A stretch of 64,000 bases of DNA. Origin: Balneolaceae bacterium (GTDB taxonomy: Bacteria > Bacteroidota > Rhodothermia > Balneolales > Balneolaceae). Made by a program: the position numbers and the translations under genes. The notes under the pieces were generated by a model. That model did not search any database. It worked only from the letters and a program-made list of their open reading frames with translations, and was not told where the DNA came from. Shown piece by piece: positions 1 through 64,000 of this stretch. Numbering within the stretch: position 1 is the stretch's first letter; each line of letters starts with the position of its first letter. Location of the stretch: contig CP030887.1 in NCBI GenBank assembly GCA_006969905.1, positions 558,001-622,000 of the forward strand. Reading direction: 5' to 3'.

Positions 1-720
1 CATGGAGGTTCTTATACCACCCAGGCGCCAACAAGTCTTCAAAAGGATATCGATAACCTAATTCATATCCGTAAAAACTACTTAGGTGGTTCTCTGGAAG
101 TACTAAGTGCGGATGGGGCGCCTTATCCTGCAGCTGATGCTGCCGATGTTTATGTAGCAAGGCGTGAAGGTAACGGCACAAAAACCGGTGCCATTATCGT
201 AATAAATGACAATAGTACTTCTACAAAAGGATTATGGGTTGATCATACCACCGGAAGTGCACTATGGACTAATGATTACCTGGTTAATGTTGAAACCGGT
301 GACAGTACATTAGTTCAGGGAGATGGCCGTGTTTATGTAGAAGCTCCTGCCCGGGATTTTGCAGTTTATGTGCCTGCAAGTGAGTTCTCTACAACCCTGC
401 CCCGAAGTAAGGCAGTATCAGGCCCAGAAAGAGTACGTGAAGATAACTCTTCTCCGGAAGAATTTGCGCTTATGGATAACTATCCAAATCCGTTCAATCC
501 TTCCACAAATATTTCCTTCACTATTCCTGCTCAAGGTAAAGTTACAGTTACCATCTATAATGCCCTTGGTCAAAAAGTAGCTACCCTGGCAGATCGTTCT
601 TTTAATCAAGGGATGCATACTCTTACATGGAATGCGCAAAATGCTTCCAGTGGATTGTATATCTATTCTATAGATTTTAACGGTTCCCGAATAAGTAAGA
701 AAATGACCCTTCTTAAATAA
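1..720 (+). CDS. Secreted alpha-amylase-like protein, 3' part, with T9SS type A sorting domain
   Basis: The reading frame is open from the first base, so the start lies outside the window; 239 residues are visible. Residues about 10-125 look like the C-terminal beta domain of GH13 alpha-amylases: an 'IRKNYLGG' helix end, 'VYVARREG', 'GAIIVIND', 'LWVDHTTG' and a closing 'DFAVYVP'. The catalytic barrel would be upstream and is not seen. The last ~80 residues are a T9SS type A sorting domain ('NYPNPFNP', 'VTIYNALGQKV', terminal 'KKMTLLK'), which in this family directs outer-membrane export and surface attachment. The amylase assignment rests on a remembered pattern and is moderate; the sorting domain is clear. 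A strong hairpin follows the stop. Confidence 0.75.
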   Translation, partial: HGGSYTTQAPTSLQKDIDNLIHIRKNYLGGSLEVLSADGAPYPAADAADVYVARREGNGTKTGAIIVINDNSTSTKGLWVDHTTGSALWTNDYLVNVETGDSTLVQGDGRVYVEAPARDFAVYVPASEFSTTLPRSKAVSGPERVREDNSSPEEFALMDNYPNPFNPSTNISFTIPAQGKVTVTIYNALGQKVATLADRSFNQGMHTLTWNAQNASSGLYIYSIDFNGSRISKKMTLLK

Positions 721-726
721 AAAAGT

Positions 727-752
727 AAAGAGCCCCTACCGGGGCTCTTTTT
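727..752. terminator. Bidirectional intrinsic terminator
   Basis: A perfect 10-bp stem (AAAGAGCCCC at 727-736, GGGGCTCTTT at 741-750) with a 4-base loop sits between two convergent genes. Ts follow on the plus strand, and TTACTTTT follows on the minus strand. It can serve both the amylase-like gene and meaB. Confidence 0.9.
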
Positions 753-1728
753 AATTGCCCTTATTATTAAAGAGTTCAATCATCTTTACGGATGCTGCTG
801 AGGGTGTAAGCTCCCCCTGTTCAATTTTAGCAATCAACTCTTCTGCTCTTTTCTTGTTTTCCGGAAAAGTCCACAAATTATTCAAAACTTCATCTTCAGT
901 TAATCGCTTAAACCAATTTAGCTGCTGGTTTTTTCTGTTCGACTGAAATATGCCTTCTTCTTTTAATTTATAAGTGAATTGGTGAATGCCCTCCCAAACA
1001 TCACTTATTCCTTTTTCGTGAATGGAACTGACCATAAAAAACTGTACGGGATTACTCTCATACTTTGCAGCAACTAAATGAAATGCATTTTTGTATTCTG
1101 TTATCGTACGTTCAGCGAGTTTCTCCTGGTCTCCATCGGCTTTGTTTATAACCAGAACATCAGTTATCTCCATGATTCCGCGTTTTATGCCCTGCAATGA
1201 GTCGCCGGCGCCGGGAAGCATCAAAACCATGAAGCAATCTACCATTGAAGCTACTTCAAATTCACTTTGCCCTACACCCACCGTTTCAACAAGTATGATA
1301 TCGTAACCGGCAGCTTCACACAGCAACATCGATTCACGTGTCCGCTTTGCCACACCACCCAGGGTACCAGAGGTGGGAGAGGGCCGGATAAAGGCCTCCT
1401 CTTTAGAAGACAAAGTCTCCATCCGGGTTTTGTCACCCAGGATACTGCCTCCGGTTGCCGGACTGCTGGGGTCAACTGCTAAAACAGCAACCTTATGCCC
1501 CTGCTCAATCAAGAGGTTTCCAAATGCCTCAATAAAGGTGCTTTTGCCTACTCCCGGAACCCCGGAAATGCCTACCCTTATTGTATCTTTTTCTCCTTTC
1601 AGCTGATCGAGCAACTGAATGGCTTTTTTGTGATCAGATTGCCGGTTACTCTCAACCAGAGTTATGGCTTTTGCAAGTGTTCTTCTTCTGCCCTCGCGGA
1701 TTCCTTTTGCCAGTTCCTCAACCGTCAT
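751..1728 (-). CDS. meaB: Methylmalonyl-CoA mutase-associated GTPase MeaB
   Basis: A P-loop GTPase of the MeaB/ArgK family that protects and gates cobalamin loading of methylmalonyl-CoA mutase. The 325 residues are the usual length. Visible motifs: G1 'GVPGVGKST' near residues 56-64, '[15 protein letters not shown]' near 86-100, G3 'ETVGVGQSE' near 148-156 and G4 'NKAD' near 195-198. Its ATG overlaps the mutase stop as ATGA, so it is probably translationally coupled to the gene it serves. An old name for this family, ArgK (arginine/ornithine transport kinase), is not supported by the neighbours. Confidence 0.95.
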
Positions 1729-3872
1729 ACTTTTTTAGACCGGATTTCATCAATCACTTCTGATGCAGCTTTTGGGATATTGGTTCCCGGACCAAATATA
1801 GCTGAAACTCCCGATTTGTAAAGGAAATCATAATCTTGAACAGGAATTACACCTCCGGCTACAATAACAATATCTCCTGCTCCTTCTTCATTCAAAATTT
1901 TGATGAGCTCGGGAATTAATGTCTTGTGGCCTGCTGCCAGTGTAGATACACCTATAACATGTACATCATTCTCGATTGCCTGCTTGGCTGCTTCATCAGG
2001 TGTAGAAAACAATGGCCCAACGTCCACATCAAAGCCCATATCAGCAAAGGCAGTAGCCACTACTTTCGCACCCCGATCATGGCCATCCTGTCCCATTTTC
2101 ACCACTAATATCCGGGGCCTTCTACCTTCTTCTGAAGCGAAAGTATCGATTTTGGTTTTAATCTCTTTGTAATGTTCATCTGATTTGTACACGCTTTCAT
2201 ACACTCCTTTAATGGTTTGTGTAATTGCTTTATGTCGTCCCCAAGCCTGTTCAAGGGCTGTGGAAATCTCACCAAGTGTAGCCCTTCTTCTTGTAGCTTC
2301 TACTGCAAGCTCAAGCAAATTCCCTGTTCCGGATTTAGCAGCTTCAGTTAAGGCAACCAGGCTTTCTTTGGTAGCTACTTTGTTACGGTTTGCTTTCAAA
2401 TCATCAAGCCGGGCTAACTGCTGGTCTCGTACCTCTGTATTATCGATATCCAGAATGTCTACAGGGTCTTCTTTTTCATTTACGAATTTGTTTACCCCAA
2501 CTATAGTGATATCTCCTTTATCGATTCCCGCTTGTTTGATGGCAGCTGCCTCTTCAATCTTACGTTTTGGATAACCCTCTTCAATAGCTTTTGCCATGCC
2601 ACCCATTTCCATTACTTCATTGATGATAGCTTTGGCCTTTTCTTTCAAATCATAGGTCATTGACTCTATCGCATAAGAGCCCCCTAGCGGATCAACAGTG
2701 TGGGTAATATCTGTTTCTTCCTGGATGATTGTTTGCGTATTTCTTGCTATCCGGGATGAAGTTTCTGTAGGCAAAGAGATTGCCTCATCATAGCTATTGG
2801 TATGTAGCGACTGCGTTCCTCCAAGTACAGCAGCCATAGCTTCAATGGTAGTTCGTATCACATTATTCAAAGGGTCCTGGGCGGTTAATGACCAGCCCGA
2901 GGTCTGGCAATGTGTTCGTAACATCATCGACTTTACATTTTTAGGATCAAAATGCTCCTTCATAAGTTCAGCCCAAAGTGTACGAGCCGCCCGCAGTTTA
3001 CTTACCTCCATTAAAAAATTCATTCCAATGGCAAAGAAAAAGGAAAGACGGGGTGCAAAAGCGTCCACATCAAGTCCCCTGTCTACAGCAGCTTTCACAT
3101 ATTCCAAACCGTCTGCCAGCGTAAATGCAAGTTCCAAAGCTGAATCCGCCCCGGCTTCCTGCATATGGTATCCTGAAATAGATATAGAATTGAAGCGCGG
3201 CATCTTCTGGCTGGTATATTCAATAATGTCGGATACCAGGCGCATAGACTCATGCGGAGGATAGATGTAGGTATTACGAACCATAAATTCTTTCAGGATA
3301 TCATTCTGGATGGTTCCACTTAATTGTTCAGTACTTACTCCCTGTTCCTCTGCTGCTACTATATAAGCAGCCATGATCGGTATTACCGCACCGTTCATTG
3401 TCATCGAAACAGACATCTTATCTAAAGGAATGCCATCAAAAAGAATTTTCATATCCTCTACTGAATCTATCGCAACCCCGGCTTTACCCACATCACCCAC
3501 TACCCGTGGATGATCAGAATCATACCCGCGGTGTGTAGCTAAATCAAATGCAACACTTAAGCCTTTCTGGCCTTTTTCTAAAGCCTGCCGGTAAAATTTG
3601 TTTGATTCTTCTGCAGTAGAAAAACCCGCATACTGCCGAACAGTCCATGGTCTCTGGGTATACATGGTTGGATATGGCCCTCGCGTGAAAGGAAATTGAC
3701 CTGGATAGCCTGCTTCTGCTCCACGTGAGCTAACATCCTTTTTATCATACAGTGCCTGGATGTTTACTCCCTCGGGACTTGTCCGGTTAAGGGATTCAAG
3801 GGGTTTACCTTTTAGTGCTTTTTCGGAGTCTTTTTCCCACTTCTCTTTTGAAGGATTTTGTTTCTCTGCCAT
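1725..3872 (-). CDS. scpA: Methylmalonyl-CoA mutase, catalytic (MutB-type) subunit
   Basis: Interconverts methylmalonyl-CoA and succinyl-CoA with adenosylcobalamin, linking propionate and odd-chain or branched-chain catabolism to the TCA cycle. Residues about 60-550 form the substrate barrel ('RGPYPTMY', '[13 protein letters not shown]', '[16 protein letters not shown]'). The B12-binding domain starts near residue 584, with the DxHxxG motif 'DGHDRG' (cobalt-ligand His near 598), 'VSTLAAGH' and 'VAGGVIP'. At 715 residues it is a complete catalytic chain. No small-subunit mutA gene lies upstream, so it may act as a homodimer, or mutA lies elsewhere. Transcribed ahead of meaB with a 4-base overlap. 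No cobalamin riboswitch was recognised in the short upstream region. Confidence 0.95.
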
Positions 3873-4089
3873 AGTCAGTTTGTTTTCATGAAAAACGGTT
3901 TTTGAGTACGTAATGTACGATTTTCGCCTTACAAAATAAGAACAGAGATGAAGTTTGAATGAAGAATTTTCTCAAATCATATATTCGATATTTATATAAA
4001 AAGATTCTTACAGATCTATTATAATGAAGTGTAACTTATCTTGATTATTACACTCTTGATATTGTTAATATTAATCTAAATCACAAGAG

Positions 4090-4554
4090 ATGAATTATCT
4101 AATATTTATACTATCAGTAATCTTATCACTCGGAACGAATGATAAATACGTTTCTAATTCCAACAATATCACACTGAGTACCACTTATAATAGTAATCAA
4201 TGGATTGATTTCACTTGGACCTCAGTTTCTGGTGCCGTCACCTATGAAATAGAAGGACTTGAGCATTCTGGCAATGGTGTTATTGTACAAGAAGGGAGTA
4301 ACTTTTCCGCCAGGGCTTACCCAACTGAAGATCCTTATGGCCATTTTAGCAGTTTTACTCAAAATCAATTTGGTTTCGCCAGTTTTACTGTTTACGCTTA
4401 TGACTCAAGTGGAAATCAAATAGGAAGCTCAAATACCGTCTCATACGGTATTCTCGTTGATCTACAACAATGTGGCTTGCTTTGCAATTTTGTAATTGGC
4501 CTTTGTAATATTTCTACAGAATCTTCTCCTGGTCAAAGTATTTCTTGCGAATAA
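4090..4554 (+). CDS. Small secreted protein of unknown function, fibronectin-III-like
   Basis: 154 residues; not recognised as a named family. The first ~17 residues are hydrophobic and look like a short signal peptide ('LIFILSVILSLG'). The body has alternating beta patterns ('WIDFTWTSVSGAVTYEIEG', 'ASFTVYAYDSSGNQIGSS') resembling one fibronectin type III or Ig-like module. The tail has four Cys ('QQCGLLCNF', 'GLCN', terminal 'SCE') that could form disulfides. It is a lone plus-strand gene between two minus-strand blocks, with an AT-rich upstream region and a hairpin just after it. A secreted or envelope protein is the most that can be said. Confidence 0.6.
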   Translation: MNYLIFILSVILSLGTNDKYVSNSNNITLSTTYNSNQWIDFTWTSVSGAVTYEIEGLEHSGNGVIVQEGSNFSARAYPTEDPYGHFSSFTQNQFGFASFTVYAYDSSGNQIGSSNTVSYGILVDLQQCGLLCNFVIGLCNISTESSPGQSISCE

Positions 4555-4580
4555 AACAAGAGTTGTACGACTGTTCATTA

Positions 4581-4616
4581 AATTAAAGGCATTTCTTTTA
4601 AAAAATGCCTTTAATT
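4581..4616. terminator. Probable bidirectional terminator hairpin
   Basis: A 14-bp perfect stem (4581-4594 with 4603-4616) and 8-base loop lies between the convergent orphan gene and cdaA; its right arm touches the cdaA stop codon. The T run after the stem is short on the plus strand (TTTAT) and also weak on the minus strand, so efficiency is uncertain. Confidence 0.7.
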
Positions 4617-5431
4617 TATCCTCTCATATTCTCCGGTTGTGTAGAACCAAAGGCCACATCGTCTTCAAACTCAGTGGTTCCGAATACTTCTTCCATTTCA
4701 GCGCGTAGTTTTTGAATGGTAAGACCACTGGTGAGAGAGCCATTCCTGGAAATAGAAATACGCCCGGTTTCTTCCGATACTACTAGCACAAAAACATTAT
4801 TGGTTTCACTAATCCCTACAGCTGCGCGATGGCGGGTTCCAAATGATTGAGCAATATTTTGATTTTGTGAGATAGGCAGGTAACAACTGGCAGCTACAAT
4901 ACGGTTATTTCGAATTACCACTGCACCATCATGAAGAGGGGTATCTTTTTGGAAAATAGTAGTCAATAATTCAGCTTTCACAACCGAATCAATTTTTACT
5001 CCTGCATCTATCAAATCCTGTAGGGAGGATTGCCGGGCAAATACAATAAGTGCTCCTGTACGTTCTTTTGCCATTTTTTTAACAGCCTCTATTACTTCAT
5101 CAATCATCTCGTTGGATCCTGAGCGGGCAAAAAATCGCTCAAAACTGGTATTAGTCCCTAAACGATACAGGAGTTTTCGTATCTCCGGTTGGAAAAGAAT
5201 AAAAACTGCCAGAATCCCCACATCCAGGATACTTCGAAGAATAAAATTAATAGTACTAAAACCCAGAAGGCTTATCACAAAATTGATAAGTATAACGAGG
5301 ATAATACCTATAGTAGCCTGGATAGCCACGGTTCCTCTAATCCAGCGATACAAAAAGACCAATACCCCTGCAATAATCAGGGTCTCGATAAAGTCCTTAA
5401 TTCCGAATTCAAGAAATCCAATGGGGATCAA
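4616..5431 (-). CDS. cdaA: Diadenylate cyclase CdaA (c-di-AMP synthase)
   Basis: Makes cyclic di-AMP from two ATP at the membrane. There are three hydrophobic helices in the first ~85 residues, then a DAC (DisA_N) domain with both catalytic motifs: 'DGA' near 168-170 and 'RHR' near 200-202. 271 residues is normal for CdaA. Upstream the frame is closed by a TAG (the folP stop, 12 bases away) and contains no ATG, so the gene must start with TTG; the resulting N-terminus ('FLEFGIKDFIE') fits the family. It follows folP closely; a folP-cdaA neighbourhood is inferred to be an operon. No glmM or cdaR-like partner is seen here. Confidence 0.93.
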   Translation of the reverse strand: MIPIGFLEFGIKDFIETLIIAGVLVFLYRWIRGTVAIQATIGIILVILINFVISLLGFSTINFILRSILDVGILAVFILFQPEIRKLLYRLGTNTSFERFFARSGSNEMIDEVIEAVKKMAKERTGALIVFARQSSLQDLIDAGVKIDSVVKAELLTTIFQKDTPLHDGAVVIRNNRIVAASCYLPISQNQNIAQSFGTRHRAAVGISETNNVFVLVVSEETGRISISRNGSLTSGLTIQKLRAEMEEVFGTTEFEDDVAFGSTQPENMRG

Positions 5432-5443
5432 TGAGAGTACCGT

Positions 5444-6283
5444 CTAGCGTTGTGATTGAATTGCGCTGAATATACGCACAGAATCGGAAGCTTCCCTAAC
5501 ATCATGTACGCGAAGTATGGAAGCGCCTTTTATTAAAGCATCGTAGTGAATAGCAATGGTTCCTGTTAGCCGGTCTTCAACAGGGCGTTCATCCAGGATT
5601 TTGCCAATCATTGATTTACGTGATGCTCCAACTAATACAGGGAAACCAATTTTAGTGAATTTATCAAGGTGTGCTAGCAATTTTAAATTATGGACAAGTG
5701 TTTTCCCAAAACCAATACCCGGATCAATAACAATTTCTTCTACCCCTAATGACTGAGCAAATTTAATCTGGCGCTCGAAAAATGAATATACATCATCTAC
5801 CACGTCTTCATAAACAGGATTTTGCTGCATCGTTTTAGGATCACCCTGAGAGTGCATGATTATATAAACAGCCTGATATTCAGCAGCCAACTCTGCCATC
5901 CTTGGTTCTTTTTGCAGTCCGCTAACATCATTAATAATACGTGCGCCTGCTTTAAGTGCCTGCTTGGCTACTTCATATTTAGTGGTATCAATGGAATACA
6001 AAAGCTCAGGAAAATTACTAAGTCCTCCTTCTATAACAGGCATTACCCGGCTAAGCTCTTCCTTCTCACTAACAGAATCTGAGCCCGGACGGGTAGATTC
6101 ACCTCCTATATCAATAATAGAAGCTCCCGACTTCTTCATTAAATAGATATGATCACGGGCTCTGCTTAATTCCGTGAACCTTCCCCCATCACTAAATGAG
6201 TCTGGCGTAGCATTAACAATACCCATTATCTGGGGAGTTGTTAAATCAGGTAAGTTTTTAGAGATTGGTTTTTTGGAGGACAT
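5444..6283 (-). CDS. folP: Dihydropteroate synthase
   Basis: Condenses p-aminobenzoate with 6-hydroxymethyl-dihydropterin pyrophosphate in folate synthesis; the sulfonamide target. 279 residues, usual size. Motifs: 'MGIVNATPDSFSDGG' near the N-terminus, 'GGESTRPGS', 'INDVSG', 'DPGIGFGKT' and 'ILRVHDV' near the end, which together define the TIM-barrel pterin site. The cytoplasmic enzyme is encoded immediately upstream of cdaA, so the two are probably cotranscribed. Confidence 0.96.
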   Translation of the reverse strand: MSSKKPISKNLPDLTTPQIMGIVNATPDSFSDGGRFTELSRARDHIYLMKKSGASIIDIGGESTRPGSDSVSEKEELSRVMPVIEGGLSNFPELLYSIDTTKYEVAKQALKAGARIINDVSGLQKEPRMAELAAEYQAVYIIMHSQGDPKTMQQNPVYEDVVDDVYSFFERQIKFAQSLGVEEIVIDPGIGFGKTLVHNLKLLAHLDKFTKIGFPVLVGASRKSMIGKILDERPVEDRLTGTIAIHYDALIKGASILRVHDVREASDSVRIFSAIQSQR

Positions 6284-6317
6284 GAACTTGGAAACAGCTA
6301 TTGGTTAATGATAAGGT

Positions 6318-6345
6318 ACCAATAACTATCAACCAATAACTAAGC
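6318..6345. repeat. Short tandem duplication between folP and the ferredoxin gene
   Basis: Two 14-base units beginning ACCAATAACTA stand side by side (6318-6331 and 6332-6345). The second overlaps an inverted repeat, TATTGGTT at 6299-6306 with AACCAATA at 6331-6338, leaving a 24-base loop. No T run follows, so it is not an obvious terminator. It could be replication slippage or an mRNA-stability hairpin. Confidence 0.5.
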
Positions 6346-6681
6346 TCACCAATTCTCTTCCAGCTGATCTAACTTATCTTCTTTCGCAGCCCATTCGTCT
6401 GCATCCGGTAATGCATCTTTTGTCTCATTAATAATACGGTCTTCCCACATCTCAGCAAGACGTTCGTTCAATTCGATGTAATGTTCCCACTTTTCAGGCA
6501 CTTCATCATCCGGGAAAATAGCCTCAACGGGACATTCAGGCACACAAGCATCACAGTCAATACATTCATTCGGATCAATCGTAAGGAAATTAGGGCCTTC
6601 GCGAAAAGCATCTACGGGACATACAGCTGCGCAATTTGTGTATTTACATTGGATGCATGGTTCAGTAACGATGTATGGCAT
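6346..6681 (-). CDS. fdxA: Seven-iron ferredoxin (3Fe-4S / 4Fe-4S)
   Basis: Electron carrier with the cysteine pattern of Azotobacter FdI-type ferredoxins. From the chosen start, Cys 9, 17 and 50 would bind the 3Fe-4S cluster and Cys 21, 40, 43 and 46 the 4Fe-4S cluster ('[11 protein letters not shown]', '[16 protein letters not shown]'). The ATG at 6681 is chosen because family proteins begin at 'MPYIV' or similar; the frame is open further upstream to 6747, but those extra residues are not family-like. The acidic C-terminal tail ('DQLEENW') is also typical. It sits between folP and a surface phosphodiesterase; no obvious redox partner is nearby. Confidence 0.93.
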
Positions 6682-6753
6682 GTTGAAAAAGTTAGATTTC
6701 TTAGTTGATGAAGTTCTGAATATCTGTTGATGTTGCGTTAGATGCAATCCAAA

Positions 6754-7956
6754 TTACTTCAGCATGCCAAAAACTTTTTCTAAATCCCCGTCATTATGAG
6801 AAGGCTCCACGTTCAAAAGCCAGGCCATGAGTTCGTAAAGATGAATATTTTCGAAAGCTTCTACTTTTAACCCTTTTCTAAAATCAGGGCCTGCGCCTAT
6901 AAATATGGCATGCATCTCGGGATCGTTATTATCAAAACCATGTGTTCCTCCACTTGGATAGTTAGACCTGGAATTAACATAAGCCCTCGTATTAATGGTA
7001 TAACCCCGGTCTGCAACCATCAGAATTTGTGAAACTCTTCTGTGATTTTTTAATCGATAACGGTCAGGAATATCTTCTCGCTTATATACATTATAGTGGC
7101 TTTCATTTGCTTTCAGGCTCGAATACACTTCATCAAACTTTCCTTCCTTCACATTCATTTGAACAGCTGGAGAGTAAGAGATGATATCTACATCTTCTAC
7201 CTTAATAAGATCATCCAGAATAATGAGCCTGTCTTTGGAGAGAGAAGACATACCATGATCAGATACAATCATGATGTTCGTATTTCCCCAAAGGCCCTTC
7301 ACTTTTAATTCATTCACCAAATAACCGATTAAACTATCTGCTCTTTGAATGGCTTCAATTACTTCTTCAGAATCGGGCCCATACCAATGACCTGCATCAT
7401 CCAAAAAACTGAAGTAGAGCGTTCCAAAATCAATTCTCTTTTCTTCCGGATATGTCATCCATTTTAGAACTGAATCTATACGTGCACTATCAGGAACATC
7501 CCCATCGTATGGTTTCCAATAGCTTGGCCTCATGTCTTGTATCGGAGCTTCAGAACCTACCCAAAACATGGTTCCGGCTTTTTTACCTTGTTTCTCTACC
7601 GTATTCCAGATGGGCTCGCCTTCATACCATTCGGGATTTTCCACAGCGGCACGGTCACTTATTCTGTACCGGGCATCCATTACCGGATCATACATATTGT
7701 TCGCAATCACCCCATTATTTTCAGGGTACAGGCCCGTGGCAATGGCATAGTGATTTGGAAATGTTTTTGTTGGGAAAACCGGTATCAGGCCTTCACTTAT
7801 CACTCCTTCTGAAACCAGCATATCAAAATTGGGAGTTTCTGCTTTGGATAAATAGTCTGCACGAAAACCGTCAAAAGAAATCAGAATTAGCTGATGATCC
7901 TTTTGTATACAAGAGCACAACAGAATCAAGAAAGCAATTAATTTGGCTCGTATCAT
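6754..7956 (-). CDS. Nucleotide pyrophosphatase/phosphodiesterase-family lipoprotein
   Basis: An alkaline-phosphatase-superfamily enzyme of the ectonucleotide pyrophosphatase type. A short signal peptide ends in a lipobox-like 'LLCSC', suggesting a lipid-anchored envelope protein. Catalytic landmarks: 'ISFDGFRADYL' (first metal Asp), 'FPTKTFPNHYAIATGLYPE' (nucleophile Thr), 'GPDSEEV', 'VSDHGM' (metal Asp-His) and 'GTHGFDN' (metal His). 400 residues matches bacterial NPPs. Likely substrates are phosphodiester or pyrophosphate bonds outside the cytoplasm; the exact one cannot be read. Last gene of the minus-strand surface block, 39 bases after the NHL lipoprotein. Confidence 0.88.
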   Translation of the reverse strand: MIRAKLIAFLILLCSCIQKDHQLILISFDGFRADYLSKAETPNFDMLVSEGVISEGLIPVFPTKTFPNHYAIATGLYPENNGVIANNMYDPVMDARYRISDRAAVENPEWYEGEPIWNTVEKQGKKAGTMFWVGSEAPIQDMRPSYWKPYDGDVPDSARIDSVLKWMTYPEEKRIDFGTLYFSFLDDAGHWYGPDSEEVIEAIQRADSLIGYLVNELKVKGLWGNTNIMIVSDHGMSSLSKDRLIILDDLIKVEDVDIISYSPAVQMNVKEGKFDEVYSSLKANESHYNVYKREDIPDRYRLKNHRRVSQILMVADRGYTINTRAYVNSRSNYPSGGTHGFDNNDPEMHAIFIGAGPDFRKGLKVEAFENIHLYELMAWLLNVEPSHNDGDLEKVFGMLK

Positions 7957-7995
7957 AACACACAGAATTTACTGACCTGTTGGTTTTACCCGCTA

Positions 7996-9285
7996 TTACT
8001 CAAAATCTGTTGTTAATTTAAATCGCGAAATACGATTGTTCCCGGTATCAGCCACATAAACTACTTGCCGGTAATAAGCTACACCGCTTGGTGAATCAAA
8101 CTCTTTAGGGCCTTTACCTATCCCCCCAAACGAAACGATAATTTTTTTGCTTCCAGCATCAGCTCCTGCGGGTGGATTTACCCCTTCCTGTCCATTAGCC
8201 TGGAATTGAAAAAACCGATTTAATTCTGAATCCACTACAAAAATATAGGCATCATCATCTCCTGAAAATGTCACATCTTCAGGTTGTAAAAACTTTCCGG
8301 GTTCATACAAAAAACCATTGGCCTGGCTGGTATCTTGAGAGAGCAACGATGAATTTTGCTGAAATACCAAACCATCAGTAGTTTCAACAGCATTGATCCA
8401 TAATACCCTAAAATCGATATCCTGGTTAGCAGCTTGCGTAATAATAAAACTACGGTCATCCGTTTTGGTATCTCTCTGTGGAGGGGTCACAAAACTAGTG
8501 ATTGAGCTTAAGCCTACTGCGCTTCGGAGTGAAGGTACATTCGGATTCAAAGTCACTATCTGCCGGACATTAACCATCTTTTCACTTGGTTCACCATTCA
8601 CTTGAATAGGTTGAAATTCAAGAACAGTATTATCAGGAGCAGCAACCGTTTGATTACTATTTAAAGGACCCTTTCGAGTTACATAGAGGGAGTTATCCGC
8701 AAGTATGGTTAGGCCTGTAATCTGAACATTCTCATAATTATTAGCTGAACCCTTATTCAGTCTTGCATTTTGTGCAGCAGAAGTACTTAAACTGGCATCA
8801 TCAAATGGGAAAATGAGCGTATCTACAATAGTAAGAGGGCCTGCTCCATTCATGTTTTTGATTTTGAATACCGCCGGAAGATTCCATGTTACAGTGGGAT
8901 CAATAGCTTCAATAACAGTATCAATACGAGCTGCTACATATACATTTAACAATCGATCTTGGGTGACTGCAACAGCCCCATTTAAAGGGATCGTAACTCT
9001 TGGTGATAGATCGGCACGATCTAATAAATGTATTCCTTCATTGTCCGTTACATAAACAAAAGTATCAAAACCCACATGAATATCATTTGGAGCGCTAAAG
9101 CCCTCCCAAAACGGGAGTACCGGAGCATACCCGTCTACATTTTCCAGAGTAGGATCTATCTGTCCTTCATCGAAAATTTCATCGGTAGTCGGGTCTGATT
9201 TTGCTCCAAAGATAGTGTCACAACTTACCCAACTACTTCCAACAAGCACTATCAATAAAAAATATATCAGTTTTCTGTGGTTCAT
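7996..9285 (-). CDS. NHL-repeat (beta-propeller) lipoprotein
   Basis: 429 residues. The signal peptide ends in a lipobox ('VGSSWVSCD'), so it is probably anchored in the outer membrane. The body reads as a beta-propeller: repeated 'YVTDNEGIHLLDR', 'LYVTRKGPLNSN' and a closing NHL repeat 'PSGVAYYRQVVYVADTGNNRI'. No catalytic motif is visible, so a binding or scaffold role is likely. Its ATG overlaps the stop of the PorV-like gene by 4 bases (ATGA), which suggests translational coupling with the outer-membrane genes upstream. Confidence 0.8.
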   Translation of the reverse strand: MNHRKLIYFLLIVLVGSSWVSCDTIFGAKSDPTTDEIFDEGQIDPTLENVDGYAPVLPFWEGFSAPNDIHVGFDTFVYVTDNEGIHLLDRADLSPRVTIPLNGAVAVTQDRLLNVYVAARIDTVIEAIDPTVTWNLPAVFKIKNMNGAGPLTIVDTLIFPFDDASLSTSAAQNARLNKGSANNYENVQITGLTILADNSLYVTRKGPLNSNQTVAAPDNTVLEFQPIQVNGEPSEKMVNVRQIVTLNPNVPSLRSAVGLSSITSFVTPPQRDTKTDDRSFIITQAANQDIDFRVLWINAVETTDGLVFQQNSSLLSQDTSQANGFLYEPGKFLQPEDVTFSGDDDAYIFVVDSELNRFFQFQANGQEGVNPPAGADAGSKKIIVSFGGIGKGPKEFDSPSGVAYYRQVVYVADTGNNRISRFKLTTDFE

Positions 9286-10283
9286 AAACTAAAACTCAAT
9301 GAAATTCTATGTATGGCCCCTAAACGCTCATAATTTGTAAAAGCGTAGTCTGCTGAAATGCTTCGGCCACCAAATGGAAATTTAACCCCTCCACCTACAC
9401 TTGGGATTTTTCTTTCTTCAATACCAAACTCATAACCACTTCTAAAAAAGAACTGATTCATAAATATATACTCAGCTCCAACATTAAGTTGTTCAGCATT
9501 ATCACTTGGGTTAGTGATCTGCCCGGTTACTATCAGTTTTGAATTTTCCTCATCTATAACATCAAAGGCGGCACCAATAGTAAACCTGGTAGGTAAAGAC
9601 ATTTCACTTTGTGCTTCTTCTTCAACTTCTCCATCAGGTGTATTACGTATTGTTGTACCCGAAGGCGATGCATCAATCCCAAAATTGTTTATACCTACCG
9701 CAAAACGCAGACCAGTTTCACCTACATCGTAAGAAAAGCCAAAATCCAGCCCGGTAGTCTGATAAGTAATTTCTTCAATACCTACCCGGTAGTATTTGAT
9801 CGACATCCCGTAACTAAACAGATCAGTAATTTTATGAGAAGCTGTTAAACCCACAGCCAAATGGCTGGTAGTAAAAACTCTCCCTGTACCAAAGGGTTTG
9901 GTTTCTGTTGTTTCTTTGATGTCTCCTGAACCGAAATATTGTACTGAGCCTCCAAAAGCAAAATCTTTGAATTTATGAATGTAGCTAAAATACTCCTGGC
10001 TGGTTTCTACAAGGTAATCTGTATGAGAAATAGAGGCAAAAGAGGTACCGATCTTTGATGCCAGGGCAGGATTCCAGTACAAACTTGATCCATCTGTTGC
10101 ATCAGCCATATTTGAATTACCCATAGCAGCACTACGCGCATCAACCGTTATCTTTGTAAACTGGAAACCCTGAGTCCCAGCCCTGTCCGATCCAAAAGAA
10201 CCTTGTGCATAAGTGTTCAATCCCAGAAAACCCAATGAGAAGAAAAGGAGCAGTTTTTTAAATATGTGTGTAAATGTAACCAT
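9282..10283 (-). CDS. PorV/PorQ-family outer-membrane beta-barrel protein
   Basis: 333 residues with a signal peptide ('LLLFFSLGFLGLNTYAQG') and the family hallmark 'ITVDARSAAMGNSNMADA...SLYWNPALAS'. FadL-like barrels of this family include PorV and PorQ, which take T9SS cargo at the outer membrane. The rest alternates as beta strands and ends in '-SLSFSL', a plausible barrel-assembly signal. ATG at 10283 is preferred over an in-frame TTG one codon earlier; it overlaps the TonB-receptor stop as TGATG. The position beside T9SS cargo genes and a TonB receptor suggests a dedicated partner rather than the housekeeping PorV, but that is inference. Confidence 0.83.
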   Translation of the reverse strand: MVTFTHIFKKLLLFFSLGFLGLNTYAQGSFGSDRAGTQGFQFTKITVDARSAAMGNSNMADATDGSSLYWNPALASKIGTSFASISHTDYLVETSQEYFSYIHKFKDFAFGGSVQYFGSGDIKETTETKPFGTGRVFTTSHLAVGLTASHKITDLFSYGMSIKYYRVGIEEITYQTTGLDFGFSYDVGETGLRFAVGINNFGIDASPSGTTIRNTPDGEVEEEAQSEMSLPTRFTIGAAFDVIDEENSKLIVTGQITNPSDNAEQLNVGAEYIFMNQFFFRSGYEFGIEERKIPSVGGGVKFPFGGRSISADYAFTNYERLGAIHRISLSFSL

Positions 10284-13240
10284 CAAAAATTAATTGATAC
10301 TCCAAAAACAATATGTCTTTGTTCTAAAAAGTTTGCAGGATTCTCATAGGTTGGAAGCCCGTTATCTGTCGGATCTAAATATCTAGGGTCACGCACAAAA
10401 TTAGGCACATCGTATGAACGGTCATTCCTTAATGCTATAAGTGCCTGTTGATCGCTAGGATATTGTTTATAGCCTTTACCCGTAACCGGATTTATGATTA
10501 CCGAGCTTTGATTGTTAAGCAGGTTTGAGATTTCCATAAAGGCTGAAATTCGGGTTTCACCAATTTCAAACCACTTTTGAATATTTAAATCCATAAAAAA
10601 CCACGCTGGCCCGACTTCGCTGAAGCGTTCAGCAGGGTCATCCAAAATTTCATAAATGGGACGCCAGCTGTTTTCTTCCCCTGTAATCGGGTTTCTGGCA
10701 AAGCCGGTTTGCTCATAAGGGGTATAACGTGTACCGCTTCTCCACACAGCTGATAAAAACACCTGAAATTGGTTAAGGACATCTGAGTTGAGCAGACCTT
10801 TATCCCTGTCGTACCTTAATGTTACATTACCTTTTATATCAAACGGCCGATCCCATGCAAGAGGTGTTTCTACATTGTTACCAATATTTTGAGAGGCCGC
10901 GATCTCATTCAGGTTATCATCATTGGTTGAACTCAAACCTTCAGCCCGGCTGTATGTAAATGAAAGTTGACCTCTGATTAGATCCCGGTATCTTTTTAAG
11001 TATGATACTTCCACACCTCTTGATCGGGCATAGTCACCATTAATGCGAAATGCTTTGGTAACTGGGCGGCCATCTACATCATTTACCGTGATTCTTTGAG
11101 AGGTAACAAAATCGTATTTATCTCTCCAGAAGGCTGAAATATTTAAGGCATCGTTTGAAGTTATCTGGTTTCTCAAACCAATCTCATATGAGATATCTAC
11201 TTCCCTGTCAAGGTTCGGGTTACCAAGGCTGGGAAGATCTGACTGATCCTGGAAAAACGGATCCAGACCTGCATATACAAAAGTAGGATGCGGAATGCGG
11301 GCTGAATGACCATAGTTAAAAAACAGTACCTGGTTTTCTCTTACAGGGAATGAAACATTTACCTTAGGTAAGAAGATAAATTTGTATCGCAAACCAAAAA
11401 TCTCTGTCGTTTCTTCCTGGTACTCTTCAGCAATAAATGTAGGTATTGTTGAAAAAACATTAGGATCTAAGGCATCCTCAACTCGTTCATCAACATATCG
11501 CCCGGGTGCCCAATATTCGAAACGAGCCCCGATATTAGCAATTAAACCATTATACCGGATTTTATCGGTAATGAAGAATGCGCCTCTGTTTGGTTTTACC
11601 CTCCAGGCATCAAAATTTTCGCCTACTCTAAAAGTTGTGGATACCTGATCATCATCTATACGAATAGGTGCTCCAATCCAGGGTCGGGTAATATCTATCC
11701 ACTGATAGTCATTGAATTTTGACTCAAAACCAAAAACCAACTGGTTTTGCCTTTCATTAAAAAACTTAGTTACACTTGACCTAACGGTTACTTCTTCTGC
11801 AAAGTGATCATGCCATAAAGTAGCCACACCGCCATTGTTAAAATATCCCGGCCCAGCCAGTACGTACCGAAACCCTTCAGTACCCACAAACTCTTCCGCA
11901 GGAAAAGTGATAATGCTTTCAGGGTCAAACTCACCGTCAATATTTTCCGGTCTCCAATCTCTTCCATTAGCATCAGCGCGCAAGCGTGTAAACAACCGGC
12001 TTACCTGTACTTCATAAAAGGATGAATTTGAAATAGTTTGCGTCCATTTCAGGTATGAAAGATTGGAATCATGTGTATAAGTATTAGCATTATCTAAAAA
12101 TCCATTAGAAAAGGCGAACTGAAAACCCGGCTGTATTTGTGTATTTGCTCCTGTAATTTGAAGCATCCTGGTGTTCTGGTTGATTGTCAGAGATCGCTGA
12201 TAAGCAGCTTGTAATCTCATGCCCGGCTTTATGTTGTAAGTCAGCTTAAGCATTCCGTTCCAACGGTTCCCCTGACGGGGAGAAAAAAAGTCAGAATCTA
12301 CAATTGAAGAACGAATCTGGTTTGCCGACAACTTGGTGTATCCGTCTTGCAATGAAAGCTGGCCTGTAGCATAAAAAGTAAAATTGCCCGGTAAGTCTAT
12401 CCCTAAGGCCGGAAGAATTTTTTCAGTAACAATTCCGGGACCGCCTAATGTCATCTCATAAACATCCATGAAGAAGTTAGCCTGGTTAGACATTACATTG
12501 GAGCCCAGGTTATCCCGCTTATGCGAAAAGGAACCCTCATATGTCTCTCCCCCATCACGTGTTCTTACAGAAACTACCCCAGAGGTTGCATCGCCAAACT
12601 CAGCACCAACACCCCCTGTAATTACTTCTATATTACTAAAGGAATTTGAACCCAAATCAAGCCCGAAACCGGTACCGGCCAGTGGGTCTTGTGCAGAAAC
12701 CCCATCAACAACAAATCCGGTTTCATAAGCACGACCACCTTTTATATATAAACCTGTCGGATCCTGAATTACACCTGATTGTAACGAAACCGCATCTTCC
12801 ACTCTTTGAATAGGCGCTGCCTCCAAATCCTGGCGGGAAATAGTTGTGGATGTAGTAGACTTTTCAACATCAAAAATGGGAGCTTCCCCAATTACTACAA
12901 TTTCTTCATCAGAAGTAAGTATTTGAGGTTTTAACTTGAAATCCAGCTCTGTGGTTTCTCCGGCTTCTATTTTAATTCCAGTCAAAAGTACTGTTTCAAA
13001 ACCAATGTAAGTAATTCTTACAGAGTACTCACCGGGTCTTATGTTTCTAATATTATAATTCCCGTCAATATCAGTTGAAGCGCCAAAGCTAGTACCTATA
13101 ATAAGGATATTTACCCCGATCAAAGGCTCATCCGTTCCGTCTTCGAGAATTTGACCAGCTAGCATACCTGTTGTTTGCCCGAAACTTTGGATAGGAGCAA
13201 GAAAAATCCCCGCCAACAAAATTAGAAGTATTTTTTTCAT
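10283..13240 (-). CDS. TonB-dependent receptor with carboxypeptidase-like N-terminal domain
   Basis: About 985 residues from the ATG at 13240 ('MKKILLILLAGIF...'); an upstream in-frame TTG overlapping the previous gene is less likely. After the signal peptide comes a carboxypeptidase-regulatory-like fold ('LIGVNILIIGTSFGASTDIDGNYNI'), then a plug ('IQRVEDAVSLQSGV', 'YIKGGRAYETGFVVDGVS'), then a large barrel ending in a terminal Phe ('HIVFGVSINF'). It would pull a substrate across the outer membrane using TonB. No SusD partner is adjacent, so this is not a classical Sus pair. The substrate is unknown. It lies 7 bases after the upstream lipoprotein gene. Confidence 0.92.
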   Translation of the reverse strand: MKKILLILLAGIFLAPIQSFGQTTGMLAGQILEDGTDEPLIGVNILIIGTSFGASTDIDGNYNIRNIRPGEYSVRITYIGFETVLLTGIKIEAGETTELDFKLKPQILTSDEEIVVIGEAPIFDVEKSTTSTTISRQDLEAAPIQRVEDAVSLQSGVIQDPTGLYIKGGRAYETGFVVDGVSAQDPLAGTGFGLDLGSNSFSNIEVITGGVGAEFGDATSGVVSVRTRDGGETYEGSFSHKRDNLGSNVMSNQANFFMDVYEMTLGGPGIVTEKILPALGIDLPGNFTFYATGQLSLQDGYTKLSANQIRSSIVDSDFFSPRQGNRWNGMLKLTYNIKPGMRLQAAYQRSLTINQNTRMLQITGANTQIQPGFQFAFSNGFLDNANTYTHDSNLSYLKWTQTISNSSFYEVQVSRLFTRLRADANGRDWRPENIDGEFDPESIITFPAEEFVGTEGFRYVLAGPGYFNNGGVATLWHDHFAEEVTVRSSVTKFFNERQNQLVFGFESKFNDYQWIDITRPWIGAPIRIDDDQVSTTFRVGENFDAWRVKPNRGAFFITDKIRYNGLIANIGARFEYWAPGRYVDERVEDALDPNVFSTIPTFIAEEYQEETTEIFGLRYKFIFLPKVNVSFPVRENQVLFFNYGHSARIPHPTFVYAGLDPFFQDQSDLPSLGNPNLDREVDISYEIGLRNQITSNDALNISAFWRDKYDFVTSQRITVNDVDGRPVTKAFRINGDYARSRGVEVSYLKRYRDLIRGQLSFTYSRAEGLSSTNDDNLNEIAASQNIGNNVETPLAWDRPFDIKGNVTLRYDRDKGLLNSDVLNQFQVFLSAVWRSGTRYTPYEQTGFARNPITGEENSWRPIYEILDDPAERFSEVGPAWFFMDLNIQKWFEIGETRISAFMEISNLLNNQSSVIINPVTGKGYKQYPSDQQALIALRNDRSYDVPNFVRDPRYLDPTDNGLPTYENPANFLEQRHIVFGVSINF

Positions 13241-13247
13241 AGCAGCA

Positions 13248-14753
13248 TCAGTTAAATCCAAGTCGGTTGATAACGATCTCTTGTATCATATCAGCGAGGT
13301 TATTATTCCCATCAAGATTATCGAGATCAATACTAAAATAAACCACATTTCCTTCTGTATTTTCTAAAGCTACACCCTCATACCCATCGTATTCTCTGAA
13401 ACCACCTGTAGCTGTTCTTCTTTTAAAGTCAGTAGTATAAAGCAGGGTACTGCCTGTGACACCCTTGATGGGAAATACATTAATAAGCGCAAAGGACCCT
13501 GAGTTAATCTTAAGTTCGGTGGTTAAATTATTGGGAACAGGAGTGACTAGAGTATCCTCAAAGAGTAGAAATTGACCGGATGCAATAGAATCAACGGGTA
13601 AAAAATTAAAAACTTCGTCCTCTTCATTAATACCCTTCATTGGAATGTTAACAAAAGCTGTACCCCCTTCATCAAAAAAATCTTCCAAAATTTCTTGAGC
13701 GTAAGTTATGTTTCGGTCAATGTCATTTGATATCCAATAAATATGATCCCACTTTGAAAGAGTTCTTATAAGGGTTGGATCTACAACTGTGGGAAAAGCT
13801 TCCGATAAAGCCACTTTATCCTGAACCACTTCCCCATCATTAATAATCCATAAATCAGGAGTAATCCCATTTTGGGTAAGCAAACTTAAATGTAGATTCT
13901 GTTTTGCCTGAGAACTCGGTCCCGAAAAATCATTAATGAAGAGCGTATTTGACTTTTGCTCTTTTAGGTACCAAGAAAGTGAGTCTAAGTTACTTTTTGT
14001 CTCTGCGGCATCAACTGTTCTTACATAGAATGTATTCCTGGCTCCAACTTCTACAGGAATTGTAAGATTTTGTCCATTTACTTGAAGTGTTGAATAGCTC
14101 CTGCCTAAAAATACTTGCGCATCTTTAGTTCCGGCACTTGAATTATCTACCTCTAAAGAAATGAACAGTGACCCTTCATCCTCTTCTGTAAAAGGAATAG
14201 ATGTCCACCCATTAATAGTATCATTTACAGCGATTTCAGTGCGGTCTATATTAGCCAAACCATCAGGATCATTAAAGTTCCAACCAAAACTGGACACTGA
14301 GTAAAGAGTATCAGGCGGAGATTGCGTTTTATTTATACTTACTGTTGGCTTTGAATTAACGATTGGAAAAACCAACCGAGCACCAACCGGATCTCTTAAA
14401 TCATCATTATCTATTGCACGAACCTTAAAAAGTACATCATCAACCTGTTGTCCTGGTGAAATGGGCAGAATAAATGTACTGTCTGTTTTTTCTGTAAAGG
14501 TCCAGGCACTTTCGGAAGTATCGTTTATAGCATATTCATATCCCTTTATATATCCATCAGGATCTTGCCCAAACCATGAAATATTGATCTGACTGGAAAG
14601 ACGAAAATCGTCACTTCGATTAATGCTTTCTATGGTCAGTTTCGTAGATGGGGGCTGGTTTTCGTTTAGAGTTCCACTTAACGGCTCTTTACAACTCCCA
14701 AGAAAGACTATGAAAGCAATTATAAAAAAGGGAAGAAAATTTTTATTCACCAT
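13248..14753 (-). CDS. Surface lipoprotein with fibronectin/Ig-like modules, unknown function
   Basis: 501 residues with a signal peptide and lipobox 'FLGSCKE'. Residues about 35-260 show two Ig-like repeats ('SSQINISWFGQDPDGYIKGYEYAIND' then 'SSFGWNFNDPDGLANIDRTEIAVND'), each with a 'DPDG' turn common in secreted Bacteroidota proteins. The C-terminal half ('WDHIYWISNDIDRN', 'GGTAFVNIPMKG') resembles a Rossmann-like fold but has no motif I can name. It lies first in a tight run with the TonB receptor, PorV-like and NHL genes, so it may be a surface partner of the receptor. A 17-bp hairpin stands 10 bases before its ATG. Confidence 0.78.
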   Translation of the reverse strand: MVNKNFLPFFIIAFIVFLGSCKEPLSGTLNENQPPSTKLTIESINRSDDFRLSSQINISWFGQDPDGYIKGYEYAINDTSESAWTFTEKTDSTFILPISPGQQVDDVLFKVRAIDNDDLRDPVGARLVFPIVNSKPTVSINKTQSPPDTLYSVSSFGWNFNDPDGLANIDRTEIAVNDTINGWTSIPFTEEDEGSLFISLEVDNSSAGTKDAQVFLGRSYSTLQVNGQNLTIPVEVGARNTFYVRTVDAAETKSNLDSLSWYLKEQKSNTLFINDFSGPSSQAKQNLHLSLLTQNGITPDLWIINDGEVVQDKVALSEAFPTVVDPTLIRTLSKWDHIYWISNDIDRNITYAQEILEDFFDEGGTAFVNIPMKGINEEDEVFNFLPVDSIASGQFLLFEDTLVTPVPNNLTTELKINSGSFALINVFPIKGVTGSTLLYTTDFKRRTATGGFREYDGYEGVALENTEGNVVYFSIDLDNLDGNNNLADMIQEIVINRLGFN

Positions 14754-14762
14754 TATAAAATA

Positions 14763-14798
14763 AACACAAGGCTACCTTATTTAAGGTAGCCTTGTGTT
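14763..14798 (-). terminator. Long hairpin, probable terminator or attenuator
   Basis: A 17-bp perfect stem (14763-14779 with 14782-14798) separates the T9SS cargo gene from the lipoprotein gene. On the minus strand it is followed by TATTTTAT, a moderate T tract, then immediately by the next ATG. It may end most cargo transcripts while letting a fraction read into the receptor genes. Confidence 0.75.
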
Positions 14799-14808
14799 AA
14801 GTTTTGCT

Positions 14809-17523
14809 TTACTTAATAAGCATCATTTTTTTAACGCTGTTGAATGTGCCCGCTTCGATCCTATACAGGTACATACCACTTGCAAGGTTTCTTGCATCGA
14901 ACTGCACGGTATGGAAGCCTGCTTGCATATTGCCATTTACAATTGTTGCCACCTTCTGGCCAATCATGTTATAAATAGTCAATGTTACATTAGCAGCATT
15001 TGGCAAACCAAACTTAATACTTGTAGTTGGGTTGAAAGGATTCGGATAGTTTTGCTCTAACGAGAACGTTTTAGGCTGTGAAGAACCTTCATCATCATTA
15101 GAAGTAATCAAACCTCTTGTAAGTGTGATATAACGGTACACAGGCTCCCAATCATCACCAAAGTTACCATAAGAACCTCTTACACCCAACGTATCAGAAC
15201 CATCACTTACACGAACATTCCATACAAAATTAGCTGACTGACCTACGGAAAGACCAGCATCAGCAAGTAAGCCATCTACAACAGAACCTGATAAAGTTAC
15301 GCTGTTATCACTTGAAGAAGAATTAGAAGGCACTGTAACAATTACGTTTGCAGTATCCGCGGAATAAAGAACCCACTCATAGGTTACATCATCCCCATCA
15401 AAATCTTCCGAAACTCCCCAGGTAACTTCAAGATCGCCAGTTACTTCAATCTCAGCACTATCTGAAGGACTTGTAAGCGCAAAGTCTAAAACAGGAGTAA
15501 ATGCATTTCCGTCATCCGCTACCAAGTCAGATGCGTTCCTTGGGTGAAACTTAGGAGCTCCAAAAGAAGCCGCAACTACTGCATAAGCATCCATTGTTTT
15601 GTCTTCGCGAACTGTATGGTTGAAATCAAACTCAACAAGAACAGACCCAATTTCTGACTCTGATCTTATATCTTCGTTGAAGATTGCTCCACCACTTGAA
15701 TCCGCATCAGTATTTTTGAATACGTATTCGCCAAAATTACCTCTGCTGGTAAGTTCAACACCTTCAAACTTAACTACCATACCCTCATAATTCTCAAGCT
15801 CGCCTCCGTTTTGCAGAACCTGTACAGTATCAGTTGTAATAACGGGTATCACAGCTTCAATATCATTACCGCTTGAATTTACAGTAAACTCAAGATTTAT
15901 AAGCTGGGTTAAAGTAAGCGAATTACTTCTCACTTCGGCTTCAGCAACCTCTAGGGAAGTAATTGTTATAGAGTCTCCTCTTACAAGGGCTTCTGTTTCG
16001 CTTGTAAGCTCTAAGAATACTCCACTCCAGGCTTCTGCTGCCTCTTGAAATACAATAACTCCATCTGTTTCAGCGTCAGCTACGATTAAACCGGAAATGT
16101 TAACCGGAACTTCGCCAGCACCCGCCAGTGGGCTAGGACCCGCTAATTCATCCGCTGTTTTCTGAATAACTGAAATTGCATCAATTGCAGTATCCTGAAC
16201 AAAGAATCCAAAATTACCAGAAATTGGAGCCCTGCCTTTAAGCCCTTCACTATCGGTTGCTTCGATATAAAATGCAACAGGTGTGAAATTTGGGAAGGTT
16301 GGTAAATCAGCAGAATAAGTGCTACCAGCTGTATTTGTCATAGTCAAGGTATCAGTAACCGTACCATCGGTATAAATTAACTCTGCCCCAGATATAGTTG
16401 CAGAACCATTAGCTACAATATCAACAGTTACTGTTACAGCATCGGATGAAGTAACAGATGAATCAGACTGAGCTACATTGCTGAATACCGGAGGTAAACC
16501 AACAATCTCAATATCATTTGGCCAATCCAAAACATCACCATTACACAATTCACCGGAAACACAACGAAGCGGGTCACCGGTATTATCATCTACTGTCCAA
16601 AGAATTCCATCCTCAAACGGATTTATACCAAACACATTTTGATCGGCAGCAATTGTTCCATCCGGGTCATCGCCATTCATAGTAAGAAAACCACTCACAT
16701 TAACAATTGCACCCGGTACAGGAGGCACAAATAAACCATCTTCTCCACCATCTAGTCCCGGAATTCTGCGATAGTTAAAAGAAGGCAGGTAACCCGCTGA
16801 GCGATCGTTTCTAACTCTTAGTGAGGTGTCATATACATAAATTCTGCTACCATTCTCATTAATCGCCCAGTTTGGACGGTCTCCGGTTGAAACATTGCTT
16901 ACGCTTCCCCCTGTTATCTTGACATATGCGGCATTATACTTTGAGTAGTTTGAGATATCAACTTGATAAGTACCGTCTCCATTCGCAATGTTCAAAGAAT
17001 CAACAGGCACTTCCCACGGGTCTAACAGTTCTGCGTATTGAGGAAAATTCAAGTTTACGTTACCCAAAAACCCTACTACTTCGTCAACTGCCATTTGAGC
17101 CGTAGCATTAAAGAAGGTCAACCTTCCTTTGAACGTAACCACATCACCGCGATTAAGATCTCCGAGTAATTCCCAGTCACTCTCCACAATTTGGATTGAC
17201 ATTCCATCACGTCCTTGATTTACAGCAGCAGTATCAGTTATAAAAACATGTATACGGCTGATATCGTCAATGATGCCGTCATTACCGGCATTATCACTTG
17301 GTGTTGCAAGTCCTGAACTTCTGGGGTTAGAAACAATTACTCCCGTATATACAACAGTTTCACCTGCAAGTGGGTGTGCCTGAATATTCGCTACGGAATA
17401 CTCGGTTAAGTTATCGTATGTATTCAGTTCTCTTATCGATACTGTATCCGGGTCTTGTGCCTGAACTAAAACAGGCACAAGTACCAAAAGGAAAACAGAA
17501 AAGAATTGTATCAGTTTTTTCAT
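14809..17523 (-). CDS. T9SS-exported protein with OB-fold-like domain
   Basis: 904 residues. The signal peptide ends at 'VLVQAQ'. Residues about 25-160 ('GETVVYTGVIVSNP...IHVFITDTAAVNQGRDGMSIQIV...LNRGDVVTFKGRL') resemble the OB-fold or DUF5689-type modules seen in secreted nucleases and adhesins, but no nuclease catalytic motif is visible. Further Ig-like repeats follow ('SVTSSDAVTVTVDIVANG'). The last ~80 residues are a T9SS type A sorting domain ('NYPNPFNPTTSIKFGLP', terminal 'VKKMMLIK'). The gene starts 15 bases after the upstream cargo gene and is probably cotranscribed with it. Function beyond surface display is not known. Confidence 0.85.
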   Translation of the reverse strand: MKKLIQFFSVFLLVLVPVLVQAQDPDTVSIRELNTYDNLTEYSVANIQAHPLAGETVVYTGVIVSNPRSSGLATPSDNAGNDGIIDDISRIHVFITDTAAVNQGRDGMSIQIVESDWELLGDLNRGDVVTFKGRLTFFNATAQMAVDEVVGFLGNVNLNFPQYAELLDPWEVPVDSLNIANGDGTYQVDISNYSKYNAAYVKITGGSVSNVSTGDRPNWAINENGSRIYVYDTSLRVRNDRSAGYLPSFNYRRIPGLDGGEDGLFVPPVPGAIVNVSGFLTMNGDDPDGTIAADQNVFGINPFEDGILWTVDDNTGDPLRCVSGELCNGDVLDWPNDIEIVGLPPVFSNVAQSDSSVTSSDAVTVTVDIVANGSATISGAELIYTDGTVTDTLTMTNTAGSTYSADLPTFPNFTPVAFYIEATDSEGLKGRAPISGNFGFFVQDTAIDAISVIQKTADELAGPSPLAGAGEVPVNISGLIVADAETDGVIVFQEAAEAWSGVFLELTSETEALVRGDSITITSLEVAEAEVRSNSLTLTQLINLEFTVNSSGNDIEAVIPVITTDTVQVLQNGGELENYEGMVVKFEGVELTSRGNFGEYVFKNTDADSSGGAIFNEDIRSESEIGSVLVEFDFNHTVREDKTMDAYAVVAASFGAPKFHPRNASDLVADDGNAFTPVLDFALTSPSDSAEIEVTGDLEVTWGVSEDFDGDDVTYEWVLYSADTANVIVTVPSNSSSSDNSVTLSGSVVDGLLADAGLSVGQSANFVWNVRVSDGSDTLGVRGSYGNFGDDWEPVYRYITLTRGLITSNDDEGSSQPKTFSLEQNYPNPFNPTTSIKFGLPNAANVTLTIYNMIGQKVATIVNGNMQAGFHTVQFDARNLASGMYLYRIEAGTFNSVKKMMLIK

Positions 17524-17538
17524 AGTACTTAAGTGTAG

Positions 17539-19665
17539 TTATTTTATGATTGCTAGTTTACCAGTCTCTATTTTTCCTGTAGTTAAATCTTTAACGGTAA
17601 ATAGATATAAACCCGTTGTTAAGATTTGATTAGCTTCCGATTGCAAATCCCAGGCGTGTTCTCCACCTGCCATTACCCTCGGATCATCACTAAACGAGTC
17701 AAACCATGCGATATCCCCATTATAGGTAGAAGCATCATGATTCAATTCTGCGATGATATCTCCTGCGATAGTATATATTCTTATTTCTGATTTTGCTGGC
17801 AGGTTATAAAAATACAATTTTCTACCTGCTTCGCTAGGTCCATCCCATGCAGCATTTACTCGATATGGATTGGGATATACCCCTACTTCAAAATCTGAGC
17901 TTCCAAAATTCTCATTAGCTGGTGTTCCTGGAAAAACACGCACTGCATTTGAGTTGGTACTTGTCTCTAAACTCTCAATGCCAAATACATCGTCACCACG
18001 ATCAAAAGAGGTAACAGAAACTACATATTGCCAGCCGCTCAACAGGCCATCCAGATCGTAACGATACCAATACTGTGTATCATCACCCTCAAAAGTAACA
18101 GGTTCACTCAATTCTACCTCCTCAAAACCAACATCAAAACCAATATCATTGCCGGCTATATCAAACTCCCTTATCAACCGTGGCTGAGGATTTACATCAT
18201 CACCTAATTCCGAACTATATATGCGATACCCTTCAAAATCTGCTTCACCCGAAACACGATCAATGGAATTCTCAGAAGTTCTATCCCAGTAAATAGAAAC
18301 CTTCCCGGCTTCTAATTCAATTCTCGTTTTAGGGTTATCTGGTGGGGTTGGAAATAGATAGCGGGTCAAATCTCCGTCCCCATCTGTATCTTCACCTGGA
18401 TCAAGTTCACCATTATTGTTTTTATCCTCGCCTCTAAATACGCTACCAGCTGATTGCACCGTATTTACCAGATTCACCCTAGAAGCTTCTGTATCTACTG
18501 CCTTACCTGCCGGGCCCTGAAATTCGTCAGGCTTTAGCGCTGCAGAATAAACAAAATATACAGTAATCGTTTCGCCAGGATTAATTTGCGGAAAAGGGCC
18601 CATGGACATAAAAGAAATATAATTTCCACCCCCGGTTTGGCCATCAGTTCTCAATGCCTCTTCATTTTCAGCATAAGGAAATTTCTCTGCCATTTTTGAA
18701 TAACGATCCACATCATTAACCGGACGAGTAAAATCACCGGCACCCGCCTGAAACAACCAATAGCTTGGGCCCAGATCAGGCACTCTCAATCCTGATTTTG
18801 TAAAAACTCCGTTATTGGTATCTGGATTTGCCGGATGGAAAAAATCTCCGTCATACTCAGCGCCAATAAGAGTTACAGCACCATATGTGTTAATACTCGG
18901 ATCATCCGGAGAACCCGCATCAAACACATACATTGTGTGAAGAGAGTCCATATACCCTATACCATTTTTATTAAAAAACTCTCCACCTGTTTCAGTAGCA
19001 CTATTTACATTTCGAACCACTAAATCTGCATACATGCCTACATATACACTGTCCCAAACTTCCGGTATGGCATGCAAGTTACTATTGTTGGTAATATCGT
19101 ATCTGAGAATGGAAAAGTTTTCGGTAAATGGAAATCCCCAGTTATAACTCTCCATTTTAATATCAACAAAAAGCGGATCATCATGACCACTTATAGGGGT
19201 AGTACCATCAATACTTCTTCTGCGATCCGTAAAAAAAGCCAGTATATCTTCTTCACTTACTGCATTAATGGAAAAGAATTCGTCGTTTGGATCTGAGCTT
19301 CTTCTTTGAATAATATCATCGGCTGTAAATTCAAATCCTGCTGAGCCTCTGGCATAACCTGAAGGGTTGGTAACAGAAGAAGTAGAAACCCGGATTGCAC
19401 CATTATCCACTCTTGCCCCTATCCATATACCTGCTTCAAATAAATGCTCGGTACCAGTTGAGGAAGGATAACGCATACTAAAGCCGCCTTCGGGATTATT
19501 TCTAACATCGGGTTTACCAATGGTTCCAAAATTGGTAAGGGAAAGCCCCATGGTACCTGCGCTGGTTTCAACACGCTCAAAAGGAAATTGTGCGTTGACA
19601 CTCAAAGAGATAAGAAAACTCGAAACGAGTAATGCTGTTATTTTTTTCAAACGGATTGCTAACAT
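17539..19665 (-). CDS. Large T9SS-exported protein, unknown function
   Basis: About 708 residues from the ATG at 19665, chosen because a normal signal peptide ('ITALLVSSFLISLSVNAQ') then starts at once; the frame is open to 19692. The body has no family I recognise. It includes an acidic loop 'DKNNNGELDPGEDTDGDGD' near residues 420-440 that looks like an EF-hand or dockerin-type calcium site. The C-terminus is a T9SS type A sorting domain: 'GVYPNPYRVNA', 'IRIYTIAGDII', 'GLYLFTVKD', terminal 'GKLAIIK'. First gene of the minus-strand surface block; a -7-like motif (19680-19687) lies very close to the start, too close to be sure. Confidence 0.85.
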   Translation of the reverse strand: MLAIRLKKITALLVSSFLISLSVNAQFPFERVETSAGTMGLSLTNFGTIGKPDVRNNPEGGFSMRYPSSTGTEHLFEAGIWIGARVDNGAIRVSTSSVTNPSGYARGSAGFEFTADDIIQRRSSDPNDEFFSINAVSEEDILAFFTDRRRSIDGTTPISGHDDPLFVDIKMESYNWGFPFTENFSILRYDITNNSNLHAIPEVWDSVYVGMYADLVVRNVNSATETGGEFFNKNGIGYMDSLHTMYVFDAGSPDDPSINTYGAVTLIGAEYDGDFFHPANPDTNNGVFTKSGLRVPDLGPSYWLFQAGAGDFTRPVNDVDRYSKMAEKFPYAENEEALRTDGQTGGGNYISFMSMGPFPQINPGETITVYFVYSAALKPDEFQGPAGKAVDTEASRVNLVNTVQSAGSVFRGEDKNNNGELDPGEDTDGDGDLTRYLFPTPPDNPKTRIELEAGKVSIYWDRTSENSIDRVSGEADFEGYRIYSSELGDDVNPQPRLIREFDIAGNDIGFDVGFEEVELSEPVTFEGDDTQYWYRYDLDGLLSGWQYVVSVTSFDRGDDVFGIESLETSTNSNAVRVFPGTPANENFGSSDFEVGVYPNPYRVNAAWDGPSEAGRKLYFYNLPAKSEIRIYTIAGDIIAELNHDASTYNGDIAWFDSFSDDPRVMAGGEHAWDLQSEANQILTTGLYLFTVKDLTTGKIETGKLAIIK

Positions 19666-19748
19666 TTCATTTTTGAAGGCAAAAATATACAAAAAAATTC
19701 CATTGGGTATGCCCTTGAAAAGATGTTTAACACTTTCATAACCTTATG

Positions 19749-20432
19749 CTATTTGATGGACTCTCTATAAAAGTGGACTATTGTGATTTGGTTCACTCCC
19801 AGGTAATAAAGTATCACAATCATTAAAAAAATTACCTGTAGCTTAATAACCCCGACTTTTTGATATTTTCTTGCAGAAGTAATTACACTATCCTTTAGTA
19901 TCTTAAATCTACCTTGCCTTTTAAGCGCCTTTACTATTTCCTGATCTTCCATAACTAGCAGCTTTTCATCAAAGCCTCCTGCCCTTTCGAATAATTCTCT
20001 TTCTGTAAAAAGGCTTTGATCTCCGAACCTGAAAAAATCTACATCAAAACGGGTGAACCAGCTATAGAACTGAAGAACCGGATGTGAGATACCGAAAGAA
20101 AGGCGGAAGCAACCAGATTGATAACCTTTATTCACGCCTCTTTTAATTTGTTTAATAAAGTTTTTGGGAGGAAATGTATCAGAATGCAGGAAATACAGAA
20201 TTTCATACTTCGCCTGACTTGCCCCGTAATTCATTTGAGAAGCTCTTCCTTTTTGAGGAGACTCAAAAAACTTCACTCCAAATGAGTTCACGACCTTTGC
20301 TGTTGTATCTGTGCTGCCTCCATCTACTACCACTATTTCAGCGTTATCTATTCCTTTGCATCTACTCAAGAAGGTTAGCAGTTCTGCTATGGCAGCTTCC
20401 TCATTAAAAACAGGAATAATTATAGAGATCAT
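19749..20432 (-). CDS. Family 2 glycosyltransferase, TIGR04283 (arsenosugar-type) subgroup
   Basis: 227 residues of a GT2 fold: 'ISIIIPVFNEE' at the N-terminus, 'VVVDGGSTD', 'FLHSDTFPP' (DxD-like metal site), 'GDQSLF' and 'VMEDQEIVKALKRQGRF'. A hydrophobic helix near the C-terminus ('VIFLMIVILYYLG') may tether it to the membrane. This subgroup was named for arsenosugar biosynthesis, but that role is unproven for most members. Its ATG overlaps the stop of the next gene upstream, a TIGR04282 protein, as ATGA, and the two families commonly occur together. No arsenic methyltransferase or radical SAM partner is in the window. Confidence 0.87.
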   Translation of the reverse strand: MISIIIPVFNEEAAIAELLTFLSRCKGIDNAEIVVVDGGSTDTTAKVVNSFGVKFFESPQKGRASQMNYGASQAKYEILYFLHSDTFPPKNFIKQIKRGVNKGYQSGCFRLSFGISHPVLQFYSWFTRFDVDFFRFGDQSLFTERELFERAGGFDEKLLVMEDQEIVKALKRQGRFKILKDSVITSARKYQKVGVIKLQVIFLMIVILYYLGVNQITIVHFYRESIK

Positions 20433-21037
20433 AGATCGGTATTACCTTTTTCCCTATATGCCTGCAAATCTTCAAGGGTGTCGATATCACTTAATTCTTC
20501 CAGCAAATTATATGACAATTGAGAAGCGTTTACATACTTGAGTGTTTGATTTAAAACTGAAGAAGTACTCCAGTTAACCCCGGTAAATATTTTTGGGTAA
20601 AAGCTGTTCATTCCCAGAAGGTAATACCCACCGTCTTTTGCAGGCCCCAGCACTATATCATAAGTATCAAGTTGTTCAAATGCTTTTTTTACAACAGAAC
20701 TTTCTAGTTCGGGGCAATCACTCCCTATAATTACAACTTTTTTGAAGCCGTCTTGAAAGCATTCCTGGAAAGCATATTTCATTCGCTCACCTAGGTTGGA
20801 TCCTTTTTGAACTTTTAGTGCATAACTTTTTCGATTTACAAAAATCTCTTCATTGACTTTATCTGAGTCCGAAAACCATATATCTTTTTTGCAATTTAGC
20901 AGATCCGATTCTTTTAAGGTTTTAGCAATCAGTTTTTTATAGATAGTAAGCGCCTGTTCGTTACCAATACTCTCTGCTAATCTTGTTTTTACGAGACCTA
21001 ACCTCGGGTTTTTAATAAAAATTATTAGTTTCTCCAC
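20429..21037 (-). CDS. TIGR04282 (DUF2064) glycosyltransferase-like protein
   Basis: 202 residues with the nucleotidyltransferase-like fold of DUF2064: 'LIIFIKNPRLGLVKTRLA' at the N-terminus, 'IIGSDCPEL' in the middle, 'VLGPAKDGGYYLLGM' and 'SDIDTLEDL' at the end, all diagnostic. It starts with GTG; the nearest upstream ATG is out of frame. Translationally coupled to the GT2 gene by a 4-base overlap, so the two probably act in one glycosylation step, named 'arsenosugar' by family convention. The substrate cannot be read from sequence. Confidence 0.87.
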   Translation of the reverse strand: MEKLIIFIKNPRLGLVKTRLAESIGNEQALTIYKKLIAKTLKESDLLNCKKDIWFSDSDKVNEEIFVNRKSYALKVQKGSNLGERMKYAFQECFQDGFKKVVIIGSDCPELESSVVKKAFEQLDTYDIVLGPAKDGGYYLLGMNSFYPKIFTGVNWSTSSVLNQTLKYVNASQLSYNLLEELSDIDTLEDLQAYREKGNTDL

Positions 21038-21115
21038 CGCAAAATGTCATACCTTTTGAGAACTTTTTTTAAAAATTGCACTATTATACCATTTAACAAC
21101 AACTAACTAAACTTT

Positions 21116-21586
21116 ATGAAAACTCTAAAAAATACGACTCTTTTATTTTTAGCTCTCATTTTTACTTTAAGCTTAAGCAATAATCTCTCGGCACAAAATA
21201 CCGGAGGCGGAAAAACCGGGATTGGAATTATGCTTGGCGAACCAACAGGTATTTCATTAAAGATTTGGAACAATCAAAGAACAGCAATTGATGCAGGCTT
21301 AGCATGGTCTTTTTCAGGCAAAGATGCTATTCATTTTCACGCTGATTATTTGCTTCATAAATGGTTGGACGTTGAAAAAGGAGATCTTGCTTTCTATTAT
21401 GGCCTTGGTGGACGAGTAGTATTTTCAGATGATCCCTTTGTTGGTGCCAGAATTCCCCTGGGGCTTAATTACCTGGTAGAAAATAGCCAGCTTGGCTTGT
21501 TTTTTGAAATAGTACCTATACTTGATGTATTACCCGATACTGATTTTGATGCCAACGGAGCTATTGGCCTTCGTTTCTACTTCTAA
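21116..21586 (+). CDS. Small outer-membrane beta-barrel protein, unknown function
   Basis: 156 residues with a clear signal peptide ('LLFLALIFTLSLSNNLSAQ'). The mature part alternates polar and apolar residues as beta strands ('GIGIMLGEPTGISLKIW', 'FYYGLGGRVVF', 'ARIPLGLNYLV') and ends in '-GLRFYF', a typical barrel-assembly signal with a terminal Phe. It resembles small 8-strand barrels of the DUF3996 or OmpW-like kind. It is divergent from the glycosyltransferase pair, with a 78-base AT-rich intergenic region. Confidence 0.75.
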   Translation: MKTLKNTTLLFLALIFTLSLSNNLSAQNTGGGKTGIGIMLGEPTGISLKIWNNQRTAIDAGLAWSFSGKDAIHFHADYLLHKWLDVEKGDLAFYYGLGGRVVFSDDPFVGARIPLGLNYLVENSQLGLFFEIVPILDVLPDTDFDANGAIGLRFYF

Positions 21587-21589
21587 AAA

Positions 21590-22453
21590 CTAAAAAGGTA
21601 AAGAAATAACCTGCCCTTCTTTTGCCAGGCTGATTGATTGGTAATAATCAGAAAAATCAGCCTGGATATTTTTTTCTAAATCGAAAAGCTTTGTATCGTC
21701 ATTGTCAGGATCATGATGGGTAAGAATAAGGTTCTTAATACCTAAATCTTTTGTTACATCAACAAGAGTTTCCCAGTCAGAATGCCCCCAACCCAACCTT
21801 GATTTATGCTGCTCTTTATTAAATTGCGCATCATGAATAACTACATCAGCCCCCTTAACAAATTTTCTGAAAAGCCCGATAAAATTGCGCGAGTCCTGCT
21901 CGTTTGTAATCGGAAGTTCATTATCGGGTGCAAACACAATAATTTTACCTTTTACAGTAAATTTATAGAGTGCAGTAGGTACGGTATGTTTTGCCCACAT
22001 ATACTCAACAGTATAGTGTTCAAAGTTCATCTTTCCGATTTCAAAAGTTATGCAGTCCAGATCAGCCTCTAACATATCAATGGAAACCGGGAAGAAAGTA
22101 TTTGAAAGGTGCCCTTGAAGTATCTCTTTGCAACCTACTCCATTTTGTGGCGGCATATAAACATTAAAATGGTTGTTCTTTTCATAAAAGGGCTTAAAGA
22201 AAGGAAACCCTTGTAAGTGATCCCAATGCGGATGTGTAACAAATACCTGGCCTTTTACATTTTTTCCATGCCCGTTTGCCTGATTGCCCAAATTCCTAAA
22301 GCCTGTACCACAATCAGCAACAATCAGTTCTTCAAGATCTGAGATTTTAATCTCAACACATGAGGTATTACCGCCATACTCCATGTTCTCAGGATTTGCA
22401 CAAGGTGTAGAACCCCGTACTCCCCAGAATTTTATGTCTACCGATTGTTTCAA
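21590..22453 (-). CDS. Metallo-beta-lactamase-fold hydrolase
   Basis: 287 residues of the MBL/RNase Z-like superfamily. The N-terminal signature 'KFWGVRGSTPC' and the metal motif HxHxDH as 'THPHWDHLQGFP' are plain; further metal ligands are 'HDAQFNKEQ' and 'LTHHDPDND'. This branch often occurs with signalling domains; the substrate is unknown. The upstream frame is stopped by TAA two codons before, and no ATG is available, so translation must begin at TTG (22453). It is a single-gene unit, convergent with the barrel gene and 3 bases from its stop. Confidence 0.88.
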   Translation of the reverse strand: MKQSVDIKFWGVRGSTPCANPENMEYGGNTSCVEIKISDLEELIVADCGTGFRNLGNQANGHGKNVKGQVFVTHPHWDHLQGFPFFKPFYEKNNHFNVYMPPQNGVGCKEILQGHLSNTFFPVSIDMLEADLDCITFEIGKMNFEHYTVEYMWAKHTVPTALYKFTVKGKIIVFAPDNELPITNEQDSRNFIGLFRKFVKGADVVIHDAQFNKEQHKSRLGWGHSDWETLVDVTKDLGIKNLILTHHDPDNDDTKLFDLEKNIQADFSDYYQSISLAKEGQVISLPF

Positions 22454-22569
22454 TCCTTATACATTTACTTAGCTATTATGATAAGCAAATATGCTTTTTG
22501 TTCCCCAAAATTAGAAGAATCTAAGATGCTTCTATATTTATATAATCCACCCCTGGTTTAAACCTATGT

Positions 22570-24585
22570 TCATTCTTCACTTTCAGACTGGGGTTGCTTC
22601 GTAAGCAAATCTAACTCACGCTTAATTTCTGCCAATCGTTCTTGCTTTTTTGTCAAGTGCTTTTCAGCCTTATCAATCTTATCCTGAAGCTCATCCCTAA
22701 GTTTGTTTCCTTTATTTGTAGGTTTAAAATAGGTTTTAGCTTCCTCGTACTGGATAGACTCAGACTCAAGCTTTGATATTTCTTTCTTCAGGTTTGACTG
22801 CTCTTTTTGCAGCTCAATTACCTGTTTTCGGTTTTCAGGTACCACACCCTGAGAAGCAAGCTTTCTTTCCATCCCTAAGTCTGACCCTAAGGAACGATAG
22901 CGCTCGTATACAGCATCACAAGCTTCACGGTATTGTTTCCAAACCTTATTTTTTTGTTTTATTGGAACGTGCCCCGCTTTTTTGAACTGTTCCTGAAGCT
23001 TTTTTGCCTCCCCTACCGCTTTGGCAGGATCCTCATGCTCTGCCAGTTTTTCCAGCTTTTCTATTATTTCCTTTTTTACTGCAAGGTTATCTTTTTGCTC
23101 ACCCCTAATTTCTTTGAAATGCTCTCTTCTGTGCTCATAAAAAGCATCCATTGATGCTTTAAATTTCTTCCAGATTTTGGATGACTTCTTTCTTGGAACA
23201 GGCCCTATTTTCTTCCATTCTCCCATTAAAGCCTGCATTGCTTTGTGGCCTGCTTCAAAGTCATCTGTTTCTTTTAGCTGCTCAGCTTTTTCGATAAGTT
23301 TAGTCTTGGCTTCAAGATTTTTTTGCTCCTGATCCCTTAATATTTCAAGATTTTCAGATTTCTTATCATTAAAAGCATCTGTTGCAGCTTTAAACGCGTC
23401 CCACAGCTCGTTCTCATCTTTTTGGGGCAGATTCGGGGTCTTCTTCCATTGTTTGTGAAGCTTGTTAACTTTTCTGGCAGCTTCAGCAATATTTTCATCA
23501 TCTACCAGCGTTTCGGCTTCGGCAATTAGTTTTTTCTTTTTTTCTAAAGCTCTCGCGACCAGTTTTCTGTATTCCTTGTCATGCTTATAGCGTAGTTGGT
23601 TAAAAGTATCCTGGGCTTCATTAAACCGATCCCAAACACCTTCGTTTCTGTCAATCGGAACTCTTCCGATTTTACGCCATTGAGAAAGAAGCTCATCGAA
23701 TCTTTTGTTTAGTGCCTCAAAATCTACCTTTTCGTTATCGCTTTCCTTATTCAGTTCATCCAGCTTGTCAAGCAGAAGAAGCTTCATTGTTAGGTTTTCT
23801 TCTTCTTTCTCCAGCTTTTTTACCAAGCGATCTACCTTATGGCTTTCAAACTCATCAATAAATGCTTTAAAGCGTTCATTCAGGGAATCAACTTCAGAAT
23901 GAGGTAAAAGCTTAATGTGCTCCCACTTGTTTGAGATCTGGCTGATTTCCCGGGTAGCAGTCCATTTTTCATTATTTACAATATCAGCAAGCTCTTTCAG
24001 TAGTTCTTTCTTCTTTACAAGGTTCTCTTCCCTTTTTCGATTTAGCTCTTCATAATGCTCTTTTTTGCGAGACTCAAAATCAGATTTTAAACTTTCAAAC
24101 TCGGCGAGCAGAACTTTGATTTGCTCATTGGAAGAATCCGGCCCGCTTTCAATTTGCAAGGAAAGATTGGCAAGTTCATTGGATGCCAAAGCCCAGTCAG
24201 TAAGTGCAGCAAATTCTTTGGCTTTTTCTACAATCGAAGTATAAAAGGTAAGTGCCTCTTCATCCGGTTCTTCTGAATCGGCATCCACTTGTTCTACGTT
24301 TTCTGATTCTGATTCTTCACGATCTTCTCCAGAATCTTCGGTTGTAGACTGAACATTAGTGCCGGCATCTTCAACCTGTTGAACTTCTTCCGGTTGGTGT
24401 ACTTCCTCACCCGCTTCTACCTCAGTATCCATATCTATGGCTTCCGGATTCTCAACTTCAGTATCGGCTTTTATTTCTTCAAAAACCTCTTCAACTTCTT
24501 GTTTTTCTTTACCCTCAGGAACTTCCTGCCCCCCATCTGTTTCTGCGATTTCTTCTTCCGGTCTTTTTTCTTGCTCCAGGTTCAT
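22570..24585 (-). CDS. DUF349 repeat coiled-coil protein
   Basis: About 671 residues from the ATG at 24585, which has a Shine-Dalgarno-like AAGGAAGG 8 bases upstream; in-frame ATGs also exist at 24615 and 24627. The first ~100 residues are very acidic and low in complexity. After that come at least five DUF349 repeats, recognisable by 'W...F...' units such as 'SQWRKIGRVPIDRNEGVWDRF', 'KQWKKTPNLPQKDENELWDAF' and 'GEWKKIGPVPRKKSSKIWKKF'. The C-terminal 80 residues are a Lys/Glu-rich coiled coil. The function is unknown; DUF349 is common in Bacteroidota and is usually cytoplasmic. Confidence 0.88.
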   Translation of the reverse strand: MNLEQEKRPEEEIAETDGGQEVPEGKEKQEVEEVFEEIKADTEVENPEAIDMDTEVEAGEEVHQPEEVQQVEDAGTNVQSTTEDSGEDREESESENVEQVDADSEEPDEEALTFYTSIVEKAKEFAALTDWALASNELANLSLQIESGPDSSNEQIKVLLAEFESLKSDFESRKKEHYEELNRKREENLVKKKELLKELADIVNNEKWTATREISQISNKWEHIKLLPHSEVDSLNERFKAFIDEFESHKVDRLVKKLEKEEENLTMKLLLLDKLDELNKESDNEKVDFEALNKRFDELLSQWRKIGRVPIDRNEGVWDRFNEAQDTFNQLRYKHDKEYRKLVARALEKKKKLIAEAETLVDDENIAEAARKVNKLHKQWKKTPNLPQKDENELWDAFKAATDAFNDKKSENLEILRDQEQKNLEAKTKLIEKAEQLKETDDFEAGHKAMQALMGEWKKIGPVPRKKSSKIWKKFKASMDAFYEHRREHFKEIRGEQKDNLAVKKEIIEKLEKLAEHEDPAKAVGEAKKLQEQFKKAGHVPIKQKNKVWKQYREACDAVYERYRSLGSDLGMERKLASQGVVPENRKQVIELQKEQSNLKKEISKLESESIQYEEAKTYFKPTNKGNKLRDELQDKIDKAEKHLTKKQERLAEIKRELDLLTKQPQSESEE

Positions 24586-24698
24586 TACTGCAACCTTCCT
24601 TTCCACTTGGTTCATTAGTTTCGGCACATGCCTTCTTATAGTCCCAGAAGATAGTATTTCTCTTCTTCTTTTTATAATTAGGGTTTTGCGGCATAAAA

Positions 24699-24723
24699 AA
24701 AGCCGGCATCAAATGCCGGCTTT
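24699..24723 (-). terminator. Intrinsic terminator after mscS
   Basis: An 11-bp stem AAAGCCGGCAT / ATGCCGGCTTT (24699-24709 with 24713-24723) and 3-base loop, followed on the minus strand by seven Ts. It lies 13 bases after the MscS stop. Confidence 0.92.
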
Positions 24724-24735
24724 AAAAATCTGAAC

Positions 24736-25554
24736 TTAGTTTTCCTGGAAAATATGCAAGTCGCGTTGGGGAAATGGAATACTAAGGCCCTCCTTGTCAA
24801 ATGTTTTGTATACCTCTTCATTCATCCTGAAGTGTACCGACCAGTAGTCTCCGGCCTCAACCCAAACCCTTACTACGATATTTACTGAACTATCTGCTAA
24901 TTCAGACACGGCCATAAAAGGCTCCGGATCTTTAAGAATCCGCTCATCTCCGTCAATAAGCTTTTTCAAAACTTCATAAGCCTTATCCACATCATCGCCA
25001 TATCCGATACCAAATGTCCAGTCTACGCGGCGCCTTGGCTGTGCTGAATAGTTTGTTAAAGAGTTAGTTGCTAATGGCCCATTAGGTATTATAATGGTTT
25101 TATTGTCAGGTGTGGTTAAAACGGTTACAAAAATTTGTATCTCTTTTACACTCCCTGAATGGCCTTGAGCGTCAATAAAATCCCCTACTTTAAATGGTTT
25201 GAAGAAAAGGATCATGACCCCACCGGCAAAGTTTTGAAGAGTACCTGAAAGTGCCAAACCAACTGCCAAACCTGCAGCACCCAGAATAGCTATAAATGAG
25301 GTCATCTCTATACCCAACATCCCCAATGCTGTGATATATACCATTACTTTTAGCAATATCGACACCAGGCTGCTTAAAAATCCCTTAAGAGAAGAATCCA
25401 CCTCACTTTTCTTAAGTACCCTTTTTACTACCCCTACAATTATTTTTACTACCCATAAACCAATTACAAGAACCGCAATGGCCTTTATTAAGTTAGGGCC
25501 ATAGGTCATCACAAAACTCATGAGCATATCTGTATTGAAGCTGAAATCTTCCAT
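24736..25554 (-). CDS. mscS: Small-conductance mechanosensitive channel, MscS family
   Basis: About 272 residues from the ATG at 25554 (an in-frame TTG is two codons earlier). Three N-terminal membrane helices are seen. The pore helix is 'AILGAAGLAVGLALSGTLQNFAGGVMI', with the Gly/Ala packing typical of TM3 in MscS. The soluble beta domain contains 'PFKVGDFIDAQGHSGSVKEI' and 'IPNGPLATNSLTNYS'. Releases solutes on hypo-osmotic shock; located in the inner membrane. It has its own candidate promoter (TATATTTG at 25587-25594) and a strong terminator, so it is probably monocistronic. Confidence 0.93.
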   Translation of the reverse strand: MEDFSFNTDMLMSFVMTYGPNLIKAIAVLVIGLWVVKIIVGVVKRVLKKSEVDSSLKGFLSSLVSILLKVMVYITALGMLGIEMTSFIAILGAAGLAVGLALSGTLQNFAGGVMILFFKPFKVGDFIDAQGHSGSVKEIQIFVTVLTTPDNKTIIIPNGPLATNSLTNYSAQPRRRVDWTFGIGYGDDVDKAYEVLKKLIDGDERILKDPEPFMAVSELADSSVNIVVRVWVEAGDYWSVHFRMNEEVYKTFDKEGLSIPFPQRDLHIFQEN

Positions 25555-25586
25555 AGTCAATGATTTATTATTCTTTTAAAAGTTGC

Positions 25587-25594
25587 CAAATATA
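25587..25594 (-). promoter_or_regulatory. Candidate -7 element upstream of mscS
   Basis: On the minus strand the site reads TATATTTG, a match to the Bacteroidota -7 consensus TAnnTTTG, about 33 bases before the mscS ATG. No clear TTTG is found 19 bases upstream, so only the -7 half is supported. Confidence 0.45.
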
Positions 25595-25637
25595 GAGTCT
25601 TGAAGTATTTCTCTCTAATTAATATTTATTCATAAAA

Positions 25638-25662
25638 AAAGGAAAGCCAAAAGCTTTCCTTT
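25638..25662 (-). terminator. Intrinsic terminator after the csbD-like gene
   Basis: A 10-bp stem AAAGGAAAGC / GCTTTCCTTT (25638-25647 with 25653-25662), 5-base loop, followed on the minus strand by a run of Ts. Confidence 0.9.
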
Positions 25663-25683
25663 GAAATTTCGAGCTGACTGAAA

Positions 25684-25869
25684 TTATAAGTCGGCAATCT
25701 CTTTTTTGATCTCATCTTTTGTTTTCCCCAGCTTCTCTTGCAAACGACCAATCAGCTCGTCTTCTTTCCCTTCTGCGTACGTAAGATCGTCTTCAGTTAG
25801 CTCAGAATATTTTTGTTTTAGTTTACCTTTTATCTGGTTCCAATTTCCTTTAATTGTTAAGTCATTCAT
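25684..25869 (-). CDS. CsbD-family stress protein
   Basis: 61 residues, the full length of the family. The sequence '[22 protein letters not shown]' followed by '[21 protein letters not shown]' is the CsbD helical bundle. CsbD proteins are small cytoplasmic proteins induced under general stress or phosphate starvation; the molecular role is not known. Short single-gene unit with its own terminator. Confidence 0.93.
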
Positions 25870-25949
25870 AGTAATGGGGTTTAATTAACCTTTTGTTATT
25901 ACTAATACAACTACAACCCCTTATGATATGTTCCGGTTTTTTTTAAAAA

Positions 25950-26300
25950 CTAAAATTCAAAATCATGCACTTCTTTCAGGATTGCCTTTGCATTTGCATC
26001 ATTTCCCTGCACCATTCGATGCTGTAAGTTGGTAATAATCTCAGGAGTGGCTTTTTCATACGCCTCCTCTTTTGCTTCCTTTTCTGATGAAGTTCTGATA
26101 AGATCATAAATATCATCTGCCCGAACTATGCTGTAAATATTGTCTTTATTAAAAGCATGAGACCTAAGCTGTTCGTACTCTTTAAATACCCTTGGAAAGT
26201 CTGCGCTGTCTTCAGCTTTAGTTATAATTTCTACATCAGATGGGCCCTCAGCACTTAAGGGGGTTTTACATAAATAGAAATACTTCTGCTGATAATTCAT
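25950..26300 (-). CDS. Conserved-looking small protein, unknown function
   Basis: 116 residues; not recognised. It starts 'MNYQQKYFYLCKTP' and contains 'FPRVFKEYEQLRSHAFNKDNIYSIVRADDIYDLI', then a charged helix 'EKEAKEEAYEKATPEIITNLQHRMVQGNDANAKAI'. No signal peptide or membrane helix is seen, so it is probably a cytoplasmic alpha-helical protein. It stands alone between csbD and sixA on the same strand. A TATATTTA stretch upstream (one base off the -7 consensus) could be its promoter. Codon use looks normal for the window. Confidence 0.6.
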   Translation of the reverse strand: MNYQQKYFYLCKTPLSAEGPSDVEIITKAEDSADFPRVFKEYEQLRSHAFNKDNIYSIVRADDIYDLIRTSSEKEAKEEAYEKATPEIITNLQHRMVQGNDANAKAILKEVHDFEF

Positions 26301-26368
26301 TTACAAATCACTTTTGAGTTAAATTTTGCTAAATATAAAGAATGCAGGCTAACTTTTCGCACTTCAAA

Positions 26369-26884
26369 TTACTTCAATATCTCCTTAAGAAGTCTCGGAA
26401 TAACCATCCATTTTATTTGACAACTTCCCCAATTAATACTCTCCCACTGGTGACCATAGCTTTCAAGACAAATTAAGCCAGCTGTAGGCATTCGAATCGC
26501 GTTACGATCACTTCCTGAACTTAACCCACTGCCTACACTTTCCATAAGCGGGTTATGGCCAACCAGCATTGTGGTTTCAGCGTGTTTCGGGGCAGTTCTA
26601 ATTGCATCCAGGTAAGCCTGGGTAGAACTAAAGTATAAATCTTCATCCCAGTTGATAATACTTTCTTCGCATTTCATAGCTTTGGTTGCCAACAAAGTTG
26701 TTTCTTTTGCCCTTTGCGCCGGTGAAGAAACAATGTAATCCGGTGTATAGCCTGTCTTTCTGAGATACCTGCCCATTCTGGGGGCATCTTTTAACCCCCG
26801 CCCTGCTAATGGCCGATCAAAATCGCTAAGGGATGCATCTTCCCAACTTGATTTGGCATGTCGCATTAATAAAATGTATTTCAT
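26369..26884 (-). CDS. sixA: SixA-type phosphohistidine phosphatase
   Basis: 171 residues of the histidine phosphatase superfamily. The catalytic 'LMRHAKSSW' sits at the N-terminus, followed by 'DFDRPLAGRGLKDAPRMG', 'DYIVSSPAQRAKET' and the second catalytic His in 'VGHNPLME'. SixA removes phosphate from histidine phosphotransfer domains or PTS proteins; the target here is unknown. Its ATG overlaps the MATE gene stop by 4 bases (ATGA), so the two are cotranslated. Confidence 0.9.
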   Translation of the reverse strand: MKYILLMRHAKSSWEDASLSDFDRPLAGRGLKDAPRMGRYLRKTGYTPDYIVSSPAQRAKETTLLATKAMKCEESIINWDEDLYFSSTQAYLDAIRTAPKHAETTMLVGHNPLMESVGSGLSSGSDRNAIRMPTAGLICLESYGHQWESINWGSCQIKWMVIPRLLKEILK

Positions 26885-28203
26885 GATAATGCTTGTTGAA
26901 GGATATTCTTATTCTCAAAAATTTCTTTTCTGGCAAATAAAGTAAGAGTAGCGCCTCTTACTACCATAAAAGTAGTCATTGCCAGCCAAAGCGCATGTGC
27001 CCCAATATAGGGTTCTGTTAAATAGTATACAGGAGCAAAAAATAAAAGTGTTGAAATGAGCATTGAGTTTCTCATAGCAACTGTTGCAGTTGCACCGATA
27101 TAAACCCCGTCCCAGATAAAACAAATACTATTAATGATGGGGGCAATAATAAGCCAGAAAACTACAATCATTGAAGTATTTATCACTTCCTGTTTGTCTG
27201 TAAAAACTCTTATTAGCTGGGTATCAAACAATGCATATACAAGTGTTCCAAGTGCTCCCAATGCCAATCCCCAAATCATGCAGGCTTTTACAGCTTCTTT
27301 AATCTTCTTCATGTTGGCTTCGCCTGTATAACGCCCTACCAGGCTTTCAGCTGCAAATGCAAATCCATCTACTGCATAAGCACTTATATACCAAAGCTGA
27401 AGTAAGATAGTATTCGCTGCCAGCCATACATCTCCCATCTTAGCAGAAGTGGCTGTGAAAAATGCATAAGAAAAAATAAGACAAAGTGTGCGTATGGTTA
27501 TATCCCTGTTTACTGCAAAGAACTTCTTTAACTCCTCTATCTCGGTAATTTCAGCCCATTTGATATTCAAAACTTCCCCGCCATACTTATTGCGATATAA
27601 TAGTATAGCCAGGCTTAACCCTAAATAAGTAGCCAGTAAACTTCCCCATGCTACTCCGTCAACAGTCATCCCCAGAATCAGTACAAAAGTTAAGTTAGCT
27701 GCAATATTTATAACATTTAGAAAGATTGTGACCATCATCGGGTAACGTGCATTTTGCATTCCTAAAAACCAACCGTTCAACCCAAAAAGAGCCAATGTTG
27801 CCGGAGCGGAAAATATTCTGATTTTGTAATACAAACAGGTATATGCCTCAACTTCCGGGGTAGCATCTATAAGAAGAAGGGACAGTTCAATGAGTGGATA
27901 TTGCAACAAAAGGATGGCACTACTACATGCCATAGCCACCAATAACACCCGGTACAGCAGTATCTTTGTTTTTCTTGCATTCCCCTCACCGTAAGCCTGG
28001 GCAACCAATCCGGTAGTACCCATTCTCAAAAAACCGAAGCCCCAAAATATGAAATCGAAAATAAGGCTGCCAATTGCGATTGCCCCCAGGTAGTATACTT
28101 GCTCCAGGTGCCCTACTACAGCTGTATCTACAGCACCCAATAGCGGTACAGAGATATTGCTAATAATATTGGGTATCGCGAGCCTGAGTACTCTTTTATT
28201 CAA
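26881..28203 (-). CDS. MATE-family (DinF-like) efflux transporter
   Basis: 440 residues with about 12 membrane helices in two homologous halves. The family N-terminus is plain: 'LAIPNIISNISVPLLGAVDTAVVGHL' and 'GTTGLVAQAYGEGN'. MATE proteins export cations or drugs using Na+ or H+ gradients; this one resembles the DinF subgroup by its short first loop. A stop (TAA) lies six codons upstream and no ATG is available, so it uses TTG at 28203. First gene of a two-gene unit with sixA. Confidence 0.9.
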   Translation of the reverse strand: MNKRVLRLAIPNIISNISVPLLGAVDTAVVGHLEQVYYLGAIAIGSLIFDFIFWGFGFLRMGTTGLVAQAYGEGNARKTKILLYRVLLVAMACSSAILLLQYPLIELSLLLIDATPEVEAYTCLYYKIRIFSAPATLALFGLNGWFLGMQNARYPMMVTIFLNVINIAANLTFVLILGMTVDGVAWGSLLATYLGLSLAILLYRNKYGGEVLNIKWAEITEIEELKKFFAVNRDITIRTLCLIFSYAFFTATSAKMGDVWLAANTILLQLWYISAYAVDGFAFAAESLVGRYTGEANMKKIKEAVKACMIWGLALGALGTLVYALFDTQLIRVFTDKQEVINTSMIVVFWLIIAPIINSICFIWDGVYIGATATVAMRNSMLISTLLFFAPVYYLTEPYIGAHALWLAMTTFMVVRGATLTLFARKEIFENKNILQQALS

Positions 28204-28377
28204 ATTAGAAATTGCTATTTACGGGAACTTAAAACCCTTTTAGCAGAACTTATATTAAATAATCACTATACCAAAATACCCGCCACTAAGAAGGTTGCAT
28301 ATATACAAGTGCGCATGTATTTTTACGGTCTGAATCTTTAAGGGATTTCTTTCAAATTAAACTGAATTTTATTTCAC

Positions 28378-28851
28378 ATGAATATCGATACACGCAATCA
28401 AATTATCAGCATCTTTTTGGGCGTAGTTATTATTGCATTAGCCTGGTTGCTTTACGACTCTATAGTTACTCCGTACCAAGAAGTTATCGAAAGAGAAAAA
28501 ATGACAGAGCGTGTTCGTGAGAGAATGCTTGATATTAAGGACGTTCTCGTTCAATACGATGCAACCTATGGGCATTTTCCCCCAACCGAAGGAGGATTGG
28601 ATAGCGTTGTCTGGTTTGTCCAGAATAATGAATTAATGGCTTCTATGGCTGACAGCATTTTTGGAGGAGATGATGGTACTTTTGATCCCAACACTATTGT
28701 TTTCTCACCAAGAAATCCTGCAGCCAAATTTGCCTATACTTTAAATGACACCCTGCGCCCTCCTCTTTACCTTCTCGAAGACCCGGATACGGACGATGCC
28801 GTTGGCAGCCTTACCCGAACAACGATGAGAAACGCCCCTACCTGGAATTAA
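28378..28851 (+). CDS. Membrane-anchored protein, weakly GspG-like, unknown function
   Basis: 157 residues with one N-terminal membrane helix ('IISIFLGVVIIALAWLLYDSI') and an extracytoplasmic part. 'YDATYGHFPPTEGGLDSVV' recalls the loop of major pseudopilins (GspG), but the prepilin cleavage site and Glu5 pattern are absent, so I do not call it a pseudopilin. Its stop overlaps the DUF3822 start by one base (TAATG), so it is in the same operon as DUF3822, rsmD and coaD. Confidence 0.7.
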   Translation: MNIDTRNQIISIFLGVVIIALAWLLYDSIVTPYQEVIEREKMTERVRERMLDIKDVLVQYDATYGHFPPTEGGLDSVVWFVQNNELMASMADSIFGGDDGTFDPNTIVFSPRNPAAKFAYTLNDTLRPPLYLLEDPDTDDAVGSLTRTTMRNAPTWN

Positions 28852-29711
28852 TGAGTGAAACCACCTCAAACTTAGGTGTTTGTTTTTTTGCGGATCGACT
28901 TTTTTATGCTATCAATGATCCTCAAAACAGCAAGCACCTTTTTCATATCGGCTCGTATGATTTCAATTTCGATGTGAATGAGGCTATTACTTCCAGGAAT
29001 TCCGATTACTTTCCGCACATCCAAAAAACTGTTGATCAGCTTCTCAAAGAGTTTGAGGTAAAATCATTTCGGGCACTTACACATCCTGCTGACGAATGCT
29101 GGACAACCCTGCCAAAAGTAGTGTTCGACAATTCAGATGAACGAGAGGATCACCTTTCAATTTTAATGAAAGGGGTTGAACGGGAAGATATTGAACCAAC
29201 CTGGCATGCTCTCAGCAAAAAGGAGTTTAAATTTCTTTGCCTTCGCCGAAGGGCTGTTATGCAGGGGTTTGATGATTTAACATCCAAGATTGCAATAACC
29301 GAATTTGCCAGCGATTTTGAGATTGCACAAAAATGGTCTCAGTTTGCCAAGCCGGGTGGTTCTTTTATGATGCTGGGCTGCCACAAAAATGTACTAACCG
29401 TTTCTTCTTATCTATTAGGAAAGTTTCGGGCAGCTACCTTTTTTCAATTCGATCAGCCTGCAGATATTCCCTATCACTGGTTGCAAAATGCTACCCATTC
29501 CGGCTGGATGACGGGACTCCACGAAAACATCTACCTTTTCGGGCATCATACCCATGAAGCAGAACAAAACCTTCGTTCGTTTCTTGACCCGGCCTCCCAA
29601 ATTACTCATTTCAATTCTTTAGAAGTAATGGGAGTACAGGCCGATGAAGAAACCTATGGCTTTGATCTGACAGCAGCTTTCCCGGCTATACTTCTCAGTT
29701 TAGATGTCTAA
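28851..29711 (+). CDS. DUF3822 family protein
   Basis: 286 residues; a conserved Bacteroidota family with an actin/ASKHA-like or pilus-assembly-like fold suspected but no proven role. The hallmark is its genome position directly before rsmD and coaD, which is met here (40 bases to rsmD). Features seen: 'LGVCFFADRLFYAI' at the start, 'FRALTHPADECWTTLPK' and 'FHIGSYDFNFDV'. No membrane segments. Starts in the stop codon of the previous gene. Confidence 0.8.
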   Translation: MSETTSNLGVCFFADRLFYAINDPQNSKHLFHIGSYDFNFDVNEAITSRNSDYFPHIQKTVDQLLKEFEVKSFRALTHPADECWTTLPKVVFDNSDEREDHLSILMKGVEREDIEPTWHALSKKEFKFLCLRRRAVMQGFDDLTSKIAITEFASDFEIAQKWSQFAKPGGSFMMLGCHKNVLTVSSYLLGKFRAATFFQFDQPADIPYHWLQNATHSGWMTGLHENIYLFGHHTHEAEQNLRSFLDPASQITHFNSLEVMGVQADEETYGFDLTAAFPAILLSLDV

Positions 29712-29750
29712 CTTATTTTTGAATACTAGATTATAGATTTTAATTCTCCA

Positions 29751-30305
29751 ATGAGAATCATCACCGGAAAACTTAAAGGCCGACGTATTCACATCCCAAA
29801 AGGCTTGGATGTTCGTCCCACAACCGATCGGACTAAAGAAAGCATCTTCAATAAAATTGAAGCCTACAAATACCTGGATGGAGCCTTAGTGCTGGATTTA
29901 TTTGGCGGATCAGGTAACCTGGGCTTTGAAGCTATTTCGCGGGGGGCCAAGCAAGTTACTTTTGTTGAAATTAACCCGCATAATGTAAAACACATTGAAA
30001 AAACTGCGGGGTTGTTTGACGTGGAAAAAAATGTCCGGACCATTGTAAGCGATGTGCAGAGCTTTCTTTCCAATCCCGCTAAACCCTATGATTTTATTTT
30101 CTGCGATCCCCCTTATGATTACGAATGGATGCATGAAATGATTGATTTAATATTGACTGGGAATTGGCTCGAAGGGGAAGGATGGTTTATTCTGGAACAT
30201 GACAAAAGACTTGATTTTGCGGAGCACCCCCATTGCTTTTTTACTAAAGCCTACGGGCGTACTATTGTTAGTATTTTTGAAAAGCATGAGGTAGATTCTA
30301 ACTAA
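29751..30305 (+). CDS. rsmD: 16S rRNA (guanine(966)-N2)-methyltransferase
   Basis: 184 residues. The SAM-binding motif I 'VLDLFGGSGNLGFEAISRGA' and the N-methyltransferase motif 'FCDPPYDYEW' (DPPY) are clear, and the N-terminus 'MRIITGKLKGRRI...DVRPTTDRTKESIF' is diagnostic for RsmD. It methylates G966 near the ribosomal P site. Located 9 bases before coaD, the usual rsmD-coaD pairing. Confidence 0.96.
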   Translation: MRIITGKLKGRRIHIPKGLDVRPTTDRTKESIFNKIEAYKYLDGALVLDLFGGSGNLGFEAISRGAKQVTFVEINPHNVKHIEKTAGLFDVEKNVRTIVSDVQSFLSNPAKPYDFIFCDPPYDYEWMHEMIDLILTGNWLEGEGWFILEHDKRLDFAEHPHCFFTKAYGRTIVSIFEKHEVDSN

Positions 30306-30314
30306 ATTCTATGT

Positions 30315-30809
30315 ATGAAACACATCGCCATCTATCCCGGTTCTTTTGACCCCATCACTTTCGGGCATCTTGATATCCTAAAGAGGGCTACCAATTTATT
30401 TGATAAAGTGATTGTTACCGTTGCTGTCAATCATAAAAAGAGCGCTGTTTTTTCCGGAGATGAACGCGTGGCTTTGATCAAAGAGTGCCTTGCGGGGAAA
30501 GAATGGGCAAAGAATATTGAAGTAAACCAGTTTACCGGGCTGCTTGTAAACCATGCACAAAAACTGAATGCAAATACCTTAATTCGCGGTGTTCGGCAAA
30601 TATCTGATTTTGAATATGAATTCCGTATGGCACTTACCAACAAGCGACTTGCCCCCGATGTGGACACCGTTTTTCTAATGCCGGATGAGGAATTTACCTT
30701 CATTTCTGCTTCCCTTGTAAAAGAAATTGCATACTGGAATGGAGATCTCAGTTCATTTGTACCTGGCAATGTGGCCAAATCGTTGCTCAAAAAAATGGAG
30801 ACCAAATAA
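30315..30809 (+). CDS. coaD: Phosphopantetheine adenylyltransferase
   Basis: Fourth step of coenzyme A synthesis: ATP + 4'-phosphopantetheine to dephospho-CoA. 164 residues, normal. Motifs: 'YPGSFDPITFGHLDIL' (nucleotidyltransferase T/HxGH), 'RGVRQISDFEYEF' and 'EEFTFISASLVKEIA'. The start is the second of two nearby ATGs (30311 and 30315); only 30315 is in frame. Probably cotranscribed with rsmD. Confidence 0.97.
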   Translation: MKHIAIYPGSFDPITFGHLDILKRATNLFDKVIVTVAVNHKKSAVFSGDERVALIKECLAGKEWAKNIEVNQFTGLLVNHAQKLNANTLIRGVRQISDFEYEFRMALTNKRLAPDVDTVFLMPDEEFTFISASLVKEIAYWNGDLSSFVPGNVAKSLLKKMETK

Positions 30810-30925
30810 GCCACATCGGCTCAGTCTCTTGCTTGATTGCATTTATCAAAAATTGCCTGTTCCCTTTTATAAATAGATTTGGGATTTTCAGCTACTCACT
30901 CATTTTCACACTTTATCCCACTTTC

Positions 30926-32119
30926 ATGATTTCAGAACGAGCACAGAGTTTACAACCCTCTGCTACTTTAAAGGTAACCGGCCGTGCAAAAGAATTAAAA
31001 CGTGAAGGCAAGTCGATTGTATCGCTTAGCGCGGGGGAACCCGACTTTAAAACTCCCGACCATATCTGTGATGCAGCTATCAAAGCCATCAGAGACGGCC
31101 AGCATGGATATACAATGAATCCCGGAACTCCTGAACTCAGAGAAGCTATTTGCGCCAAACTTAAACGGGATAATGGGCTGGAGTACGACCCTGCACAAAT
31201 CATTTGTTCAAACGGGGCTAAACAATCTGTTGGGTTTTCGATCCTGGCAACCATCAATAAGGGTGATGAAGTAATTATTCCTGCTCCTTACTGGGTTTCA
31301 TACCCGGAAATGGTTCGCTTGGCAGAAGGGGAATCTGTGATTGTTCGCACCTCTTTCGAAAATGATTTTCGTCTTACCCCGGAACAACTGGAAGCAGCAA
31401 TTACGGATAAAACCCGGATGCTTATCCTTTGTTCACCCTCAAATCCTACCGGCTCATGTTACAGCAAAAAAGATATGATAGGGCTGGCGGAGGTACTCCG
31501 AAAATACCCGGACATAATGATACTCTCGGATGAAATTTATGAGTACATCGTATTTGATGAAGGACATGTGAGCATTTTGAATGTAGCTCCTGATTTGAAA
31601 GACCGCGCACTTCTTGTAAACGGATTTTCTAAAGGCTTTGCCATGACCGGGTGGCGACTAGGCTATTTAGCTGCCCATGCTGATGTAGTAAAGGCCGTTT
31701 CCAAAATTCAAAGCCAGGAAACTTCCGCCCCCTCCAGTATTTCACAGGCAGCCGGGCTGGCTGCTTACCGGGGAGACCTTACAGAAGTGGAAGCTATGAG
31801 AGATGCTTTCAGAAAACGCCGCACTTTCATGGTTGAGTCCTTGAACCGCATAGAAGGTATAAACTGTTTTACGCCTGGTGGTGCTTTTTATGTATTCCCG
31901 GATATTTCGCATTATCTGGGCTCTTCCAAACCCGATGGCTCTGTTATTGAAACCTCTACCGACTTATGCCTTTACTTACTTGATGAATTTGGCCTGGCTC
32001 TTGTTCCCGGTGATGCTTTCGGGGAACCAAATGGATTACGCATGAGCTATGCGGCTTCCCAGGAAGACCTGGAAGAAGCGATTAGCAGACTTAAAAAAGG
32101 GTTAGAGAGTTTGGGGTAA
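30926..32119 (+). CDS. Class I pyridoxal-phosphate aminotransferase (aspartate aminotransferase-like)
   Basis: 397 residues from the ATG at 30926; the frame is open upstream, but those residues are not family-like and family proteins begin 'ISERAQSLQPSATLKV'. Class I fold: 'AGEPDFKTPDHI', 'SNGAKQSVGFSI', 'APYWVSYPEM', 'SPSNPTGSCY', 'ILSDEIYEYIVF' and the PLP lysine in 'VNGFSKGFAMTGWRLGY'. Subgroup I-beta aspartate or prephenate aminotransferase. Likely makes aspartate from oxaloacetate and glutamate in the cytoplasm. It lies 116 bases after coaD, so it may have its own promoter. Confidence 0.93.
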   Translation: MISERAQSLQPSATLKVTGRAKELKREGKSIVSLSAGEPDFKTPDHICDAAIKAIRDGQHGYTMNPGTPELREAICAKLKRDNGLEYDPAQIICSNGAKQSVGFSILATINKGDEVIIPAPYWVSYPEMVRLAEGESVIVRTSFENDFRLTPEQLEAAITDKTRMLILCSPSNPTGSCYSKKDMIGLAEVLRKYPDIMILSDEIYEYIVFDEGHVSILNVAPDLKDRALLVNGFSKGFAMTGWRLGYLAAHADVVKAVSKIQSQETSAPSSISQAAGLAAYRGDLTEVEAMRDAFRKRRTFMVESLNRIEGINCFTPGGAFYVFPDISHYLGSSKPDGSVIETSTDLCLYLLDEFGLALVPGDAFGEPNGLRMSYAASQEDLEEAISRLKKGLESLG

Positions 32120-32139
32120 TCTTCTCACATTTCTTTCGC

Positions 32140-32730
32140 ATGAACTTAGACTGCTCAACCAAGATAGTTCTCGAGAATGAAAGAGTCCGATTAGAGCCTT
32201 TGGCTCTTTCACACCTGGAGCAATTACTTCCTATTTCACTAAGCCAACCAAAGCTGCTTCAATATTCTCCTTCTTATTTTGGCAGTAAAACCAATTTGGA
32301 GAAATACATTAACAACGCCCTGTCTGCAAAAGCCAAAGAAGCCCGGTACCCGTTTGTTATTTTTGATAAACAGCTAAATGAATTAGCAGGCAGCACCAGC
32401 TTTGGAAATATTTCCAATCATGATCAGCGTCTCGAAATTGGCTGGACATGGCTTGGTAAAAAATTCCAGGGTACAGGCTTAAATAAGAACTGCAAATTTC
32501 TATTGCTACAATATGTGTTTGAAATATTACATTTTGAACGGGTTGAATTCAAAATTGACAGCCGTAATACACAATCCCGAAAAGCCATTGAAAAAATTGG
32601 TGCCAGCTTTGAGGGAGAATTAAGAAGTCATACCCTTTTGCTGGATGGATACAGAAGAAACACGGTATACTACAGTATTCTTAAAAGTGAGTGGTCTGGT
32701 TTAAAGAAGTCTGTATTTACTAATTTATGA
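32140..32730 (+). CDS. GNAT-family N-acetyltransferase (RimJ/RimL-like)
   Basis: 196 residues. The acetyl-CoA site shows as 'EIGWTWLGKKFQGTGLNKNCKFLLLQYVFE', followed by 'RVEFKIDSRNTQSRKAIEKIGASFEGELR', both typical of the RimJ/RimL branch. Substrate not readable; could be a ribosomal protein N-terminus or a small amine. It follows the aminotransferase by 20 bases and may be cotranscribed. Confidence 0.86.
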   Translation: MNLDCSTKIVLENERVRLEPLALSHLEQLLPISLSQPKLLQYSPSYFGSKTNLEKYINNALSAKAKEARYPFVIFDKQLNELAGSTSFGNISNHDQRLEIGWTWLGKKFQGTGLNKNCKFLLLQYVFEILHFERVEFKIDSRNTQSRKAIEKIGASFEGELRSHTLLLDGYRRNTVYYSILKSEWSGLKKSVFTNL

Positions 32731-32827
32731 TAAACTGTTTGCCGGACCTATTGCAACTCATCAATACTTTCAAGGAAATTAAGCTACCATCCTTGTTCAT
32801 TGTTTAATATTCCCGTTTCTTTGATTT

Positions 32828-33397
32828 ATGGAAAGAAACCCCGCATATAATGAAGCGCTCGATCAGTTTGTGAAACTTTGGGGAGACATGGCTTCAGCCT
32901 GGGGTATTAATAAAACCATGTCTCAAATCCATGCCCTTTTGTATGCAGAGTCTAATCCGCTTGATACAGATTCTATCATGGATAAGCTGGACATAAGTCG
33001 TGGCAATGCCAATATGAACCTGCATCGGTTGTTGGAATGGGAATTGATCCATAAAACTCATAAGCCTAATGACCGAAAAGATTACTACAGCGCTGAAACC
33101 GATGTGTGGAAAATTGTATCTACCATTATCAAAGAGCGACAGCAACGTGAGATAGCTCCCATCCGGGTAGAGCTTAAAGAGTGCATCAAAACACTGGAAG
33201 CAGGCGGTTTAAATGATGAAGAAAGCCGCGCATTTAAAGAACGTATCGAAAACTATAATGAATTCCTGGAAATGTTTGAGCGCTTCACAGATGCCCTTCT
33301 TCCCTATATTAATAAAAAGAACCTCGGATTTTTAAAACAGCTGATCAAACTGGTGGAAGTAAAAGAAAGCCTGACAGGTAAAAAGAAGAATGACTAA
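32828..33397 (+). CDS. GbsR/MarR-family transcriptional regulator
   Basis: 189 residues. The winged-helix region lies near 30-95: 'GINKTMSQIHALLYAESNPLDTDSIMDKLDISRGNANMNLHRLLEWELI', which matches GbsR-like repressors known from betaine-choline control. The C-terminal part is a long helical dimerisation region. It overlaps yraN by 8 bases, so its nearest candidate operon partners are yraN and plsC; no betaine genes are nearby. Confidence 0.88.
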   Translation: MERNPAYNEALDQFVKLWGDMASAWGINKTMSQIHALLYAESNPLDTDSIMDKLDISRGNANMNLHRLLEWELIHKTHKPNDRKDYYSAETDVWKIVSTIIKERQQREIAPIRVELKECIKTLEAGGLNDEESRAFKERIENYNEFLEMFERFTDALLPYINKKNLGFLKQLIKLVEVKESLTGKKKND

Positions 33398-33755
33398 ACG
33401 AACCACCCGTCAAATCGGTACAGAAGGTGAAGACCTGGCTTGTGCTTATTTAGAAAGCAAAGGCTGGCGAATCCTGGAAAGAAATTACTTCTTTGAAAAA
33501 GCCGAAGTGGATATTGTAGCCTATGATGACACTGCTATTGTTTTTCTGGAAGTGAAATACCGCACCTCAAGCAAATACGGCCAACCGGAAGAGTATGTTA
33601 GCGAGATTAAAGTTGAGAATGTATTTAAAGCAGCCGAGGCGTGGATGTATGAACGAAAAATGGAAGGTTCTCCCATGCGATTTGATGTAATTGGAATCCT
33701 CCAGGAAAACAATGAGGCTCCTGAAATCCGCCATATCCAGGATGCTTTTCGTTAA
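33390..33755 (+). CDS. YraN/UPF0102 nuclease-fold protein
   Basis: 121 residues. The restriction-endonuclease-like core is visible: 'GTEGEDLACAYLESKGW', 'AEVDIVAYDD' (acidic metal residues) and 'VFLEVKYRTSSKYG' (E-x-K). The family is thought to act in DNA processing, but the role is not established. Its ATG overlaps the GbsR-like gene stop region by 8 bases. Confidence 0.9.
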   Translation: MTKRTTRQIGTEGEDLACAYLESKGWRILERNYFFEKAEVDIVAYDDTAIVFLEVKYRTSSKYGQPEEYVSEIKVENVFKAAEAWMYERKMEGSPMRFDVIGILQENNEAPEIRHIQDAFR

Positions 33756-33813
33756 ATACTGCTGTAATACTTTTTTGGAATTGAGTTGTTGTTAGTTGAT
33801 ATTTGGCGTCAAC

Positions 33814-34557
33814 ATGGCTCAGTCTCTTACAACAGCAGAATATATTCGAAGCTTCATAGGCATGATTGTCTTTATGGTGGTCTTGCTTATTTCATCCCTC
33901 CTTGTCACCATCATTATCCTGCTGACTTTTGGCCTGGCAACCAACTGGGTTGTCCGGACTTTCCCGCGCCCTATGGCATTTCCTGTTCTTTTTTTTCTGG
34001 GCATCACTTTTGAATTAAATGATCTTCGAGAGGATAAAGAGCAACCTGTTATCTTCATTTTCAATCATAGTTCTACCTTAGATATTCCTGCATTTCTGGC
34101 TCTTGGACTGAAAAGATTCCGGGTAGTTGCAAAATGGGAGCTTCAATACATTCCTTTTTTCTTCATAATCGGACGATTGACGGGACAGGTCTTTATAAAA
34201 CGTCATGACAGGGCTCATGCCATTGAGCGGTTGAATAAAACCTATGACCGGTTACGAAAGGATAAACTCAGCCTTGTTGTGGCTCCGGAAGGTTCGCGTA
34301 AACATGAAGGTAAAATCGGGCCTTTTAAAAAAGGGGCCTTCCACATGGCTATTGACCTGGGGTATCCAATCGTGCCCATTTATTTTGACGGTAATGACAG
34401 GCTTAGCCTGGGAGGATCTTTGATGGCAAGAAGTGGAAAAATCACAGCCACCATTCACCCTGCTATTAATACCTCGTCATGGAGCATAGACACACTGGAT
34501 GATCATATCGCTGAAGTTCGTGGTATGTATCTGAAATGGGCCGGAATGGAGGAATAA
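33814..34557 (+). CDS. plsC: 1-acyl-sn-glycerol-3-phosphate acyltransferase (PlsC)
   Basis: About 247 residues from the ATG at 33814; an in-frame TTG at 33796 is less likely. Two hydrophobic helices at the N-terminus, then the acyltransferase motifs HX4D as 'FNHSSTLDIPAF', 'TGQVFIKRHDR', 'VVAPEGSRKHEG' and 'PIVPIYF'. Adds the second acyl chain to make phosphatidate at the inner membrane. Last gene of the plus-strand run; convergent with egtD. Confidence 0.9.
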   Translation: MAQSLTTAEYIRSFIGMIVFMVVLLISSLLVTIIILLTFGLATNWVVRTFPRPMAFPVLFFLGITFELNDLREDKEQPVIFIFNHSSTLDIPAFLALGLKRFRVVAKWELQYIPFFFIIGRLTGQVFIKRHDRAHAIERLNKTYDRLRKDKLSLVVAPEGSRKHEGKIGPFKKGAFHMAIDLGYPIVPIYFDGNDRLSLGGSLMARSGKITATIHPAINTSSWSIDTLDDHIAEVRGMYLKWAGMEE

Positions 34558-34598
34558 GGTATCCCGCCTATTTGATTTCATAAACAAACTCAGTCATC

Positions 34599-35543
34599 CT
34601 ACTTCGGTTCCAGGTACTGTACGCTGAAATAATCTCTCTCGTCCGTCCACACTTTTTTTACCTCAAACCAGGGTGAAACCATTTCTGCAAAACCTTCCAG
34701 GGTATATTTGTGTGAGTTTTCAGTATGGATAGTCTCTCCCTTCTCAAAATCAATAACCGTACCATTTACCTGTACAGAATGACTTTTGTTAACAATAAGG
34801 TGCATTTCTATACGGCTGTCTTTTTCATTCCATATCGATTTATGATCAAACAACCCAGTATTAAAGTCTGAACCCAGCTTATGATTAATGTGAGACAATA
34901 TGTTCTTGTTAAAAGCCGCAGTAATTTCTTTTGAATCATTGTAAGCTGCTTCAAGTACCTCTTGATCCTTCTTCAGATCTGCGCCAATAAGTAAAGCTCC
35001 TTCTTTCCCTACCATCTCGGACATTACTTTCATAAAAAGTTCAATACGCTCTTTTCGGAAATTACCTATGGTTGACCCGGGAAAGAAAACCACTTTCCTG
35101 GCAGTGGGGCTGTATTCAGGTAAGTCAAATGGCTGGGTATAGTCTGCCTGCAAGGGCATAATTTTGATATTCGGATAATCTGCCTGAAGCTGTTCCGCTA
35201 CCTTAAATAAATAATCCCCGGATATATCCATCGGAACATAACAACAAATATTAGGCATATTTGCCAGAAGGATGCGGGTCTTTTCGCTGCTTCCGCTTCC
35301 CGGTTCTACCAGTTCCACTTCCTCTCCCAGGTACGAAGCTATCTCATCCACGTAGTTTTCAAGTATCCATATCTCGGTACGGGTAGGGTAGTATTCTTCC
35401 AGTTCGGTAATCTCATCAAAAAGATGAGATCCTTTTTTATCATAAAAATATTTACTGGGAAGGCTTTTTTGAGGCTTAGTTAAACCCTCAAATACTTCTT
35501 TAAGCATCACTGTATCAGATGCTGATTCAACTGAATTGCTCAT
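34599..35543 (-). CDS. egtD: L-histidine N-alpha-methyltransferase EgtD
   Basis: Makes hercynine (N,N,N-trimethyl-histidine), the first step of ergothioneine synthesis. About 314 residues from the ATG at 35543, which lies 5 bases after the egtB stop; the TTG at 35582 would overlap egtB and is rejected. Motifs: 'PKQSLPSKYFYDKKGSHLFDEI...YYPTRTEIWIL', the SAM site 'LVEPGSGSSEKTRILL', 'FPGSTIGNF' and 'GADLKKD', all typical of EgtD. Encoded downstream of egtB in the same unit. Confidence 0.95.
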   Translation of the reverse strand: MSNSVESASDTVMLKEVFEGLTKPQKSLPSKYFYDKKGSHLFDEITELEEYYPTRTEIWILENYVDEIASYLGEEVELVEPGSGSSEKTRILLANMPNICCYVPMDISGDYLFKVAEQLQADYPNIKIMPLQADYTQPFDLPEYSPTARKVVFFPGSTIGNFRKERIELFMKVMSEMVGKEGALLIGADLKKDQEVLEAAYNDSKEITAAFNKNILSHINHKLGSDFNTGLFDHKSIWNEKDSRIEMHLIVNKSHSVQVNGTVIDFEKGETIHTENSHKYTLEGFAEMVSPWFEVKKVWTDERDYFSVQYLEPK

Positions 35544-35548
35544 TAAAA

Positions 35549-36841
35549 TTATTTTGCTAATCGAATTCCACTGAATTGCCAACGGGCATCCGTGTGAAAA
35601 AAGTTTCGGTATGTTTTCCGGATGTGGGATTTAGAAGTAGCGCATGACCCGCCACGTAACACATACTGGTTAGCCATAAACTTCCCGTTGTATTCGCCTA
35701 AGGCACCGGGCAAAGGAGCGTAGCCGGGATACGGACTGTAACTGTTTTGTGTCCATTCCCACACATCACCATACATTTGTTTTAGCCCCGAACCTGATCC
35801 TTTTGCAGGAACAGGGTGCATCATATCTTCATCAACAAAATTACCTTCAACTTGCAAATTGCCACATGCATGTTCCCATTCCTGTTCAGTGGGCAGCCGG
35901 CACCCTTTCCAGCGGGCAAAAGCATCAGCCTCAAAATAACTTATATGCGTAACCGGCTCATAATCAGCCACCAGCCGGGCACCGGAAAGCGTAAATTGCA
36001 TCCATTCACCCTCCCGTTTGAACCAATAAAGCGGAGCCTGCCAGTTCTCTGCCTGAACTTTACTCCAGCCTTCATCGAGCCAAAGCTCCGACTTGGTATA
36101 TCCACCTTCATTTATGAACTCAAGATATTCCCGGTTTGTAACCAGGCGATTTGCCAATTCAAAATTCTGGACAAAAGTACGATGAAGAGGGTGTTCGTTA
36201 TCATAAGTAAACTCATCTCCTTTATGGCCAATTTCGACAATCCCTTCAGAGAAAGGAATCCACTCCATAGCCCCCAGATCGTTAACTTCAGGAATTGACC
36301 TCTCTTTATATACAGGCAAAAGCGGGTTTTGAGCCAGCAAATACTTAAGATCTGTCAATATCAGTTCCTGGTGCTGCTGCTCGTGGTGCAAACCAATTTC
36401 CATTACTTTGGCTGCCTCTTTCCAGGTTTTCTCGCTACACCCTTCAATAAATCCTATAACCTGAGCATCCACATAAGCCCTGTATTCAAATACTTGTTTT
36501 ACGGTAGGCCGCGAAAGCATCCCTCGTTTTGCCCGGGTAAAAGGGATACCCGTTTGTAAATAATAGGAATTGAAAAAGTACGCATATTGCGGATGGAGGC
36601 TTTCAAAACCAGGCTGATACTTAGCAAGTACAAAAGTTTCAAAAAACCAACTGGTATGTGCTAAATGCCATTTTGCAGGGCTGGCATTTTCCATCGGCTG
36701 AATAACAAAATCCTCAACCTCTAAAGGTTCCACCAGGTGATGTGTAAATTGCCGTACTTGATTATACCGGTTTATAATATGGTCTTTTGAAAACCTTTCC
36801 CCCTCTTTTGGCGAAGAAACTGCTTCAGAAATAATATGCAT
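35549..36841 (-). CDS. egtB: Ergothioneine biosynthesis protein EgtB (iron-dependent sulfoxide synthase)
   Basis: Joins hercynine to a thiol donor with O2. 430 residues: an N-terminal DinB-like four-helix domain (~20-190) with an iron-ligand motif 'HHEQQHQEL' and an early 'HLAHTSWFFETFV', then a C-terminal FGE-sulfatase domain with 'LANRLVTNREYLEFI', 'RWKGCRLPTEQEWEHAC', 'YGDVWEWTQNSY' and 'RGGSCATSKSHIRKTYRNFFH'. Whether it uses gamma-glutamylcysteine or free cysteine cannot be told; no egtA, egtC or egtE neighbour is present. First gene of an egtB-egtD pair. Confidence 0.95.
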   Translation of the reverse strand: MHIISEAVSSPKEGERFSKDHIINRYNQVRQFTHHLVEPLEVEDFVIQPMENASPAKWHLAHTSWFFETFVLAKYQPGFESLHPQYAYFFNSYYLQTGIPFTRAKRGMLSRPTVKQVFEYRAYVDAQVIGFIEGCSEKTWKEAAKVMEIGLHHEQQHQELILTDLKYLLAQNPLLPVYKERSIPEVNDLGAMEWIPFSEGIVEIGHKGDEFTYDNEHPLHRTFVQNFELANRLVTNREYLEFINEGGYTKSELWLDEGWSKVQAENWQAPLYWFKREGEWMQFTLSGARLVADYEPVTHISYFEADAFARWKGCRLPTEQEWEHACGNLQVEGNFVDEDMMHPVPAKGSGSGLKQMYGDVWEWTQNSYSPYPGYAPLPGALGEYNGKFMANQYVLRGGSCATSKSHIRKTYRNFFHTDARWQFSGIRLAK

Positions 36842-36943
36842 TCTTAAATTCTCTTATGAGTAATAATAATAACGTGAATGTAGCGAATGCAAAGCAAATG
36901 GAAAATCGTAATTACAATAAAAACTCTCTTTTTACCTGAAGCC

Positions 36944-37195
36944 TTATTTATCCCTGTAGAAATAGATTTTTTTATTTCCTGAATCGCGACGGCTTTTGAT
37001 TTTGATACCGTTCAATTTGCCAAATTGATACACGGCAGTACGCATTGAGTTTATATTTTTATCCGAAGTATAAGAAACTTCTATCGCCTGGCCTCCCGGC
37101 TTTAGTTTTTCCAGTGCTTCCAGTAAAGGCTTGAATTTTGATGTCCGCTTTTTAGACGCTTTAACGGTAGAACGTTTTACGAATTTAATCTCCAT
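36944..37195 (-). CDS. Small basic protein, unknown function
   Basis: 83 residues, strongly basic ('KFVKRSTVKASKKRTSKFK' at the N-terminus, 'IKSRRDSGNKKIYFYRDK' at the C-terminus). The middle 'PGGQAIEVSYTSDKNINSMRTAVYQFGKLNGI' predicts a mixed alpha/beta unit. It might bind nucleic acid; the resemblance is to basic composition only. No family recognised. It lies alone in AT-rich sequence between egtB and the tRNA. Confidence 0.55.
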   Translation of the reverse strand: MEIKFVKRSTVKASKKRTSKFKPLLEALEKLKPGGQAIEVSYTSDKNINSMRTAVYQFGKLNGIKIKSRRDSGNKKIYFYRDK

Positions 37196-37348
37196 GACAA
37201 AAAACTATAAAATAATATATAATACCAAAGTATAGTAAATCTGATCAATTATATATTATAAGAATCATTAATGTTCCTTAAATGAAATTATAAGATATTT
37301 TACCTGATCTTTTCTATTTAGGGAGATGAGGAGATTCGATCTATAAAA

Positions 37349-37378
37349 CAAAAAAAGCCATCCCAAAAGGACAGCTTT
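37349..37378 (-). terminator. Terminator downstream of tRNA-Val
   Basis: On the minus strand a 10-bp stem AAAGCTGTCC / GGATGGCTTT with two G-U pairs (37369-37378 with 37354-37363), 5-base loop TTTTG, then TTTTT. It follows the tRNA by 5 bases. Confidence 0.8.
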
Positions 37379-37383
37379 AAAAG

Positions 37384-37458
37384 TGGGCGATGAGGGACTC
37401 GAACCCCCGACCCCCTCGGTGTAAACGAGGTGCTCTAAACCAACTGAGCTAATCGCCC
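37384..37458 (-). tRNA. tRNA-Val (anticodon TAC)
   Basis: 75 bases. Acceptor stem GGGCGAT/ATCGCCC with discriminator A, D arm GCTC...GAGC, anticodon stem CCTCG/CGAGG enclosing loop TTTACAC (anticodon TAC, reading GUA), T arm GGGGG/CCCTC around TTCGAGT. The CCA end is not encoded. Flanked by a strong promoter-like box upstream and a terminator downstream, so it is a single-tRNA transcription unit. Confidence 0.97.
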
Positions 37459-37475
37459 GTTCTGTTGAACGGCGA

Positions 37476-37506
37476 CAAATATACCAACATTTCAAATGCA
37501 GACAAA
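37476..37506 (-). promoter_or_regulatory. Promoter of tRNA-Val: TTTG - 19 bases - TATATTTG
   Basis: On the minus strand TTTG (37503-37506) lies 19 bases before TATATTTG (37476-37483), matching the Bacteroidota -33/-7 consensus TTTG and TAnnTTTG. The predicted start is about 7 bases further, some 10 bases before the tRNA 5' end. Confidence 0.7.
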
Positions 37507-37578
37507 GAAAATTATCACTTAGTTATTGATTTATTGGTTAACACTGTTAACTTATCTCATTCAATTTTTCTTTTATAC

Positions 37579-38883
37579 ATGCAGCAAACAAAAAATTATC
37601 TTTTTACCCCGGTACTTGTAGATGGCTGCCGGATCCCGTTTCTGCGGTCCGCAACTGGTTATAACGACCTTATGGCATATGACCTGGGCAGGATGGCCTT
37701 GCAGGGCTTGCTGGCTCGTAATGCAATTGATCCTGATTCTATTGATCGTGTGATTATGGGTAGCGTAATCCAGGACCCCCGAACCAGTAATGTAGCACGG
37801 GAAAGTGCCTTAGGTGCAGGTATTCCTAATACGGTTCCGGCTTTTACTATTTCACTGGCTTGTATCTCTTCTAACCAGGCGATTACCAGTGGGATGGACC
37901 TGATCCGGTCCGGTCAGGCTAGCATCATTGTAGCTGGCGGAACCGAAACCATGTCGGATATCCCGGTTCGCTATAAAAAGAAGTTTCGCCAAAAAGTATT
38001 GGAGGCTCGCAAATATCGATCCCCTCTCGATTTTTTGAAATTTTTCAGAGGTCTTGGGATCAAAGATTACCTCCCGGAAGTACCTGCTATTGCGGAGTTT
38101 TCGACAGGTGAGACGATGGGGGAAAGTGCAGACCGTATGGCTGCCCGGTTCGGGATTTCCAGGAACGATCAGGATGAGTTTGCCATGCGTTCCCACCACC
38201 TGGCAGCAAAAGCTACCAAGGAAGGCTTATTGAATGATGAAATTATTCCCACCAAAATACCTCCGTCATTCAAAACAATTACTACAGATAATGGCTTCCG
38301 GGAAGACACATCCATGGAGAAGCTTGCAAAGCTTAAACCTGCATTTATTAAACCCCATGGAACCATAACCGCAGGAAATGCTTCTTTTTTTACTGACGGT
38401 GCTTCAGCTTCTTTGATTATGGACGAACAAACAGCTCTGCAACTTGGTCTTACACCCAAAGCCTATTTGAGAGAATATGTATTTGTTTCCCAGGATCCGG
38501 GAGAGGAGCTGTTGCTGGGCCCGGCTTACGCCACTCCAAAAGTTCTTGATGCAATGAATCTGGCCCTGGATGATATTGATGTGTTTGAACTCCATGAAGC
38601 TTTTGCCGGGCAAGTAATGGCTGTTTTGGCCGCTCTCGATTCTGAAACCTTTGCAAAAAAGGCACTGGGTAAAGACAAAAAAATTGGAGGTATTCCCTTT
38701 GAAAAGCTGAATACGCTCGGAGGCTCACTTTCTTTAGGCCACCCGTTTGGTGCTACCGGAGTACGGCTGGTAACTACAGCTGCTAATCGTTTAATCCGCG
38801 AAGACGGGAAGTATGCCCTTGTTTCGGCTTGTGCTGCGGGCGGCCAGGGCCATTCCATTATTCTGGAGAAGTATGGAAGTTGA
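37579..38883 (+). CDS. fadI: Acetyl-CoA C-acyltransferase (thiolase, FadI-like)
   Basis: Last step of beta-oxidation, splitting 3-ketoacyl-CoA to acetyl-CoA. 434 residues from the ATG at 37579; the frame is open further upstream, but those residues are not family-like. Active-site Cys in 'ISLACISSNQAI', then 'VAGGTETMSDIPVRY', 'DVFELHEAFAGQV' (His), 'NTLGGSLSLGHPFGATG' (His) and 'SACAAGGQGHS' (second Cys). The length matches FadI. Paired with fadJ downstream, across a 106-bp hairpin repeat that begins at its stop codon. Confidence 0.94.
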   Translation: MQQTKNYLFTPVLVDGCRIPFLRSATGYNDLMAYDLGRMALQGLLARNAIDPDSIDRVIMGSVIQDPRTSNVARESALGAGIPNTVPAFTISLACISSNQAITSGMDLIRSGQASIIVAGGTETMSDIPVRYKKKFRQKVLEARKYRSPLDFLKFFRGLGIKDYLPEVPAIAEFSTGETMGESADRMAARFGISRNDQDEFAMRSHHLAAKATKEGLLNDEIIPTKIPPSFKTITTDNGFREDTSMEKLAKLKPAFIKPHGTITAGNASFFTDGASASLIMDEQTALQLGLTPKAYLREYVFVSQDPGEELLLGPAYATPKVLDAMNLALDDIDVFELHEAFAGQVMAVLAALDSETFAKKALGKDKKIGGIPFEKLNTLGGSLSLGHPFGATGVRLVTTAANRLIREDGKYALVSACAAGGQGHSIILEKYGS

Positions 38884-38987
38884 CCTCCTCTGTCTCCTCC
38901 TTCATAAGGAGGAGGACTCTTTGACTTAATTTTGAACTAATGAAAAAAGCCTCCCCTCCTTGCCAAGGAGGGGAACGAGGGGAGGTC
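38882..38987. repeat. REP/MITE-like element with terminal inverted repeats, fadI-fadJ spacer
   Basis: About 106 bp. The left end GACCTCCTCT and the right end AGGGGAGGTC (inverted) form imperfect terminal repeats. Each arm also holds its own hairpin: CTCCTCCTT/AAGGAGGAG (38894-38902, 38906-38914) and CCCCTCCTT/AAGGAGGGG (38953-38961, 38965-38973). No open frame is present. It begins in the fadI stop codon and ends 18 bases before fadJ. It may also attenuate fadJ. Confidence 0.7.
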
Positions 38988-39005
38988 GTTTCCTGAAACA
39001 CCACT

Positions 39006-41129
39006 ATGAATTACCTTAACTTTACAACTAAAAACTCCGTCGCCATTATCACTCTAGATCAGCCCGGCGAAAAAGTAAATACGCTGAATGAAGCCATGAT
39101 GGAAGAGTTTTCCGGTTTTCTTGATAAACTGGAAAGTGATAAGCAGCTAAAGGGAATGGTTTTGATCAGCGGAAAAAAGGACAATTTTATTGCCGGGGCA
39201 GATATTGAAATGTTTAAAGCCCGCCAGACTGCCGAGGAAATAGAGCAGCTTAGTAAAGATGGTCATTTTATCCTGAACCGGATCGAAGATTTTAAAAAGC
39301 CAATCATTGTAGCGATTCATGGAAGCTGCATGGGAGGTGGCCTGGAGCTTTCTCTGGCGTGTCATTACCGGATTGCTTCCAACCATTCTAAAACGGTACT
39401 TGCTTTACCCGAAGTAAAGTTAGGGATACTGCCTGGTACAGGTGGAACACAACGGCTTCCAAGGCTTATCGGCATCCAAAAGGCATTGATGTACATGATG
39501 ACGGGTAAAAGCATTTTTGCCCGACCAGCTAAGAAAATTGGACTGGTAGACGAACTGACGCATAAAGATGCACTTGAGGAAGCCGGAATTGCAGCTGTTC
39601 ATAAGCTTTCAGCTTCCGGTTCTTTTAAAAGAAAAGACAAAAGATCCTTTGCTGAAAAACTCCTGGAGAGTAACCCGATTGGCCGTTCCGTCATTTTTTC
39701 CCAGGCTTTGAAAAAAGCCGAAGCCCAAACCCGTGAAAATTATCCAGCCCCACCGAAAATCATTGAGGCTGTTAAATACGGCTACAAGCATGGAAAGGAA
39801 AAGGGGCTCAAAAATGAATCCCGGCTTTTTGGTGAACTGGGGGCTACCCCCGAATCACGGGCGCTGGTAAACCTGTTTTTTGGGATGAACGGGGCAAAAA
39901 AGAATCCATTGCAGCAACACGTTAAGAAGGTTCAAAACATAGGAATTCTTGGTGCAGGATTAATGGGATCAGGCATTGCTGATGTAAGTATCAATAAGGG
40001 TGGTTACAAAGTGCTGCTCAAGGACAGGGATTTGGAATCTGCAGCAAAAGGAGAAAAACTAATTTGGGATTCGTTAGAGGCCAAAAGAAAAAAACGAATC
40101 ATAAGCTCTTTTCAGCGCGACCAAATCGCAAGCAGGGTTACAGGAGTGGACAGCTATACCCATTTTAAAAAAGCAGATATAGTTATAGAAGCCGTATTCG
40201 AAGACCTGGAGCTGAAAAGAAACATATTGGCCGAGGTGGAAGCCTTTACCAAAGAAGATTGTATTTTCGCTTCCAATACGTCCTCTCTTCCCATTTCTGA
40301 TATAACCAAAAATGCCAAAAGACCCCAAAATATAATTGGGATGCACTACTTCTCTCCCGTGCAAAAAATGCCTTTGCTTGAGATCATCGTTACTGATCAA
40401 ACAGCGGAGTGGGTAACTGCAACCGCTTACAATGTCGGGGTGAAGCAAGGCAAAACAGTTATAGTAGTAAACGATGGGCCGGGATTTTATACTACACGGA
40501 TTCTCGCTCCTTACATGAATGAGGCTCTTCTGCTTCTGGAAGAAGGGGCTTCTATCGATTTCCTTGATAAGAGCATGAAAGATTTTGGCTTCCCGGTTGG
40601 GCCCATGGCTTTATTTGATGAAGTGGGAATTGATGTCGGAGCCCACGTAGCCGATACTATGACCCCGGTATTCAATCAAAGAGGAGCATTCAGATCTTCC
40701 AATAAAGCCCATGAGCTTTTAGAGGCCGGTTACCTGGGAAGAAAGAATAATAAAGGCCTGTTTCTCTATGAACCCGGAAAGAAGAAGCAGATCAACAAGA
40801 AAATTTATACTCACTTTGGAGGTTCCTCAAGGAACAACCCTTCTGCCAGGACAGCCCAACATCGGATTGCATTTATGATGATCAATGAAGCTGCTTTTTG
40901 CCTGCAGGAAAATATCCTCCGCTCTCCAACAGATGGCGATTTAGGCGCAATTCTTGGTTTAGGCTTCCCTCCCTTTATAGGTGGCCCCTTCCGGTATCTT
41001 GATCGGTTCGGGGTTGATCATTTCGTGGATATGATGAATGACATGGCAGAGAAATTCGGCCCCCGTTTTAAGCCTGCACCTATTTTGGTTGATTATGCCA
41101 AACAGGGTAAAAAATTCTACTCTGCTTAA
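39006..41129 (+). CDS. fadJ: Multifunctional fatty-acid oxidation enzyme, enoyl-CoA hydratase / 3-hydroxyacyl-CoA dehydrogenase (FadJ-like)
   Basis: 707 residues, the FadB/FadJ length. Residues ~1-190 are a crotonase domain: 'IAGADIEMFKARQ' and the oxyanion region 'HGSCMGGGLELSLACHYRIAS', with 'LPEVKLGILPGTGGTQRLPR'. Residues ~310-500 are the NAD-binding dehydrogenase: 'IGILGAGLMGSGIADVS', 'ASNTSSLPI', 'GMHYFSPVQKMPLLEII'. The C-terminal dimer region contains 'GPGFYTTRILAPYMNEAL' and 'ILGLGFPPFIGGPFRYLD'. Performs steps 2 and 3 of beta-oxidation beside FadI. Confidence 0.95.
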   Translation: MNYLNFTTKNSVAIITLDQPGEKVNTLNEAMMEEFSGFLDKLESDKQLKGMVLISGKKDNFIAGADIEMFKARQTAEEIEQLSKDGHFILNRIEDFKKPIIVAIHGSCMGGGLELSLACHYRIASNHSKTVLALPEVKLGILPGTGGTQRLPRLIGIQKALMYMMTGKSIFARPAKKIGLVDELTHKDALEEAGIAAVHKLSASGSFKRKDKRSFAEKLLESNPIGRSVIFSQALKKAEAQTRENYPAPPKIIEAVKYGYKHGKEKGLKNESRLFGELGATPESRALVNLFFGMNGAKKNPLQQHVKKVQNIGILGAGLMGSGIADVSINKGGYKVLLKDRDLESAAKGEKLIWDSLEAKRKKRIISSFQRDQIASRVTGVDSYTHFKKADIVIEAVFEDLELKRNILAEVEAFTKEDCIFASNTSSLPISDITKNAKRPQNIIGMHYFSPVQKMPLLEIIVTDQTAEWVTATAYNVGVKQGKTVIVVNDGPGFYTTRILAPYMNEALLLLEEGASIDFLDKSMKDFGFPVGPMALFDEVGIDVGAHVADTMTPVFNQRGAFRSSNKAHELLEAGYLGRKNNKGLFLYEPGKKKQINKKIYTHFGGSSRNNPSARTAQHRIAFMMINEAAFCLQENILRSPTDGDLGAILGLGFPPFIGGPFRYLDRFGVDHFVDMMNDMAEKFGPRFKPAPILVDYAKQGKKFYSA

Positions 41130-41188
41130 TAGTAGATATGGACTATAATTCTACAGTTTAAGGCCCGGTCCTCCACGATATCCTATCC

Positions 41189-41634
41189 CTATTCATCTAC
41201 ATGAGGTATGACAGGTTTTGTATCCGCATATCCCGAAGCTTTTAACCGCTCACCCTCAATTCCCTCTTCAATAAAATACTTTACCACTCCTGAAGCACGG
41301 GCAACGGAAAGCTCCCAGTTAGAAGGATAAGTAGGTGTATTGATTGGTACATTATCCCTATGCCTTCCACATCAACCCCGAATTTGTAGAAATCGAGCGT
41401 GTTCATAGCCTGGGTTACTTTATCGATAATGCTCTGGCCAAGTGGCAGAAGATTGGCTTCACCGGAACTGTAAAATGAACTACTGTTGAAAAATAGTTTA
41501 ATGCCATCACGATCTAAAGTAATATCTACCAAACCTTGTTGCTTCTCAGGAGCCAACAATTCATCAAGATCCCTTTTTACTTCTGCAAGAGGAGTTCGTA
41601 CATTTTTATAACTAAAAAGCCCTATCTTTGTGAG
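41189..41634 (-). pseudogene. motB: Remnant of a flagellar motor protein MotB (OmpA-like domain)
   Basis: Read on the minus strand, the frame from 41634 gives 'SYKNVRTPLAEVKRDL...DGIKLFFNSSSFYSSGEANLLPLG...FGVDVEG'. One base is missing at about 41361-41363; beyond it, the other frame continues 'HRDNVPINTPTYPSNWELSVARASGVVKYF...LKASGYADTKPVIP' to a TAG at 41189. Together these are the periplasmic peptidoglycan-binding domain of MotB/MotD. The N-terminal membrane anchor and any start codon are gone: a TAG at 41635-41637 and the yajC promoter region replace them. So it is both truncated and frameshifted. No other flagellar gene is in the window. Confidence 0.85.
41623..41630 (+). promoter_or_regulatory. 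Candidate -7 element for yajC
   Basis: TATCTTTG matches TAnnTTTG and lies 31 bases before the yajC ATG. A TTTG -33 box at the expected spacing is not present, so support is partial. It overlaps the broken 5' end of the motB remnant. Confidence 0.4.
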
Positions 41635-41661
41635 CTATAAATAATCCTTAAAAATATTAGC

Positions 41662-41991
41662 ATGCAATTGTTCAGTTTTTTCTTGATGGCACCTCCGGCA
41701 GATGGCGGTTCCGGCAGTGGTTTTACCAGTATTTTATTCATGGCAGCCATTTTTGTGGTTTTCTACCTTTTTATAATCCGTCCGCAAAGTAAGCGCCAAA
41801 AAGAAATTCAAACGAAAGTCTCTGAGATGAAAAAGGGAGACAAAGTGGTTACTTCTTCAGGAATCATTGGCATCCTTAGTTCTATAGAAGATGATTCTGT
41901 ACTCATTGAAGTGGGAAGTAACGTCAAGATCCGGTTCTTGAAAACCGCTATTAATGATGTAAACCCTAATAAGCCCGAAAAGAAAAGCTAA
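41662..41991 (+). CDS. yajC: Preprotein translocase accessory subunit YajC
   Basis: 109 residues. One N-terminal membrane helix ('ILFMAAIFVVFYLFIIRPQSKRQKE' region), then the YajC signature 'GDKVVTSSGIIGILSSIEDDSVLIEV'. It associates with SecDF in the inner membrane. It lies 9 bases before ribB in the same frame. secD and secF are not in the window. Confidence 0.95.
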   Translation: MQLFSFFLMAPPADGGSGSGFTSILFMAAIFVVFYLFIIRPQSKRQKEIQTKVSEMKKGDKVVTSSGIIGILSSIEDDSVLIEVGSNVKIRFLKTAINDVNPNKPEKKS

Positions 41992-42000
41992 ATTTCGATT

Positions 42001-43194
42001 TTGAGCGACGAATTCCGTTTCAATACCATTCCCGAGGCCATTGAAGACATAAAGAACGGCAAAATGGTCATCGTAGTAGACGATGAAGACCGGGAAAACG
42101 AAGGTGATTTCTTGATGGCTGCTGAACAAGTAACAACAGAAGCTATCAACTTTATGGTTACACATGGCCGTGGATTAGTTTGTGCCCCTATTACTTCCGA
42201 AACAGCTAAAAAACTAAAGCTGTCTCACATGGTTACGGAAGGTGCAGATCCTGATGAAGCTAATTTCACTGTTTCAATTGATCATAAGCGTCTTACCACT
42301 ACAGGTATTTCTGCGGCTGACCGTGCCAATACCATCCGTGAAATAACCAGCGACGATGCAAAAGCCATTGATTTCAGAAGGCCGGGCCATATTTTTCCCC
42401 TGCTTTCTGTAGAAGGTGGTGTACTTCGCAGAGCGGGACATACCGAAGCTGCTATTGACCTTGCGCGGCTCGCAGGCTTAAAACCTGTGGGGATTATCTG
42501 TGAGATCATGAAAGAAAATGGTGAAATGGCAAGGGTTCCTGATCTTATAAAGATCGCCAGGGAATTTGATATGAAGTTCATTACGATTAAAGACCTTATA
42601 GCATATCGGAATGAAAATGAGTCGCTGGTTCACGAGGTCATGGATATAAATATGCCCACCATGTACGGAGATTTTAAGCTCCGGGCTTTTAAGGAAAACC
42701 TGACCGGGGATATTCATCTTGCCCTCACTAAAGGAACATGGACAAAAGAGGAACCTGTGCTTACCCGGGTTCATTCTTCAAATATTATTGGTGATATATT
42801 TGGTGCCCGAAACTCAGATAGTAGCGAGCTTCTGCATCAATCCATGTTGCAGGTAGAGCGGGAAGGAAAAGGCGTAGTCCTTTATATGAATCGGAATCAA
42901 AGAGGTTCTGTGCTGGTGAACCAGCTAAAAAACCTAAAGGCCATGCAGGAAGGCAATTCGGCTTTAAAAGAAGAGGTAAATAATAATCCTAAAAAGAGGG
43001 ATCCCAGGGATTATGGAATTGGGGCACAAATACTCAAATCATTAGGAGTAACGAAGCTTCGTCTTTTAACCAATAACCCGGTAAAACGCATTGGTATTAA
43101 CAGCTTTGGGCTCGAAATTGTAGAACAGGTGGAAATAGACGGTCAACTCGAATTCCTGAGAAAAAGCCTTAATAAGCAAATAAGCGATTCTTAG
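42001..43194 (+). CDS. ribB: 3,4-dihydroxy-2-butanone-4-phosphate synthase with a degenerate GTP cyclohydrolase II half
   Basis: The N-terminal ~200 residues are RibB: 'VVDDEDRENEGDFLMAA', 'HKRLTTTGISAADRA', 'RRPGHIFPL' and 'RAGHTEA', making the four-carbon unit of riboflavin. The rest is a RibA fold, but it has lost its active site: the zinc cysteines are replaced (Asn261, Ser272, Ser274 in 'VHSSNIIGDIFGARNSDSS') and the GTP loop 'RQEGRGIG' reads 'NRNQRGSV'. So only RibB activity is expected, and a separate ribA should exist elsewhere. It starts with TTG; the frame is closed by the yajC stop three codons upstream and no ATG fits. Confidence 0.92.
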   Translation: MSDEFRFNTIPEAIEDIKNGKMVIVVDDEDRENEGDFLMAAEQVTTEAINFMVTHGRGLVCAPITSETAKKLKLSHMVTEGADPDEANFTVSIDHKRLTTTGISAADRANTIREITSDDAKAIDFRRPGHIFPLLSVEGGVLRRAGHTEAAIDLARLAGLKPVGIICEIMKENGEMARVPDLIKIAREFDMKFITIKDLIAYRNENESLVHEVMDINMPTMYGDFKLRAFKENLTGDIHLALTKGTWTKEEPVLTRVHSSNIIGDIFGARNSDSSELLHQSMLQVEREGKGVVLYMNRNQRGSVLVNQLKNLKAMQEGNSALKEEVNNNPKKRDPRDYGIGAQILKSLGVTKLRLLTNNPVKRIGINSFGLEIVEQVEIDGQLEFLRKSLNKQISDS

Positions 43195-43195
43195 T

Positions 43196-43813
43196 TCAGG
43201 ACTCGCTCTTTTTTCCTTCTTCTGTATCTGGAACAGGTAACGGCTTTGTAATGGTTTCTGCCTGATCACCGGTTTCCTCGTTCTCCTCTTCTTCCTTATG
43301 ATGCTCTGGCAGCAAAAACTTTCCAAATACCAACAAAGATATTATGGAAGTAGAAATAGCTATATCAGCTACATTAAAAATATAAGGAAACACTGCCCAG
43401 TCATTAATCCGTAAGCTGAAATGAATGAAATCGACTACATGGCCTTCAAGCACGCCGCCATAGCCATACACATATCCCATAAAAAGGCGGTCTGAGATAT
43501 TTCCCAAAGCCCCGCCAATAATCAGGCCCATAAAAATAAGATATCCTGTTTTGGCTTCGCTTATAGAACGTAGTAAATAGATAACAATACCTGTTGTGGC
43601 AATTATCGCTATTACACTAATCAGCCACGTAGGCAGTATATCAATACCCATAGCCATTCCATCATTCTTGATGAAATAGAATTCCAGCCATCCTTCTATA
43701 ATGGTTTTATTCTGAAGCTCCGGGGTAGATCTGATTTGCCATTTGGTAAACTGATCGAGAGCGACAACAAGTACAGCCGGTGTAAAAAGAGCTAATAGCT
43801 TATTTTTTGTCAA
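43196..43813 (-). CDS. lspA: Signal peptidase II (lipoprotein signal peptidase)
   Basis: Cleaves prolipoproteins after lipidation, needed for the lipoproteins in this window. 205 residues with four membrane helices and both catalytic Asp motifs: 'GGALGNISDRLFMG' and 'FNVADIAIS'. The C-terminal ~30 residues are charged and extend past the usual length. A TAA lies three codons upstream in frame, so it starts with TTG, 6 bases after the DksA-like gene. Confidence 0.95.
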   Translation of the reverse strand: MTKNKLLALFTPAVLVVALDQFTKWQIRSTPELQNKTIIEGWLEFYFIKNDGMAMGIDILPTWLISVIAIIATTGIVIYLLRSISEAKTGYLIFMGLIIGGALGNISDRLFMGYVYGYGGVLEGHVVDFIHFSLRINDWAVFPYIFNVADIAISTSIISLLVFGKFLLPEHHKEEEENEETGDQAETITKPLPVPDTEEGKKSES

Positions 43814-43819
43814 CGGCTT

Positions 43820-44218
43820 TTATCTACGCTTTAATTTTGCTTCGATACTTAGCTGGGTATGCGGAACGGCTTCAAGACGGCCTTTAGCAATCTTTTTGCC
43901 GGTTACTTTGCACACGCCGTATGTTTTGTTATCAATTCTCTGAACAGCATCATTCAAATACTTAATGAACTTACGGGTACGATTTAGTAAAACGTATGTT
44001 TTTTCTCGCTCCTGGGCATCTGATCCGGCATCGGCCATATGAAATGAATAAGCAGATTCATCTGATGAATTTTCCATGCTTTCCCGCAGAGTTCGTTGTA
44101 ATGTATCCAACTCATCTTCTGCGTCTTTCAATTTCTTATTTATGATACCACGAAAATATTCAAGCTCTTTATCACTATAAGGAGAAACTCGCTCATCGGT
44201 TTTAGTATTTTTTTCCAT
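43820..44218 (-). CDS. DksA/TraR-family protein with a reduced zinc finger
   Basis: 132 residues from the ATG at 44218, 10 bases after ileS. The N-terminal half is a helical coiled coil ('LEYFRGIINKKLKDAEDELDTLQRTLRE'), and the C-terminal 'YGVCKVTGKKIAKGRLEAVPHTQLSIEAK' is the DksA zinc-finger region with three of four cysteines missing (only the first remains). A Cys-poor form also occurs in related Bacteroidota. It may still bind RNA polymerase and modulate rRNA or amino-acid promoters; zinc binding is unlikely. Lies between ileS and lspA in one operon. Confidence 0.88.
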   Translation of the reverse strand: MEKNTKTDERVSPYSDKELEYFRGIINKKLKDAEDELDTLQRTLRESMENSSDESAYSFHMADAGSDAQEREKTYVLLNRTRKFIKYLNDAVQRIDNKTYGVCKVTGKKIAKGRLEAVPHTQLSIEAKLKRR

Positions 44219-44228
44219 CGTTTTTTCC

Positions 44229-47200
44229 TTAATAATTAGTATTTCTACGAATCGAAATAGTGCTGTCAGATTCACCAATTTCCCATCGTTTTACAAAATC
44301 AGAAACATCAAGTTCCTGCAATTCAATTTTCTCTGCTAAAGTCTCTTGCTTGATGTATTCGTTCATGGAAACTACGGCTTCTTTTAATTCTTCGGAACCT
44401 TCGAAGCCAATAATTATGCGATCTGTTACATCAAAATCTGCTTCTTTACGCATGTTCTGAACCCGGTTCACAAATTCCCTGGCAATACCTTCGAGTTTCA
44501 ACTCGTGGCTTAGCTCGGTATCAACAGCTACGCTTAATCCACGTTCTGTTTCAACTTGCCAACCTTCCAGGCCTGTGCGGATAATATCCAATCCTTCTTC
44601 TTCAATCCGGATGGTATCACCATCTTCAAGTTCTAGCTCAATATATCCTATTTTTTCAAATTCTGTAATCGAATGCGTATCAAGCTGACTTATTTTAGCT
44701 GCTACAGCTTTCATTTTCGGGCCTAACTTCTTCCCAAGTACCGGGAAATTAGGCTTGGCTGTTTTATGAACAATTCCTGAGTCATCATCCACAAACTGGA
44801 TCTCCTTAACGTTTACTTCTTCCAAAATTATATCCTTCACGGATTCAATGGCAGCACGTTCAGCTTCATCTTTTATAGGTAATATAATCCTGGAAAGCGG
44901 TTGCCGGACATTCATCTCAATTTGATTCCTGATCCTGAGAACAATAGAGGATATCAACCGGGCCATATCCATTTTATGCTCAAGGCTCTTGACAATCGCT
45001 GTTTCTTCCACTGTGGGGAAAAAAGAAAGATGCACGGAATCTTCTTCCAGCCCGGTAACCTTATTCAGGTTTTGATAAAGCCATTCACCCATAAAAGGAG
45101 CAATTGGGCTCATCATTTTACTCACACTTTTAAGACACTCATACAGTGTTTGGTAGGCAGCTGTTTTGTCAAGTGTGTGCCCTTCTTTCCAGAAACGACG
45201 CCTGTTTCTGCGTACATACCAATTACTTAATTCCTCAACAAAGTTCTCCAGCTCCCGGGCAGCTTTAGTAGGCTCGTAATCTTCAAGATGCTCCTCAACC
45301 ATTTTGACGGTAGTGTTAAGGCGCGAGATTACCCATTGGTCAATCTCAGGCCGGTCACTAATGGGAACAGATGTTCCGGAATATGTGAACTCATCGATAT
45401 TGGCATATAATGCAAAGAATGAGTAGGTGTTAACGAGTGTATTAAAGAATTTTCTTTGAACTTCCTTAAGTCCTTCTTTACTGAATTTCAGGTTTTCCCA
45501 CGGTGATGAATTACTCATCATGTACCATCGAACGGTATCGGCACCAAAATCACGGATTACTTCAAATGGATCAACCGTATTCCCTTTCGACTTGCTCATT
45601 TTCTCCCCGCTCTCATCGAGAACCAGGCCGTTGGAGATCACATTTTTGAAAGCTTCTTCATTAAAAAGCATAGTTCCTAACGCATGCAACGTATAGAACC
45701 AGCCTCTTGTCTGGTCAACCCCTTCCGCAATAAAATCTGCCGGGTAATTGTAGCTGAACTCATGGTCGTTATCAAAAGGATAATGCCATTGTGCAAAAGG
45801 CATAGCGCCCGAGTCGAACCAAACATCTAATAAATCCGGTATTCTTCTCATGGTACCGCCATCAGGAGCGGGCCAGGTTAGTTCATCAATATAAGGACGG
45901 TGAAGATCGATATCGTCCTCTTCAGAAAGTTCTGCTTTTTCTTTCAGTTCCTGGATACTTCCAATACACTCTACATATTCAGGATCTTTATCACTTACCC
46001 AAAGAGGTATGGGTGTGCCCCAGTAGCGTTGCCGGGAAACGGCCCAATCCACGTTGTTTTCCAGCCAGGTTCCAAAACGTCCGGTTCCCGTGTTTTCAGG
46101 TTTCCAGTTAATTTTTTTGTTCAACTCAACCATGCGGTCTTTTACGCTGGTTGTTTTTATAAACCAGGACTCAACCGGATAGGACATCAATGGAGTGCCT
46201 TTTCTCCAGTCAAAAGGGTAATTGTGAACACAGGTTTCATGACGAAACATCAATCCTTTTTCTTTGATCGCCCTGGCAATATCTTTATCTGCTTCTTTAA
46301 ACCACTGACCTTCAAATTCGGGAACCTGATCAGTAAACTTCCCCTCTCGGTCGATTGGGTTAAACATTGGAATTCCTGCTTTCTGGCAAGACTCATAGTC
46401 ATCCGCGCCATAAGCCGGAGCCGTGTGAACCACTCCTGTACCGTCATCTGTAGTTACATAGTCTGCTGGTATTACTTTCCAGGCTGAAGAAGCATCATGC
46501 TCTTTTTGGGCGTAATCAAAGATTGGTTCGTAGGTCCTACCTAATAATTCAAATCCGGTGTAATCTTCAATGTGAACATAATCCTCTCCAAACACCCTTT
46601 CTTCGCATCCTTTTGCAACAATGTAGTTCTCATTATTGTGGCCAACCTTCACATAATCCAGGTTTGGATTAATCGTAAGTGCCATGTTTGAGATCGTGGT
46701 CCAGGGAGTAGTGGTCCAGGCAAGGAAAAACGTATTTTCTTCTCCTTTTACAGGGAACTTCACATAAACAGAAGGATCTTGGGTTTCTTTGTACCCGAGG
46801 CTTACTTCATGAGATGAAAGCACTGTTCCACTTCCGGGAGAATACCATTGAATCTTGTAGCCCTTATATACCAGCCCTTTATCAAAGAGTTTATCGAAGG
46901 CCCACCAAACAGATTCGATATATCTATTCTCGAAGGTGACGTATGGGTCCTCCTGATCTACCCAATATGCCATTCTTGAAGTAAGCTCATCCCATAGATC
47001 TTTATAACGGAGAACACTTTCGCGGCATTTCGCATTGTACTCTGCAATTCCGTATTCTTCAACCTGGGCACGGCCTTCTAGTCCAAGCTCTTTTTCTACT
47101 TCAATTTCAACTGGCAAACCATGTGTGTCCCATCCTGCTTTGCGCTCCACCCTGAATCCTTTAAGGGTTTTGTAGCGGCAAAACATGTCTTTTACCGTTC

Positions 47201-47390
47201 TTGCCATTACATGATGAATACCCGGCTTGCCATTCGCAGTGGGCGGGCCTTCATAAAAAGTAAATGGAATTCCATCTTCCCGTGAAGCCACGCTTTTTGT
47301 AAAAATCTGGTTGTCCTTCCACCAGTTTAAAATCTCAACTTCAGCTTTCGGATAGCTAAGTTGTTTTATTTCTTCAAATTTTTTAGACAT
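44229..47390 (-). CDS. ileS: Isoleucyl-tRNA synthetase, type 2
   Basis: 1053 residues, longer than the common ~930-residue bacterial form. The HIGH-equivalent region reads 'PPTANGKPGIHHVMAR' near 49-64, the KMSKS loop is 'GEKMSKSKGN', and the CP1 editing domain is in place ('AWTTTPWTTISNMAL', 'GTGVVHTAPAYGADDYESC'). Length and motif spacing fit IleRS2, the eukaryote-like form associated with low mupirocin sensitivity; this is an inference. It heads the ileS-dksA-like-lspA operon. Confidence 0.95.
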   Translation of the reverse strand: MSKKFEEIKQLSYPKAEVEILNWWKDNQIFTKSVASREDGIPFTFYEGPPTANGKPGIHHVMARTVKDMFCRYKTLKGFRVERKAGWDTHGLPVEIEVEKELGLEGRAQVEEYGIAEYNAKCRESVLRYKDLWDELTSRMAYWVDQEDPYVTFENRYIESVWWAFDKLFDKGLVYKGYKIQWYSPGSGTVLSSHEVSLGYKETQDPSVYVKFPVKGEENTFFLAWTTTPWTTISNMALTINPNLDYVKVGHNNENYIVAKGCEERVFGEDYVHIEDYTGFELLGRTYEPIFDYAQKEHDASSAWKVIPADYVTTDDGTGVVHTAPAYGADDYESCQKAGIPMFNPIDREGKFTDQVPEFEGQWFKEADKDIARAIKEKGLMFRHETCVHNYPFDWRKGTPLMSYPVESWFIKTTSVKDRMVELNKKINWKPENTGTGRFGTWLENNVDWAVSRQRYWGTPIPLWVSDKDPEYVECIGSIQELKEKAELSEEDDIDLHRPYIDELTWPAPDGGTMRRIPDLLDVWFDSGAMPFAQWHYPFDNDHEFSYNYPADFIAEGVDQTRGWFYTLHALGTMLFNEEAFKNVISNGLVLDESGEKMSKSKGNTVDPFEVIRDFGADTVRWYMMSNSSPWENLKFSKEGLKEVQRKFFNTLVNTYSFFALYANIDEFTYSGTSVPISDRPEIDQWVISRLNTTVKMVEEHLEDYEPTKAARELENFVEELSNWYVRRNRRRFWKEGHTLDKTAAYQTLYECLKSVSKMMSPIAPFMGEWLYQNLNKVTGLEEDSVHLSFFPTVEETAIVKSLEHKMDMARLISSIVLRIRNQIEMNVRQPLSRIILPIKDEAERAAIESVKDIILEEVNVKEIQFVDDDSGIVHKTAKPNFPVLGKKLGPKMKAVAAKISQLDTHSITEFEKIGYIELELEDGDTIRIEEEGLDIIRTGLEGWQVETERGLSVAVDTELSHELKLEGIAREFVNRVQNMRKEADFDVTDRIIIGFEGSEELKEAVVSMNEYIKQETLAEKIELQELDVSDFVKRWEIGESDSTISIRRNTNY

Positions 47391-47424
47391 AAAAAATGTT
47401 TGTCCGTAAAAACGATTTAAGCCT

Positions 47425-47432
47425 CAAATATA
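47425..47432 (-). promoter_or_regulatory. Candidate -7 element for ileS
   Basis: On the minus strand TATATTTG, matching TAnnTTTG, 35 bases before the ileS ATG. No TTTG at 19 bases upstream (one exists at 12), so support is partial. No T-box leader was seen. Confidence 0.45.
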
Positions 47433-47583
47433 CAAAAACCTAAACAAAAGCAGGCATCTAGGGTATTTAATTATTTGTAATCGAAGCGCTTTTAAAGTGC
47501 TAAAAGCTTTAATAAACTCTTTTAAAAGAACAAAAGTCTTACTATCTGTCTTACTTTTTCAAATATTAAAATAAATACAACTC

Positions 47584-48096
47584 ATGTCATCAAGCTTTCG
47601 AAAAATTACCATTGAAGACCCTTTTAAAATTTGTTTTGTATGCTTAGGTAATATCTGCCGCAGCCCAACCGCTGAAGGAATCTTTATCCATAAAGTAAAA
47701 AAGGCAGGGCTTGAACTCTTTTTCTATATCGATTCTGCCGGAACTGCAGCCTATCATGTCGGGGAACCTGCAAACAGTAAAAGCCAGGCTACGGCCAATA
47801 AACATGGCGTTCATTTACCCTCCACGGCTCAACGATTTGAATATCGTGATTTGGAAGAATTTGACCTAGTTTTGGCTATGGATTCAGAGAATTATCATAA
47901 TCTTTCGAACCTGGACAGGAAAGGTTTGTATACAGAAAAGATTAAAATGATGCGGGATTTTGATCCTCAAAAGGGAGACGGACAAGTACCGGATCCTTAC
48001 TATGGCGGAATCCAGGGGTTTGAGAATGTATTTCATATCCTGGATCGAAGTTGTGAAGCTCTTTTGGATCAATTAAAAGATTACATCCAAAAATGA
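47584..48096 (+). CDS. Low-molecular-weight protein-tyrosine phosphatase
   Basis: 170 residues. The P-loop C(X)5R appears as 'FVCLGNICRSPTAEG' and the general-acid Asp as 'VPDPYYGG'. LMW-PTPs dephosphorylate tyrosine kinases of polysaccharide export or arginine-phosphate substrates. Its stop overlaps the next start (ATGA), so it is cotranslated with the fructosamine kinase. The N-terminal ~10 residues precede the fold and may be a short extension. Confidence 0.92.
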   Translation: MSSSFRKITIEDPFKICFVCLGNICRSPTAEGIFIHKVKKAGLELFFYIDSAGTAAYHVGEPANSKSQATANKHGVHLPSTAQRFEYRDLEEFDLVLAMDSENYHNLSNLDRKGLYTEKIKMMRDFDPQKGDGQVPDPYYGGIQGFENVFHILDRSCEALLDQLKDYIQK

Positions 48097-48941
48097 TTCC
48101 TGAACGCATTAAACATATCATTGAGGAAACATTTAATGACCGGATGGTTTCAGTAAAACCGCAAAGTGGTGGTGATATTAATCAGGCTGCCAAAATAGAG
48201 ACTGATTCAGGGGATCGTTTTTTTCTTAAGTGGAATTCTTCTGCTCCTGAAGATATGTTCGAAGCGGAAGCAAAAGGTCTTGAATTGCTTGACTCAGCGC
48301 TTACTGATTTAGTCATTCCTGAGGTAATCCTGATCGATGACAATTTCCTGCTCCTTGAATTTATTGAGGAGTCCAATACCGGAGATTCATTCCATTTTGG
48401 AATACAGCTAGCAAAACTCCACAAGAAAACCAATGAACTATTCGGACTCGATCACTCCAATTTCATAGGAAAGCTTCCTCAACAGAATAAGTATCATGCA
48501 GACTGGCTGGAGTTTTTCATGCGTGAACGATTAGAACCCCAGGTTAAAATGGCCATCGATTCGGGAAAGCTGGAATCTGCCTTTCATTCTATTTTCGACC
48601 GGGTAATGAATTATACCTATGTGGTTTTTCCTGATGAGCCCCCCGCACTTCTTCATGGAGATCTTTGGGGAGGAAATTATATGTTTAATGCTGAAGGTAA
48701 AGCATGCTTATATGATACGGCTGTGTATTTTGGTCATCGGGAGATGGATATTGCAATGACCCAGTTGTTTGGCGGTTTTAGCACTGATTTCTACCGAGGA
48801 TATAATGATGAATACCCTTTGGAAAAGGGATTCGAGGAGCGTTCCAGGCTTTGCAATCTTTATCCGGTTTTAGTCCATTGCAATTTATTCGGTGGGCATT
48901 ATTGCAGTCAGGCTGAGGCTTTGCTAAAGCGTTTTTTTTAG
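48093..48941 (+). CDS. Fructosamine/ketosamine kinase family protein
   Basis: 282 residues of the aminoglycoside-phosphotransferase-like kinase fold: 'PQSGGDINQAAKIET' at the N-terminus, 'LLEFIE', the catalytic 'LLHGDLWGGNYMF' (HGDxxxxN) and metal-binding 'YDTAVYFGHREMDIAM'. The family phosphorylates ketoamines on glycated amines or proteins so they fall apart, a repair role. Coupled to a tyrosine-phosphatase gene, a common pairing in this phylum. Confidence 0.9.
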   Translation: MIPERIKHIIEETFNDRMVSVKPQSGGDINQAAKIETDSGDRFFLKWNSSAPEDMFEAEAKGLELLDSALTDLVIPEVILIDDNFLLLEFIEESNTGDSFHFGIQLAKLHKKTNELFGLDHSNFIGKLPQQNKYHADWLEFFMRERLEPQVKMAIDSGKLESAFHSIFDRVMNYTYVVFPDEPPALLHGDLWGGNYMFNAEGKACLYDTAVYFGHREMDIAMTQLFGGFSTDFYRGYNDEYPLEKGFEERSRLCNLYPVLVHCNLFGGHYCSQAEALLKRFF

Positions 48942-48952
48942 TATAATCTGGA

Positions 48953-49912
48953 ATGCTCCCTAAAAAAATTTGCTATTTGCTTTTTCCTGATGTTCATCTT
49001 CTCGATTTATCCGGGTCAGTTCAGGTTTTCTATGAAGCAAAAAACCTTGGCAACATATCTTATGAAACCGTATTCGCATCAGTAAACTCTTCGGTAATTT
49101 CTGAACAGGGTCTCTCGCTTTCCGGTTTGAAGAATCCAAACGATATATTACTTCAAGAAAATGATTTCATAATTGTTCCCGGAACCGATTTTGGAAAGCT
49201 AGTTGAAGGAAACATTGATACCGAAATAGAAGAAGTAAAATTATGGATTAATGAGCAATATGATAAAGGAATAAAAATTGCCAGTGTATGTACCGGATCT
49301 TTAATCCTGGCCAAACTGGGCCTCTTAAATTCAAGAAAATGTACTACGCACTGGAAGTGTATCGATTATCTGACAGAGTCTTTTCCTGAAGTAAAAGTAG
49401 AAGCTGACAAGCTATTCAATTACGATACAAATATTTACACAAGTGCAGGCATGACTTCCGGAATAGACATGTCTCTTTCGATTATTGAAGAGGAACAGGG
49501 TCCCATTGTTTCTACAAAAGTAGCCAGAGAAATGGTTGTCTACTTAAGGCGACAAGGTGCGTCCTCTCAAAACTCAATTTACCTGGACTATCATACCCAC
49601 TTCAACCCTCTGGTTCACAAAGTTCAAAATCATATTATTTCAAATCCCTCAAATAATTATTCTCTTAAAGAGCTGGCTGAAATTGGCAATACCAGTGTAC
49701 GGAATCTCACTAGAGAGTTTAAAAAAGCTACCGGAACTACCGTTATAGATTTTAAAAATAATATGAAGCTAGAATTGGCAAAAGAGCTTATTAATAACCC
49801 TAATTACACGATAGATACAATTTCCGAAATGTGTGGGTTCTCTGCACCCCGACAACTTCAGCGACTTTGGAAAAATAAATTCGGCTATTCAATTTCGGTA
49901 AAGAAGACTTAA
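48953..49912 (+). CDS. GlxA-type transcriptional regulator (DJ-1/PfpI + AraC HTH)
   Basis: 319 residues. Residues ~5-180 are a DJ-1/PfpI domain ('ICYLLFPDVHLLDLSGSVQVFYEA', nucleophile-elbow Cys113 in 'IASVCTGSLILAKLGLL', 'TSAGMTSGIDMSLSII'). The last ~95 residues are an AraC-type double helix-turn-helix ('YSLKELAEIGNTSVRNLTREFKKATGTT', 'TIDTISEMCGFSAPRQLQRLWKNKFG'). It lies 83 bases before the sulfur cluster on the same strand and could control it, but no site was identified. Confidence 0.9.
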   Translation: MLPKKICYLLFPDVHLLDLSGSVQVFYEAKNLGNISYETVFASVNSSVISEQGLSLSGLKNPNDILLQENDFIIVPGTDFGKLVEGNIDTEIEEVKLWINEQYDKGIKIASVCTGSLILAKLGLLNSRKCTTHWKCIDYLTESFPEVKVEADKLFNYDTNIYTSAGMTSGIDMSLSIIEEEQGPIVSTKVAREMVVYLRRQGASSQNSIYLDYHTHFNPLVHKVQNHIISNPSNNYSLKELAEIGNTSVRNLTREFKKATGTTVIDFKNNMKLELAKELINNPNYTIDTISEMCGFSAPRQLQRLWKNKFGYSISVKKT

Positions 49913-49995
49913 ATTCTGGCCAGATATGTCAGATTGTAGTCTATAACACTTGCTTAGTGCGATCGTAATTTGCCCTCAACCAACAGGACAAATTT

Positions 49996-50882
49996 ATGAA
50001 AACACTTACCTCAACAATTCTTACGCTTTTAATTTTCACAGCCTTCAGTCAGGCTCAAATCTCTCCATTCAAATCTACAGACTGGCTTAAAGAACATCTC
50101 CATGATGACAATCTGGTCATATTCAATATTGGCCCCAGGGATATTTATTCAGAAAAGCATATACCGGGAGCTGTATTTATACAAAGTTCTGAATTCACTA
50201 TTGATTCTGATGCTGAATCAAAAGCTTATGATCTTCCCCCGAGAAGCAATTAAATGAACTCTTCCAATCAAAGGGAGTAAATAATGGAGATACGATTTTA
50301 TTGTATGTAGCCTCCAATCACATTACTACTATGACGAGGCTGTATTATACCCTTCACTATCTGGGGTATGAGCGTAACACTTTTATGCTTGAGGGTGGAA
50401 TGCCCTTGTGGGAACATGAGGGAAATGAACTGACCAATGCAATACCGGAAATAGAGCGCGGAAACTTTTCAGCTAAAGCGAACCCGAATTTGGTTGTTGA
50501 TATCGATAAAATGAAGAAATATGTCCAGACTTCAGCAGTAAAAATTATAGATGCCCGGGCCCCTGTGTTTTATGATGGTGTACAAGAGAGTATGGGTGAA
50601 AAAGGTCATATCCGTGGAGCTAAATCAATCCCATTTGGCTCTGTTTGGGATGAAGGCCCGAATGGGTCTTACCTTCTTAAAGACGCTGGCGAGCTTAGAG
50701 AAATATTCTCTGCTCAGGGAATTACCGATAAAGAGCAGCCATTTGTAGTGTACTGCCATATTGGTATGCAGGCCACTTCCATATTTACTGCAGCCAAATC
50801 TATTGGTCTAAATCCTGTTTTATTTGATGGGTCGATGCATGAATGGGGTCATAATAGAGGTAACCCCATGGAGGTAGATTAA
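49996..50882 (+). pseudogene. Periplasmic thiosulfate/3-mercaptopyruvate sulfurtransferase, frameshifted
   Basis: Two rhodanese domains encoded in two frames. The first frame (49996-50253) has a signal peptide ('TLLIFTAFSQAQ') and starts the first domain ('IFNIGPRDIYSEKHIPGAVFI'), then ends at TAA. Adding one C to the CCCCC tract at 50236-50240 joins it to the other frame, which runs 'PEKQLNELFQSKGVNNGDTILLY...' unbroken to 50882. The joined protein would have about 295 residues, normal for this family, with the catalytic Cys in 'VVYCHIGMQA' (codon 50754-50756). So this is a one-base deletion in a homopolymer: a true mutation, a slippage switch, or a sequencing error. One base overlaps the next gene. 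Confidence 0.85.
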
Positions 50883-51412
50883 TGCCTTTCATTAGGAAAA
50901 CGGCCGAACCTTACTGGAACCCCTATATTTCAGGAATCGGCCTTGGATTGGTTTTATTGTTTACTTTCCTTGTAATGGGAAGAGGAATTGGTGCTTCCGG
51001 AGCCATGACTTCGGTTGTTGCTACAACAGCAAATGTTATTTCACCTCAACATGCTCAGGCAAATGAATTCTTCCGGGGATATTTAGGTGATGGCACTGTA
51101 AGTCCACTCAAAGATTGGCTGGTGTTTGAAGTTATAGGGGTTCTGATTGGCGGTTTTCTTTCCGGAATTTTTGCAGGTCGAACTTCTATCAAAATTGAAA
51201 AAGGGACCGGGATCTCAACCAATCGAAGATTTCAGTATGCATTCATTGGCGGAATGATCATGGCTTTTGGCACTAAACTGGCCAGGGGTTGTACCAGTGG
51301 CCAGGCCCTTACCGGTGGAGCTTTAATGAATGTTGGAAGTTGGTTATTTATGATTTCATTATTTGCTGGTGCTTATGCAATGGCTTGGTTTGTACGGAGG
51401 CTGTGGATATGA
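50882..51412 (+). CDS. YeeE/YedE-family sulfur transporter, first half
   Basis: 176 residues with about four membrane helices. 'MAFGTKLARGCTSGQALTGGALMNVGSW' carries the conserved Cys loop of the family, whose E. coli member YeeE (TsuA) imports thiosulfate. The first half of a split transporter: a second gene with the matching half follows with a 4-base overlap. Starts in the stop codon of the sulfurtransferase (TAATG). Confidence 0.9.
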   Translation: MPFIRKTAEPYWNPYISGIGLGLVLLFTFLVMGRGIGASGAMTSVVATTANVISPQHAQANEFFRGYLGDGTVSPLKDWLVFEVIGVLIGGFLSGIFAGRTSIKIEKGTGISTNRRFQYAFIGGMIMAFGTKLARGCTSGQALTGGALMNVGSWLFMISLFAGAYAMAWFVRRLWI

Positions 51413-52002
51413 ACGGGCCTTTTTTCATTAACGGCTGGATTGGCGAAGAGGCAAGCTTAATATTTGCACTTTTTATAGGTATCGCATTTGGGTTTTTTCT
51501 GGAACGCGCCGGACTTGGGAGCGCCAAAAAACTAGCATCTCAGTTTTATGGACGTGACATGACTGTTTTTAAAATGATGTTTACTGCCATCATCACGGCT
51601 ATGGTTGGATTGTTTTGGTTCGATTATTTCGGCTGGCTTCAACTTGAGCTTGTTTATCTTACTCCAACATTTGTGGCACCTCAGATTATTGGGGGACTGG
51701 TATTCGGGGTCGGCTTCATTATTGGGGGATACTGTCCCGGCACTTCCTGTGTGGCAGGTGCAACAGGTAGCCTGGATGGCTGGGTAAATGTGATCGGAAT
51801 GCTTGCAGGTATTCTTGTCTTCGGGGAGCTTTATCCCTGGCTGGAAAGCTTTTATAATGCTACCCCAATGGGTGAACTTACCTTTGTTGACTACTTCAAT
51901 CTTCCTGCCGGTTTGATGGTATTCATTTTAGTGATGATTGCCTTAGGCGGATTTTGGCTTTCAGAAAAAATCGAAACTAAAATGGCTAACAAGGATTTGT
52001 AA
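51409..52002 (+). CDS. YeeE/YedE-family sulfur transporter, second half
   Basis: About 197 residues from the ATG at 51409, which overlaps the previous stop as ATGA. The frame is open upstream to 51289, but that would sit inside the first half. Membrane helices flank 'LVFGVGFIIGGYCPGTSCVAGATGSLDGW', the conserved Cys motif of the second half. With the preceding gene it reconstitutes a full-length transporter for thiosulfate-type sulfur. Last base overlaps the next ATG. Confidence 0.9.
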   Translation: MNGPFFINGWIGEEASLIFALFIGIAFGFFLERAGLGSAKKLASQFYGRDMTVFKMMFTAIITAMVGLFWFDYFGWLQLELVYLTPTFVAPQIIGGLVFGVGFIIGGYCPGTSCVAGATGSLDGWVNVIGMLAGILVFGELYPWLESFYNATPMGELTFVDYFNLPAGLMVFILVMIALGGFWLSEKIETKMANKDL

Positions 52003-52592
52003 TGAAGTTTTCGCTCAATCTAAAACTTGCTTTCTTTGCACTTACCCTTTCCCTTCTGGCTTTGATCGCATCAATTTTTTTTACTGATCATTTGCCCTCA
52101 GAAAACATCTCTGGATCAAACTATATCACTGTATTAGATTTAGCAGAAAGTATTAAAAATCGAGATTCGATAACTCTAATTGATCTTCGAAGTAATGAGG
52201 ACTTTGATCAATTTCATATCCCAACAGCAAAAAACCTGATCTTGCCAGAGCTGATCGATGATGATTTCAATGCCAATACTAAAATAGTCCTTTATTCAGA
52301 AGGGGATTCATTATCAAGTCAAGCATTCTTTGCACTAAAAAGGAAGGGTATCACAAAGATAAGAGTTCTGAAAGGTGGAGTTCAGGATTGGTATAATCGG
52401 CTGCTTTACCCCAGAATGCCTAAAGAAGTTCCTATCGAAGATAAAGCATTAGCTAATCGTGTAAAATCCTTATCAACCTATTTCGGAGGCCGCTCAGAGT
52501 TTGTGGATGAAGGTAATCCTTTAGACTATTATAAAAATGAACAATCCAGTCAACCAATCTTTAGAAGTAAATTAGTGCGAATGGGATGTTAA
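52002..52592 (+). CDS. Membrane-anchored rhodanese-like protein without catalytic Cys
   Basis: 196 residues. One N-terminal membrane helix (~8-27), then a rhodanese fold: 'LIDLRSNEDFDQFHIPTAKNLIL', 'KIVLYSEGDSLSSQAFFALKRKG', 'VLKGGVQDW'. The catalytic Cys is Ser99 in 'VLYSEGDS', so it is probably not a sulfurtransferase by itself. The last residue is a Cys ('RMGC'), the only one in the extracytoplasmic part, which might take sulfur or a metal. Belongs to the sulfur operon by overlapping its neighbour. Confidence 0.82.
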   Translation: MKFSLNLKLAFFALTLSLLALIASIFFTDHLPSENISGSNYITVLDLAESIKNRDSITLIDLRSNEDFDQFHIPTAKNLILPELIDDDFNANTKIVLYSEGDSLSSQAFFALKRKGITKIRVLKGGVQDWYNRLLYPRMPKEVPIEDKALANRVKSLSTYFGGRSEFVDEGNPLDYYKNEQSSQPIFRSKLVRMGC

Positions 52593-52596
52593 GAAC

Positions 52597-53625
52597 TCAG
52601 ACCCCGACTTCCTTCCTTATTACCGGGGCTACCTCCGTTGCAAAAAGCTCTATTGATTTCAGCATGTCTTTATGTGGCATACTTCCCACACTCATCTGCA
52701 TCAGAAAGCGGTCATGCTCAAATATCTCGTATTGGTACATAATCTTATCTATCACTTCCTGGGGGCTGCCCACAAAGTTTGCTCCTTCGAGTGTGGTTGA
52801 TGCATCAAACTGATTGCGTTGCATCGGTGGCCAACCTCTTTCTCTACCGATTTTATCCATTACCTGCTTAAAAGCCGGGAATGCTATATCAGAAGCCTTC
52901 TGGTAAGTTTCGCTGATAAATCCATGTGAATTAATACTCAGCTTCTGTTTTGGTTGGTTGTGTTCTTCGGCACCACGGGCATGAAGATCAGCCATTTGCT
53001 TAAACTGAGCCGGATATCCACCAATTATGGCAATGGCCATCGGAAGACCGAGTGCCCCTGTCATATATGCTGATTTGGGAGTGCCTCCCACCGCTCTCCA
53101 AACAGAGATTTCCTCCTGGTAAGGCCGTGGATATACTCCCCGGTCATTGATGCTTGGTGTGTGTTTGCCTTCCCACATAATTTTTTCTTCTTCCCTAAGC
53201 AGAAGTAACAACCGGAGTTTTTCTTCAAAAAGCTCCTCATAGTCGTTTAGATCATACCCAAACAGCGGGAATGATTCGATAAAAGACCCCCGGCCTACCA
53301 TAATTTCTGCCCTTCCTTTAGAGAGCAAATCAAGGGTGGCAAATTGCTGAAATACCCGCACAGGATCTTCAGATCCTAAAACTGTGACAGCACTACTGAG
53401 TTTTATATTGCTGGTTCGGGAGGCAGCGGCAGCTAGAATTACTGAAGGTGATGAGGATACATATTCCTCCCGGTGATGTTCTCCGATTGCATATACATCT
53501 AACCCAGCCTGATCTGACAGTTCAATTTCTTCCATCAAATTTTGTAACCTCTCCGAAGGATGCAATTTTGAACCCGTTTTTAGATCAGGTGTATTCTCAA
53601 CAAAGGTATAAAGGCCTAGTTCCAT
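52597..53625 (-). CDS. LLM-class flavin-dependent oxidoreductase (luciferase-like)
   Basis: 342 residues with the luciferase-like barrel: 'ELGLYTFVENTPD', 'GLDVYAIGEHHREEYVSSSPSV', 'LSSAVTVLGSEDPVRVFQQFATLDLLSKGRAEIMVGRGSF' and 'FVGSPQEVIDKI'. Binds FMN or F420; the substrate is unknown. Convergent with the sulfur operon (stop codons 4 bases apart). A hairpin repeat lies upstream of its start. Confidence 0.88.
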   Translation of the reverse strand: MELGLYTFVENTPDLKTGSKLHPSERLQNLMEEIELSDQAGLDVYAIGEHHREEYVSSSPSVILAAAASRTSNIKLSSAVTVLGSEDPVRVFQQFATLDLLSKGRAEIMVGRGSFIESFPLFGYDLNDYEELFEEKLRLLLLLREEEKIMWEGKHTPSINDRGVYPRPYQEEISVWRAVGGTPKSAYMTGALGLPMAIAIIGGYPAQFKQMADLHARGAEEHNQPKQKLSINSHGFISETYQKASDIAFPAFKQVMDKIGRERGWPPMQRNQFDASTTLEGANFVGSPQEVIDKIMYQYEIFEHDRFLMQMSVGSMPHKDMLKSIELFATEVAPVIRKEVGV

Positions 53626-53651
53626 ACTGGTTAATTAGAATAAAGTTTATT

Positions 53652-53760
53652 GGTCATCCTAAACTTGATTCAGGATCTTAAGAAGAGGCTTTGTTTGTTA
53701 AACGAAACAATACATTTGATAAAGACTTCACAAAGATTCCGAAATAAATTCGGAATGACC
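53652..53760. repeat. REP/MITE-like element with terminal inverted repeats
   Basis: About 109 bp between the LLM oxidoreductase and the metal-receptor gene. The ends GGTCATCC (53652) and GGAATGACC (to 53760) start imperfect inverted repeats of ~28 bases (about 20 match). Each arm is itself near-palindromic, e.g. ATTCCGAA/TTCGGAAT at 53736-53743 and 53749-53756. No open frame. Similar in size and layout to the 38882-38987 element but different in sequence. Confidence 0.65.
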
Positions 53761-53794
53761 TGACTAAAATAATGTATTAAGTTAAATTTCAATT

Positions 53795-54547
53795 ATGCCA
53801 TACAAAAGAATTATTAGCCTGGTGCCAAGCCTAACTGAATTACTCATTGATCTCGGTCTTAAAAACAGGCTTATAGGAAGAACCCGTTTCTGTATCCATC
53901 CATCTTCAGAAATTGATGATCTCCTGGTTATTGGTGGCACCAAAAATCCGAATATTTCAAAAATCCGGAAGCTCGAACCTGATTTTATACTGGCCAATCT
54001 TGAAGAAAACAGGAAACAAGATGTTGGGGAGCTTCGAGAACTTACCCATGTTGAGGTAACCGATATCAATAGTATTACTGAGGCTCTGGATACTATTTTA
54101 GATTTAGGTCAAAAACTTGGGGTAGGAGAAAAATCAGCCTCTCTTGTATCAGAGATTAGAACAGTGCTTTCCCAAAAACCGGAAACCAAATCTTTGAAAG
54201 CGGCTTATTTTATCTGGAGAGACCCCTGGATGGTAGCTGCCAATCACACTTATATCCACGATGTAATGAAGGAGTATGGATTGGTAAATGTATTCGGAAA
54301 CCAAAGCCGATATCCTCAAATAACCCTGAACCAGCTTCAAAAAAAATCTCCTGAACTTATACTTTTAAGCTCTGAACCTTATCCCTTTAAGGAAAAGCAT
54401 ATTGAGGAAATACAATCTGTTTGTCCCCATTCGCAAATTGAACTGGTAGATGGTGAGTGGTTTAGCTGGTATGGTTCTCGTATGCTTCCTGCATTTACTG
54501 ATTTAACCCATTGGAGAAAAAAGATCAGTACCAGCCAACACTTTTAG
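53795..54547 (+). CDS. BtuF-like helical-backbone metal receptor without signal peptide
   Basis: 250 residues of the cobalamin/siderophore receptor fold: 'ISLVPSLTELLIDLGLKNRLIGRTRFC' at the N-terminus, 'VIGGTKNPNISKIRKLEPDFILANLEEN', 'WRDPWMVAANHTYIHDV' and 'ELILLSSEPYPFKEKH'. It lacks a signal peptide or lipobox; the protein begins in the domain itself, so it may be cytoplasmic or rely on another start. No ABC permease or ATPase gene is near. It might bind a corrinoid or metal for a nearby pathway, but no partner is seen. Confidence 0.82.
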   Translation: MPYKRIISLVPSLTELLIDLGLKNRLIGRTRFCIHPSSEIDDLLVIGGTKNPNISKIRKLEPDFILANLEENRKQDVGELRELTHVEVTDINSITEALDTILDLGQKLGVGEKSASLVSEIRTVLSQKPETKSLKAAYFIWRDPWMVAANHTYIHDVMKEYGLVNVFGNQSRYPQITLNQLQKKSPELILLSSEPYPFKEKHIEEIQSVCPHSQIELVDGEWFSWYGSRMLPAFTDLTHWRKKISTSQHF

Positions 54548-54555
54548 TTTCCTTT

Positions 54556-54759
54556 TTATTGATCGGAAGTTTTTCTTTTCCAAAATTTCAAATCTCTCCA
54601 ATTTATCGAGGGCACTATTAACTCTGGTATCTCTCCGGCTTCTTTTTTTCTTTTCAACTCCTCTTCAATAGCTTCAATTTTCTCGGGGTATTTATACTGG
54701 TTTATATGATCGAGCATATCATATAATTCAGAATAAGAGTATTTACTATAGTCTTTCAT
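54556..54759 (-). CDS. Small acidic/basic helical protein, unknown function
   Basis: 67 residues from the ATG at 54759, with a Shine-Dalgarno-like AGAAGGA upstream; the frame opens further (54801), but those residues look unnatural. 'YSYSELYDMLDHINQYKYPEKIEAIEEELKRKKEAG' predicts two helices. The C-terminus 'NWRDLKFWKRK' is basic and aromatic and might touch membrane. No family recognised. Convergent with the metal-receptor gene. Confidence 0.65.
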   Translation of the reverse strand: MKDYSKYSYSELYDMLDHINQYKYPEKIEAIEEELKRKKEAGEIPELIVPSINWRDLKFWKRKTSDQ

Positions 54760-54879
54760 CGTTTTCCTTCTTTTTATCATTTTACAAATTCTTAACAACA
54801 ATTATGCACATTTGCTGAAACCTCTCTCGTCTTTGCTCGTGAAACCACCAGTTTTCACAATCAGAGGAGAAAAAAGACC

Positions 54880-55455
54880 ATGAAAAAATTGAGACTATTT
54901 TTATTTACCCTTTTAGTAGTACCCATAGCATTATATGCCCAGCCAAGCCTGTTTGAATATGGAGAACAAGTAATCAAAAAAGAGAAGCTTGAAAATTTTG
55001 AAGAACTTGAAATTACCAATGGAGCACTTGTAACTGTACAGTATGCCCAGGAAGCAGCTATAAGCATCATAGGATATCAGGATTGTATAGATGGTGTATC
55101 TGCAAAAGTAACATCTAACCGCTTACATATTAATTCACAAAATTCTGAAATGAATTGTGCGGTTGAAATCGTACTTGAGGTTCCTGTAATTACAGATATT
55201 ACACTAAGAAATGGCGGTATTGTAGATGTAACTGCTGTTACTACTGATACCATGTTTGCCTCTATACACAATGGTGGCGAGATCAAAGCTGCAGTTCATG
55301 AGTTTCTATATGGAAAAATTGTTGATGGCGGCGAAATAAATTATATAGGGAACCCTGACGTTCAATCTGACATTGTTGGTGGCGGTACCTTAAGCCAAAC
55401 AGATCCTTTTAAGGCTTATGCCCAGCACCACAAAACTATTGCAGAATCTTTATAA
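54880..55455 (+). CDS. GIN-domain (DUF2807) secreted protein
   Basis: 191 residues. The signal peptide ends at 'ALYAQ'. The rest is a right-handed beta-helix-like repeat of the GIN/DUF2807 family: 'ENFEELEITNGALVTVQYAQ', 'VITDITLRNGGIVDVTAV', 'MFASIHNGGEIKAAV', 'YGKIVDGGEINYIGNP'. Such proteins are often called putative adhesins; function is unproven. A good Shine-Dalgarno (AGGAG) precedes the ATG, and a terminator follows. Confidence 0.86.
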   Translation: MKKLRLFLFTLLVVPIALYAQPSLFEYGEQVIKKEKLENFEELEITNGALVTVQYAQEAAISIIGYQDCIDGVSAKVTSNRLHINSQNSEMNCAVEIVLEVPVITDITLRNGGIVDVTAVTTDTMFASIHNGGEIKAAVHEFLYGKIVDGGEINYIGNPDVQSDIVGGGTLSQTDPFKAYAQHHKTIAESL

Positions 55456-55480
55456 GAGAGAGGAAAACGTAGGTTGATTA

Positions 55481-55511
55481 AAAGCCGGTCTTACTGATCG
55501 GCTTTTTTTTG
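55481..55511 (+). terminator. Intrinsic terminator after the GIN-domain gene
   Basis: A 10-bp stem AAAGCCGGTC / GATCGGCTTT with one G-U pair (55481-55490 with 55496-55505), 5-base loop, then a T run to 55511. Confidence 0.9.
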
Positions 55512-55547
55512 TTTGATTAACTCTTAGTTATCCATGTAACTTCAGGT

Positions 55548-55916
55548 ATGTCAGAGGTTGAAGATTACATTTATAGCAGAGAAGACAATCAACAGGAACT
55601 ACTGTTTTATTTCCACAACCTGTTAACTTCTTTTCCGGGAGTTACTTCAAAAATAAGATTCCGGATTCCCTTCTATTATCAAAAAACCTGGGTTTGTTAC
55701 CTGAACCCGCTTAAAAACAGTGGTATCTCTCTGTGTTTCCTTCGGGGATACGAACTCTCTAATGAACAAGGCTTACTGGAAAGTAAAGGGAGAAAACAGG
55801 TAACAAGTATAGATTTCTCTTCTGTTGATGACATCCCCGAAAAGGAAGTCCGTGAAATAATTAATGAAGCCCTGCTATTGGATGAAATGGTTCCTTACAA
55901 ACCAAAAGGAAAGTAA
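55548..55916 (+). CDS. DUF1801 (YdhG-like) protein
   Basis: 122 residues. DUF1801 signature: 'LLFYFHNLLTSFPGVTSKIRFRIPFYYQKTWVCYLNP' and 'ISLCFLRGYELSN...GRKQVTSIDFSSVDDI'. The fold is a small alpha/beta domain also seen in the iron-uptake protein Frataxin-like Fra, but no role can be assigned. Convergent with argH. Confidence 0.8.
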   Translation: MSEVEDYIYSREDNQQELLFYFHNLLTSFPGVTSKIRFRIPFYYQKTWVCYLNPLKNSGISLCFLRGYELSNEQGLLESKGRKQVTSIDFSSVDDIPEKEVREIINEALLLDEMVPYKPKGK

Positions 55917-55930
55917 ATTAACAGTAAGTA

Positions 55931-57232
55931 CTAGCTAAATTTATTCATTTGGGCTTCCATTCTTTTTTGAATCTTTTCATTCCCTAAATTACCAATACTC
56001 CCTTCATGGGTATGCCTCAGTTCTTCAGGGGGAGTAAAGCTACCATCTTTAATTTGGTTTGCCACTTGCCCGTAAGCTTCCCGGAAGGGTACGCCCTTCA
56101 ACACCAACTCATTCACTGCCTCAACACTGAAGATAAGATTGTATTTAGGATCTTTAAGAAGGCTGATACTTACCTCCACTTTGCCTGCTGCATATTCCGC
56201 AATAAAAAGACAGGCTTTCAATTCATGAAGTGCCGGAAACAAAATCTCTTTCAGTATTTGAAAATCGCGATGATAACCTGATGTGAGATTTGTAGTCGCC
56301 ATCATGATTTGATTGGGAAGGGCTCTCAGGTTATTGGTTTTTGCCCGGATCAATTCAAATACATCCGGGTTTTTTTTGTGAGGCATAATACTGGAGCCTG
56401 TTGTAAGCTCATCAGCTAGTTTTATAAAACTGAAGTCCTGGCTGTTGTACAGGCATACATCAGATGAAAACTTATTTAATGTGCCCGCCAACCCGGCCAT
56501 GGCAAATGCCAAAGTCTGTTCGGTTTTCCCCCTACCCATTTGTGCATAAACCACATTGGTATTCATTCCTTCAAAACCTAATAATCCAGTTGTGAGTGTA
56601 CGGTTTAAAGGAAATGAAGAGCCATATCCGGCAGCCGAACCTAATGGATTTCGATTTATTATTCTATACGCTGATTCCAGAAGTACCAAATCATCCACCA
56701 GGCTTTCAGCATAGGCCCCAAACCATAAACCGAAGCTGGAAGGCATTGCGGCTTGTGTATGTGTATAGCCGGGCATCAGGATTTCTTTATTTACTTCACT
56801 TTGTGAAATAAGCGTATCAAAAAGCTTCTTTGAAAGGCTTGCAATTTCTTTGATCTCATCCCTGAGAAATAAACGGATGTCAACTAAAACCTGGTCGTTA
56901 CGGGAGCGGCCGGAATGTACTTTTTTGCCAATATCATCCAGTTTTCGGGTAAGCATCAATTCAATCTGGGAGTGCACATCTTCAACCCCATCCTCTATTT
57001 CAAAATCACCGGGTTCTATTACATTTTCAAGAATGGAATTAAGCTCATCTGTCAAAACCTCCAATTCTTCTTTTTCCAGTAAACCCACAGATTCCAACAT
57101 AGTAATGTGAGCAATGGTGCCAATCACATCATATTTGGCAAGAACCAGGTCTAATTCACGATCTTTACCAACCGTGAAAGCTTCGATAAAAGCGTCTGTT
57201 TCTATTCCTTTATCCCAGAGTTTTTTAGCCAT
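55931..57232 (-). CDS. argH: Argininosuccinate lyase
   Basis: Last step of arginine synthesis: argininosuccinate to arginine + fumarate. 433 residues. Signature 'GSSIMPHKKNPDVFELIRA' (flexible catalytic loop), 'VHSGRSRNDQVLVDIRLFLRD' and 'MPGYTHTQAAMPSSFG'. Overlaps the deacetylase gene by 8 bases and is the last gene of the arginine operon. No terminator was seen before the convergent DUF1801 gene 14 bases away. Confidence 0.97.
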   Translation of the reverse strand: MAKKLWDKGIETDAFIEAFTVGKDRELDLVLAKYDVIGTIAHITMLESVGLLEKEELEVLTDELNSILENVIEPGDFEIEDGVEDVHSQIELMLTRKLDDIGKKVHSGRSRNDQVLVDIRLFLRDEIKEIASLSKKLFDTLISQSEVNKEILMPGYTHTQAAMPSSFGLWFGAYAESLVDDLVLLESAYRIINRNPLGSAAGYGSSFPLNRTLTTGLLGFEGMNTNVVYAQMGRGKTEQTLAFAMAGLAGTLNKFSSDVCLYNSQDFSFIKLADELTTGSSIMPHKKNPDVFELIRAKTNNLRALPNQIMMATTNLTSGYHRDFQILKEILFPALHELKACLFIAEYAAGKVEVSISLLKDPKYNLIFSVEAVNELVLKGVPFREAYGQVANQIKDGSFTPPEELRHTHEGSIGNLGNEKIQKRMEAQMNKFS

Positions 57233-58295
57233 TGATCTTCAATCCGTTTAACAGGTTTATATAGATTTCTATACCGGTACTGATCTCACCCAGAAGAATA
57301 TACTCATCTGCAGTATGGGATCTTCGGGTATCTCCCGGCCCCATTTTAATACAAGGAAACGGCATGTGTACCTGATCCGACATAGTTTGTGAGCCATAGG
57401 TTTTAATTCCCATCGACTTTCCTATTTTCACAATAGGGTGACTTTCGTTAATTCCTGAGGCATTCAGGTTTAATGACCTGGGCACTACATCACACTCCAC
57501 ATACTTTTTGATAACCTCAACCACTTCGCTATTGGTATAATATTCATTAGGGCGAACATCCACTACAAACCGGCATTCATCCGGCACCACATTATGTTGC
57601 GAACCTGCATCGATTTGGGTTACGGTCATGTTGATACCTCCGAGAACTTCCGATTTTTTACCAAACTCAAAATTTTTGAACCATTCAATATCTTTCATCG
57701 ATTTATAAATAGCATTTTCTCCTTCTCCACGGGCAGCATGGCCACTTTCCCCATGGGCAATACAATCCAGTACAATCAGTCCGCGCTCTGCGATAGCCAT
57801 ATCCATAGAAGTAGGTTCACCCACAACACCCAAATCAATACTGCCCAATTCTTCCAACACAAGGGGCACCCCGTTTCTGGAAGCAGTTTCTTCTTCTGCA
57901 GAAGCCAGGAAACCTAAATTATAGGGTTGCTCATATTGAGACAACTCTATAAACACATGTAACAAACTTACCAGTGGGCCTCCGGCATCATTGCTTCCTA
58001 AACCAAATAGCTTACCATCAACTACAGTAGCAGTGAATGGATCATACGTCCACTTTGAGGTTGCCTTTACCGTATCATGATGTGAGTTCAGTAATAAGGT
58101 TGGTTTACTGTCATCCTTTTGGCCCGCCCAAGCCCACACATTATTTTTCTTTCTTTGGGGATCAAACCCATGCTCCTTCAAATAGCCAAAAATCAAATCG
58201 GCTGTTTCGTGCTCTTCCCTGCTATAGGATTGTATTGAGATAAGCTTTTTAAGAAGGCTTACTGCCTTATCGGATAAATAATCAATTGTGTTCAT
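57225..58295 (-). CDS. argE: M20-family deacylase for N-acyl-citrulline or N-acylornithine (ArgE-like)
   Basis: 356 residues of the M20 peptidase/deacetylase family. Metal ligands: 'LLNSHHDTVKA' (His-x-Asp), 'GSNDAGGPLVSLL', 'ASAEEETASRNG' (Glu-Glu) and 'VGEPTSMD'; the C-terminal metal-binding His region is 'TMSDQVHMPFPCIKMGPGD'. In this ArgF'-type pathway the acyl group is removed after carbamoylation, so N-acetyl- or N-succinyl-citrulline is the likely substrate. That is family and context inference. Overlaps argB (4 bases) and argH (8 bases). Confidence 0.9.
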   Translation of the reverse strand: MNTIDYLSDKAVSLLKKLISIQSYSREEHETADLIFGYLKEHGFDPQRKKNNVWAWAGQKDDSKPTLLLNSHHDTVKATSKWTYDPFTATVVDGKLFGLGSNDAGGPLVSLLHVFIELSQYEQPYNLGFLASAEEETASRNGVPLVLEELGSIDLGVVGEPTSMDMAIAERGLIVLDCIAHGESGHAARGEGENAIYKSMKDIEWFKNFEFGKKSEVLGGINMTVTQIDAGSQHNVVPDECRFVVDVRPNEYYTNSEVVEVIKKYVECDVVPRSLNLNASGINESHPIVKIGKSMGIKTYGSQTMSDQVHMPFPCIKMGPGDTRRSHTADEYILLGEISTGIEIYINLLNGLKING

Positions 58296-59053
58296 GATGC
58301 CAGCACCGTTCCCTGATCGTGATTACTAAGGGTATTAAATCCTGCTACCCTCACCTTTTTTACCCCACCCGACAGTGCCTCAAATCCAAGGTCCAGCTTG
58401 GGGATCATTCCGTCTGTAATTACCCCGGTATCCCTGAGATGGCGATAGAGTAGCAAGTTCATTTCAGTAATGACCTTCCCTTCATTCAACACTCCCGGCT
58501 GATCAAAACACAATACAAGCTCGGTTTGCGCATGTTGGCTTAAAGCCCTGGCCACGAAAGAGGCGATGGCATCTGCATTTGTATTCAAAAGATTTCCATT
58601 TCCATCATGGGTTAAAGGGGCTATCACGGGGGTAATTCCACTTTCCAGCAAGGCAATCAATACCTGGTGATCCACCTTTTCAATATCCCCGACCCATCCA
58701 AAATCTAAAGGTTCAGGATTTCGTTTATTTGATTTAATGAGATTCAAATCTGCACCTGAAAGCCCCACAGCATTACAATCCATACTCTGCAATTTGGCCA
58801 CAAGCTGTTTGTTCACTAATCCACCATATACCATCGTAATTATGTCCAGGGTTTCCCTGTCTGTTACCCTGCGGCCTTCTACCATTTGGGCTTTTATGCC
58901 GAGCTTTTCTCCCAACTTTGTGGCTATGCTTCCTCCGCCATGAACCAATACTTTCAACCCTTCTATCGCTGTAAACTGGTCCAGAAAGATATTCAGGTCT
59001 TTTTCTGATTCTGCCACTTTACCGCCAATTTTTATCACTTTCACAGGATTCAT
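58292..59053 (-). CDS. argB: N-acetylglutamate kinase (or N-succinylglutamate kinase)
   Basis: 253 residues of the amino-acid kinase family: 'VIKIGGKVAE', 'LKVLVHGGGSIATKLGEKLG', 'VEGRRVTDRETLDII' and 'NLLNTNADAIASFVARAL', 'GMIPKLDLGFEALSGGVKKVRVAG'. Phosphorylates the N-acylglutamate. It is argB by context, with a 4-base overlap on both sides. The N-terminal helix that gives arginine feedback inhibition in hexameric kinases is not obviously present. Confidence 0.94.
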   Translation of the reverse strand: MNPVKVIKIGGKVAESEKDLNIFLDQFTAIEGLKVLVHGGGSIATKLGEKLGIKAQMVEGRRVTDRETLDIITMVYGGLVNKQLVAKLQSMDCNAVGLSGADLNLIKSNKRNPEPLDFGWVGDIEKVDHQVLIALLESGITPVIAPLTHDGNGNLLNTNADAIASFVARALSQHAQTELVLCFDQPGVLNEGKVITEMNLLLYRHLRDTGVITDGMIPKLDLGFEALSGGVKKVRVAGFNTLSNHDQGTVLAS

Positions 59054-60000
59054 ATTTCATTCTCCAACATCAGTTTTAATACCGTTTGCATTGCAAAAAC
59101 CCTGTTTTGCGCTTGCTCAATTACCAGACTTTGATCGCTGTCCAATACACTATCCTCCACTATTACATTTCTGCGAACCGGAAGGCAGTGGAGGAATCTT
59201 CCTCCGCTTGTGCGTTCCATTTTTTGCCGAGTAACCATCCATGAAGCATCCTCAGATATTACCTTCCCATAATCGCTGTAACTGCTCCAGTTTTTGGCGT
59301 ATATGAAATCAGCATTCTCGAATGCTTTTTCCTGTTCATATTCTACACTCAAGCCGTTTATGACTTCCGGGCTAAGCTCATAGCCTTCGGGATGGGTAAC
59401 CACCAGTTCCGCATCTGATTTTTGCATCCAGCGAACAAAAGAATTGGCCACTGCCTGGGGTAAAGCCTTTGGATGAGGTGCCCAGCTAAGAACTACTTTC
59501 GGCCTAATCACCTTTTTGTTTTCAAAAATGGTGATCAGGTCAGCAAATGCCTGTAACGGATGTGCCGTTGCCGATTCCATATTGATGATTTTTGCAGGAC
59601 AATATTTTACAAAAGCATTCATAATCTGCTCACTGTAATCTTCATCATGGTTTTGCAACCTGGCAAAAGCCCGTATTGCTACAATTTCAAAATAACTTCC
59701 AATTACAGCAGCGGCTTCTTTGATATGCTCAGATGAATCACCGTCCATGATGGTTCCGTCTTCAAACTCAATCTTCCAGCCCTGATCATCAATATCCAGG
59801 ACCACCGCATGTAAACCTAAATTTTGAGCTGCCCTTTGTGAACTCAAGCGAGTACGAAGGCTCGGGTTCAGAAAAATGAGGCATGCCGCTTTGTTCTGGC
59901 CTAAAGATGAATAACCATACGGATTTGCTTTTACTTTCAGGGCTTCATCGAGTAACGCATTTAAATCTGTTACATCATTAATATTCAGAAACTGCTTCAC
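59050..60000 (-). CDS. argF: N-acylornithine carbamoyltransferase (ArgF', acetyl- or succinyl-specific)
   Basis: 316 residues of the transcarbamylase family. The carbamoyl-phosphate motif is 'FLNPSLRTRLS' rather than STRTR, and 'FLHCLPVRRN' (with 'HPLQAFADLITI', 'SWAPHPKALPQA') matches the Bacteroidota N-acylornithine enzymes, not normal OTCases. The residue known to set acetyl (Glu) versus succinyl (Pro) preference lies in 'MDGDSSEH'; here it is Ser90. GTG start, overlapping argD as GTGA. Carbamoylates N-acylornithine to N-acylcitrulline. Confidence 0.92.
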   Translation of the reverse strand: MKQFLNINDVTDLNALLDEALKVKANPYGYSSLGQNKAACLIFLNPSLRTRLSSQRAAQNLGLHAVVLDIDDQGWKIEFEDGTIMDGDSSEHIKEAAAVIGSYFEIVAIRAFARLQNHDEDYSEQIMNAFVKYCPAKIINMESATAHPLQAFADLITIFENKKVIRPKVVLSWAPHPKALPQAVANSFVRWMQKSDAELVVTHPEGYELSPEVINGLSVEYEQEKAFENADFIYAKNWSSYSDYGKVISEDASWMVTRQKMERTSGGRFLHCLPVRRNVIVEDSVLDSDQSLVIEQAQNRVFAMQTVLKLMLENEI

Positions 60001-61124
60001 GAAATTACTTTTTTTAGTGCTGTTACAAATACATCAATTTCTTCCGTGCCTACTGTAAGAGGAGGTAATAACCGCAGGGTTTGTTTATTGGAAGAAGACC
60101 CGGTAAATACGTGTTCTTCATACAACAATTTCTTTCTCATATCTGCTATGGGGAAATCAAACTCAAGCCCGATCATTAATCCGAAACCACGAATCTCTTT
60201 GATCCCTGGCAAACCGACAAGCTGATCCACTAAGTAAGCACCCATCTTTTTTGCATTTTGGATGAGCTGCTCTTTCTCCATTACTTCAAGTACTGCCAAT
60301 GCAGCAGCACAAGCCAGGTGATTCCCTCCAAAGGTTGTTCCCAGCATACCATAAGCTGCTTTGAAGCGGTGATGGATCATAACCCCTGCAACAGGAAACC
60401 CATTACCCATTCCTTTTGCAATAGTTATAATATCAGGGATAATCTCTGTGTGCTGGTGAGCAAAAAACATCCCGGTACGGCCATAACCGGATTGCACTTC
60501 ATCCAGTATTAAGACAGTCTCGGTCTTTTCACACAGGGCACGAAGGTGAGCCATAAATTTCCGGCTGGGCGTTTGTATTCCTCCCAGACCCTGTACACCT
60601 TCTATTAAAACAGCGCAGATGTCTTCCTTCTCAAGCTCCTTCTTTACACCTTCAAAGTCTTCTAAAGCCAATCGTATAATTTCTGCACCTTCATTTACCG
60701 GGAACAGGATATTGGGATTGTCGGTTGCTGCTACTGCCAGAGAAGTTCTCCCATGAAATGCCTTGTCAAAAACCACAATTTTCTTTCGCTTGTTAAAGGC
60801 TGAAGCTACTTTAAGTGCGTTTTCATTAGCCTCCGCACCAGAATTGCATAAGAATAAATTCCAGGTTTCGTAACAGGAAAGCTCTCCCAGTTTTTCTGCA
60901 AGCTGTTTTTGTATGGGAATGGAGATCGAATTGGAGTAGAACCCAAGTTGGTTTAACTGTTCGGCTATCCTGTTGATGTAATGAGGATGAGAATGCCCAA
61001 TAGAAATAACTGCATGGCCCCCGTAAAAATCCAGGTAAGTAGTGCCTTTATGATCCTTGATATAACATCCCTCGCCCGAAACGGGTTCTACATCAAAAAT
61101 TGGATATACGTCAAAAAGCTTCAT
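59997..61124 (-). CDS. argD: N-acylornithine aminotransferase
   Basis: 375 residues, class III PLP aminotransferase. 'YLDFYGGHAVISIGHSHPHYI', 'FLCNSGAEANENALKVA', 'DEVQSGYGRTGMFFAH' (PLP Asp) and the lysine in 'ITIAKGMGNGFPVAGV' are all present. Converts N-acylglutamate semialdehyde to N-acylornithine. Overlaps proC and argF' by 4 bases each. Confidence 0.95.
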   Translation of the reverse strand: MKLFDVYPIFDVEPVSGEGCYIKDHKGTTYLDFYGGHAVISIGHSHPHYINRIAEQLNQLGFYSNSISIPIQKQLAEKLGELSCYETWNLFLCNSGAEANENALKVASAFNKRKKIVVFDKAFHGRTSLAVAATDNPNILFPVNEGAEIIRLALEDFEGVKKELEKEDICAVLIEGVQGLGGIQTPSRKFMAHLRALCEKTETVLILDEVQSGYGRTGMFFAHQHTEIIPDIITIAKGMGNGFPVAGVMIHHRFKAAYGMLGTTFGGNHLACAAALAVLEVMEKEQLIQNAKKMGAYLVDQLVGLPGIKEIRGFGLMIGLEFDFPIADMRKKLLYEEHVFTGSSSNKQTLRLLPPLTVGTEEIDVFVTALKKVIS

Positions 61125-61930
61125 TCAGTGATGCGGTTTATGCGTTCGTAGGAAGTAACTATTCCCTTTATTAGTGCTGAACTCAATCCTTGGTGTTCCA
61201 TTTCATTCAACCCGGCAATAGTACATCCCTGAGGTGTGGTTACTTTATCAATTTCCATTTCAGGGTGAGCGCTCCCTTCTACCAGTAATGAAGCTGCTCC
61301 CCGTGCGGTTTGCATAGCTATTTTCTGAGCTTCAGCAGCATCAAAACCTAGCTGGATTCCTCCCTGTGTTGCCGCACGAATATATCGTAAAAAGAAAGCC
61401 ACCCCGCTTGCAGCCAGCACTGTAGCTGCTTTCATAAGTTCCTCTTCGATAATCAAGGTATCGCCCACAGATTTAAACAAAAGCTCAACTTCTTTCAGGT
61501 GATTCTCTGCCAGTTTATTCCCGCAAATGCAGGTCATGGATTCTGAAATAGCAATAGCTGTATTCGGCATCGATCGGATAACCGGGAAACGTTCCTTTAA
61601 ATGACTTTCAATCACCTCCAACGTAACACCCGTAATGGTAGAAACGAGCACATGTTTTTGAGAATCAAGAGCCGTTTCAATCTCCTCCAATAGTCCTGCA
61701 AGCTGTTTGGGTTGAACACACAAAAAAACATAATCCGCATTGGTAACTGCCTCAGAATTGTTGCTGGTTATGTTAAAACCGCTCTTCTTCTGCTCAGCAA
61801 TTTTGTCAAGATTACGCCTTGTAAGTGTTATATCTGATGCCTCACAAACCCTGGCTTTTACCAAGCCCTGGGCAATGGCAATCCCCAGGTTCCCGGCTCC
61901 GAGTATGGCTATGCTTTGTTGATTTTTCAT
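61121..61930 (-). CDS. proC: Pyrroline-5-carboxylate reductase
   Basis: Last step of proline synthesis. 269 residues: the Rossmann motif 'IAILGAGNLGIAIAQGL' at the N-terminus, 'LCVQPKQLAGLLEEI', 'RSMPNTAIAISESMTC' and the signature 'EVELLFKSVG ... ATVLAASGVAFFLRYIRAA ... VTTPQGCTIAGLNEME'. A proline gene inside the arginine operon is a known arrangement in Bacteroidota; both pathways share glutamate-semialdehyde-type chemistry. 2 bases after argC, 4-base overlap with argD. Confidence 0.95.
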   Translation of the reverse strand: MKNQQSIAILGAGNLGIAIAQGLVKARVCEASDITLTRRNLDKIAEQKKSGFNITSNNSEAVTNADYVFLCVQPKQLAGLLEEIETALDSQKHVLVSTITGVTLEVIESHLKERFPVIRSMPNTAIAISESMTCICGNKLAENHLKEVELLFKSVGDTLIIEEELMKAATVLAASGVAFFLRYIRAATQGGIQLGFDAAEAQKIAMQTARGAASLLVEGSAHPEMEIDKVTTPQGCTIAGLNEMEHQGLSSALIKGIVTSYERINRITE

Positions 61931-61932
61931 GA

Positions 61933-62898
61933 TTAAAATGCGCTTGATTTAAATTTCAATCCTGTAGTTTCTTCCAGTCCAAACATCAGGTTCATATTTT
62001 GAACGGCCTGGCCTGATGCTCCTTTAAGCAGGTTATCAATCACCCCAGTAATCAGTAATTGATCTCTTTCTTTCTGGATTTGAAGGATTGCCTTATTGGT
62101 ATTTACTACCTGCTTTACATCCGGAGTGGAATCCCAAATATGAACAAAGGGTTGGGATGAATAAAAATCCTGGTATAGCTTTTCCATTTCTTCGAGACCT
62201 TTATTCATTTTCAAATAACATGCGGCAAGTATGCCTCGCGTAAATGCGCCTCGCATAGGTATAAAATGAATGGGATGATCAAAGTCATTTTGAAGTTGGT
62301 TCAGGCTTTGCCTGATCTCTGCCAGATGCTGATGAGTAAATGCTTTATATACCGAAGCATTATTACTCCTCCAGCTGAAATGAGTAGTAGATGTCGGGTT
62401 TTGCCCGGCCCCGGTACTACCTGTGATTGCCGTAACATGTACATCTTCATTCAATAAATTGGCTTGTGCCAGCGGTAATAATGAAAGTTGTATACAGGTT
62501 GCAAAACAACCCGGATTGGCCACCTTATCAGCATTTTGGATGGTTTCTTTGTTTATTTCAGGAAGGCCATATACAAAACTATGCTCCTTGCTTTTTAACC
62601 TGAAATCTGCGCTCAGATCAATAATTTTTGCTTTGCCGGGGATGACTCCCTCATCCAGGATATGCTGAGATTTACCATGCCCTGAGCAAATAAAAACCAA
62701 ATCAACATCGGCATCAAGGCCTGTTGAAAAAACAAGTTCTGTTTCTCCATATAAATCCGCATGAGCAACATGTACCGCTTCACCTGCATGGCTTTTACTC
62801 TGAACTGAAACGATTTCTGTTTCGGGATGATGAATCAAAATTCTCAACAACTCCCCGGCTGTGTAACCTGCAGCGCCTATGATTCCGACTTTAATCAT
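61933..62898 (-). CDS. argC: N-acetyl-gamma-glutamyl-phosphate reductase
   Basis: 321 residues. NAD(P) motif 'VGIIGAAGYTAGELLRIL' at the N-terminus and catalytic Cys in 'VANPGCFATCIQLSLLPL'; 'FIPMRGAFTRGILAACYLKM' is also typical. Reduces N-acylglutamyl phosphate to the semialdehyde. Starts in the argG stop region (4-base overlap). Confidence 0.96.
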   Translation of the reverse strand: MIKVGIIGAAGYTAGELLRILIHHPETEIVSVQSKSHAGEAVHVAHADLYGETELVFSTGLDADVDLVFICSGHGKSQHILDEGVIPGKAKIIDLSADFRLKSKEHSFVYGLPEINKETIQNADKVANPGCFATCIQLSLLPLAQANLLNEDVHVTAITGSTGAGQNPTSTTHFSWRSNNASVYKAFTHQHLAEIRQSLNQLQNDFDHPIHFIPMRGAFTRGILAACYLKMNKGLEEMEKLYQDFYSSQPFVHIWDSTPDVKQVVNTNKAILQIQKERDQLLITGVIDNLLKGASGQAVQNMNLMFGLEETTGLKFKSSAF

Positions 62899-64000
62899 TT
62901 TTTCTGCACCGATTGTTGAATGAGTGTTGCATTGGAAAGGATCTTAGTAAAGCCTTTCACATCTTCACCGCTCCATCCCTGGTTCATCTCACCGTATTGC
63001 CCGAATTTTGAAGCCATTAAATCATAATCCGATTCGATGCCCTGTAACTCAAATCGCTTGGAAGCCAATTTCACAAGCACTTTACCTGTTACTGTTCCCT
63101 GTGTATGCTCTAAAAAAGCTTCGATATCACGCATTACCGGATCCAGAAATTGCCCTTCATGCATCAGCATACCATACCATTCGCCCAACTGGTCTTTCCA
63201 ATACAATTGCCATTTACCCAGTACATGCTTTTCCAGCAACTGGTGAGCTTTGATCATAATCAGGGGAGCAGCAGCCTCAAAACCTACCCGGCCTTTTATC
63301 CCAATAATGGTATCTCCGACATGGATATCCCTCCCAATTCCATAAGGAGCGGCTATTTCATTTAGTTTCTTAATCGCGTCTACAGCTGAGTATTTTTTTC
63401 CATTAACAGATAACAGTTCACCTTTTTCAAAACCCAGTTCAACCAACTGCTCATCGTTATTGATTGCAGGTGTTGGCCAGGCTTCTTCGGGTAGGTAGGA
63501 ATCAGAGGTCAAAGTTTCAGCGCCTCCCACCGAAGTCCCCCAGAGTCCCTGGTTAATTGAATACTTTGCTTTTTCCCATTCTTTGTCAACGCCGTGTTTT
63601 TTCAGGTAGGCAACTTCTTCTTCCCTGCTGAGTTGCTGGTCACGAATGGGGGTTATGATCTCTATATCCGGAGCCAATACATTAAACACCAGATCGAATC
63701 GAACCTGGTCATTACCTGCCCCAGTGCTGCCGTGCGCTATGGCATCAGCTCCTATTTCCTTGGCATATTCTGCAATGGCAATCGCCTGGAAAACGCGTTC
63801 CCCACTTACAGATAGCGGATAGGTATGGTTTTTAAGCACATTTCCAAACACCAGGTACTTAATGCCTTTTTGGTAGAATTCCTCTTCCACATCAATACAA
63901 ACGTGATTTTTGATGCCCAACTCAGAAGCTTTCTGTGCCAATGCCTGTTGTTCGGTTTCATCAAAACCACCGGTGTTTACAGCAGCAGTGTATACTTCGT
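62895..64000 (-). CDS. argG: Argininosuccinate synthase, missing its N-terminus
   Basis: The frame is open through 64000, so the beginning (about 20-30 residues with the ATP-binding SGGLDTS loop) lies outside the window. Visible: 'EVYTAAVNTGGFDETEQQA' near the edge, 'AIAHGSTGAGNDQVRFDLVF', 'APYGIGRDIHVGDTIIGIKGRVGFEAA' and a helical C-terminal domain. Condenses citrulline with aspartate. First visible gene of the arginine operon; a promoter must lie upstream of the window. Confidence 0.95.
   Translation of the reverse strand, partial: EVYTAAVNTGGFDETEQQALAQKASELGIKNHVCIDVEEEFYQKGIKYLVFGNVLKNHTYPLSVSGERVFQAIAIAEYAKEIGADAIAHGSTGAGNDQVRFDLVFNVLAPDIEIITPIRDQQLSREEEVAYLKKHGVDKEWEKAKYSINQGLWGTSVGGAETLTSDSYLPEEAWPTPAINNDEQLVELGFEKGELLSVNGKKYSAVDAIKKLNEIAAPYGIGRDIHVGDTIIGIKGRVGFEAAAPLIMIKAHQLLEKHVLGKWQLYWKDQLGEWYGMLMHEGQFLDPVMRDIEAFLEHTQGTVTGKVLVKLASKRFELQGIESDYDLMASKFGQYGEMNQGWSGEDVKGFTKILSNATLIQQSVQKK

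Follow-up and report, generated by a model that had tools for sequence, protein, structure and literature searches.

The rhoA frame break

The tandem rhodanese gene rhoA changes reading frame at a CCCCC run on the forward strand (positions 50236–50240) of the 64,000-nucleotide stretch of Balneolaceae DNA analysed here, which we call the window. The question raised by this locus is whether the break is a mutation carried by the organism, an error in the sequence, or a device by which the expression of the gene is switched or recoded.

The 5′ part of rhoA ends in a TAA stop codon at 50251–50253, ten bases past the C5 run, and the resulting stub matches positions 1–48 of the 102-position profile PF00581 (Pfam), which corresponds to half a rhodanese domain (Table 1). 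The −1 frame stays open between 50232 and 50882; the RhoA protein continues in it from position 50241 for 213 codons, and the frame holds a near-complete second rhodanese domain (PF00581 profile positions 3–100 of 102). A sequence-only reading of the window had located a frame break at this CCCCC run, and the stub ORF, the open −1 frame, the Pfam halves, and the intact orthologues described below confirm it. Two separate genes can be ruled out, as the break falls in the middle of a domain, inside rhodanese domain 1. Should the break not be real, the locus still matters to curators, in that the two parts of rhoA should not be annotated as two proteins.

Table 1. Features of the rhoA locus, with positions counted from the first base of the window.
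Feature	Position	Strand	Description
GlxA-like regulator	48953..49912	+	DJ-1/PfpI and AraC helix-turn-helix domains (Pfam); upstream of the operon
rhoA 5′ part	49996..50253	+	85-residue ORF with ATG at 49996; first half of rhodanese domain 1, a few out-of-frame residues, TAA
rhoA 5′ part, N terminus			Hydrophobic, signal-peptide-like (judged by eye, without a prediction tool)
rhoA 3′ part	50241..50882	+	−1 frame; remainder of domain 1 and catalytic rhodanese domain 2, with the cysteine in VVYCHIGMQ
Possible first start of the rhoA 3′ part	50301..50303	+	Putative TTG, with GGAG (50286–50289) 11 nt upstream (by eye)
yeeE1	50882..51412	+	Half-size YeeE/YedE transporter, like PmpA/PmpB (Pfam)
yeeE2	51412..52002	+	Second half-size YeeE/YedE transporter (Pfam)
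rhoB	52002..52592	+	Single rhodanese domain; apparent membrane-anchor or signal N terminus (by eye)
Block of regulator, rhoA, yeeE1, yeeE2 and rhoB	48942..52596		Six of seven genus mates lack it between their kinase and luciferase-like genes

The two rhodanese domains of rhoA differ in that the catalytic cysteine belongs to the second; this residue is kept in the window and in 29 of 29 homologues. By its domain organization, rhoA is a tandem rhodanese sulfurtransferase of predicted enzyme activity. The placement of the cysteine in the second domain is shared with the tandem-domain thiosulfate/3-mercaptopyruvate sulfurtransferases (PF00581). The first domain of tandem sulfurtransferases is typically inactive. 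The intact orthologue from genome G030 matches the structures PDB 1uar, over residues 31–291 (E 2.4e-25), and PDB 1urh (E 7.9e-23). The score for the PRK11493-type 3-mercaptopyruvate sulfurtransferase falls far short of the NCBIfam cut-off (94.8 bits against 250). Unlike the known tandem sulfurtransferases, the rhoA product is predicted to be exported, and its frame is broken here.

Orthologues and the missing base

When 128 genomes of the order were searched, among them the one that contains the window, three close orthologues of rhoA were identified, in G030, G024, and G020, with identities to the C half of the window gene of 56%, 49%, and 46%, respectively. The rhoA type is present at E ≤ 1e-30 in four of the 128 genomes, again counting the window's own. 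A scan of genome contigs yielded only six distant loci with 26–29% identity, and a plasmid search yielded 185 records, all below 60% identity, with 35.1% the best among the matches listed. The three close orthologues are single uninterrupted frames of 299, 300, and 308 residues (G030, G024, and G020, counted from the first ATG). The frame is broken only in the window, and there are no internal stops in the 37 matches listed.

Judged from the protein alignment, one base is lost from rhoA rather than two gained, because in all three close orthologues YDLP is separated by exactly two residues from the position that aligns with the lysine of KQL. The alignment places the lost base at the C run or within a few bases of it. 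The run is the simplest putative site, rather than a proven one. At the DNA level, the junction of G020 contains six cytosines in frame, and those of G030 and G024 are without a run.

The C5 run at 50236–50240 is of an ordinary kind. In 384 kb of this genome (the window and a further 320 kb), 277 C/G runs reach a length of at least five bases, and longer ones in the same sequence comprise 37 runs of six and three of seven. Within the window, CCCCC is under-represented, with 50 matches on both strands versus a shuffle mean of 110.8. The density of C/G runs of at least five bases is 6.1–8.4 per 10 kb in the window and stretches L057–L072, about three times that of the genus-mate stretches, which have a similar G+C content and values of 1.0–2.5 in six cases and 4.0 in one.

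Constraint downstream of the break

Amino acid replacements were counted with G030 as the sister, at sites where both outgroups, G024 and G020, agree. The C half of rhoA, which follows the lesion, has 26 replacements in the window lineage versus five in G030. The corresponding counts are 7:9 in the N half, 2:4 in yeeE1, 5:5 in yeeE2, 6:9 in rhoB, and 9:8 in the kinase gene, and the Fisher P for the C-half excess is 0.007 versus the N half and 0.0013 versus yeeE1, yeeE2, and rhoB pooled. With a single outgroup, the C-half counts are 43:11 (G020 alone) and a weaker 35:18 (G024 alone); a lean towards the window is then also seen in yeeE2 (14:6, G020) and the kinase (22:12, G024). In a four-row tree, the C-half branch has a length of 0.89 in the window versus 0.14 in G030, a ratio matched in that direction by no other segment of the operon (window and G030, respectively: N half 0.44 and 0.94, yeeE1 0 and 0.13, yeeE2 0.12 and 0.045, rhoB 0.43 and 0.71). 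The addition of nine distant homologues changes the C-half values to 0.74 and 0.18. The C-half excess hints at a relaxation of constraint after the break. Alternatively, it could reflect lineage-specific adaptation, recombination, or a position of the window outside G030 and G020 for this segment.

Most of the window C-half branch evolved under constraint, because a model with omega fixed at 1 along the entire branch is rejected (P 0.0003), in a fit with saturated synonymous sites and with several branch lengths at their bound. A two-ratio codon model, subject to the same saturated sites and bounded branch lengths, is only marginally better (P 0.06). Eighteen of the 26 C-half replacements have BLOSUM62 scores of at least 0, versus 51% of random single-base missense changes.

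Conserved columns were defined from 29 homologues (35 loci, of which six were excluded for length). The catalytic cysteine and nine glycine columns conserved in at least 85% of these homologues are kept in the window rhoA. It departs from the consensus at six of 29 conserved columns, as does each of the three intact orthologues in a leave-one-out comparison; two distant homologues depart at fewer, one and none. The decay does not appear old, because the window gene departs at no more columns than the intact orthologues do. If rhoA is a pseudogene, it became one late on this branch. The 213 codons of the 3′ frame have acquired no further lesion. The statement of the sequence-only reading that both sides of the break are well conserved thus holds for the cysteine and glycine columns, but the downstream side has changed faster than its G030 counterpart (26:5).

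Deletion or sequence error

We consider a genuine, fairly recent one-base deletion that makes rhoA a pseudogene to be the best explanation of the locus, with a probability of roughly 0.6. A single base would have disappeared from the C5 run or its immediate vicinity, and replication slippage on a C6 tract is the simplest mechanism for this. Translation would then produce the 85-residue stub with only half of the first rhodanese domain, and the catalytic second domain would lie in another frame, lacking the export signal even if its translation were re-initiated. Because the stub is half a domain and the catalytic domain is out of frame, rhoA would be a pseudogene, lost while the transporter and rhoB were kept. 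We infer from the sequence all three elements of this account: that the organism itself carries the deletion, that function is lost, and that slippage was the cause. The break resembles the singleton frameshifted genes of the GeneTack classification (PMC3711429) in being isolated, supported by protein similarity and Pfam, and unconserved in homologues, and differs from them in no notable respect. The gene is probably broken, by an ordinary kind of mutation or possibly by a reading error, and is most probably not a switch.

An assembly or base-calling error, in which the organism's gene is intact and one C of C6 was dropped from the sequence, is less likely and ranks second. It would account for an isolated frameshift at a homopolymer in a gene that is otherwise sound and retains its conserved residues, and, according to a survey of reading frames (PMC3711429), most BLASTp-validated singleton frameshifts are expected to stem from sequencing errors and not from true indels. 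However, the genome is a single contig of 3,489,855 bases (3.49 Mb) with 99.77% completeness and 0.05% contamination, C/G runs of six and of seven bases were called in the same 384 kb (37 and three, respectively), and the excess of replacements in the C half is not expected from an artefact. An error also fits poorly with the lack of any other clearly split gene in the 384 kb.

This survey of 384 kb combined Pfam with an ab initio scan that uses hexamers to detect coding signal ahead of any start codon. In the window, a Pfam scan of 45 other ORFs among the 55 called segments (37 with a match and eight without) found no domain divided between neighbours. The hexamer scan of the 384 kb flagged rhoA and 12 other segments; it is not very sensitive, as it recovers the C half of rhoA and misses the short N half. 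Pfam searches of all 12 flagged segments and of seven of the eight flagged upstream neighbours, all but that in the joined stretches L063/L064, returned different families, whole domains, or no match, so that none is clearly split and three are not cleared (L060:6805–7596, window 28821–29711, and L071:10954–11169, without a Pfam match). In L060:6805–8378, the profile match of a lytic transglycosylase ORF is limited to positions 41–198 of 292, and the flagged segment 6805–7596 lies downstream of this ORF; this is a possible second broken gene. The flagged pair in L072 is not a frameshift, as it consists of threonyl-tRNA synthetase followed by a complete IF3 with a start that is apparently not ATG, GTG, or TTG. 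A comparison with genus mates for further frameshifts found no splits among the 10–16 ORFs per genome that the short synteny covers. Heavy homopolymer or indel error is unlikely in this genome, because no other gene is clearly split in 384 kb of a single-contig assembly; this leaves room for one isolated error. The sequence-only reading had proposed a recent mutation or an error, and both are possible, with the mutation favoured.

Recoding and phase variation

It is improbable that a programmed −1 frameshift or transcript slippage yields the full protein from rhoA, or that the gene has been split into a secreted stub and a re-initiated catalytic domain. The 3′ frame does keep the catalytic residues and signs of purifying selection, and the GGAG motif 11 nt upstream of the TTG at 50301 could serve re-initiation. 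Nevertheless, a conserved slippery run is absent from the three orthologues, all of which are uninterrupted, and the RNA downstream of the break is not unusually stable (z −0.15; 83 of 200 shuffles had equal or greater stability, in a test of pseudoknot-free structures). We reject programmed frameshifting on these grounds: neither the break nor the slippery site is conserved in homologues, and the test reveals no stimulatory structure. A split gene is difficult to reconcile with a break inside rhodanese domain 1 instead of between the domains, and it would deprive the catalytic part of the apparent export signal.

The sequence-only reading had also raised phase variation by slippage, in which the tract would alternate between C5 and C6, switching the periplasmic sulfurtransferase off and on. 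The lesion lies on a C run, and one extra C restores the spacing of the orthologues, but we regard such a switch as very unlikely. A phase-variable gene would be expected to have a long, conserved tract of about eight or more bases; in meningococci, the predominantly variable tracts were those of at least eight bases (PMC5084427). The tract of rhoA has only five bases and is not kept in the three orthologues, being absent in G030 and G024 and present as an in-frame C6 in G020. Furthermore, it is one of 277 comparable runs in 384 kb, and the faster evolution of the downstream half is unlike that of a gene that is regularly on. It is similarly improbable that the frameshift is a fixed splitting of the gene, by which the exported enzyme was lost, the C half is re-initiated as a cytoplasmic rhodanese diverging under changed constraint (26:5), and the importer hands sulfur to this cytoplasmic partner rather than receiving it from a periplasmic one.

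The rhoA operon and its relatives

The genes rhoA, yeeE1, yeeE2, and rhoB adjoin without gaps. The ATG of yeeE1 overlaps the stop codon of rhoA (TAATG), which suggests translational coupling of the two genes. The genes downstream of the break had been described as intact, and yeeE1, yeeE2, and rhoB are indeed open frames with Pfam matches. The products of yeeE1 and yeeE2 are adjacent half-length PF04143 proteins, like PmpA and PmpB in architecture; PmpA and PmpB have been proposed to work as a heterodimer resembling YeeE (PMC11582611). The yeeE products score below the cut-offs for the thiosulfate transporter TsuA, with a best score of 48.3 bits against 400. Unlike PmpA/PmpB and TsuA, the yeeE pair is flanked by two rhodaneses, one of them broken. 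The operon is thus predicted to encode a sulfur-compound importer pair and two rhodaneses, with the periplasmic location and sulfur substrate deduced from family knowledge and the appearance of the proteins. By eye, RhoB is without a cysteine at the usual catalytic place; it ends in VRMGC, as does its G030 counterpart.

The kinase gene, rhoA, yeeE1, yeeE2, and rhoB are found in a common order near ileS in G030, G024, and G020, which represent three other genera. Because the order from kinase to rhoB is conserved, we reject the recent insertion of a mobile element as an explanation for the break. The regulator upstream of rhoA is of the GlxA type in the window and G024; G030 has a different upstream gene on the opposite strand, AraC-like by eye. 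The luciferase-like gene downstream comes next in G020, is separated by one extra ORF in G030, and was not found in the G024 stretch. All seven genus mates lack rhoA, and none has a full-length yeeE1 match (six have a weak partial match and one has none). The kinase gene adjoins the luciferase-like gene in six of them, and the seventh is also without a luciferase-like gene.

The kinase (48093–48941), fructosamine-kinase-like by eye, is 71–76% identical to those of G020 and G030 and only 46–58% identical to those of the genus mates. In the kinase tree, the window groups with G030 and G020 (99/99), apart from the genus mates. Because of this grouping, the segment appears to have been either kept from an ancestor or acquired from a relative of G030. 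The kinase identities and tree resemble the outcome of an exchange of the segment between genera.

If the deletion in rhoA is real, this operon would have lost its periplasmic sulfurtransferase naturally and yet conserved its importer, suggesting that the importer can be retained in the absence of the enzyme.
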